Positions 1-34,714 of a stretch of 34,714 nt of DNA are shown here, piece by piece (position 1 is the first letter of the stretch; the number at the start of each line of letters is the position of its first letter). The translations under genes and the position numbers were made by a program. Source of the DNA: Calothrix sp. HK-06. Lineage in GTDB: Bacteria > Cyanobacteriota > Cyanobacteriia > Cyanobacteriales > Nostocaceae. The notes beneath the pieces were generated by a model. It was not told the DNA's origin, made no database searches, and worked only from the letters and a program-made list of their open reading frames with translations. The DNA lies in assembly GCF_001904745.1 (NCBI RefSeq), contig NZ_MRCD01000093.1, forward strand, positions 1 to 34,714, written 5' to 3'.

Positions 1-99
1 ATTTTTTACGAAAGTCTACATCTAAGACTTGCCATGTTCTTCCTGCTAAACCAAACTCACTACCAACAGTTGGTATCATAGCTATACTAGCAATATAGG
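1..99 (-). pseudogene. fragment of a second helicase gene (paralogue of the 1036-3225 gene)
   Basis: Read on the minus strand, this segment encodes the same stretch as about residues 515-545 of the intact helicase at 1036-3225 (IASIAMIPTVGSEFGL, then GRTWQVLDVDFRKK). Bases 1-55 are identical to 1599-1653. The rest (56-99) is only about 70% identical at DNA level. The upstream edge runs straight into cytochrome P450 coding sequence at about position 100, so this is a rearrangement product and not a complete gene. The frame is open to the window edge, so how far it continues leftward is unknown. Seen directly: the duplication. Inferred: non-functionality. Confidence 0.85.
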
Positions 100-345
100 A
101 CTAATTTCATTTCCAACTGAGCTAAGGCATGTCCTAAACACCGCCGACTTCCACTACCAAAAGGCAACTATTCTCCAGCAAAATACAGGCGCCCCATAAA
201 ACGTTCTGGTTTAAACTGTTTAGTATTACGATACAAATCTTCCTGGTAATGTACAAGGTAAATACTTGGCGGTAGTTTCTGCATCAAACTCATATCCGGC
301 AATCTTTATGGATGATTTGGTGATGCGTGGGAACAGTATTGGAAT
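100..345 (-). pseudogene. decayed cytochrome P450 C-terminal fragment
   Basis: The minus strand carries recognisable class-typical P450 sequence in pieces. From upstream to downstream: [18 protein letters not shown] at about 350-285 (the strand before the meander), then after a frame change [14 protein letters not shown] and [10 protein letters not shown], then an in-frame TAG where the family has an aromatic residue, then the heme-cysteine loop LPFGSGSRRCLG followed by HALAQLEMKLV. The FGSGSRRCLG loop with its axial Cys is diagnostic. One frameshift and at least one internal stop show the gene is dead. The fragment ends abruptly at about 100, where helicase-like sequence begins. Further upstream (about 346-556) I see no recognisable coding sequence. 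Confidence 0.85.
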
Positions 346-556
346 GACTGGGGTCTAAAATTGTATAAGTTGAGTAAGTTATACCAATTAGGTATTGAGG
401 CGCTGACGCAGCCGAAATTTGAATCAAACTTTCCAAAAGTAAAATTATGTTTAACTTCAACAAACAACTAGCTGCTTGACAAAACTTGATAACGTGTACC
501 ATTTTACACGTATGCCAATTTAACCCCGTATAGAAACTATAGCGAAAAATTAAAGT

Positions 557-949
557 ATGAAGCTAATTAAACAAGGAACTGCGGGGTTGTTGCTAACCCT
601 AGGAATTTTTCTCCTCACCTATGCAGCATACAAGGCAGAGAATAAAGACTTTCATGCAGCTAAACATTTATTGCTGCGTGGTGTACCTGTAACTGGAGCA
701 GGCGGATTGCTGCTATGGGGAGTGTATAAAGAAGATCGTAAACAGCGACTCCATTCAGTATTTTACCAACTACTAAATCAAAATCAGGGTAGAATTGCAC
801 TCATGCAGTTTGCCTTGGAAGCACAGCTAACAGCAGGTGTTGCTAAACAGTATTTGGATGACAAAGCAAAGGATTTCGGTGCAGCTTTTAACGTTAGTGA
901 AGATGGGCAATTTTATTATTGTTTTCATAGTATCCTTTCAGAAGGGTAA
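557..949 (+). CDS. small membrane protein with a cytosolic helical tail, hypothetical
   Basis: A 130-residue protein of unknown function. The N-terminal third has two hydrophobic segments (about residues 8-25 and 41-57) separated by a short charged loop, so it is probably a two-pass inner or thylakoid membrane protein. The C-terminal part (about 60-130) is soluble. Its pattern, Q-G-R-I-x-L-M-Q-F-A-L-E-A-Q-L-T followed by AKQYLDDKAKDFGA and a short strand FYYCF, resembles the winged-helix-like regulatory module found in many small cyanobacterial proteins. That resemblance is from memory and is inference. The gene stands alone, converges on the helicase gene, and a perfect palindrome lies between them. 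The start is the only ATG before the hydrophobic segment; no clear Shine-Dalgarno sequence is visible. Confidence 0.75.
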   Translation: MKLIKQGTAGLLLTLGIFLLTYAAYKAENKDFHAAKHLLLRGVPVTGAGGLLLWGVYKEDRKQRLHSVFYQLLNQNQGRIALMQFALEAQLTAGVAKQYLDDKAKDFGAAFNVSEDGQFYYCFHSILSEG

Positions 950-1011
950 ATAACCAAAATAATTCGCAATTTACCTTCGGTACACTTCGTGAACACGAAG
1001 GTCATAACTTG

Positions 1012-1039
1012 GTAGAGACGTGATTAATCACGTCTCTAC
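1012..1039. repeat. 28-bp perfect palindrome, probable bidirectional terminator/small dispersed repeat
   Basis: The arm GTAGAGACGTGATT is followed directly by its exact reverse complement. The palindrome lies between two convergent genes, and the helicase stop codon (minus strand, 1036-1038) falls inside it. A degenerate copy of the same 28-bp unit occurs at 17240-17267, so this is a small repeat family and not only a local terminator. A short extra hairpin (CTTCGTG / CACGAAG, 985-1000) lies just before it. Small palindromic repeats of this type are common between cyanobacterial genes (general knowledge). Confidence 0.7.
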
Positions 1040-3225
1040 GTCTTTTCTGGAAAGTAAAATATAACTTCATCTAAATCAAGATAATCATGTACAAATGCTT
1101 TTCTTAGCAATGGGTAAGGTATGTACTCATCATACTTCTGTAGTTGCGGTGCCTCGGCTTCACTGACTAGATGTTCGGGTACTATTCGCTCTTTACATAG
1201 CGAACTTATCTCTGGCTGAAGATTATCTACTTTAAATGACGGCAACCTAACTGTAATATAATACGGGCACGAACCACCAATACTCTTAATTTCCAGCGAT
1301 TCACGACAAAAAGTATTTAGTAGTCTCTCTAAAGTTTTAAACCCTGCTGTTCCTAACCAAGGAAATATTACACATTTGCCTTTCGGTAAACGCACGATAT
1401 AATTTTCATCCAAACCCAAGTTTTGTACTATTTCGCGTACTTGTTGTAATCGCTTTAAAGCATTCGCTTGTAAATAGCTATATTCTATATCTTCGCATAA
1501 TACGCGACGCATACGTTGTAAGACTTTGGTATGTATGGCGCCACTGCCACCACGCCAAAATACACTACCTTGTCCTTCACTCGGTTTAACTGATACTGAT
1601 TTTTTACGAAAGTCTACATCTAAGACTTGCCATGTTCTTCCTGCTAAACCAAATTGACTGCCTATTGTTGGCATCATGGCAATACTACCAATGTTAGTTG
1701 CATCCTGTTTAACGACGAATTCGAGATTTTCGGGGAAAACAGCGTAAAACTGGAATCTATTAACGATTTTCTCGCCGTTCATGCCTAATATTAATCTACC
1801 TTTGTCTGTTTTCTGGATATGGTCAATGTCAAGTAGGTAGTTTAGCAATAATCGATAATCATCTTGGGAGATATATTGAAAAGGTGATAAGCTTAAAACT
1901 TGTTTTGCTAATAAAGCAGGTGATATTTCTTCTGTGGCTGCAATAATACTCATGGTTTGGTGATATAACAATGAGAATGGATATTTTACTGGTTTAAACG
2001 GTTCTATCCAGCGTTCTTCCATGTAAAGCTGTATAATTGCGATGCTTTGTATAAGCTGCCAAGGTATTTGTTCATATATCGGCGCCTCATCCAAAACTTC
2101 TTCTTCACCACAAACAAAGCGCATATCAGAAGGTTTCCCGCGTCTGCCTGCACGTCCTAACCGCTGTAAAAAACTTGCTACGGACATCGGCGCCTCTAAC
2201 TGAATAACTCGTTCTAAGTTACCAATATCAACACCGACTTCTAACGTTAAAGTTGCCGCAGTCACCGCTGGTTTATCTTTTTCGCGCATGGCATTTTCTG
2301 CTGTTTGACGTAAACTCGCAGCAATACTGCCATGATGTACATGGTAAATATCTGGTTCTTTTTCCCGCGCGGCAATTTGTCGTAATGCAACCACAATTGA
2401 TTCGGTTTGTGACTTATTATTGGCGAAAATAAGACACTTACAACCTTTACTAAGATTATAAATATACCTCTCATAGCCGTTAACAGCTTCTTGCCCTCCT
2501 TGATAAGAGGGGTTGCGGGGATCAGAAATATAAAAATGTTCTAAAGCTAGCTTTATGTTACGTTTCCCAGCCTCAAGTTTGGGTGTAATGACTGCTTTAT
2601 CAGTATCGGAACGTAACCACTCTTCAGCTAACGAATAATCTCCTAAAGTTGCCGATAATCCAATTCGACGATGTTGTTTACCTGTAGCTTGGGCAATACG
2701 TGCTAATTGGCAAAGAATCTGACAACCCCGTTCGGTTCCCATAAAAGCATGAACTTCGTCGATAATAACAAAGCGTAAATCACCGAACAACCCCGCTAAA
2801 TCATCATTTTTGTTAATTAACAGACTTTCTAATGACTCTGGGGTTATTTGTAAAATCCCGCGCGGGTTTTTTAAGGCTTTATTTTTATGACTTTGCGAGA
2901 TGTCTCCATGCCAAGGTATAACAGGAATATCTGCTTCGCGTAATAATTCATTCAAACGCTCAAATTGGTCATTAATTAATGCTTTGATGGGGCCAATATA
3001 AATAACTCCAATACTGCGGGGATTTTCTGCGTGCAATACAGTGATTACTGGTAAAAAAGCCGCTTCTGTTTTACCTGCGGCAGTTCCAGCAGCAACCAGC
3101 AAATGCGCGTCTGTATCAAATATTACTCCGCTTGCTGCGGTTTGAATAGGTCTTAGTTCTGTCCAGTTGTTGTTGTATATATATTCTTGGATAAACGGCG
3201 CCAGTCTGTTAAAGGTTTTGTTCAT
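1036..3225 (-). CDS. DEAD/DEAH-box (Lhr-like) superfamily 2 helicase
   Basis: A 729-residue ATP-dependent nucleic-acid helicase. The SF2 motifs are in order: Q-like region LRPIQ (residues 25-29), Walker A AAGTAAGKT (45-53, Lys52), TPES (128-131), DEVH box IIDEVH (154-159), motif III SAT (191-193), GVDIG (331-335) and motif VI QRLGRAGRRG (354-363). The DEVH box and the long C-terminal half after the RecA-like lobes fit Lhr-type helicases better than RNA-type DEAD proteins. The C-terminal half has no domain I can name. There is no obvious partner gene (nuclease, methylase or DrmB-like) beside it, so I do not assign a defence role. It is monocistronic, divergent from the gene at 3355, and its stop codon lies inside the palindrome at 1012-1039. 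A broken paralogue fragment lies at 1-99. Confidence 0.9.
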   Translation of the reverse strand: MNKTFNRLAPFIQEYIYNNNWTELRPIQTAASGVIFDTDAHLLVAAGTAAGKTEAAFLPVITVLHAENPRSIGVIYIGPIKALINDQFERLNELLREADIPVIPWHGDISQSHKNKALKNPRGILQITPESLESLLINKNDDLAGLFGDLRFVIIDEVHAFMGTERGCQILCQLARIAQATGKQHRRIGLSATLGDYSLAEEWLRSDTDKAVITPKLEAGKRNIKLALEHFYISDPRNPSYQGGQEAVNGYERYIYNLSKGCKCLIFANNKSQTESIVVALRQIAAREKEPDIYHVHHGSIAASLRQTAENAMREKDKPAVTAATLTLEVGVDIGNLERVIQLEAPMSVASFLQRLGRAGRRGKPSDMRFVCGEEEVLDEAPIYEQIPWQLIQSIAIIQLYMEERWIEPFKPVKYPFSLLYHQTMSIIAATEEISPALLAKQVLSLSPFQYISQDDYRLLLNYLLDIDHIQKTDKGRLILGMNGEKIVNRFQFYAVFPENLEFVVKQDATNIGSIAMMPTIGSQFGLAGRTWQVLDVDFRKKSVSVKPSEGQGSVFWRGGSGAIHTKVLQRMRRVLCEDIEYSYLQANALKRLQQVREIVQNLGLDENYIVRLPKGKCVIFPWLGTAGFKTLERLLNTFCRESLEIKSIGGSCPYYITVRLPSFKVDNLQPEISSLCKERIVPEHLVSEAEAPQLQKYDEYIPYPLLRKAFVHDYLDLDEVIFYFPEKT

Positions 3226-3354
3226 GTTAAATATACATATATATAGAGAAATTACTTAAGCTTACATCAAATGCAAACACAAGTAATCTTACAGTGGAAC
3301 GGCGCCGTGAAGTAAAGCTATAAATGCAACATAATAAATTGAACAATAACAATA

Positions 3355-3903
3355 ATGGATATATCTAAGTTTATCAAGGAACCATCTCAACGTAAGGTGA
3401 TGATTCTCAAGAATGATGATATTGTCGAAATTTTTATTCCTTCGGTAGGATTTTTTTCTCGCTTTACAATGTTAAGTTTAATTTTTTTGATTTTTCCGGT
3501 TTGTTTAATCAATTTTTTTACGCTTTCACTCAAACACGATATTAGATTATTACCGCCTGTCTTTACTTTTAATTTAGTAATTTCACTTATAGCTATTGGA
3601 GTTGTTTTACTCTCTGAGTTTGCTCAAAAACGCTTTTCTATCACTCGCAAAAAAATATCTTGGAGTTATGAAATTTTTGGGCTGAAGCTAAAAGAGCCTT
3701 TCCCTGCTTCTGTTCCGGGAATTGTTCGCATTGCAAAAACTCGCCAATATTGGAATCGCTGGTTTCTGGAAATTTGGGCTGGGCGCCGACTTTACGAAAT
3801 TTCTACCAGCGATTTTTCTCCATTTGCAGTGACTAATTCTGAAATTGACTTGCTAGCACGGGAGCTGAGTAATTGGTTTGAATTGACGATTCTACAGGAG
3901 TAG
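3355..3903 (+). CDS. two-pass membrane protein, hypothetical
   Basis: A 182-residue protein not assigned to a family with confidence. Two hydrophobic stretches (about residues 33-55 and 66-87) form a hairpin in the membrane. The C-terminal half (about 90-182) is a soluble domain with alternating strands: RFSITRKKISWSYEIFGL, then IVRIAKTRQYW, then WFLEIWAGRRLYEIS. A final helix (IDLLARELSNWF) follows. This layout recalls bacterial PH-like (bPH) membrane proteins, which is inference only. The gene is divergent from the helicase and has an AT-rich leader. Its 3' end overlaps the convergent PAP2 gene by 71 bp, so the two transcripts would be complementary at their ends. Confidence 0.75.
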   Translation: MDISKFIKEPSQRKVMILKNDDIVEIFIPSVGFFSRFTMLSLIFLIFPVCLINFFTLSLKHDIRLLPPVFTFNLVISLIAIGVVLLSEFAQKRFSITRKKISWSYEIFGLKLKEPFPASVPGIVRIAKTRQYWNRWFLEIWAGRRLYEISTSDFSPFAVTNSEIDLLARELSNWFELTILQE

Positions 3904-4819
3904 ATTTTACATTGAAAAGTATGCAAGCTGATAACCAAACTAAACCAGCAGCATAACCAGCCGTAACATCTGTCAACCAATGTACACCCAAATATAACCG
4001 ACTAAAACCAATTGCCATAATGAAAGCAACCGCAAGAGCAGAAATTTGATTACGGTACTGAGGATATTGTTTAGCTAAGGTGTAACTAATATAGCCATAG
4101 ACTATCATTGATACCATTGAGTGACCACTAGGGAAGCTGTAATGACCAACTTCTACAATTCTGTCCCATAATAAAGGACGTGATCGAGCAAATAATAATT
4201 TGAGTAGACAATTCAATCCAATTCCACCAAATGCAGCAACCATCAGCGTATTTGCATCTCGGCGCCGATTATGACGCAGTAACCAATGTCTATATAATCC
4301 GCTAACCAATAGTAAAGTTGTCCCTTCTCCAAATAAAGTGGCGCCAATCATAACGGTATCAAGGAACGGAGAATGTAATTTCTGAATTGTCAATAATACT
4401 TTTTCATCAAGTCCACGCGCATACACTGCTAAAGTACAAAGTGCCAACGCACTAACGGCACCTGTCATTAGCACTTCAGTACTAATTGCGCTTTTAACCT
4501 TTTCTGAATTTATAACCTGGGTAGGTATGGTGTAACTAACATCCATACTGTAGTTTGAGACAATTTGTTGAATTAGTCCAGCAATAGCGCTTTGACTCCA
4601 GTTGGGATGATACAACACAAGAATGTTTCCTGTATCACTATTTGCTTGCACTCGTTCGATGGCTGTGTGCTGCGATAATTGAGATTCTAAATATTTTTTG
4701 AGCGCTTTATTCCCATATAGTCCGTACACTTTATATCTGGCTCTACCTGTAACGGCAGTATGTACAGGGGTAATTAATGAACGTTTGGATGTGATAGTGC
4801 GCGAAAGTTCGTTATACAT
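3833..4819 (-). CDS. PAP2-family membrane phosphatase with N-terminal HMA-like domain
   Basis: A 328-residue protein. The C-terminal part carries all three motifs of the PAP2/phosphatidic-acid-phosphatase superfamily: K207-x6-R214-P215 (KLLFARSRP), SFPSGHS (228-234) and SR-x5-H-x3-D (S273, R274, H280, D284). The catalytic histidines are therefore intact. About five or six transmembrane helices surround them, as expected for an enzyme dephosphorylating lipid or polyprenyl phosphates at the membrane face. The first ~95 residues are different: RYKVYGLYGNKALKKYLESQL and VQANSDTGNILVLYHP resemble the ferredoxin-like heavy-metal-associated (HMA_2-type) fold but lack a CxxC metal motif. The substrate is unknown. 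It is divergent from the protease gene at 4891 with only 71 bp between starts, so the two probably share a control region. Confidence 0.9.
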   Translation of the reverse strand: MYNELSRTITSKRSLITPVHTAVTGRARYKVYGLYGNKALKKYLESQLSQHTAIERVQANSDTGNILVLYHPNWSQSAIAGLIQQIVSNYSMDVSYTIPTQVINSEKVKSAISTEVLMTGAVSALALCTLAVYARGLDEKVLLTIQKLHSPFLDTVMIGATLFGEGTTLLLVSGLYRHWLLRHNRRRDANTLMVAAFGGIGLNCLLKLLFARSRPLLWDRIVEVGHYSFPSGHSMVSMIVYGYISYTLAKQYPQYRNQISALAVAFIMAIGFSRLYLGVHWLTDVTAGYAAGLVWLSACILFNVKSTPVESSIQTNYSAPVLASQFQN

Positions 4820-4890
4820 TAGTTAAGTTAGTGGTTTTAAATAAATTGCTTTCCAGAAAGGCTTAGTTTTGTAAACAAAAGGTTTGGAAG

Positions 4891-6366
4891 ATGTTTACTG
4901 CGTCAGAAACTCCTGTAATCGCGACTATTTTAGTTGTCGCTTTTGGTATTTTAGGTTGGGGCTTTTATCGCGCCAGACCTTTTGGTAAGCTAGGAATCTT
5001 AGCCTGGTTGCAATCGCTTGTGCTAATGACTCCGTGGCTACTGTTCTTTGGCTTATTCGCTGCGGGGATTTATATTAATATTATCGGCATTGTTTTGCTG
5101 TTAGTTGTCTCCGCAGGAATATATGTGTACTTAGGGCGCCAACTTCGTGCTGCTGGGCAAGATGTTATTTTACGCCAAAAAGCTGTTGAGAGATTGGAGA
5201 AAGAAAGTCAATCTGATACAAATGCACCCCCAGTAGCTATATTGGTACCTGAAACGCTATCGATACCCGATGATGATTTGAGTGCAATTAAAAGCATTTT
5301 TGGTATTGATACCTTTTTTGCCACGGAAACAATTCCTTATCAAGATGGTGCCGTCTTTAAAGGTAATCTACGAGGAGAACCCGAAGAAACTCACAACCGC
5401 TTAACTGAGAGTTTAAAGTCACGTGTAGGTGATAAATATAGATTGTTCCTCGTAGAAAATGCGGACTCTAGACCTGTTGTTATCGTGCTTCCTAGCCGTA
5501 ATGACCCGCGTCCAATGTCGATAGCACAAAAAGCGTTTGCTGGAATTTTGTTAACTGCGACACTTGGTACTTGCTTAGAAGCTGCTGGTTTACTCTTGGG
5601 TTTTGACTTCTTTTCTTATCCTGCACGTTACCAAGAGACTTTACCTATCGGTGGAGGCATTTTCATTATTTTAATCGTGCATGAAATTGGTCATTGGGTA
5701 GCTGCACGGCGCCATCAAGTTCGTTTGAGTTTACCTTTTTTCTTGCCAGCAGTGCAAATTGGTTCGTTCGGCGCCATTACTCGCTTCGAGTCATTACTAC
5801 CCAACCGTAAAGTTTTATTTGATATATCTCTAGCTGGCCCTGCAACTGGAGGAATTATTTCTCTAGTAATGTTAATAGCTGGATTGTTGTTATCAAAACA
5901 AAGCAGCTTGTTTCAAATACCTAACGAGTTTTTCCAAGGTTCCATTTTAGTCGGAACTTTGGCACGGGTAGTACTAGGCGCCGCATTACAATCACCAACA
6001 GTAGCAGTAAACCCATTAGTAATTATTGGATGGTTGGGTTTAGTAGTAAATGCTTTAAATTTAATGCCCGCAGGCCAATTAGACGGTGGTCGCATTGTTC
6101 AAGCAATATATGGACGCAAAATAGCTAGTCGAGCTACTATTGCCACCTTAATAGTACTAGCACTAGTTGCTCTTGGTAATCCATTAGCTATGTACTGGGC
6201 AATAGTAATTGTATTTCTACAACGCGACCTCGAACGTCCTAGCTTAAACGAAATTACCGAACCCGACGACCAAAGCGCAGCTTTAGGTTTACTCGCACTA
6301 TTTCTAATGATTGCAACACTTATTCCCCTAACCCCCGCTTTAGCCGGTAGACTGGGAATAGGTTAG
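4891..6366 (+). CDS. site-2 protease family (M50) metalloprotease, EGY-like
   Basis: A 491-residue intramembrane zinc metalloprotease. The zinc motif HEIGH is at residues 264-268 and the third ligand motif GQLDGGR at 395-401. Both lie in predicted membrane helices, with many further hydrophobic segments from residue 210 to the end. The N-terminus has two or three hydrophobic segments (about 8-80). A long soluble region (about 100-205) follows, containing FFATETIPYQDGAVFKGNLR, the conserved block of the cyanobacterial and chloroplast EGY (ethylene-dependent gravitropism-deficient and yellow-green) family. The family cleaves membrane-bound substrates; the target here is unknown. The start is supported by a purine-rich GGTTTGGAAG directly before the ATG. 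A hairpin element begins 11 nt after the stop codon. A 48-nt copy of part of the soluble domain lies downstream at 7159-7206. Confidence 0.92.
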   Translation: MFTASETPVIATILVVAFGILGWGFYRARPFGKLGILAWLQSLVLMTPWLLFFGLFAAGIYINIIGIVLLLVVSAGIYVYLGRQLRAAGQDVILRQKAVERLEKESQSDTNAPPVAILVPETLSIPDDDLSAIKSIFGIDTFFATETIPYQDGAVFKGNLRGEPEETHNRLTESLKSRVGDKYRLFLVENADSRPVVIVLPSRNDPRPMSIAQKAFAGILLTATLGTCLEAAGLLLGFDFFSYPARYQETLPIGGGIFIILIVHEIGHWVAARRHQVRLSLPFFLPAVQIGSFGAITRFESLLPNRKVLFDISLAGPATGGIISLVMLIAGLLLSKQSSLFQIPNEFFQGSILVGTLARVVLGAALQSPTVAVNPLVIIGWLGLVVNALNLMPAGQLDGGRIVQAIYGRKIASRATIATLIVLALVALGNPLAMYWAIVIVFLQRDLERPSLNEITEPDDQSAALGLLALFLMIATLIPLTPALAGRLGIG

Positions 6367-6377
6367 ATTAAAACCAC

Positions 6378-6443
6378 AGAAACCGGGTTTCTTTAGCACT
6401 AAGCATTACAACTATAAATGTTTATAACAGAAACCCGGTTTCT
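6378..6443. repeat. AGAAACC-type inverted-repeat element, copy A
   Basis: The element has 15-bp terminal inverted repeats (AGAAACCGGGTTTCT at 6378-6392 and its reverse complement at 6429-6443) around a 36-bp centre. It starts 11 nt after the protease stop codon. Read on the opposite strand, its interior (CTGTTATAAACAT, then AATG-TTAGTG) matches copy B at 11982-12046. That shared interior makes this a dispersed element and not a chance hairpin. Probable role as transcription terminator (inference). Confidence 0.75.
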
Positions 6444-6505
6444 CAATAGTAAACAAAGTCTACAATAAAAATACTCCTAAGCGTGGTAGCAACAAAAAAT
6501 CCATT

Positions 6506-7087
6506 ATGTCCTTACCCGTTATATTACAATTGCCATCATCATATAAAATGACAGACGAGCAGTTTTTCGAGTTCTGTCAAGTTAACCGTGACTATCGTAT
6601 CGAACGTAATAAATTCGGAGAAATATCTATAATGTCACCGACAGGCGGCAAAACAGGGAATCGTGGTGGTAATATATTCGGACAGCTTTGGGTTTGGGCA
6701 CAAAATGATGGAACAGGTTTAACTTTTGACTCCAGCACAGGGTTTATACTATCAACAGGCGCCGAACGTTCTCCTGACGCTTCATGGATGAAATTAGAAC
6801 GTTGGAATAATTTCAATGATGAACAACAAGAAAAATTTCTACCTATTTGTCCTGACTTTGTAGTTGAATTGAGGTCAGCGAGTGATAATCTCAAACCATT
6901 ACAAGAAAAAATGGAAGAATATATGGGAGAAGATGGGATAAAACTTGGTTGGTTAATCGACAGAAAAAACCGCAAAGTATACATTTACCGTCCGGGAATG
7001 TCAGTAGAATGTCTTGATAATCCTGACACAGTTAGCGGTGAATCTATTTTACCAGGATTTGTTTTAAACATGAGCCTAGTTTGGTAA
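6506..7087 (+). CDS. Uma2 family (DUF820) putative PD-(D/E)XK endonuclease
   Basis: A 193-residue, full-length member of the Uma2 family, which is strongly expanded in cyanobacteria and has the restriction-endonuclease-like fold. Visible conserved positions are SPDASW (Asp91), CPDFVVELRS (Asp117, Glu121) and the following LQEKMEEY (Gln133, Lys135), then LGWLIDRKNRKVYIYRPG. These correspond to the D...E-x-Q/K active-site arrangement. The biological role of the family is unsettled. Some members are linked to mobile or self-targeting nucleases, but nothing here says which. It is monocistronic, about 140 bp after the EGY-like gene and separated from it by inverted-repeat copy A. Confidence 0.9.
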   Translation: MSLPVILQLPSSYKMTDEQFFEFCQVNRDYRIERNKFGEISIMSPTGGKTGNRGGNIFGQLWVWAQNDGTGLTFDSSTGFILSTGAERSPDASWMKLERWNNFNDEQQEKFLPICPDFVVELRSASDNLKPLQEKMEEYMGEDGIKLGWLIDRKNRKVYIYRPGMSVECLDNPDTVSGESILPGFVLNMSLVW

Positions 7088-7158
7088 TTTACCACGGCGC
7101 CACCAGTTAAAATTATAATCCCAGTAAAAAATTATTATTGAGCATACTCACAGATGCC

Positions 7159-7206
7159 TGGTATTAATACCTTTTTTGCCACGGAAACAATTCCTTATCA
7201 AGATGG
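7159..7206 (+). pseudogene. 48-nt fragment copied from the EGY-like protease gene
   Basis: This stretch matches 5301-5348 at 47 of 48 positions (one G-to-A change) in the same orientation. It encodes the motif TFFATETIPYQDG. Homology stops abruptly on the left and fades on the right, so no functional product can come from it. It lies 72 bp after the Uma2 stop codon. Confidence 0.85.
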
Positions 7207-7353
7207 CGCGCCCGTTTCTTAAAGCTAGTAAGTTTAGGAAAGAGTCACGCTCTCTCACTGCGTAAAGGAGAAGCGGGATTAATTGATGCAAGAGAGCCAT
7301 CTAAATCTACGGAAATTAAAGGGTCTACTCAAAAAAATCAATCAGAATCATAA
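7207..7353 (+). other. orphan open frame, probable C-terminal gene remnant
   Basis: Forty-eight codons stay open to a TAA at 7351-7353 and look protein-like: RARFLKLVSLGKSHALSLRK, then GEAGLIDAREPSKSTEIKGS. There is no start codon with a ribosome-binding site, and the left edge abuts the copied protease fragment. I do not recognise the family. It may be the tail of a lost gene; it may also be chance. Confidence 0.3.
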
Positions 7354-7395
7354 TCAACAGAAAAGAAAGATTAAGAATTGCAATTCAAAATTTAA

Positions 7396-7426
7396 TCCCA
7401 CCAACCGAAAGCGCTTTGTTGGGGGA
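7396..7426 (-). terminator. probable rho-independent-type terminator of the 7432-7734 gene
   Basis: A strong GC-rich hairpin: TCCCACCAAC pairs with GTTGGGGGA around the self-complementary core AAAGCGCTTT. Read on the minus strand, it lies 6 bp after the stop of the small gene and is followed by ATTAAATTTT. Confidence 0.5.
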
Positions 7427-7431
7427 GTTAT

Positions 7432-7734
7432 CTAAAAAATCATCACCAATCTAGCAAGAACTCTCGTAACCGCGTTGATACTACTAATAATCTTCACTGT
7501 ATTATTAAGACTTTGTAATTCGCGGTTTAAATCTTTAATTGCTTTATTTAATTCTGCTTCAAGAGGTTTCATTTGTGCAACAAATTTTTCTAAGTCCTGT
7601 TTTTCTAAGATGTGGAGATAGTTACGAACCTGTGTGCGTTGTTCCAAGAATTTTTGTTTATTTGATTCATTGGTGTCTTGCTCGATTTTGAGTTGAACCT
7701 TTAAAACCATAATTACGGGTAGTGAAGATAACAC
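7432..7734 (-). CDS. small coiled-coil protein with N-terminal hydrophobic segment, hypothetical
   Basis: A 100-residue protein (start codon GTG) of unknown function. A hydrophobic stretch at the very N-terminus (LSSLPVIMVL) is longer if the open frame upstream is read (VVISLILIVLSSLPVIM). The true start may therefore lie upstream at an unusual codon, or the gene may be a truncated tail of a longer membrane protein. Residues about 15-80 are charged and heptad-like (KQKFLEQRTQVRNYLHILEK and ELNKAIKDLNRELQSLNN), so a coiled coil is likely. The C-terminus (INAVTRVLARLVMIF) is amphipathic to hydrophobic. A terminator-like hairpin follows the stop codon. An alternative internal start is the ATG at 7710. 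Confidence 0.5.
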   Translation of the reverse strand: MLSSLPVIMVLKVQLKIEQDTNESNKQKFLEQRTQVRNYLHILEKQDLEKFVAQMKPLEAELNKAIKDLNRELQSLNNTVKIISSINAVTRVLARLVMIF

Positions 7735-7739
7735 GATTA

Positions 7740-8191
7740 AAATTAACGATATAACGACCTCACCTTCAGCTTAGATGCCCCACCGGGACATCTTCCGGTC
7801 TTGTGGGATGAGTGGGATGAGCAACAGGATGGATATACAGCACCTCTAGATAGATGGTTTTTGTTTTCTCGGATGGAAAATTGCCAATTATCAAGTAAAA
7901 CAGAACAGACCACAAGTACTTGACCTTAATCCCCCTTAATAAGGAAGGGCGTGTACATACAAGTCTCTCAAAGTTAGAGACTTCCAAAAATTTAATTCTC
8001 CCGGAATGTGGGGTGGGCATCCAAGCAAGCGCCTCCTTTGAATGAACGGGCGGGACACCCATTCCACAAGAAAATATTGAAGATTTTTTTATTTGGAAGT
8101 CCCTTACTTTTCTTATCTTTCTTTGCGTACTTTGCGTTTTTCGTGGTTCGTTAAAAAATTAACTGCGCTCATACGCAAAGAAAAGGAGTTC
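7740..8191. other. non-coding stretch with degenerate palindromic repeat pieces
   Basis: No gene is supported. The stretch contains pieces of short intergenic repeats: a hairpin with GATGCCC / GGG-A-CATC arms near 7773-7792, direct repeats of GTGGGATGA near 7803-7820, and a CGGGCGGGACACCCATTCCACAAG-like segment near 8046-8070. The last shares the CATTCCACAAGA ending with the element at 32041-32107. CTTTGCGTACTTTGCGTTTTT at 8123-8143 is a familiar type of cyanobacterial intergenic repeat. Confidence 0.5.
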
Positions 8192-11100
8192 CTAGGACTG
8201 CGGGTTATGCCAGAATCCCCCAACTTCTAGTTTTCTAACAGTGCTTTCCATCAACGCTGTAGCAAGTATGCTCAATGTTGCGGTATCACTAAAGTAATTA
8301 AGATGATTGCAATCTACTTCATGAATTCGTAGTAGGGATGAGCGCGCGTTATTTACGCTTGTTATACTACTTACCGTTACAGCAATGTCATTTATTTCAC
8401 CAAAGAAGGCTAAGTAGATTGATTTGTCTTTCAGTTTTTGCATTAACCGCTGTAATTTGTTGGTTTCACTTAATATAGATGGCGCCAAGTTATTACCAGC
8501 AATAATTGTATAGGGAATACCTGGGTCGGGACTTGCTGCTAAAGATTTGAGAAAATCTGACCCAGGTTGCATTTGATCGAGGGAAATATCAATTTTCTCT
8601 AGGGAAGCTAGCAAGCTAACCAATATATTCATTGGTAAAGCATTTATGGATATGCTATTTAAGACTAAGGTGAGTGATATCGTTGCAAAATCTTGAATTG
8701 TAGACCAAGGAGAACCTGCATTTGGCGTACCTAACATTAGTAAGTGATTGACAATTTTATTACCACCTTCGCGTTCTATTAACCACCGAGATATTAACCC
8801 ACCCATCGAATGGGCAACGATATGTAATTGTTTACCGTGGTTTTCACCCAAACCTATCGCTTCAAGACGTTGTTTTAATAACCGCGCGTTTTCTTCAATC
8901 GAGGTGTTTATGTTCTCGTAGTCAAAGGCAAGAATTAAATCATACATCTGAGCTAAGGGTTTTTCCTGTTCTGCTACTGTCCAGGTTCCCTTCTGCATTG
9001 CAGGTAACAGATTTTCGGTATCACCAATAATACCGTGGATGAACAAAACTATTTTTTTGGCTTGGGCTACTTGTTTTTTGATTGCAACTAAATCAGTTTC
9101 ATAGCTAACTTGTTGCGAAGCGTTTACCTTTGCTACCGCTAATTGTGGATAGGAGAACTTAAACCCCAGTTTTTCGCTGGCAACTTTTTGGAAGTAAATT
9201 TGGAAAGCACTTTTTATACTGCGTTCTCCTGGTTCGGGTTCAGGGAGACGCTCTAATGTAATTTCGGTTCTTCCGTTACGAGAATAGCCCACTCCCAATG
9301 GTAAATAAAATTCGCCATCGTAAGCAATTGGTATTACTTTTTCTTTTGGCACCAAAGGTGTGTCAACAATTAATTTTAAAGGGTTAGAGCGGGTAACGGT
9401 GGAGATGGTTGCAGCATCAACACCACTTAGTACTAAAGTATTTGCACTTGGCTCAATTCCCCGACTGTTGGTTAACGCAAAAGGTTGACTGTGGGGATTT
9501 TCCCGTAACAGCGGTGGTAAATAATTATTGTTTACATTTCTGCTAGATGGGGAAATACTTGTTAAACGAGCTTCTGCTTGTAAGTGGGGATGAGCTTTTA
9601 AAATGACTCCGGCGCCCAAAGATACCCCATTTCCGGAGTTGGGTATAATCGTAGTTTCCAGAGGACGAATAGTTTTGATTACTACTTGAGTAGCTACCCA
9701 ATCATCGTATTCCTCAACTGATTCATCTAAAATTAAATCGCGCGATTGCCAGCGATTCATTAAACGGTTGAGGGTACTTGTTCGTACACTACGTTGAGTA
9801 TATTTTTTGCGCGGTAAATCGAGTTTATCTTGTTCTAATAATCTGGCATCAAATTCATTGGTGCAAACAATGAGTTTCAAAATATCTTGATACTCTGTAA
9901 CCCCTTGGCACCATAAATCGTCAGGAACGCTGGCAGGAATAGCTCTGCCACCCAACGCCCAAGCTTGTTGCTTAGGTTCAAGTTTGATGTAACCTGCCTC
10001 AAAAAAGCCCGCATTGATCGAAAATTGCTCGGTTAAGTCAAGTAATGCACAATAAAGGGTTTCATCGCTGGTATTTTTCAGCTTGATTTTGAAAGTCGGT
10101 CGGTTCCATTTACCGCTATCATCTTGATAGTAATTAAGGCGAATTTGACTATCTTCTAAAACTTGATTGTTTTGATGAATTTCAAGTTTAATTGCTGAAG
10201 CACTAATTCGACTATTTGCAGGACTTTGTAGTTCGCTCAGATTTGTCCAGCGGGCAATATGTTCGAGACGTTGAACAACTTTGACAGCGCTAGAAAAGCT
10301 ATAATCGGGAATTTGGTTAACTATAGGTACGCCATCCGCAGGTCGAGTAATAATATATTCTCCGTTTAGAGCAACAACTTTAAATTCAGCGGTCTCGCTT
10401 TCGCTAACTTCGCGCACATACACTGAAGATTGCCCACTATTAATATTTTGTAATGCTTGTTTTAATAATTGCACTCCTTCAGAATCACCAATCAAGTGTA
10501 CACCTAATGGCGGCAAAGGTAAACTGGTAATAACGGCTTTGAAAGTTTGTTCTTCGTCTAAATTTGTAATTCCCTCAATTTTAATTTGACTCAGTTGTGG
10601 TAAAACTTCGGTAACTCGCGCTTCTCCAAGTTTATTAGATAGTTTGCGTAATTCTTCAGCTAATGCTGTAATTGGAAACAGTGCCAAATGCATAGTTTCC
10701 TCAGCATCCGGACGAGGTACACCATGTACGGCGCCGCCATCAATTATCCAACCATATTGTTTGTGATACTCAACAGTATAGTATGGTTGGCAATCACGTA
10801 CCGCCCCACCTAGAAATAATTGGTCTAAATCATTACTATCGGTTGCTTCTAATTGCGGTGATTGTTTAACTTTACTGCGTACCAAAGCATTGATACGTTT
10901 AAATAAATCTCGATAGGTAAGACTTCCTTGAGTTTGGCTAAGGGTTTTGGTGAGAAAATGACAAAATGCTCCCCGGTGTTTGCCATCAACTTTATATTCT
11001 TTGGCAGTTTCCGAATTTTGACAAGCTGCGAATAAAATATGCTTACCCCTTGGTAAATTCCAACCTGATGCTTGTCGGTTTAAGGAGCGGATACTTTGAA

Positions 11101-11650
11101 TCTCTTCTGGGGAAAAAATAAAACTATCTAAAGGACGAGAGCGCACATCGGTTGTATATTCACGAACTGCGGTTTCTTGAAACGGGTCTCTCGTTCCTGA
11201 ACCAGAATGACAGCAATCTAAAATCAGGGTAATGTGGGGATTTTTTTGTGCCACCTGGGCGATTAACTTGGCTAATTCCTTATCTGCTAAATCCCAACCT
11301 CCTTCCATACGGCTATCATAACAAACAAGCGTTTCGTTCAATTTTTCCGGTTGAAATTCCCAAAATTCTTTTGGTGCTGGCTCTTGGGAACCATGACCAC
11401 TGTAGTAAAACAAGGCAACATCATTGCTGTTGGCTTGACATAAATGCTCGCGAAAACCGTCTATTATACCTTGACGGGTTGCTTCTGAATCTTTAAGAAT
11501 TTTTAAGTGTAAATTCCATCCTTCTGTTTTTACCCGTGTTTCTAAATATTCTTCTACAGCCATTACATCATTAATGCAGCCCTGGAGCCGACTAACGGGC
11601 GCCGTATAGTTATCAATACCTACCAATAATGCATAAATATTACTAGTCAT
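8192..11650 (-). CDS. metacaspase-like protease fused to an alpha/beta hydrolase
   Basis: A protein of about 1152 residues with two enzymes. The N-terminal ~300 residues are a caspase-family (peptidase C14, clan CD) domain: NIYALLVGIDNY, the histidine loop FYYSGHGS (His86 from this start) and the cysteine loop LILDCCHSGSG (second Cys, Cys147). Both catalytic residues are present. A long central region of mainly beta character (about 300-880) has no domain I can name. The C-terminus is an alpha/beta hydrolase of PGAP1/lipase type: IVLFIHGIIGD (oxyanion region), nucleophile elbow VAHSMGG at about residue 950, and LMLGTPNAGSPW after it. The start is placed at 11650 (MTSNIYALLVG, typical for cyanobacterial caspases); another ATG lies 15 bp upstream. 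Known orthocaspases cut after Arg or Lys; the substrate of the hydrolase is unknown. It is monocistronic, about 400 bp downstream of the DUF3122 gene. Confidence 0.9.
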   Translation of the reverse strand: MTSNIYALLVGIDNYTAPVSRLQGCINDVMAVEEYLETRVKTEGWNLHLKILKDSEATRQGIIDGFREHLCQANSNDVALFYYSGHGSQEPAPKEFWEFQPEKLNETLVCYDSRMEGGWDLADKELAKLIAQVAQKNPHITLILDCCHSGSGTRDPFQETAVREYTTDVRSRPLDSFIFSPEEIQSIRSLNRQASGWNLPRGKHILFAACQNSETAKEYKVDGKHRGAFCHFLTKTLSQTQGSLTYRDLFKRINALVRSKVKQSPQLEATDSNDLDQLFLGGAVRDCQPYYTVEYHKQYGWIIDGGAVHGVPRPDAEETMHLALFPITALAEELRKLSNKLGEARVTEVLPQLSQIKIEGITNLDEEQTFKAVITSLPLPPLGVHLIGDSEGVQLLKQALQNINSGQSSVYVREVSESETAEFKVVALNGEYIITRPADGVPIVNQIPDYSFSSAVKVVQRLEHIARWTNLSELQSPANSRISASAIKLEIHQNNQVLEDSQIRLNYYQDDSGKWNRPTFKIKLKNTSDETLYCALLDLTEQFSINAGFFEAGYIKLEPKQQAWALGGRAIPASVPDDLWCQGVTEYQDILKLIVCTNEFDARLLEQDKLDLPRKKYTQRSVRTSTLNRLMNRWQSRDLILDESVEEYDDWVATQVVIKTIRPLETTIIPNSGNGVSLGAGVILKAHPHLQAEARLTSISPSSRNVNNNYLPPLLRENPHSQPFALTNSRGIEPSANTLVLSGVDAATISTVTRSNPLKLIVDTPLVPKEKVIPIAYDGEFYLPLGVGYSRNGRTEITLERLPEPEPGERSIKSAFQIYFQKVASEKLGFKFSYPQLAVAKVNASQQVSYETDLVAIKKQVAQAKKIVLFIHGIIGDTENLLPAMQKGTWTVAEQEKPLAQMYDLILAFDYENINTSIEENARLLKQRLEAIGLGENHGKQLHIVAHSMGGLISRWLIEREGGNKIVNHLLMLGTPNAGSPWSTIQDFATISLTLVLNSISINALPMNILVSLLASLEKIDISLDQMQPGSDFLKSLAASPDPGIPYTIIAGNNLAPSILSETNKLQRLMQKLKDKSIYLAFFGEINDIAVTVSSITSVNNARSSLLRIHEVDCNHLNYFSDTATLSILATALMESTVRKLEVGGFWHNPQS

Positions 11651-11981
11651 AACTATATATCTCATTTACTACATTCTTCTAGGCGCCATCTATGTCGAGT
11701 TATGCACCAATGATTTGAAAAGTAAGGTAGGTCATAAAAAACACCATTGTTTCATGGCAGAAATACATCCTTCCTTATCACTAAGCTCTGTATTAAATAA
11801 ATACCCTCAGTAACATCGGTCAACTACTATACAATCATATTGGTCAACGGTAGATATCTGCGTACCTTTGTATCACTATCCGGCACCGCATCCTCTAGGT
11901 CTTTGATATCAATATATTTGCATGTAATATTAATTACCAAATCTGTAACTACTCGGTTTTGGCGCCTTTGCGTTGCGTTCG
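11651..11981. other. intergenic region upstream of the metacaspase gene, no gene seen
   Basis: An AT-rich stretch with two GGCGCC sites (11682, 11961). No open frame with coding character, tRNA or clear promoter pair was recognised. The metacaspase promoter must lie here or just upstream, because the DUF3122 gene ends with a hairpin element. Confidence 0.4.
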
Positions 11982-12046
11982 AGAAACCCGGTTTCTGTTA
12001 TAAACATCCAGACGTATAATGGTTAGTGAGGAAAAAACCGGGTTTT
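11982..12046. repeat. AGAAACC-type inverted-repeat element, copy B
   Basis: The left arm AGAAACCCGGTTTCT is perfect (11982-11996). The right arm is degenerate (AAAAACCGGGTTTT, 12033-12046). The interior shares CTGTTATAAACAT and a TAATG-TTAGTG block with the reverse complement of copy A (6378-6443). It sits 3 nt after the stop codon of the DUF3122 gene on the minus strand, in the position of a terminator. Confidence 0.7.
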
Positions 12047-12049
12047 AAT

Positions 12050-12541
12050 CTAATCAAATTCAGTTACTAGCATTTGCCATTCGGTGATAATGTTTGTGGG
12101 TATTTTGATTTGAGTGTCTGAACCTGATAATGGGAGATTCAGTTTTAAAGATTTGGTTGTTGGTAGTTGATTTAATATGGCTGTGAATTTATATTCTCCT
12201 ACATTCGGCGCCGGTGAACCGGATGCATAAACATCTTGTGCAGTTAATAGTCTACCTGGTGCTGTCATGACTTCTAAGGCTTTTGGATGCTCGAATTTTA
12301 CTATACTTGGAAAGCCAACTAGTCGAAGATTGATGTCGGACGAGGCGCCGGGATTCTTAACTTTGTATAATATGATTTGCCATGCATGTCCTGTTTCGTC
12401 TTTAATTGATGCTTGTGAATGATAGCGCATTACTCCCGGTGATTCTTGGTGCTGACGAAGTAATGCGGTGGCACTTGGTGCAAATAAACAAAATGTTAAC
12501 GTTAATAACGTCAAAAAATATACTATAAGTTTTTGTGGCAT
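12050..12541 (-). CDS. DUF3122 family secreted protein
   Basis: About 163 residues. An N-terminal signal peptide (MPQKLIVYFLTLLTLTFCLF, then APSATA) is followed by the pattern LLRQHQESPGVMRYHSQASI and DETGHAWQIILYK, which I recognise as the cyanobacterial DUF3122 family of periplasmic or secreted proteins. The rest is beta-rich with no catalytic motif visible, and function is unknown. The start is placed at the ATG at 12541 because it begins the signal peptide directly; a GTG 18 bp upstream is possible. It lies about 115 bp after the DUF928 gene on the same strand, so it may be read with that operon. It ends in inverted-repeat copy B. Confidence 0.8.
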   Translation of the reverse strand: MPQKLIVYFLTLLTLTFCLFAPSATALLRQHQESPGVMRYHSQASIKDETGHAWQIILYKVKNPGASSDINLRLVGFPSIVKFEHPKALEVMTAPGRLLTAQDVYASGSPAPNVGEYKFTAILNQLPTTKSLKLNLPLSGSDTQIKIPTNIITEWQMLVTEFD

Positions 12542-12656
12542 TTTTGTCAAAGTTGGCACAATAACAAATTTAGGCGTTAGTTATATCTCTATAAATAACG
12601 CATGTAACTTGTTATTTGCAGAATCTAAAACGACCATCAGCATACGTAAGGAAAAT

Positions 12657-13466
12657 TTAATGTTGCTTGCTTAATCTATCGTAACTATTTGGGTCATCTG
12701 AAATTATTCGCATGTCGGCAATTTCATCTAAACCGATGTTAGTAAGCAAGTTTTTCCAATCGGCTTGAATGGTAGTATTTTCAGGGTTTTCTTGTTTTAA
12801 CTGTATAAGCGTTGCCAAAGCTTGATACCATATACCGTTTTGAGCATATATGGCAAATCTTTGCAGTGGTTGCGCGGTTTGTAGCTGTTGATGAATTGTT
12901 GCTGCAAGATTAACTCGACTAACTACACCTTCAACGTAAATTGGAGGTGATTGTTTTTCTTGGTTACAATATACAGAAAGAAACCAACGGTATTGCTTAT
13001 TAACTTCTAATGCTGGAATGTATGCTGGAACTTTTATATTGATTATTCCAGGTTGTTGGGGTAGAGATATCTTTTTTTTATAAACTGGACTTGATTTTTC
13101 ATTCAGAAGCACAAATTCTGTTGGATACCCAGAACTCTTTGTATAGGGAAGGTAAAACCAAAAGGTCGGACGTTCATCTGTCGTTAATCCCCACACATTT
13201 TTTACCGTCGCTGGTTCTTCGGTTTCTGGCATTAAAGCGGTGAGTTTAGGAGTAGTATCTGGACATGTATCACGACGACCACCCCCTGTGCGACGTCCTC
13301 CTGGTGGTGTTCCTTCTGGCAACTTTGGACGCACAAATTCTTTATTTACACTATGAAGAACTTGTTTTGATGATACTGGCAATATTGACTTTATCTCAGA
13401 TGCTTGACTACTGCACGCAAAAGCTAATGCTACAAATATTATTTGTGATTGTAAAAAAAGTTTCAT
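12657..13466 (-). CDS. DUF928 family secreted protein
   Basis: About 269 residues. A signal peptide (MKLFLQSQIIFVALAFACSSQA) is followed by the DUF928 hallmarks: a Gly/Arg-rich patch TPPGGRRTGGGRRDTCP, LTALMPETE, the PTFWFYLPY block, LPQQPGIINIKVP, LEVNKQYRWFLSVYC and a C-terminal helical GIWYQALATLIQL. The two cysteines (in RRDTCP and SVYC) could form a disulfide outside the cytosol. The family is cyanobacterial with no known activity. The start is the ATG at 13466, which has AGG seven bases upstream; a GTG lies 6 bp before it. Only about 22 bp separate it from the CHAT/CHASE2 gene, so the two are almost certainly co-transcribed. They probably act together at the envelope (inference). Confidence 0.88.
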   Translation of the reverse strand: MKLFLQSQIIFVALAFACSSQASEIKSILPVSSKQVLHSVNKEFVRPKLPEGTPPGGRRTGGGRRDTCPDTTPKLTALMPETEEPATVKNVWGLTTDERPTFWFYLPYTKSSGYPTEFVLLNEKSSPVYKKKISLPQQPGIINIKVPAYIPALEVNKQYRWFLSVYCNQEKQSPPIYVEGVVSRVNLAATIHQQLQTAQPLQRFAIYAQNGIWYQALATLIQLKQENPENTTIQADWKNLLTNIGLDEIADMRIISDDPNSYDRLSKQH

Positions 13467-13488
13467 ATTCACACCTACGGCTAAATAG

Positions 13489-15855
13489 CTAAAACCTAAT
13501 GCTTTTTATTATCAAAGCCGTTCCACTTAATGCTATTACACTTGGTACTAACGGCGCCCAATAACTCGATAGTAAGAACCCAAAACACACTATATAAACT
13601 ATTCCAGCCGCTATCATGATAGTGATTATCAATCGCATTCTTTGTTTACGCAATCGTAGCGTTAAAACTCCTCCTACTAAAGACGAACTGAATATCCAAA
13701 TTATCTCATGTACAGGCGCCAAAGTTTGTAGTAAAGAACGATTATCAAGAACATGACTAAGAATTTGACTTAGCATATGTGCGTGAATTAGCACTCCTGA
13801 CTTTTGTGTATTTGGGTCACTACCTAACGGTGTTGGTAAATAATCTTGTAAATCTCCTTTGGCAACAACTCCAATAAGTACAATTTTGTCCTTGAAAGAG
13901 CTTGGGTTGACCTGAGAGGTTAAAATTTCTGTTAGCGATACTTTTTCAGATAGTTTATCACTCGCGCGCCAGTTCAGCAAAACTTGTCCACCACTCGCGT
14001 CGATATTTTGATATCCTCCACTATAACGAGTCAAGGGTTGGAAAGTCGCTTTGTCAATTTTGAGTGTATTATCAGCAGGGTTTATAGTAACTTCCTTAAT
14101 TCCTCTAAATTTAAAATATTCAAACGCTAACTGTAAGCTTAAAGAATATTCTGCTGTACATAGCGAGTTAGGTTCTTGCTTCATAAACAAAAGATGGCGC
14201 CTAATTATACCATCTTCGTCTCGAATAAAATCACTAAATCCCAAACGGTCTCGAATATCTTGAGAAGCGATTTCTGGTGATGGTGCTATACCTTTACTAT
14301 TGGCGCCAATATAACTACCTTTACATATAGTAATTAAATTTCTTGTTTGCTGAAGACGCTTTGTTAACTCTGGGTCTTCAGATTTAAAGTCGCGGTATAT
14401 ATCTAAACCAATTACAGAAGGTCGATACTGTTCTAATTTTTCTAAAAGTATGTTTAATGATTTATCTGAGATTGAAGTTCCCTTCAGAGACTCACCTTTA
14501 CGACGCTGTTCTGCTAGGTCGTTATCATCTATTGTCACCATTATTATACGATTATCAGGTTGTTCTTTAACTACTATTGAGCGTAACCACAGCATCTGGT
14601 CAAATGTTTTTAACTCTGTAGTCTCAAATAACCCAAATAATCGCATTAATATTAATACGGATGTAACTAAACTAACAATTATAGTAAAGTAGATTTTATT
14701 TCGATAATTATAAAGACGATTTGACGGTGCCGATATTTGATTATTTTTATTACTTATTTCTGTAGATATTGTGATATCATTTAAAAGCTGGCGCCAATTT
14801 AAAGGAATTTGTATCGGGTTACTTTGGCAAATCATTGGTAGCCAAGTGCAATTTGGAAATTTATCTTCGAGTCCTTGTAATCTTTCTCTGGCAAGACGTA
14901 CAGCAAGATAAAATTCTGTTCCATTCGCAAATTCCGAAAGAAAATACTTTAAAAATTCGCTAGCAATTTTGTCAGGAACAGGTTCGCGCATAAAAATGAT
15001 TTCGGGTATTTGTAAGCAAGAAAGCTCTTTTGCTAACCCCAAACCATCACAAGAATTAAATATTGCTAATTGTAATCCACGGGCAACAGCTTTTTGAAGT
15101 GCATACCGCAGTTCTATCATACTCAAACTATCGGTTTGATTCAAATATATTTTGCCGCTTTCGTCTGATTGCGTTAAACTGTGTCCAGCAAAAAATAATA
15201 TATCCCAATTATTATCCCATAACTGGTCATTCAACTCCTGGCGCCTTGGTTCAACTAAAAAAGTAATATCCGTGTCGGGTATTCTTTCGAGTATGTTTCT
15301 GTCTGCTTGAGTATCAATACCTCTACTATCACCAACTATCGCTAAAATCTTAACCCTCGAATTGGTATGATGAATGATATCGCTGCGTTCGTAGTTGGGA
15401 GATGTAACTGCTATTTCTGATGAAGTGTAGCGTTCTAACAAGTCCCAAGCGTGCCAAGGCAAGCGCACTAATGTACTATTTTCTGTTTGTAGTATAACTC
15501 TAATATTATCTGTACTATCGAGACGTTCCAACCATTTTTCTCGTAGTGGACGGAAGGAATCAGATTGTAACCAAGAATTAAAGTTTGTGCGGAGAATTTG
15601 AGCAGTTGTTTGACAATCAGCAGTTATAGATACATTCGTTACCTGGACTTTATCAGCAGACAAACGAAACGCACTACCTAAACGTCGGTAATTTAAACGC
15701 CAATGATTATAGTACATTAATAATTGCGGCGCCGCTGGTAATCTACCCATAATTTCGATATCAGGTAGTTTACCTTCAGTCCCAATTTGTAACGTTACAG
15801 TAAATCCCACATCTAAACTGCCGTCACCAAATTTCAAAACAACTAACTTACCCAT
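13489..15855 (-). CDS. CHAT-CHASE2 membrane sensor/protease
   Basis: A 788-residue protein. Residues about 150-350 form a CHAT domain (caspase-HetF-associated-with-TPR, clan CD peptidase): ILFFAGHS supplies His225 and AIFNSCDG supplies Cys269, so the dyad is intact. A transmembrane helix (about 385-408) leads into a CHASE2 extracytoplasmic sensory domain (about 410-690: LKTFDQMLWLRS, IIMVTIDDNDL, YRPSVIGLDIYRDF, KIVLIGVVAKGDLQDYLPTP). Three further helices near the C-terminus close the protein. The architecture suggests an outside signal sensed by CHASE2 and passed to a cytosolic protease or pseudo-signalling domain. It is the middle gene of a three-gene operon with DUF1822 (38 bp upstream) and DUF928 (22 bp downstream). 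Ligand and cleavage target are unknown. Confidence 0.9.
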   Translation of the reverse strand: MGKLVVLKFGDGSLDVGFTVTLQIGTEGKLPDIEIMGRLPAAPQLLMYYNHWRLNYRRLGSAFRLSADKVQVTNVSITADCQTTAQILRTNFNSWLQSDSFRPLREKWLERLDSTDNIRVILQTENSTLVRLPWHAWDLLERYTSSEIAVTSPNYERSDIIHHTNSRVKILAIVGDSRGIDTQADRNILERIPDTDITFLVEPRRQELNDQLWDNNWDILFFAGHSLTQSDESGKIYLNQTDSLSMIELRYALQKAVARGLQLAIFNSCDGLGLAKELSCLQIPEIIFMREPVPDKIASEFLKYFLSEFANGTEFYLAVRLARERLQGLEDKFPNCTWLPMICQSNPIQIPLNWRQLLNDITISTEISNKNNQISAPSNRLYNYRNKIYFTIIVSLVTSVLILMRLFGLFETTELKTFDQMLWLRSIVVKEQPDNRIIMVTIDDNDLAEQRRKGESLKGTSISDKSLNILLEKLEQYRPSVIGLDIYRDFKSEDPELTKRLQQTRNLITICKGSYIGANSKGIAPSPEIASQDIRDRLGFSDFIRDEDGIIRRHLLFMKQEPNSLCTAEYSLSLQLAFEYFKFRGIKEVTINPADNTLKIDKATFQPLTRYSGGYQNIDASGGQVLLNWRASDKLSEKVSLTEILTSQVNPSSFKDKIVLIGVVAKGDLQDYLPTPLGSDPNTQKSGVLIHAHMLSQILSHVLDNRSLLQTLAPVHEIIWIFSSSLVGGVLTLRLRKQRMRLIITIMIAAGIVYIVCFGFLLSSYWAPLVPSVIALSGTALIIKSIRF

Positions 15856-15893
15856 ATAACAAAGTGTGAAGTCCCAAATCGGTAGTATGCGAA

Positions 15894-16841
15894 CTAAATT
15901 ACAAAATGTTCGGTAATATAAGCTCCATCATGTCCTACCCTTACACTAAACCTTTCTCCAACTTCACCACTAAACTGTAACTGAATGTAATTATCGGCAC
16001 TTCGTGATTGAGCTTCTAAAAATAAATTCAGAGACTCATCCAATACAGATAATACAATAGACGGCTGTAAATAAACGGCGCCTGTGGGATGCAATTGTAG
16101 ACGCACACTAGTTTTGAAATCTGTTTGAGGTGTAATTTCCACCATTAATATAACGGGTTGATTAGCAATTTGAATTCCCAAATCAAATAACTTTGCCCGT
16201 CTAATGGAATCTCCCTTAGTCTCCTTTAATACTTTATCACCACTAATCGCTTCCACACTACGAAAAACATACGCAGGTCGAAGTTGAGGGTTTTCGAGTA
16301 AAGACTCAACAGTTTGCCAACCATATTCAACCACACCAGACACCCATCCACTCAAACTAACTAAAGTTGATTGAGCTAACTTCTGCGATTCAAGATATTC
16401 TACTAAATCTTCCAATGGTAGCAACTCATCGTAATGCAGTACTTCAGTACTGCAAAACTTCACAAACCCCATCACTTTAGCTTCCTCCAAACATTCATCA
16501 ATCACCACCACAACATAAGCTACACGTGTACCCCAACTTTCAGGAGGGATGTAACAAAAATCTTCATTTATGGAAGCAGGACGACATTCAATTTTACCAA
16601 CTCCAGGCACATCCAAATCAGCAACATCCGTAGACAAACGCATAACTGGATTCCAAGAGTCACCAATATTAACGTCAGTTGACACACCCATTAAATTAAG
16701 GTAGTAGCTCACAGTCAACACTGAAAGTGTATTCAAAAGAACTTTTTCGGCTTTTTCACGAGTTGGTTGCTGTTGAGCAAAACTCCGTGCTATAAAAATC
16801 GCAGTTTCAGATATTGGCAACGGCAAAGCATTGCATGTCAT
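15894..16841 (-). CDS. DUF1822 family protein
   Basis: About 315 residues, cytosolic, belonging to the cyanobacterial DUF1822 family. It begins MTCNALPLPISETA and continues with KAEKVLLNTLSVLTVSYYLN, VMRLSTDVADLDVPGVGKIE, EATCFCYIPP-like CYIPPESWGTRVAYV, and a beta-rich C-terminus (AVYLQPSIVLSVLDE, IQLQFSGEVGERFSVRVG). No catalytic motif is visible. The start at 16841 is decided by a perfect AGGAG five bases before the ATG. The frame stays open upstream, but only by running into pseudogene sequence. It is the first gene of the operon with CHAT-CHASE2 and DUF928. A 14-bp inverted repeat sits about 43 bp before the start and could control the operon. Confidence 0.88.
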   Translation of the reverse strand: MTCNALPLPISETAIFIARSFAQQQPTREKAEKVLLNTLSVLTVSYYLNLMGVSTDVNIGDSWNPVMRLSTDVADLDVPGVGKIECRPASINEDFCYIPPESWGTRVAYVVVVIDECLEEAKVMGFVKFCSTEVLHYDELLPLEDLVEYLESQKLAQSTLVSLSGWVSGVVEYGWQTVESLLENPQLRPAYVFRSVEAISGDKVLKETKGDSIRRAKLFDLGIQIANQPVILMVEITPQTDFKTSVRLQLHPTGAVYLQPSIVLSVLDESLNLFLEAQSRSADNYIQLQFSGEVGERFSVRVGHDGAYITEHFVI

Positions 16842-16883
16842 ATTTACTCCTAGACGGTAAATGCTGCTATTCACATATCTGCT

Positions 16884-16919
16884 AATTTTAAAGATATTAC
16901 GCACGATATCTATAAAATT
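16884..16919. promoter_or_regulatory. 14-bp inverted repeat upstream of the DUF1822 operon, operator or leader hairpin
   Basis: Arms AATTTTAAAGATAT (16884-16897) and ATATCTATAAAATT (16906-16919) pair with one mismatch around an 8-bp spacer. The element lies about 43 bp upstream of the DUF1822 ATG. On the minus strand, TTGAAA and TAATAT (19 bp apart) overlap it and could be a promoter, so a repressor site is plausible. Confidence 0.45.
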
Positions 16920-16920
16920 T

Positions 16921-17206
16921 TCAAGAATCAGCAACTTTACCACTATACGGCAGTAGTATACTAAACTCGGCGCCTAATCTCAATGGTGATCTAAAAAACA
17001 ACTGTCCGCTATGCTGCATTATCATTTGATGGTTAATCGATAACCTTAAACCCGTCTTTGTCCTACAGGTTATAGTGTAAAAAATAAGTGACGAAATACC
17101 TGGTTAAAACGCTTTTGCGCTTCGGTATAATTACTAGCTGCGACAGGCGCCTCCTGTTCCCCTATAATTAATTCTAGTTCTGGAATAATATCTATAAATA
17201 GACGAT
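16921..17206 (-). pseudogene. internally deleted copy of the adjacent hybrid kinase gene
   Basis: On the minus strand, 17206-17105 encodes [12 protein letters not shown], then APVAASNYTEAQKRFNQVF. This corresponds to the AAA-ATPase region of the intact kinase (there RFNQAF, coded near 21254-21370). The frame then passes directly into FFTL, a stop codon and PVGQ, matching the FFTTKPVGQ of the kinase catalytic domain at the far C-terminus (coded near 17340-17490). A one-base deletion follows, then the C-terminal sequence continues (LSINHQMIMQHSGQ, AEFSILLPYS) to a TGA at 16921. About 1250 codons present in the parent are missing between the two blocks. Confidence 0.88.
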
Positions 17207-17239
17207 GCCTGTGGGAGTAATATCAGAGTATATAACAGA

Positions 17240-17267
17240 GTAGAGATAAAATTAATTCGGTCTCTAC
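17240..17267. repeat. degenerate copy of the 28-bp palindromic repeat
   Basis: It begins GTAGAGAT and ends GTCTCTAC with a central ATTAATT, matching the perfect palindrome at 1012-1039 with several changes. It lies about 55 bp after the stop codon of the big kinase, in a terminator-like position. Confidence 0.55.
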
Positions 17268-17321
17268 AAGTTAAAAACAGGCGCCTTGCCTCTAAAATTA
17301 ATCATATAGACCAGTTGTAAC

Positions 17322-20300
17322 TCATTGACTAGTAGTTTCTTGATTATATGGCAGTAGTATAGTAAACTCAGTTCCAACTCCCGGTTGTGATGTGAAAAAT
17401 AACTTTCCTTTATGCTGCATTATAATTTGATGGCTAATGGATAACCCTAAACCAGTTCCCTGTCCTACTGGTTTCGTTGTAAAAAATGGGTCGAGTATTT
17501 TCTCTCTGATTGCCGGATTAATTCCTTTTCCATTGTCTGCAATCAATACAGCGATTTGATTGTTTCTTAATTCGGTAATAATTCTTATTTTCGGTGCCTT
17601 AATATTTACCACAGCATCAATGGCATTATTAAGTAGATGCATAAATACCTGGTTTAATTCTCCTGCAAAACAAAATACTTGAGGTAAATTACTATACTCT
17701 TTAATAACTTGAATTTTTTCTAACTTTTTGCCCAAAAGCATTAAAGTATTATTTAAACCCTCATGAATATCAGCTTTTTTATAATCAGCTTCATCCAAAC
17801 GCGCAAAATTTCTCAAAGACAGTACAATATCCTTTACCCTTGCAACTCCATTCTTCATCGACATGAACGCTTTAGGTAAATCGGATTGCATAAATTCCAA
17901 ATCAAAGTTATTCTCATCATTGATAACTGAATTTGGATAATCTTGCTGATACTTATGCACTATATCAAGTAAAGATTGGGTAGCTTCGTGCGTATATGTA
18001 ATATTACCCTGAATAAAATTGATGGGATTGTTAATTTCGTGAGCTATTCCCGCAACTAGTTGTCCTAAACTCGACATTTTCTCACTTTGAATCAATTTTA
18101 GCTGAGTAGAACGTAATTCTTGAGTACGTTCAGAAACTTTTTGCTCCAAAGTCTCATAAAACCGTGCATTTTCTAAAGAGATTGCAGCTTGTGCAGCAAT
18201 TACACCAAGTAGTTCTATATGATTACTTGTAAAGGCGCCTTTTATCAGATTGTTCTCTAAATATAAAATTCCAACCAGTTCATTTTGATTGATGATTGGG
18301 AAAATTAAAGCTGACAATGGCTGATACTTTTGTATGTAAGCATCTTTACTCCATATCTCAAAGGCACCATCATCTAATAATAAGTAATTACGAGTGCGCT
18401 GCACATAATATATAAGAGAAGCAGGTAATTGATCAGATTCGGTAAGCGCGATAGATTGTAGTAATTTTGCACTATCAGTATCAGTGTCTAAAACAGCTTC
18501 TATATATAAATCTTGTTGACGTACTGCTAAAAAGTAGATTTTTTGCGCTCCTGCGTTCTCACGTATTAATTGCATTAGTGTGAACAGCAGTTTATCGATG
18601 ACTATCTCGCTTGATAGAGCTTGATATGCTTTGACTATTGTAGTTATATCAAATGAGGCGCCTTTATAAGTAGTAGCTGTATTCGTTGTCTGAGTTGTAT
18701 TAGTTTTAGTACTATTTAATTGTGAAGTAGGTTGTGAGATAATCGTAGCAAGAATTGGATATTGTAATTCGAGTTGTTTGACTTTCGCGTTTGCTCCCCA
18801 CTTTTTGTAAGCATAATAAGCATCACTCAAATAAAGTTTGGCAATTTTTGTTTTATCTTGACTCAAATAAAATTCACCCGCTAGTTCGGATGCTAAAGCA
18901 ACTTCAAGAATAAATTCATTTTCACTTGCGTTTTTAATCGCAGCATCATAAAACTGCATCGCTTCCCAATACTTACCTAATATCCGAGACTTCTCTGCTT
19001 CAACTAACTCATATTTATTTTGATAATTACTAGGACAATGTACTGCCCATTCTTTCATTTGTGCTTGATTTAATTCAATCTGATTTAAATACACTTCTTG
19101 TTGTGATGAACAGACATTGACATAATCAGCAATCAGTGACAAAGAATAATAAAAATTGTGTTGCGGTATCGCTACTGATGATATCATAGTCATCTTATTC
19201 TTTTCTGCTAAGACAGCATATTCGATAGCTTCTATATATTGCTTGAATAAGTAATTAAGAATTAACTTAGAAAAGTCAACTATAAACATCAAAAGCGAAA
19301 TTTTGTTATCAACAATAAATGGCATCATTTTATTTTCATCAAAGCTTTGCCCGTTTAGCTTGCATGGATGACTATTTACATCTTTTAAATTCAAACTTAA
19401 TTGATGTAAAATTTTAATAAAATAAATAGAAACAAATTGGTTAAGTCTCTCTAAAAAAATAATTTTTTCAGCTATCTTAGCATCAATCAAATCAATTGTC
19501 TCTGTACTGAATATTAGATTAAGACAATAATAATTAGAACCAATACCAACGTATTCTAAATCACCTATTTCGATTCCTTTATATATTGTCTGTAAAAGTG
19601 GTTGTAATGTGAATTTAATATGTTGTTTCCAATGATTAATTAAACTATAATAAATTACTTTTACTTTCGCATAAAATCTATTATCATTAAATTTGTCTAA
19701 AATTTTAAGTGATAATAACCCATATCGATAACCTAAATCAATATTGCCAATACCATTGCTATTAAAACCACAAGCAATGTACGCATAAGCAGCAGTACCC
19801 GAATGACCATATTGCATACAAATATCTGCCATAGTCAAGATGATTTTTCTATATAAGTTAGCATCACACATGAATGCACAACCTGAAAATCTCACCAGCA
19901 CTTTTAACACAGCTATTTGGTATTCATCCTGAATTTCTGGTAAATTCTCTAATTTCTGAAAATCCACATCCTCTGGTAATTCTTCTAGCAAGTTAACTTT
20001 TAGTTTTTTGAGTGCTTCTATTCCAAATTCAATTCCATTCTGGTACTGCCCTGTACTGTAATAAGTTCGCAGTATTATTTCGTATGCAGGAACTTTATCG
20101 AGTACATCTACAGCTTGGCTTAATATAACTTTACTCAATTCTAACGCACGTTGATGATTGATATTTAAAAATTCGGCGCCTGCTAATTCTGTATATAAAT
20201 CTAAAGTCAGTTTATAATGAGTTTGCCAGCTATTTTTAGGTAGTAGTTTTGAACTGAAGTTTAAATTACAGACTGCTGCATCATATGCATTTGCCGCTTT

Positions 20301-22592
20301 GGCTTTTTGACTTGCTTTAATGTTAAGCTGTATTAGCTGCTCTTTAGATGACGGCGTTAACAAATCAACTGCAATGTTAAGATGATTAACAGTATCTAAT
20401 ATATTATCTTCTAACTTGTTGAATAAGGTATTTAGTAAAAACTGACCAATTTTTAAATGTATAGCTGGTTTTTTATTCTCTGGAATTAGGCAATAAGCAG
20501 CTTGTTGTACTCTATCATGAAGAAATTTAAACTCTAACTTGGAATCTCCAGCATCAAAACTATTTGCCATTAACAACGATAATTTAGAGCTATGAGCAAT
20601 TGGTAGAATAAATCCTTGCTGTATTGCTATCCACAGAGTGTTAAGAAGTTCAGATATAGATAAATCTAATACTGCTGCTAATATATCTAACTCAAAGCAG
20701 GCGCCAATACAAGCTGCAAACTGTAACGCTGACTGTGTTGTATCGGGTAATTTACTAATATTACTCGACATTAGCTCCACAACACCCAAGTTGATAATAC
20801 CCGCATTTTGAATTTGCTCCAAATCCCAACTCCAACACCCAGAAGCAAAATCAAAGCGTAGTAATTCTTCTTGATACAGCGTTTTCAGCATCTGCGTCAA
20901 AAAGAAAGGATTACCCAATGTTTTATTGAATAACAATAATGCTAACTCTTGATGATGCGTTGTTAATGCTTCTTGTAGAGCATCGCTGACTAACTGTTGT
21001 ACACACTCAAGTGCTATAGGTTTCACTGTTATATAATTTACTGTTGTTCCAGCTTTTTGGATATCCTCTACAGTTTGCATTAGTACATGTGTAGAACTGA
21101 CTTCATTATCTCGGTACGCTCCAATCAAGAGCAAATATTGACTATCGCTATCTGTAATTAAAAGCTGCATCAACTTTAACGAGGCAATATCTGCCCATTG
21201 TAAATCATCGATAAATATAACTAAAGGATGTTCCTTCAAAGCAAAAACATCTACAAACGCTCGAAATGCTTGGTTAAAACGGTTTTGTGCTTCGGTAAAA
21301 CCCAAAGCTGCAACAGGCGCCGCAGGTTGCCCTATAATTAATTCTAGTTCTGGAATAATATCTATAATCACCTGTCCGTTGGCACCTAATGCAACTAGTA
21401 ACTTATCTTTCCAAACTCTTAACTCTTGGGTACTGAGTGTAAGTAACTCCTGTATTAGTGATTTAAAAGCTTGAGTAAAAGCAGCATAAGGGACTGTGCG
21501 CTGAAATTGGTCGAATTTGCCGAAGACGAAAAATCCTCGTTGCTGCACAATAGGTTTGTGAATCTCGTGTACCAAAGAAGATTTTCCAATCCCAGAATAT
21601 CCGGACACCAATACAACTTCACTTCTGTTGGTCTTTTTATCTTCTTTTGTAGTTCGTTCAAAAGCAGCTAATAACGTTTTGACTTCTTCTTCTCGTCCAT
21701 ACAGTTTTTCTGGAATGAGCAGTTGAGCAGTTTTGTCACTCTCCCCTAATGCAAAATCTCTAATTTCTCCAGTGGTTTTAATATCATCCAAGCAGCGTTG
21801 TAAATCTTTTAATAATCCATTTGCGCTTTGGTAACGGTCTTCTGCGTTTTTAGCCATTAATTTCTCAATTATCGCAGCTAACACACGTGGTACAGTTGAA
21901 TTTGTTTGAAGAGATGGCGCCTGTTTAGCAATATGAGAATATATAATAGAGAGCGCATCATCCGATTGAAACGGTAAGTTTCCTGCAAGCATTTCATAGA
22001 AAGTTACCCCTAACGAGTAAAAATCGCTGCGGTAATCAAGCGAACGGTTCATTCGTCCAGTTTGTTCAGGAGATATATACGCTAAAGTTCCTTCGAGTTG
22101 TTTGAGGTTAACGATTTCGAGTGTCTGTTTATCTAAACGTGAAGCGATGCTAAAGTCTGTTAATTTAACTTCGTGCGTATCTAGATTTATAATGATGTTT
22201 GCTGGTTTGATGTCTTTGTGAATAATGTGGTGTTGATGCAGGTCTCCGAGTGCTTGTGCAAGTTGTACGGCAATACTTAGAAATGAAACGAGTGATAATT
22301 GATGATTTTCTAGGTAATGCTTGAGACTGATACCACCAAAATCTTCTAAAACCAAAACCACACTATTTTGATAGTTCTCTAAACTTATAGCTCTAACAAC
22401 CGTAGGCAAGTCTAGACTTTCAATAATACTGTACTCGTGCTTTAACCGTGCTACTTGCTCAAACGAAGGATATTCAGCTTTGAGTACCTTGAGGATTACT
22501 CGTCTAGATTCCGACACCCCTCGGTAAATTATTGAATTTAAGCCTTCATGAATTAATTCTGTAATTTCATAACCGAGTATCATCGACTGCAT
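17322..22592 (-). CDS. giant Ser/Thr kinase - AAA ATPase - GAF - histidine kinase hybrid
   Basis: About 1756 residues. Domains in order: a Ser/Thr protein kinase (about 5-270, [11 protein letters not shown], catalytic HKDIKPANI with Asp near 127, but DFS in place of DFG); an AAA_16/STAND-like ATPase (Walker [10 protein letters not shown] about 331-339, Walker [12 protein letters not shown] about 458-468); a long helical TPR-like region (to about 1300); a GAF domain (about 1310-1480); and a histidine kinase (H-box [10 protein letters not shown], His near 1518; N-box [15 protein letters not shown] boxes DNGKGI and GTGLGL). There is no receiver domain, so a separate response regulator is expected. 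This matches the cyanobacterial HstK-type two-headed kinases. The start at 22592 is chosen because GGAG lies 6 nt upstream in the tandem ATGs at 22598, 22595 and 22592. The longer open frame begins inside a repeat hairpin. A decayed copy lies just downstream. Confidence 0.9.
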
Positions 22593-22912
22593 CATCATCT
22601 CCAGGGAAATCTTACTAACTGTCCTGTGTCTATATTTCCCACTGGCAAAACAAATATAACCAATTGAATCAAAATAAAATTCTACCATTGACAAAATAAA
22701 TTTATTATGATATACAGGCATCTTGCCTGTACAGTCATATGTATAAAAATTTCGTTAATTACACAGATTCATCCTGTTAAATAGCGCTTTTTTGTGTTAA
22801 CGCAGTTTGCCCTGAGGCCGAATAATACGTAATTTTTTAAAATCAAAGTAATAATATTTGCCTAGTGCTAGGATGTTTACCACAGAGACTTCTAGGATAG
22901 AGAGAGAAGAAT
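22593..22912. other. intergenic region upstream of the kinase, with a repeat hairpin
   Basis: No gene is seen. At 22713-22731 TACAGGCA and TGCCTGTA pair perfectly around a 3-base loop, a short repeat type common between cyanobacterial genes. The rest is AT-rich and should hold the kinase promoter, but no convincing -35/-10 pair was found. Confidence 0.5.
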
Positions 22913-23494
22913 TTACCGTGATAAAGGATTTTTATTTTGTGCTGCTGCATTTACTGTTTGCTCAATCCGGTTTAGTCTGGTTTCTAGGCGCCTAGCAGAT
23001 GTAACCCATAACAGGATATTCTTTTTAGAGGTGTTGCTAAATGCTTGGAAATTCTGGAACGCTATCTCGTTTGCTTGCAAAGCTAATTGTAAATCATCTG
23101 GAATAATCAACGCTTCGATAGCATCCAAGCTAGTCCAGGAACCATCAAGTTTTGCTGCTTCAATTTTAATTAAACCAGCTTCGGTCATTAAACCTTGTTC
23201 GGTAAGCTCTTCTATATATTGTTTATTTAGCTTTGACCAAACGCTTTTGGGTTTGCGAGGTGTAAATATTTGCATGTAAGTGAGAGCATCTAAAGATTTA
23301 ACTTTGCTATCAATCCAGCCAAAACACAAAGCTTCTTTTACAGCTTCGCTATATTTTACACTTGGTTTACCGCTTTTAACTTTGTAATAAATAAGCCAAA
23401 TCCCAATACAAGTACTGTGGTTTTCTCTAAGCCATTGGCGCCATTCTTGACGTGATGACGCATAGATCGATTTTAGCGTATCTTCTTTTTGCAT
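22913..23494 (-). CDS. YdeI/OmpD-associated family protein
   Basis: A 193-residue soluble protein. It shows the conserved pattern of the YdeI family: WRQWLRENHSTCIGIWLIYYK near the N-terminus, YSEAVKEALCFGWIDSKVKS in the middle, FTPRKPKSVWSKLNK after it, and a C-terminal helical tail LLWVTSARRLETRLNRIEQT. Length is normal for the family. Members have been linked to resistance to antimicrobial peptides or bacteriocins in other bacteria, and many remain uncharacterised. It is monocistronic on the minus strand. The next gene downstream is the big kinase, 320 bp away, so co-transcription is unlikely. Confidence 0.85.
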   Translation of the reverse strand: MQKEDTLKSIYASSRQEWRQWLRENHSTCIGIWLIYYKVKSGKPSVKYSEAVKEALCFGWIDSKVKSLDALTYMQIFTPRKPKSVWSKLNKQYIEELTEQGLMTEAGLIKIEAAKLDGSWTSLDAIEALIIPDDLQLALQANEIAFQNFQAFSNTSKKNILLWVTSARRLETRLNRIEQTVNAAAQNKNPLSR

Positions 23495-24128
23495 TATATA
23501 TTTTATTTAAACCTAAAGATAGATGTAATTTTATTCTGATTTTGAGAAATATAATACCCCTGAATTATAAAAGTTTAATAAAATATTATTATCTAAAAAT
23601 CAGTGTCAAAGATTTGAACTTTGTGCTAACTTTGCGCTAAGATTTTCTGGTTGAGAATCGCAAATATTTTACTCAATGCTCGTTATTTTGCGCGACCTGT
23701 GTTATGCTCTGAAACGTTTTGTCAAGTTAACTTAACCTACTCGTATTATTGTGAGTTAAGTTTGACTGTTAACTATTTCGGCTAAGTCAGTTTTAAGTTT
23801 GTGTGCCTGTTTTTTGAAAAGGGCTGTTTATTAAGGAAAACAACAGCTATGTATTGTACATCTAATCTCAAAACGAATTGTAATTGTCTACTAAGTTATG
23901 TTATTTTACTCCGGCGCCGGAGTAATTAACATAGATGTCTGATGAAAAATACAGAAGTTTACATCTCATACTTCTGTTAGAAATAAGCTTTTTTTACTCC
24001 GCTGTCTGTGGACTCTGTGACTCTGTGGTAAAAATATTTACCATTAATGGCATTTGCATGGATTAGTACTTAGAAAAGCACTCTTCGTGCTTAGTACGAG
24101 TACCTTAAATACACAATTTTTGCGTAAT
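23495..24128. other. 634-bp gene-free region with strong hairpins
   Basis: No protein gene is supported. It contains an inverted repeat ACTTAAC / GTTAAGT (23730-23736 and 23755-23761). A long nearly perfect hairpin at 23897-23933 is centred on ACTCCGGCGCCGGAGT. A second hairpin at 23951-23977 (ACAGAAGT / ACTTCTGT) is followed 11 nt later by seven T residues (23989-23995). The last two together look like the 3' end of a transcript on the plus strand, but no gene precedes them. Confidence 0.5.
23897..23933. repeat. long hairpin with a GGCGCC centre
   Basis: TATGTTATTTTACTCCGGC pairs with GCCGGAGTAATTAACATA, broken only by one bulge and one mismatch. The central 20 bp (TTACTCCGGCGCCGGAGTAA) are perfectly palindromic. 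The hairpin is not adjacent to the end of any recognised gene. Confidence 0.6.
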
Positions 24129-24629
24129 ATGATGTCCAATAATTTGAGTTACAACCAGGTTTATGATGAGATAAACCAGCATAAAGGTAAGTTGCTAACT
24201 CCTTTTCAGCACAAAACTCTGCTCAAGTATCTACAAACAAATTTGCAGCGAGAATATCGTTGTCGAATTGAAATAATGCTACTAGCAGACGCAGGTAAAT
24301 ATCAGAGTCAAATTTGTGAAATTGTCGGTTGTTCGCAAGAAATGGTACGTTATTGGATTGCTATTGCAGAAGCTGGTTTAGCGCACAAATGGAATTCACG
24401 ACCAATTGGTAGACTCAAAACTGTCAACAATCAGTTTTTAGTACGTTTGCAAGAACTTGTAAAACATAGTCCGCACGAATACGGTTATGCATTTGGGTGT
24501 TGGACAGCACAATGGTTAAGTAAGCATCTTGCTCAAGAATTTGGCATTAAAGTCAGCGACCGTCATATTAATCGTTTGCTTAAAAAAATGGGACTTTCTA
24601 CAAAATCTACTAGTACTGTATGTGATTAA
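24129..24629 (+). CDS. HTH-only protein related to the N-terminus of IS630-type transposases
   Basis: About 166 residues. Residues about 40-85 (REYRCRIEIMLLADAGKYQS, QICEIVGCSQEMVRYWI) form a first helix-turn-helix. Residues about 125-160 (GYAFGCWTAQWLSKHLAQEF, DRHINRLLKKMGLS) form the second winged HTH, as in IS630-family transposases and Tc1-like DNA-binding halves. The catalytic DDE half is absent: the frame closes with TAA soon after the second HTH, and 25 bp later the convergent CHAT gene ends. No terminal inverted repeats or target duplication were found. It is therefore either a truncated transposase or a domesticated DNA-binding regulator, and the intact frame favours the latter slightly. 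The start is the first of two adjacent ATGs (24129, 24132); a TTG at 24054 extends the frame but adds nothing recognisable. Confidence 0.75.
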   Translation: MMSNNLSYNQVYDEINQHKGKLLTPFQHKTLLKYLQTNLQREYRCRIEIMLLADAGKYQSQICEIVGCSQEMVRYWIAIAEAGLAHKWNSRPIGRLKTVNNQFLVRLQELVKHSPHEYGYAFGCWTAQWLSKHLAQEFGIKVSDRHINRLLKKMGLSTKSTSTVCD

Positions 24630-24654
24630 TGAAAGAAAATTGCCTGTGCTACAA

Positions 24655-27255
24655 TTACAACCAATTACCTATTAATACATATGCTGCCCAATGGGTTGGC
24701 GCCTTATAATTAGGATGGTTGAGAAGTTTTAACTGTGCTTGTTGTAGCGCACTTGCTCTACTAAGTTTTGCGTCTTTCAATTTGCGATAAAATTCACCTA
24801 CAAATATTGCTGTTGGTTCATCTTCGATTTGCCATAATGAAGCAATTGTACTACGGGCGCCTGCTTTAATCGCGACTCCAGCTAAACCAAGAGCAGCACG
24901 TTTATCACCTTCGGCAGTTTGGCAAGCACTTAAAACAAGTAATTGTAGTGCTTCAAGTTGGGTTTGGTCACGACTACGCAATATATTATCGAATTCACGG
25001 ACGTTAATAGGTCCATCTGCTGCCAAAATAAACGTATTGTCTGCACGCGAACTAAATTGACCGTGAGTGGCAAGATGAACGATGTTAAAAGGTATATCGT
25101 GAACTAAATTGTTTAATTCTTTACTAGTAAACTGCTGATTTAGCAATGTTTTGGTTTTAATGCCAGCTTGGGTAATTTGCTCTAACTCTAATTTTATTCC
25201 AGGTAAAGAAGCAAATTTTTTATATGGATATGGGGGTTCGATTAAACCAGCAGTTAAAGCGTTTAGCTTTTGTCTTTGCAATGGTTGAGGGTCTAAAAGC
25301 TGTAAAGACGCATTCATTGCAATTGCATATTTTTCAACCAAGTAATTTTTTCCATCAAAGAGCGCTGAGAATGGTATGCTACCCAATACAGTGTCAGGAA
25401 TAAATACAAGAGTATTAACACCATTAGGCGCCAAATTAGGTTCTAACTGTTTAACTAGCCATGTATAAAGCTTTTGCGATTGAATTTTTAAGCTTTCAGT
25501 TGCTGAAGGGTCGATAAAATCGTGTCTGAGTTGGGCAACTGTTTTCTCTACTTCAGCTTGACTTATTTTAGTTGTATAGAGTTTTAGCTGTTGATTGGGA
25601 ATTTTGACTATAACTTGGAGTGTGTCGGTAAGAATAATAGGATAAAGTATAGCTGTATTCGGATTGTCTTTATCTACAACTTTATCTAAAACAACTTTTT
25701 TGCCTTGTAAACAAGCTTCTTTAAAAAAGTTATCGAGTTCGGCAAGTTGCAAAGCTTCGATATGCTGACGTGCTTTATCAAGAACTTTCGGGTCTGGGCG
25801 CCCTGAAGTTTGCGATTCTAGAAGTAGTGCGACCAATTGACGATATACTGGTTCTACGCTCTCTTTGAAACTAAACTGTACATCAGTATTCACCGCTACT
25901 AAGTCACTACGAAGTTTTGATAGCGTTTCTACTGCTGCATCATATGACGCAATGGCGCCTTTAATATCAAATTGTATACGTAACAATCGACCAAGCTGCC
26001 ACTGTAATTGATACGTAATCACATCATCTACATTTTCTGCTTGCGCTATTACCAAAGCCTGTTGAGTTAATTTTAGCGCTTCTGGATACTGTCGCGTTTT
26101 TTCATACAACTCTCCCATCTCACTTAATGCGTATGCATATGCATGATTATCATTTATATCGCGCGCAATTTGAATAGCAGTCGCAAGTACAGCATAAGCG
26201 CGCTGCGTATTACGGTCTATTTGCATTAAACGTTCTGCAAAGTTAATTCGCGCGTAAATAGCTGTGCGACTTGGTGGAAGTTGTTGAAGTAGTGGTTCAA
26301 TTACAGAGATTAAGCTTGTAGCTTCTGTATATTTTTTGGCTTGTATTAATAAACTTACATGATTCAGTAATGCTTCGACTTTAATTTGCGATAATGGAGA
26401 TATATCAACGGTTTGTTTGTAATATTCAATAGCTTGCTGTGATTTTCGTTCTGAGAGTGCATGATTTCCTAAACTAAATAAACTTTTGCCAACTTCAGTA
26501 TTATTATTTAAACCACGAGCAACTTTTAAACTTTGTTCTAAAATTATGCGTGATTGCTTTAAATCCCCCACTAATTGCAGAGCATCACCTAGCGAACGCA
26601 AACCCGCTAATTTCTCTATCGAATCTGGTTGTGAGTCAAATGCCGCATTTACTTCTTTGAGAAGTTTAACCGCGTTATAATAGTAACCCAATATTTGTAG
26701 TGACTGTGCTTGGTGAACACGCGCTTTCAAAGTACCGTGTTTATTACCTGCTTTCTCAAATACTTTTTCTGCTTGTCTCCATGTCGAGAGTGCTGCATTA
26801 GTTTGCCCTGTAGAAAATAATAGGCGCCCTTGTATGATTAAAGTTTGGGCTAACAGGTTTTTATTAGCTGGTTCTGCTCCTTGTAAACGCAAACTAGTTG
26901 TTAGCGCTTCAGATGCCAACTTCCAATTACCAAGCTGCTGATATGCTAAAGATAAGTTGCTCAAGGTGGCAGCTTGTTTTAAAGCATCACCTTTTTGTTG
27001 ATACTCTTGTACTGCTTGCTGTAATATTTGCACGGCTTCTGAATATCTGCCGACATCATATAATAGTTTGCCTTGGTCAATTTGAGATTTTTGGTTTTGA
27101 GTTATTGGGGTGATATTTTGTGTATGATGCGGGTTTGCAAGACTTGGTAGTGCAAACCCACATATTAATAAACTCATTAATATCAAATCTCGTCTAATCC
27201 ACAATTTTAAAATGGATTGTAAATAATGGAGAAATAAATACCATTTTCTTGCCAC
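24655..27255 (-). CDS. secreted TPR-CHAT protease
   Basis: An 866-residue protein. A basic N-terminus and hydrophobic stretch (LILMSLLICGFALPSLANP, cleavage plausible after ALPSLA) suggest export. Residues about 55-450 are TPR repeats (for example LLYDVGRYSEAVQILQQAV, ATLSNLSLAYQQLGNWKLAS). The C-terminal CHAT domain (about 580-866) has the dyad in VHLATHG (His731) and LSACQTAEG (Cys778), followed by GVAIKAGARSTIASLW and the conserved end THWAAYVLIGNW. Known CHAT proteases of this kind (HetF-type, separase-like, gasdermin-activating and Craspase types) cut specific partner proteins. The start codon lies inside the tpsB-like gene (49-bp overlap), so translation is probably coupled to it. An alternative ATG is at 27177. 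The overlap makes this protein a likely functional partner of the TPS exporter. Confidence 0.9.
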   Translation of the reverse strand: MARKWYLFLHYLQSILKLWIRRDLILMSLLICGFALPSLANPHHTQNITPITQNQKSQIDQGKLLYDVGRYSEAVQILQQAVQEYQQKGDALKQAATLSNLSLAYQQLGNWKLASEALTTSLRLQGAEPANKNLLAQTLIIQGRLLFSTGQTNAALSTWRQAEKVFEKAGNKHGTLKARVHQAQSLQILGYYYNAVKLLKEVNAAFDSQPDSIEKLAGLRSLGDALQLVGDLKQSRIILEQSLKVARGLNNNTEVGKSLFSLGNHALSERKSQQAIEYYKQTVDISPLSQIKVEALLNHVSLLIQAKKYTEATSLISVIEPLLQQLPPSRTAIYARINFAERLMQIDRNTQRAYAVLATAIQIARDINDNHAYAYALSEMGELYEKTRQYPEALKLTQQALVIAQAENVDDVITYQLQWQLGRLLRIQFDIKGAIASYDAAVETLSKLRSDLVAVNTDVQFSFKESVEPVYRQLVALLLESQTSGRPDPKVLDKARQHIEALQLAELDNFFKEACLQGKKVVLDKVVDKDNPNTAILYPIILTDTLQVIVKIPNQQLKLYTTKISQAEVEKTVAQLRHDFIDPSATESLKIQSQKLYTWLVKQLEPNLAPNGVNTLVFIPDTVLGSIPFSALFDGKNYLVEKYAIAMNASLQLLDPQPLQRQKLNALTAGLIEPPYPYKKFASLPGIKLELEQITQAGIKTKTLLNQQFTSKELNNLVHDIPFNIVHLATHGQFSSRADNTFILAADGPINVREFDNILRSRDQTQLEALQLLVLSACQTAEGDKRAALGLAGVAIKAGARSTIASLWQIEDEPTAIFVGEFYRKLKDAKLSRASALQQAQLKLLNHPNYKAPTHWAAYVLIGNWL

Positions 27256-29003
27256 GTGTTTTTCCTTGAGTCTATAGACACTAAAGGAATACCCCAGTCT
27301 ATTTGTGCATTTAACTGGCTACCCAACTGTAATCGTAATCCTAAACCTGTTGATACTAAAGTACTTGTTTCGGGATTTGGAGTATCACCTTTATTCCATG
27401 ATGTACCGACATCAATAAAAGGTACTACTTGTAATACTGATTGTGACTGACGCTGGCGCCATATTGGTAAGCGAACTTCTGCACTAGCAAAAAATCCGTT
27501 GTCAGTAAGTAGTGCGTCTTGACGATATCCTCTAACGCTTTGCTGTCCACCTAAACCAAATTGTTCGAGTGCAACAAGTGGCCTGTCAGCAAACTGTAAG
27601 TCACCACGTAAAAGCAATAAAGTATCAGGAGCAAGTAACCGTACCCACTGTGCTTGTCCTCTCCATGCATAAAACCTACTATCGGCAGAATCGGCCTTAA
27701 TTGTAGAATTAAGTGCATCGAGTCCAATACTAAACTGTGAACGTGCGGCAAATACCTGCTGACTATCACGTTGCGTCCATTCTTGAATAAACCGTAATGC
27801 TGTTACACTAGTTCTACCATTAGAATCGGCACCAACAGCAGGAAATGGAATTGGGCCATCCGGGTCGTTATTTAATAAGCTAGCTTGACTTTCGCGTCGA
27901 GTTAGTGCAAGTCCTACTGCTAACTCACGATTTGGTTTTTGAATTATGGGTTGACGTAGTGTAACTTCGTAATATTTTGAATAAGATTGAATATCAAGCG
28001 TGTTAAAGGGACGTTCGATGACGTTGTTGTCAGATGTTCCGTAACTAAAGGCAAAAGTGCCGTTGCGAGGATTAATTGGGACTGTATAGTTAAAATCAAA
28101 AGAGTTGCTACCATCGGTATTTGTATAGCTACCCCTCAAACTATCACCCCATCCTAAAAGGTTTGCTTCGCTTAATTGCACAGAGCGTCTAAAACTACCT
28201 ACACTTGGTGAACGTCCATTATCAATACTAAACTGGGCATCAAATGTCTTAGCTTCACGCACCTGGACTTCAAGTGTACTAACACCAGGACGAGTACCTG
28301 CAGCTAGTTCTGCAGAAAGATTTTGAATTAACGGGTTCAACTGAAGAACTTGCAACGCTTCGAGCAAACGTTCTCTATTTAAAGGTTTTCTAGTGGCAAT
28401 TTCTAAACGACTTCGTACATAACCAGCATTGAGTCTGCGTGTACCGTTTACCTTAATCTCTTCGAGCGAACCTTCAATAACTCGAATTTCAACCACCCCA
28501 TCCTTAAGCTTTTGTGGTGGTATATATGCTCCACTCGTAATATAACCTCTGTCAACGTAATACTTTGTAATTTCCGAGCGAACCTGAAATAGGTCGGCAA
28601 TTGTAATCGGACGGTTTCTATACTTTTCTGTAATTTTATCAAAATCTTTTGCGCTAAATACAGTACTACCAGTCACGTTGAATTTTGTTACTTTTATTGT
28701 CTGCGGGATATCCCCAGGCTGATTTTGTTCGGGTGCTGTCGGTGGATTTATGTCACTGCCTGGTAACAATTGGTCGGGAGGTGGCAACTGTGGTGGCGCC
28801 GTTGGTTCGGGCAAAGGTCTATCAGATGGTGGCTTTATCTCTGGACGCGGGAAATCTGGATTTTGCTGTCTACCTGGTAAATCTTCTGGTCTTATTACCT
28901 GTGCCTTCAGTGGTTCTACTGAATTAATTACAGCTATAACAACAAGGTATAAACAAATGTAAAATCGATGAATACGACTGTTTAAAAGCAATTTATAAAA
29001 CAT
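27207..29003 (-). CDS. TpsB-type outer-membrane transporter (ShlB/FhaC/HecB family)
   Basis: A 598-residue outer-membrane protein of two-partner secretion. An N-terminal signal segment (FYICLYLVVIAVINS) is followed by a proline-rich linker (about 38-100). A POTRA module comes next (about 103-255: KVTKFNVTGSTVFSAKDF, IRVIEGSLEEIKVNG), then the beta barrel. The loop-6 signature QSVRGYR is near residue 505 and the terminal residue is Phe, as required for barrel assembly. Its substrate is most likely the TpsA-type protein encoded divergently at 29704. The TPR-CHAT gene overlaps its 3' end by 49 bp. Length and motifs are intact. Confidence 0.92.
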   Translation of the reverse strand: MFYKLLLNSRIHRFYICLYLVVIAVINSVEPLKAQVIRPEDLPGRQQNPDFPRPEIKPPSDRPLPEPTAPPQLPPPDQLLPGSDINPPTAPEQNQPGDIPQTIKVTKFNVTGSTVFSAKDFDKITEKYRNRPITIADLFQVRSEITKYYVDRGYITSGAYIPPQKLKDGVVEIRVIEGSLEEIKVNGTRRLNAGYVRSRLEIATRKPLNRERLLEALQVLQLNPLIQNLSAELAAGTRPGVSTLEVQVREAKTFDAQFSIDNGRSPSVGSFRRSVQLSEANLLGWGDSLRGSYTNTDGSNSFDFNYTVPINPRNGTFAFSYGTSDNNVIERPFNTLDIQSYSKYYEVTLRQPIIQKPNRELAVGLALTRRESQASLLNNDPDGPIPFPAVGADSNGRTSVTALRFIQEWTQRDSQQVFAARSQFSIGLDALNSTIKADSADSRFYAWRGQAQWVRLLAPDTLLLLRGDLQFADRPLVALEQFGLGGQQSVRGYRQDALLTDNGFFASAEVRLPIWRQRQSQSVLQVVPFIDVGTSWNKGDTPNPETSTLVSTGLGLRLQLGSQLNAQIDWGIPLVSIDSRKNTWQENGIYFSIIYNPF

Positions 29004-29314
29004 AATAAACGAATTTGCTAAACCACACCACTCAAACTAACTCTAAGTACGAAAGTCATACTTGACACATATGCCATTTGCATGACAATTATTTCTTAAG
29101 CTTTGACAATTTTATGGTATCTAAGTTAATTCCAACACATACAGCCTAAATTTATGCCAAATTGGCATAATTTAAAGTGTACAGCTTGTTACATCCCTAA
29201 TACTGGCGTTTTTTTAGTTGTCAAAGTGCATAAGTTGATTTGCCTCGCATCTATAGCAAGGCAGAAGCATAACGCTTAGTTTGTGCTTACAGAAAGATAA
29301 AATTTACAATACTT
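29004..29314. promoter_or_regulatory. divergent control region between tpsB-CHAT and the Cys-rich gene-tpsA
   Basis: This 311-bp region holds both start regions. It has a perfect 17-bp palindrome (TATGCCAA-A-TTGGCATA, 29153-29169) and a related half-matching site TATGCCATTTGCATG (29070-29084), both beginning TATGCCA. Two TTGACA hexamers (29062-29067, 29103-29108) could be -35 boxes on the plus strand, but their -10 partners are weak. A regulator binding the TATGCCA sites could control both directions (inference). Confidence 0.5.
29153..29169. promoter_or_regulatory. 17-bp perfect palindrome, candidate operator
   Basis: Eight-base arms TATGCCAA and TTGGCATA flank a single A. The site lies about 150 bp from each divergent start codon. 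No T-run follows and no gene ends nearby, so an operator is more likely than a terminator. Confidence 0.5.
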
Positions 29315-29650
29315 ATGAGCAATTCACAACTAGAATCGAACACATACCCTGACGCTGGTTTTGGTACACTTCCAGAGGATGCCACTAAATTGCAGCAATT
29401 GCAACATGATATTTTGCAAGAATTTATGAAACTCTTAAATAACTCTCAAATGGATGAGATAGTTAAGGGTTATGGTTTGACGGCTGATAAAGTGATTAAA
29501 TTTGAGGCTGTTATTAACTTGAATAAAATACAAAGCATGGACGTAGCACTTAGCGACCAAGAAATGCAGCAAAGCTTAAAACAAATTCCAGGAGAGGAAT
29601 TAAAGCTATTTAGTTGCTGTTTATGCAATGGTCGGTGCTGCCCTTGCTGA
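29315..29650 (+). CDS. small protein with Cys-rich CCxC-xxx-CCxC tail, possible peptide precursor or metal-binding protein
   Basis: A 111-residue protein I cannot assign to a family. Residues about 20-100 have no cysteine and look helical (ATKLQQLQHDILQEFMKLLN, MDEIVKGYGLTADKVIKF, LSDQEMQQSLKQIPGEELKL). The last eleven residues are CCLCNGRCCPC: six cysteines as two CCxC units separated by NGR. A long acidic helical 'leader' with a compact Cys-rich C-terminal 'core' is the layout of ribosomally made and modified peptides, but also of small metal-binding proteins. No modification enzyme was found in the window. It has no signal peptide. It is divergent from the TpsB-CHAT pair and 53 bp before tpsA, with a hairpin between, so co-transcription with tpsA is likely. 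The ATG has only a weak purine-rich upstream region (AGAAAGATA). Confidence 0.75.
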   Translation: MSNSQLESNTYPDAGFGTLPEDATKLQQLQHDILQEFMKLLNNSQMDEIVKGYGLTADKVIKFEAVINLNKIQSMDVALSDQEMQQSLKQIPGEELKLFSCCLCNGRCCPC

Positions 29651-29662
29651 TAATGTAGTATT

Positions 29663-29681
29663 GTGGGCGCCTGCTGCCCAC
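29663..29681 (+). terminator. intercistronic hairpin between the Cys-rich gene and tpsA
   Basis: GTGGGC and GCCCAC pair around a 7-base loop, 12 nt after the stop codon of the small gene and about 22 nt before the tpsA start region. There is no T-run, so it may act as an attenuator or RNA-processing/stability element rather than a full terminator. Confidence 0.45.
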
Positions 29682-29703
29682 CTTACAAAATATTCTCGCG
29701 CTC

Positions 29704-32028
29704 GTGGTTACACAAATGTTACATCCGTGCTATCACTATAAGTTACATTGTGCAAGAGTTATATCTCTTGCGGCAACATTGCAAATAAGTGTACTATCTA
29801 ATACGTGTGTAGCTCAAATTACTCCAGATAATACTCTACCGACAAATTCGCGCGTTTTGGGTCAAGGTGAGACCAAAGTTATAGAAGGTGGAACGCAAGC
29901 TGGAAAAAACTTATTTCACAGTTTTGAAGAATTCTCTGTTTTGGGTGGACAAACAGCTTACTTTAATAATTCTGTAAATATTGAAAACATAATTACTAGA
30001 GTTACAGGCAAGTCTAGCTCTGATATTGATGGTACACTTCGCAGTAATGGTACAGCAAATTTCTTTCTAATCAATCCTAACGGTATTATATTCGGCGCCA
30101 ATGCCTTATTAGATATTGGAGGCTCATTTGTTGGTACCACAGCTAGTAGTATAAAATTTGAGGATGGTAGCAAATATAGTGCCGTAGAACCTCAAACACC
30201 TTTACTTACAATAAGTACACCAATTGGTTTACAATTTGGTACCAATCCTGCATCAATTCGTAATCAATCTCAAGCAAGTCCGAACAGCGCAAAAGGCTAT
30301 TTTGATAATCCTGAAGGTTTGCGGGTTTCACCTGGCAAAACTTTGGCATTAATAGGTGGTGATATTTATTTAGAGTCAGGAAATTTAACAGCACCATTAG
30401 GTCAAATAGAACTTGGAAGCGTTGGAAGTAACAGTTTTGTTAATTTAATACCAACAAGTGAAGATTGGATTTTTGGTTATAAAGATGTTAATAATTTTAG
30501 AAACATACAAATTACAAGCAAAAATCTTTTAAATTCATCGAATATAACAACAAGTGGTCAAAGTGGTAGTGGGAATATTCATTTTATTGGCAACATTATA
30601 GAAATATTTGGTGTTGGTGGTATTTTTAACTTAACTTTAGGTGACAAAAATGCTGGTGATATTGTTATCGATGCAGATAAACTCATACTTAAAGATGGCG
30701 CCCAAGTGCTAGCTGGTACAGTTGGAAAAGGTACAGGAGGAAATTTAACTATAAATGCTTCTAATATAGATGTGCTTGGTGGCTCATATACTGAATTAAA
30801 TTATTTTGCAATTAGTACAATATCTAGTACAACATACCAAGTTGGAAACGCAGGAAATGTTAACATTAATACTGGAAAATTACGAGTTAAAGATGGAGGA
30901 AATATAGTAGTTGAATCAAGCGGTATAAATACACAAGAATCATCATTTAAAGATGTGTTACCCGCAACAGGTAATGCTGGCAATTTGACTATTAATGCTA
31001 CACAGTTAATAGAAGTAACAGGTAAATCACCTGACAATAATAGTAATTTATCTGCTACCACATTAGGTTCTGGAAATGCTGGGAAATTGACTGTTAATAC
31101 AGGTAAACTGATAGTTAATAATGGTGCAGAAATAAAGGTAGGTAGTAGAGTCGAAACTAATAGTAGTGGAAAATATCTTGGAGACAGATTTAATTTAGGT
31201 AAAGCAGGTAACTTAGATATAAGAGCAAATTCCATACTCATTGATAATCAAGGCAAAATTACATCCGAGACAGATTTAGGGCAAGGTGGTAATATTACCT
31301 TGCAAACACAATTATTACAAATGCGTCGTAATAGTTTAATATCTACCAGTGCAGGTAAAATACAATCAAGCGGTGATGGTGGTAACATTATAATTAATGC
31401 TCGTAACGGTTTTATAGTTGCGGCAAGAAATGAAAATAATGATATTATAGCGAATGGGTTTAGCGGTTCTGGTGGTAAGATTACAATTGACACGAATGGT
31501 ATATTAGGTATCGAAGTACTTAATCGAGAAGATTTAATACGCAAGATAGGTAGTAACGACCCATTTCAAATCGACCCACAAAAGCTTTCTACAAGTAACA
31601 TTTCTGCAATTTCTCAAACTAATGCGAATTTAGACGGTATAGTAAGCATTACCACTCCACATACTGATAGTAGCAGCGGTTTAGTTAATTTACCAGAAAA
31701 ACCTAATGTCCCAACAATAACCCAAGCTTGTAAAGCAGACACTACTAGGCAAAACAAATTCTCTATAGTTGGACGCAGAGGACTAGCTACAAATCCAACA
31801 GAATTTTTAAGAAACACTACAATACCCGATACCGATTGGATTTCTCTAGAAAGTTCTACAGTGCAATATCCAAATCAACAATCTCAAATCACTACATATA
31901 ATAACAATAATAATTCAGTTATAGAAGCACAAGCATGGAAATTAGATAAAGATGGAAGTATTATCTTAGTAAGTACTGCACCAACAGTTATACATCACTC
32001 TAAAGCATTTGTGGCGCCTGCATGTTAA
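29704..32028 (+). CDS. TpsA-type secreted protein with filamentous-haemagglutinin N-terminal domain
   Basis: A 774-residue exoprotein of two-partner secretion. A signal region (VISLAATLQISVLSNTCVA, cleavage plausible before QITPD) is followed by the TPS secretion domain (about 40-280) with the hallmark FFLINPNGIIFGANA (NPNG at 124-127) and GGSFVGTTAS. The rest is Gly/Asn/Ile-rich repeats of the right-handed beta-helix type (GNAGNLTINATQL, GGNITLQTQLLQM). The C-terminus has a Cys in ITQACKADT and a final APAC, a pattern seen in many cyanobacterial members. The partner transporter is the divergent gene at 27207. The start is either GTG 29704 or ATG 29716; neither has a clear ribosome-binding site, which fits translation coupled to the small gene upstream. 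Probable role is a surface or extracellular adhesin; ligand unknown. Confidence 0.9.
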   Translation: MVTQMLHPCYHYKLHCARVISLAATLQISVLSNTCVAQITPDNTLPTNSRVLGQGETKVIEGGTQAGKNLFHSFEEFSVLGGQTAYFNNSVNIENIITRVTGKSSSDIDGTLRSNGTANFFLINPNGIIFGANALLDIGGSFVGTTASSIKFEDGSKYSAVEPQTPLLTISTPIGLQFGTNPASIRNQSQASPNSAKGYFDNPEGLRVSPGKTLALIGGDIYLESGNLTAPLGQIELGSVGSNSFVNLIPTSEDWIFGYKDVNNFRNIQITSKNLLNSSNITTSGQSGSGNIHFIGNIIEIFGVGGIFNLTLGDKNAGDIVIDADKLILKDGAQVLAGTVGKGTGGNLTINASNIDVLGGSYTELNYFAISTISSTTYQVGNAGNVNINTGKLRVKDGGNIVVESSGINTQESSFKDVLPATGNAGNLTINATQLIEVTGKSPDNNSNLSATTLGSGNAGKLTVNTGKLIVNNGAEIKVGSRVETNSSGKYLGDRFNLGKAGNLDIRANSILIDNQGKITSETDLGQGGNITLQTQLLQMRRNSLISTSAGKIQSSGDGGNIIINARNGFIVAARNENNDIIANGFSGSGGKITIDTNGILGIEVLNREDLIRKIGSNDPFQIDPQKLSTSNISAISQTNANLDGIVSITTPHTDSSSGLVNLPEKPNVPTITQACKADTTRQNKFSIVGRRGLATNPTEFLRNTTIPDTDWISLESSTVQYPNQQSQITTYNNNNNSVIEAQAWKLDKDGSIILVSTAPTVIHHSKAFVAPAC

Positions 32029-32040
32029 ACTATCAAATTC

Positions 32041-32107
32041 TCTTGTGGAGCGGGCAAGGATGCCCGCGCGTAATATCAGAACGGGCAGGGATGCTCATTC
32101 CACAAGA
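32041..32107. terminator. inverted-repeat element between convergent genes, probable bidirectional terminator
   Basis: Outer arms TCTTGTGGA (32041-32049) and TCCACAAGA (32099-32107) enclose inner complementary pieces (CGGGCAAGGATGCCCG and ACGGGCAGGGATGCTC). It starts 12 nt after the tpsA stop codon and ends 9 nt before the flippase stop codon on the other strand. Part of the same sequence (CATTCCACAAGA) recurs near 8058-8070, so it belongs to a repeat family. Confidence 0.65.
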
Positions 32108-32116
32108 TAGAAAACT

Positions 32117-33391
32117 TTATTTACCCACAGCAATTTTATCAGGTTGTTGTGTAAACACCTTTTTCATCACCCAAATTGTAAAAATAGGCATAGCAATAAG
32201 CTGTGATATTAAAACAGCACACGCAACCGCAAAAATGCCATACTTAACTGCAATCAAGAGCGAAACAGCAAAAATACCTGTAAAAATTAAGTTCCAGTAA
32301 AAATCAAGATGTGTCTGATTCGTAGCTTGTAATAATTGCGAAGTCGCTCGCGATAATGCTATAGGTATAGCCGATAAACAAATTACAATCAATATTGGTA
32401 TCCCTTCTACCCATTTGTTCCCAAATACAATCGGCACATATAACGGCGCCAGACTAGATTGTAAAATTACCAATGGAATTACAATTAAGGCAACAGTTTT
32501 TAACCCCCGAAAGAATTGCTTTTTCATTTGGAATTTATCACCCTGCACAGAACATAAATGAGGATAAAGTGCTGAGGTAAAAGCGTTAATGATGCTTTGA
32601 CTAATTCCTAAACCTGCATTAAATGCAAAAAAATACAGTCCTAATGCTTCAATACCAATAAAATATCCCACTAATAAATAATCTAAATTCATTCTCAGTT
32701 TACTTAGGGCATTTACACCAAGCATTTTTAGCCCAAAGCTTGTAATTACACGCCATTTATCTAATGTAAACGATTTGGGCGGGCGCCAGCTATGATTCAT
32801 TAAGTTTATTATAATATTAATGGGTATAGTCATAACTACAGGCAAAATTACAGCCCAAGACCCCATTTTACCCAAAGCTAAAATTATAGTTAAAATATTC
32901 CCAAAAATTAATTGTGCTGCTGTAGATATAGCAGTGATTTTTAATCGATTTTCACGTTGAATAAGATTCGCCTGAATAGTAAATATAGGTAAAGCTAAAT
33001 AAGCTGTTGCAACTACGCAAATAGGCAAAATTAATTGATTATTTTTATAAAAACTAGCAATTGGAAAAGCTGCTAAACATTGAAATATAAATAGTAAAAT
33101 ACATAACAACCAATTTAACCAGTAGCTTGTATTACAGACCGTTTCTATTTCATCTTCACTTGCTTGCACAAGTTTGGCGCCAAACCCAGGATTGATAGTT
33201 AAAACATAGCCAAAATCAACAATCGTGAAAATTATTGAAGCAATACCATAGTCATACGAAGTAAAGGTACGAGCCAATACTACGGTAGTGGCTAATCTTG
33301 CAATCCGATTAAAAAGTTCTGCACCTCCTAACCAACCAATATTACTAATAAAGCGGTCTGATAATAGCCGTTTTATTTTATTAACCATCAT
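32117..33391 (-). CDS. oligosaccharide flippase, Wzx-like (MOP superfamily)
   Basis: A 424-residue integral membrane protein with about twelve hydrophobic helices across its full length. It has the N-terminal pattern of polysaccharide-biosynthesis flippases: a short basic start, then SNIGWLGGAELFNRIARLAT, VVLARTFTSYDYGIASII and the later QANLIQRENRLKITAIST. Such proteins move lipid-linked sugar units across the cytoplasmic membrane for exopolysaccharide, O-antigen or capsule assembly. It lies directly downstream of the glycosyltransferase gene on the same strand, but an inverted-repeat element separates them. The substrate cannot be read from sequence. Two adjacent ATGs open the gene (33391, 33388). 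Confidence 0.9.
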   Translation of the reverse strand: MMVNKIKRLLSDRFISNIGWLGGAELFNRIARLATTVVLARTFTSYDYGIASIIFTIVDFGYVLTINPGFGAKLVQASEDEIETVCNTSYWLNWLLCILLFIFQCLAAFPIASFYKNNQLILPICVVATAYLALPIFTIQANLIQRENRLKITAISTAAQLIFGNILTIILALGKMGSWAVILPVVMTIPINIIINLMNHSWRPPKSFTLDKWRVITSFGLKMLGVNALSKLRMNLDYLLVGYFIGIEALGLYFFAFNAGLGISQSIINAFTSALYPHLCSVQGDKFQMKKQFFRGLKTVALIVIPLVILQSSLAPLYVPIVFGNKWVEGIPILIVICLSAIPIALSRATSQLLQATNQTHLDFYWNLIFTGIFAVSLLIAVKYGIFAVACAVLISQLIAMPIFTIWVMKKVFTQQPDKIAVGK

Positions 33392-33480
33392 TTAGATATA
33401 AATACGGAACAATTGTATAATTTTATGCGATTATCTCTGTAAAATCAAATACTTTGTAAAGACGAATAAAGTAAAATTTT

Positions 33481-33545
33481 AGAAACCGGGTTTCTAGGCA
33501 AAATCCTGATTTTTATTACAATTTAAATCAAGAAACCCGGTTTCT
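33481..33545. repeat. AGAAACC-type inverted-repeat element, copy C
   Basis: Perfect 15-bp arms (AGAAACCGGGTTTCT, 33481-33495; reverse complement, 33531-33545) flank an AT-rich centre that differs from copies A and B. It begins 16 nt after the glycosyltransferase stop codon on the minus strand, in a terminator position. Confidence 0.75.
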
Positions 33546-33561
33546 TAACGGAAATCACGAT

Positions 33562-34377
33562 TTATTGCCAATAGCATCCAAAAAACAGTTGCCCTGTTAA
33601 GCGCATAGCTTTTGCGACTTTGCCTTTGATTGCAATAGACCAGTTTGGCTCGTTACCAATGTATCTACGCATAATGCTTTCTGTTTCCTCACGTAATTGT
33701 GTATTATTGCTTCTCGATTTTTGTTTCGGATGTACGCGGTATTTAGACCAGAAGCGATGTACATGATAAACCGGAGTGACTTCAGCGAAACGGATCCATA
33801 AGTCAAGGTCAAGCGTTATTTCATACCGACGGTCTACACCACCAATCTCTTCATACAAATCACGGCGCCAAAATGTAGATGGTTGAGGCACATAGTTGAT
33901 GTCGTATAGATAAATAAAGCGGTTGAATCCGAGTTCTTTTTTGCGCTTGATTAAATTGCCTTGAGCATCAATCCAAGAGTAGTCACCGTATACAACTCTG
34001 ACTTGTGGATTATCTAAAAAATACTGCCCAACCTCTTGCAGTGCATTGGGTTCAAATAAATCATCCGAATTTAACATACAGAAGATATCACCTGTCGCAC
34101 GTGCAAATCCTTTAATAAGTTTCTCAACTTGCAAAGTATTCGGTTCAACGAAGTAATCTGTGATGTAATCTCGATAACGTTCAATAATTTCGCGACTACC
34201 ATCCGTTGAGCCACCGTCTATGACTATATATTCCAGATTTTCGTACTTTTGACTAATCACGCTTTGTATTGTCGCTTCAATATAAGGTGCGTGATTGTAG
34301 CAAGTTGTGATTACTGTTATTTTTGGGAGCGCGTTTTGTAATCTGGCGCCATTTCTTACTGGTGCAATTTGTATCAT
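33562..34377 (-). CDS. family 2 glycosyltransferase
   Basis: A 271-residue GT-A-fold glycosyltransferase. It has the GT2 start PKITVITTCYNHAPYIEATI, the nucleotide-binding VIDGGSTDGS (52-61), the metal-binding NSDD (103-106, a DxD-type motif), and the acceptor-side PQPSTFWRRDLYEEIGGVD followed by LDLDLWIRFAE. There is no membrane helix, so it is cytosolic or peripheral. It transfers a sugar from a nucleotide-sugar donor to a growing glycan; donor and acceptor cannot be read from sequence. Together with the flippase downstream it probably marks the edge of an exopolysaccharide or O-antigen cluster extending beyond the window. A Fur-box-like sequence lies about 100 bp upstream. Confidence 0.92.
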   Translation of the reverse strand: MIQIAPVRNGARLQNALPKITVITTCYNHAPYIEATIQSVISQKYENLEYIVIDGGSTDGSREIIERYRDYITDYFVEPNTLQVEKLIKGFARATGDIFCMLNSDDLFEPNALQEVGQYFLDNPQVRVVYGDYSWIDAQGNLIKRKKELGFNRFIYLYDINYVPQPSTFWRRDLYEEIGGVDRRYEITLDLDLWIRFAEVTPVYHVHRFWSKYRVHPKQKSRSNNTQLREETESIMRRYIGNEPNWSIAIKGKVAKAMRLTGQLFFGCYWQ

Positions 34378-34714
34378 GACTTCTGAATTGATTACTGAAC
34401 TTTAGTCAACAGGGCCCAGTAGTGCGAATTAACCTGATAATATTTATTATTGATAAAACTTCTTTACAGTAGCTTAATAATTATCATTATCATATTGACT
34501 TTCATTAACGCCTATATGATTCTTCAACCATTATTTAATACTTTCAATTATTTGAACCAAACACAAATAAGATGCAGCAAAGTTAGTGCCTAAAGATTAA
34601 AGTTATCTCAAGACTAAATAATATTTGTTTTTAGTATGCAATGTAATTTTATATGCTTAAATAATTGATTGGTTCTTTACATGATAATTAAAATAATTGG
34701 TCATTAGAATGAAT
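34378..34714. other. non-coding region at the right edge, promoter side of the glycosyltransferase
   Basis: A very AT-rich stretch with no open frame of coding character. It contains the Fur-like site at 34473-34491 and a second ATAATATTTATTATTGATAA stretch at 34437-34456. Whatever lies to the right is outside the window. Confidence 0.4.
34473..34491 (-). promoter_or_regulatory. Fur-box-like sequence
   Basis: Read on the minus strand it is GATAATGATAATTATTAAG, which agrees with the classical 19-bp Fur consensus (GATAATGATAATCATTATC) at 16 of 19 positions, including the first 12. It lies about 100 bp upstream of the glycosyltransferase start. In such AT-rich DNA a chance match is possible, and cyanobacterial Fur proteins use looser sites. 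Confidence 0.4.

Follow-up and report, generated by a model that had tools for sequence, protein, structure and literature searches.

Cys-tailed, precursor-like peptides encoded before tpsA in filamentous cyanobacteria and the association of their cores with a section of TpsA

Across cyanobacterial genera, the type of the short C-terminal core in a family of small, precursor-like peptides is statistically associated with residues 281–520 of the TpsA exoprotein that is usually encoded downstream. Within a core type the core is constrained, whereas between types it is replaced. We put at about even the chance that the peptide is an allele-matched, Cys-rich specificity peptide of its TpsA exoprotein that acts outside the cytoplasm.

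The family was traced from Calothrix sp. HK-06. The analyzed window, a stretch of 34,714 nucleotides, is an entire contig of a 9.99-Mb genome. Its peptide gene (29315..29650, plus strand; ATG start) encodes 111 residues upstream of tpsA. The leader part, residues 1–100 (29315..29614, plus strand), contains no Cys, and the core or tail, CCLCNGRCCPC at residues 101–111 (29615..29647, plus strand), holds six Cys in the last 11 residues, with NGR flanked by two CCxC units. The first-pass annotation had described this open reading frame (ORF) and its place between a divergent TpsB/CHAT pair and tpsA; its coordinates, length, six terminal Cys, and position were all confirmed. The divergent genes encode a TpsB transporter (27207..29003, minus strand; Pfam ShlB/POTRA) and a CHAT-TPR protein (24655..27255, minus strand; Pfam CHAT). 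The usual partner gene, tpsA (29704..32028, plus strand), encodes a TPS exoprotein that matches Pfam PF05860 at residues 37–288, and the section that tracks core type, columns 281–520 of the TpsA alignment, corresponds to 30559..31278 on the same strand. The listed GTG start of tpsA follows the peptide stop codon by 53 bases, and a search between the two genes found no terminator-like site. Elsewhere in the window, positions 24054–24629, adjoining the CHAT gene, hold an HTH-domain fragment (HTH_32, HTH_33), presumably a transposase piece, and positions 8192–11665 encode a 1157-aa caspase-like protein (PADLOC caspase model, E 9.9e-46).

A peptide family with a conserved leader and a variable core

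A search with the single window protein matched 24 of 100 genomes, its own genome included. With a profile built from 25 members, matches were obtained in 107 of the 217 genomes that were examined from the window's taxonomic family. Among the matches listed, most genomes held up to four places, with six in a contaminated genome. In a phylum-wide sample, 14 of 386 genomes were matched, and 13 of these belong to the same taxonomic family as the window; one phylum match (G511) was judged spurious, as it covers 33 positions within a 402-aa frame at E 9.5e-4. The regions compared below comprise the places from the single-protein search and 59 usable regions among the profile matches listed, locus L144 being unusable as a 100-base piece. 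Close homologues occur in Calothrix sp. FI2-JRJ7, Dulcicalothrix desertica PCC 7102, Calothrix sp. PCC 7716, and Calothrix elsteri CCALA 953, and homologues at 94, 78, and 52% identity retain both the Cys tail and the position before tpsA.

Known-family searches with the 25 members returned no Pfam, NCBIfam, or PHROG model over its cut-off where cut-offs are given, the Pfam results having been inspected singly for 21 of them. The nearest library model was Tag1_C (cut-off 27 bits), which scored 23.5 bits on one member's leader and 17.5 bits in a second of the 25. DUF7683 (E 0.065, 14 of 27 bits), SEA (17.4 versus 26.4), and UPF0758_N (17.1 versus 27.1) also stayed below cut-off, and the scattered NCBIfam and PHROG matches had best E-values of 0.0024 and 0.0068. 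The best PDB match had an E-value of 0.2, and the window protein had neither a phage nor a PADLOC match. As the AlphaFold model, made from 5 sequences, was too poor (mean pLDDT 51), a structure search was set aside. The literature listings and abstract openings contain no account of this peptide family. Thus, as far as these sources reach, the family is undescribed, in keeping with the first-pass view of the ORF as an undescribed component.

The family leader spans about 75 residues with the consensus LQQLQ.EI.....L.NS.....L.KYG.....V..F....DL.KI. An origin from Nif11 or NHLP leaders was considered and rejected: hhalign gave probabilities of 1.1 and 0.3%, respectively, with a Nif11 set of 20 rows, one of which (L205) was misread, and no NCBIfam model passed. 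Separately, one contig of the window genome (C194; L211, L221, L228) carries several NHLP-leader precursors that end in TRCCW or TKCCWG, together with a LanC-family enzyme.

The C-terminal part of the family differs sharply in composition from the rest. Across 119 members, Cys makes up 15.8% of the last 26 residues versus 1.1% elsewhere, and Trp (8.7-fold), Pro (3.8-fold), and Gly (2.1-fold) are enriched in the same stretch. The 119 members carry 107 distinct tails, which simple sequence patterns sort into 34 PCP...GC loops, 21 C..NG..C cores (the window's among them), 19 other multi-Cys cores, 10 CWS...V.C, 8 CC.D..G, and 27 others; some cores contain just two Cys, set in a loop or hairpin of Trp, Pro, and Gly. 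At least four Cys in the last 12 residues were found in 36 of the 119 members versus 5 of 3135 non-family ORFs of at least 60 aa from the fetched regions, and one of these five is an unrecognised relative. Because five of 3135 control ORFs reach at least four Cys and the window ORF has six, its tail is not a product of chance.

Codon comparison points to a protein under selection at 29315–29650. In the window peptide's own group (n=4), dN/dS was 0.24 for the leader and 0.09 for the core, values that rest on few codons. The core value was below the leader value in all five groups compared, each of a single core type: 0.08 versus 0.38 in 17 slot-1 genes (see below), and 0.18 versus 0.53, 0.20 versus 0.52, and 0.31 versus 0.42 in the others, with just 16–61 pooled synonymous sites behind the core estimate in four of the five. 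Synonymous change was present in both leader and core. These ratios indicate that the core is the selected, functional part of the peptide. A Cys-attenuator ORF was rejected, because the leader is conserved at the protein level and synonymous changes in the core are frequent.

Association of core type with TpsA residues 281–520

Most members are paired with a TpsA gene. A TpsA gene lies downstream on the same strand in 112 of the 119 members, at a median gap of 325 bp, and 115 of the 119 have at least two Cys within the last 26 residues, so that the Cys tail and the TPS context seen in the window are conserved together. The exceptions are four members with fewer than two tail Cys and seven without TpsA; two of the seven lie at a contig end, and the other five lack a nearby TpsA, one of them having a 56-residue TpsA fragment close by. 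TpsA-like genes are themselves abundant (13 to 99 matching stretches per genome in six genomes of filamentous cyanobacteria). The 96 paired TpsAs group in a single clade (support 0.87) that also takes in 5 of the 20 unpaired sequences sampled. Those five sequences represent three genes, and two of the three have a small upstream ORF that the HMM missed, in which the leader is eroded and the core is of the form PCPT...PQGC. Paired TpsAs carry a C-terminal Cys, and a disulfide between this residue and the peptide was considered; it was dropped as not specific because unpaired TpsAs also end in Cys.

Other neighbours recur less. TpsB lies near 5 of 28 loci (its cluster in 8 of 88 regions) and the window-type CHAT cluster near 7 of 28, so neither is a constant part, and the CHAT gene beside the window peptide is incidental. 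At the cluster level, the TPR type is found in 18 of 88 regions. Immediately upstream, 28 of 88 regions have a sugar-type ABC permease gene, named by eye; these are the regions that share synteny with a gene read as aldehyde-deformylating oxygenase (ADO). Radical SAM genes, also named by eye, were present as a MoaA-like type in 23 of 88 regions and as another type in 10. These and the other recurring neighbours go with shared synteny. The 88 regions showed no recurring receptor or immunity-like gene and, beyond synteny, no recurring downstream partner.

The replacement of cores is most clearly seen in a chromosomal slot that adjoins the ADO gene in 28 regions. At 15 tandem loci of one genus, probably Nostoc, the first slot holds the core C[IV]PCPSTGSPLGCNC or a near form, with a mean core identity of 0.91. 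In the second slot of the same loci, the cores are unrelated (identity 0.41, a figure that gaps in the alignment make too high), and the leaders are 0.39 identical. Across these loci, identity reaches 0.94 for the neighbour gene and 0.81 for the first TpsA. Second-slot peptides already differ between pairs whose neighbour genes are 98–100% identical. The slot-2 TpsAs of five close genomes are about 0.95 identical in the C-terminal part (641–785) and about 0.57 identical over 281–520.

Matching was then evaluated with one member per TpsA, on 96 TpsAs. Within the genus of the tandem loci, same-core TpsAs were 0.73 identical over 281–520 versus 0.54 for different-core TpsAs (0 of 2000 label shuffles), whereas the C-terminus gave 0.82 versus 0.80 (438 of 2000). 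The same-core effect also appeared within this genus at residues 1–280 (0 of 2000) and 521–640 (14 of 2000), as linkage would give.

Across genera, the signal is narrower. Four TpsAs of another genus were 0.565 identical over 281–520 to same-core TpsAs versus 0.453 to others, with 0.70 versus 0.68 in the TPS domain and 0.48 versus 0.48 at the C-terminus. For three TpsAs with PVPGYP cores, the same-core and other values over 281–520 were 0.60 and 0.55, 0.59 and 0.55, and 0.61 and 0.54, and the TPS-domain differences were at most 0.01 in size after rounding. All seven TpsAs tested in this way were thus closer to same-core TpsAs over 281–520 (gains of 0.04 to 0.12; TPS-domain gains of −0.002 to 0.03). 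Single pairs varied: L053/L116 reached 0.68 over 281–520 versus a mean of 0.50 and a maximum of 0.58 with other partners (TPS domain 0.81 versus 0.78), and L035/L096 was weak, at 0.579 versus a mean of 0.557 and a maximum of 0.624.

The correlation analysis covered the 3443 of 3538 cross-genus pairs with full data. With leader, TPS-domain, late, and C-terminal identity held, core similarity correlated with identity over 281–520 at a partial r of 0.24, and with identity in the TPS domain at −0.14 when the rest was held. Without the leader held, the value for 281–520 was 0.271, above all 500 within-genus tail shuffles (mean 0.098, maximum 0.203). Examined stretch by stretch along TpsA, the excess lay mainly at 281–520 (0 to 5 of 300 shuffles reached the observed value), and no cross-genus excess was found at 121–280 or 521–640. 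When the slot-1 type was removed, the excess at 281–520 remained, weaker at 481–520 (17 of 300), and residues 41–75 were also in excess (1 of 300). These partial correlations are modest, and the alleles are related. DNA distance alone is insufficient for the pattern, because the TPS domain separates the peptide gene from the section encoding 281–520.

Export, possible roles, and alternative explanations

N-terminal export signals, called by hydropathy and inspection, are present in 18 of the 119 members, a count that excludes two in-frame N-terminal extensions (L032, L108). Of these, 14 are Sec-like, several of them resembling the TpsA signal peptide and first residues, and 4 are Tat-like with TRR(N/D)F. 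These signals suggest that, for part of the family, the core acts outside the cytoplasm. The other 101 members, the window's included, lack such a signal but may be exported as well. At L088:8818–14001 (minus strand), seven signal-bearing members in tandem are followed by a signal-less member and then by TpsA. The cores of this array are varied and mostly hairpin-like; one member is cut at the region edge, and the profile missed four of the seven exported members, the other three being within the 119. An exported member is also carried by the mobilizable plasmid pNsp_i of Nostoc sp. ATCC 53789 (L141 / L190), where it adjoins a tyrosine recombinase gene and has no intact TpsA. This member is a mosaic, with a front that resembles other loci and a last 97 bp that match the core region from another genome at 92% identity. 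As further observations, the Tat-like members L140:7286–8368, L139:7290–7712, and L056:233–685 all belong to genus g51, one genome of which is 38% contaminated, and the member at L050:8395–8868 is fused behind a signal peptide and an additional segment that we take to resemble the N-terminus of a phosphate-binding protein.

In the reading that we favour, the gene would produce a precursor-like peptide with a leader domain and a short, diversifying, Cys-rich core, and the peptide would be exported. Its Cys residues would staple it through disulfides or other links, and the core would be the working end, fitted to residues 281–520 of the downstream-encoded TpsA, just past the TPS domain. The peptide may bind, cap, or be recognised by this section of its own TpsA, and each strain would thereby hold a matched peptide–adhesin pair for self-recognition or adhesin specificity. 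The paired TpsAs are taken to be adhesins, with 281–520 as part of a putative beta-helix.

Several other accounts bear on the same data. The peptide might be an allele-specific helper of TpsA assembly or maturation, comparable to BcpO of Burkholderia bcpAIOB, that acts in the periplasm or outer membrane and not as a ligand. Both the TpsA partnership and the association with a TpsA section would fit such a role, and BcpO alleles 10–16 mostly vary with the C-terminus of the cognate BcpA and with BcpI (PMC3415462). We nevertheless regard a helper as rather unlikely: the window protein has no N-terminal hydrophobic stretch and, with the lipobox judged by eye, no lipoprotein signal, and seven exported cores before one TpsA look more like ligand diversity. 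Exchange of DNA in blocks offers another account, in which cassettes made up of the peptide gene and the first two thirds of tpsA are exchanged and the peptide itself serves an unrelated role; such exchange might couple the core to the TpsA section without contact. It would suit the within-genus association, which extends to TpsA residues 1–280, and the mosaic member of pNsp_i. Across genera, however, the association is weak or absent at the intervening residues 121–280, which disfavours simple linkage; we judge this account unlikely. The tail could also form a metal- or cofactor-binding site, its diversity reflecting drift among Cys-rich solutions. The high Cys content would agree with this, as would the Tat-like signals in four members, since Tat signals suit folded or cofactor-bearing cargo. 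It is nonetheless improbable, given that some cores carry just two Cys, that the whole core is constrained within a type, and that an association with TpsA 281–520 is not predicted.

Two suggestions of the first-pass annotation concern processing of the peptide. For a modified-peptide (RiPP) precursor, the layout held up: one short ORF combines a leader with a variable, apparently selected core rich in Cys and Trp, resembling in this the prochlorosins (PMC10783134). A C39-type peptidase family, which is not specific, occurs in 27 of 27 peptide-positive genomes, and radical SAM genes lie near some loci, although these were taken as synteny. The enzymatic side of the suggestion was not supported. 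No modification enzyme recurred beyond synteny in the 88 regions; MNIO was present in 8, YcaO in 15, and LanC in 21 of the 27 genomes, each being absent somewhere, and searches of the window's own genome found neither MNIO nor YcaO. Moreover, the leader is unrelated to Nif11 or NHLP leaders, the Sec and Tat members need no RiPP export route, and a link between core and TpsA is not predicted. We therefore find it unlikely that the core is modified by a remotely encoded enzyme, cleaved, and exported, with TpsA as a mere operon neighbour. The divergent CHAT-TPR gene of the window had prompted the idea that a CHAT protease cleaves the peptide and frees its tail; as just 7 of 28 loci have the CHAT cluster nearby and just 5 have TpsB, this idea was abandoned and is, in our view, highly improbable.

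Implications and comparison with known systems

Taken further, the specificity-peptide reading would describe a peptide–adhesin recognition system of multicellular cyanobacteria, in which a stapled peptide uses the post-TPS section of TpsA as a dedicated docking site. We offer this wider proposal tentatively and consider it possible, though less likely than the specificity role itself. If it is true, cores would travel as short cassettes, by plasmid as well, and would replace one another at a reserved slot. Strains would thereby alter their self/non-self or partner-specific surface identities with no need for toxin or immunity genes. Filamentous cyanobacteria have many TpsA-like genes, and a regular peptide partner whose core tracks TpsA provides a candidate, testable interaction site. 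Such tracking may help filaments and mats to recognise strains or choose partners. In addition, the analysis adds a peptide family whose leader the searched profile libraries fail to recognise.

Among known systems, the PF05860 exoproteins of filamentous cyanobacteria share with the present loci a TpsA partner that ends in Cys; the peptide, unlike these exoproteins at large, goes with one TpsA clade. In contact-dependent inhibition (CDI; CdiA/BcpA), the variable part of BcpA is its C-terminal ~350 aa, and BcpI is its partner (PMC3415462), whereas in the slot-2 TpsAs of five close genomes the C-terminus is the constant part. The same paper reports that BcpO of Burkholderia bcpAIOB is needed for autoaggregation and full CDI, and that one BcpO allele group consists of predicted lipoproteins with near-identical mature parts. 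BcpO resembles the peptide, compared by description, as a small ORF in a TPS locus with some alleles that covary with BcpA. Prochlorosins and other Nif11/NHLP peptides share a conserved leader, a hypervariable short Cys core, and a cyanobacterial host; prochlorosin cores vary, and their precursors may lie apart from a single promiscuous enzyme (PMC10783134). In contrast to the prochlorosins, the window family has an unrelated leader and no constant LanC-family enzyme and is tied to TpsA. The nearest precedent is BcpO in function and the prochlorosins in layout, and the peptide departs from both in tested features.
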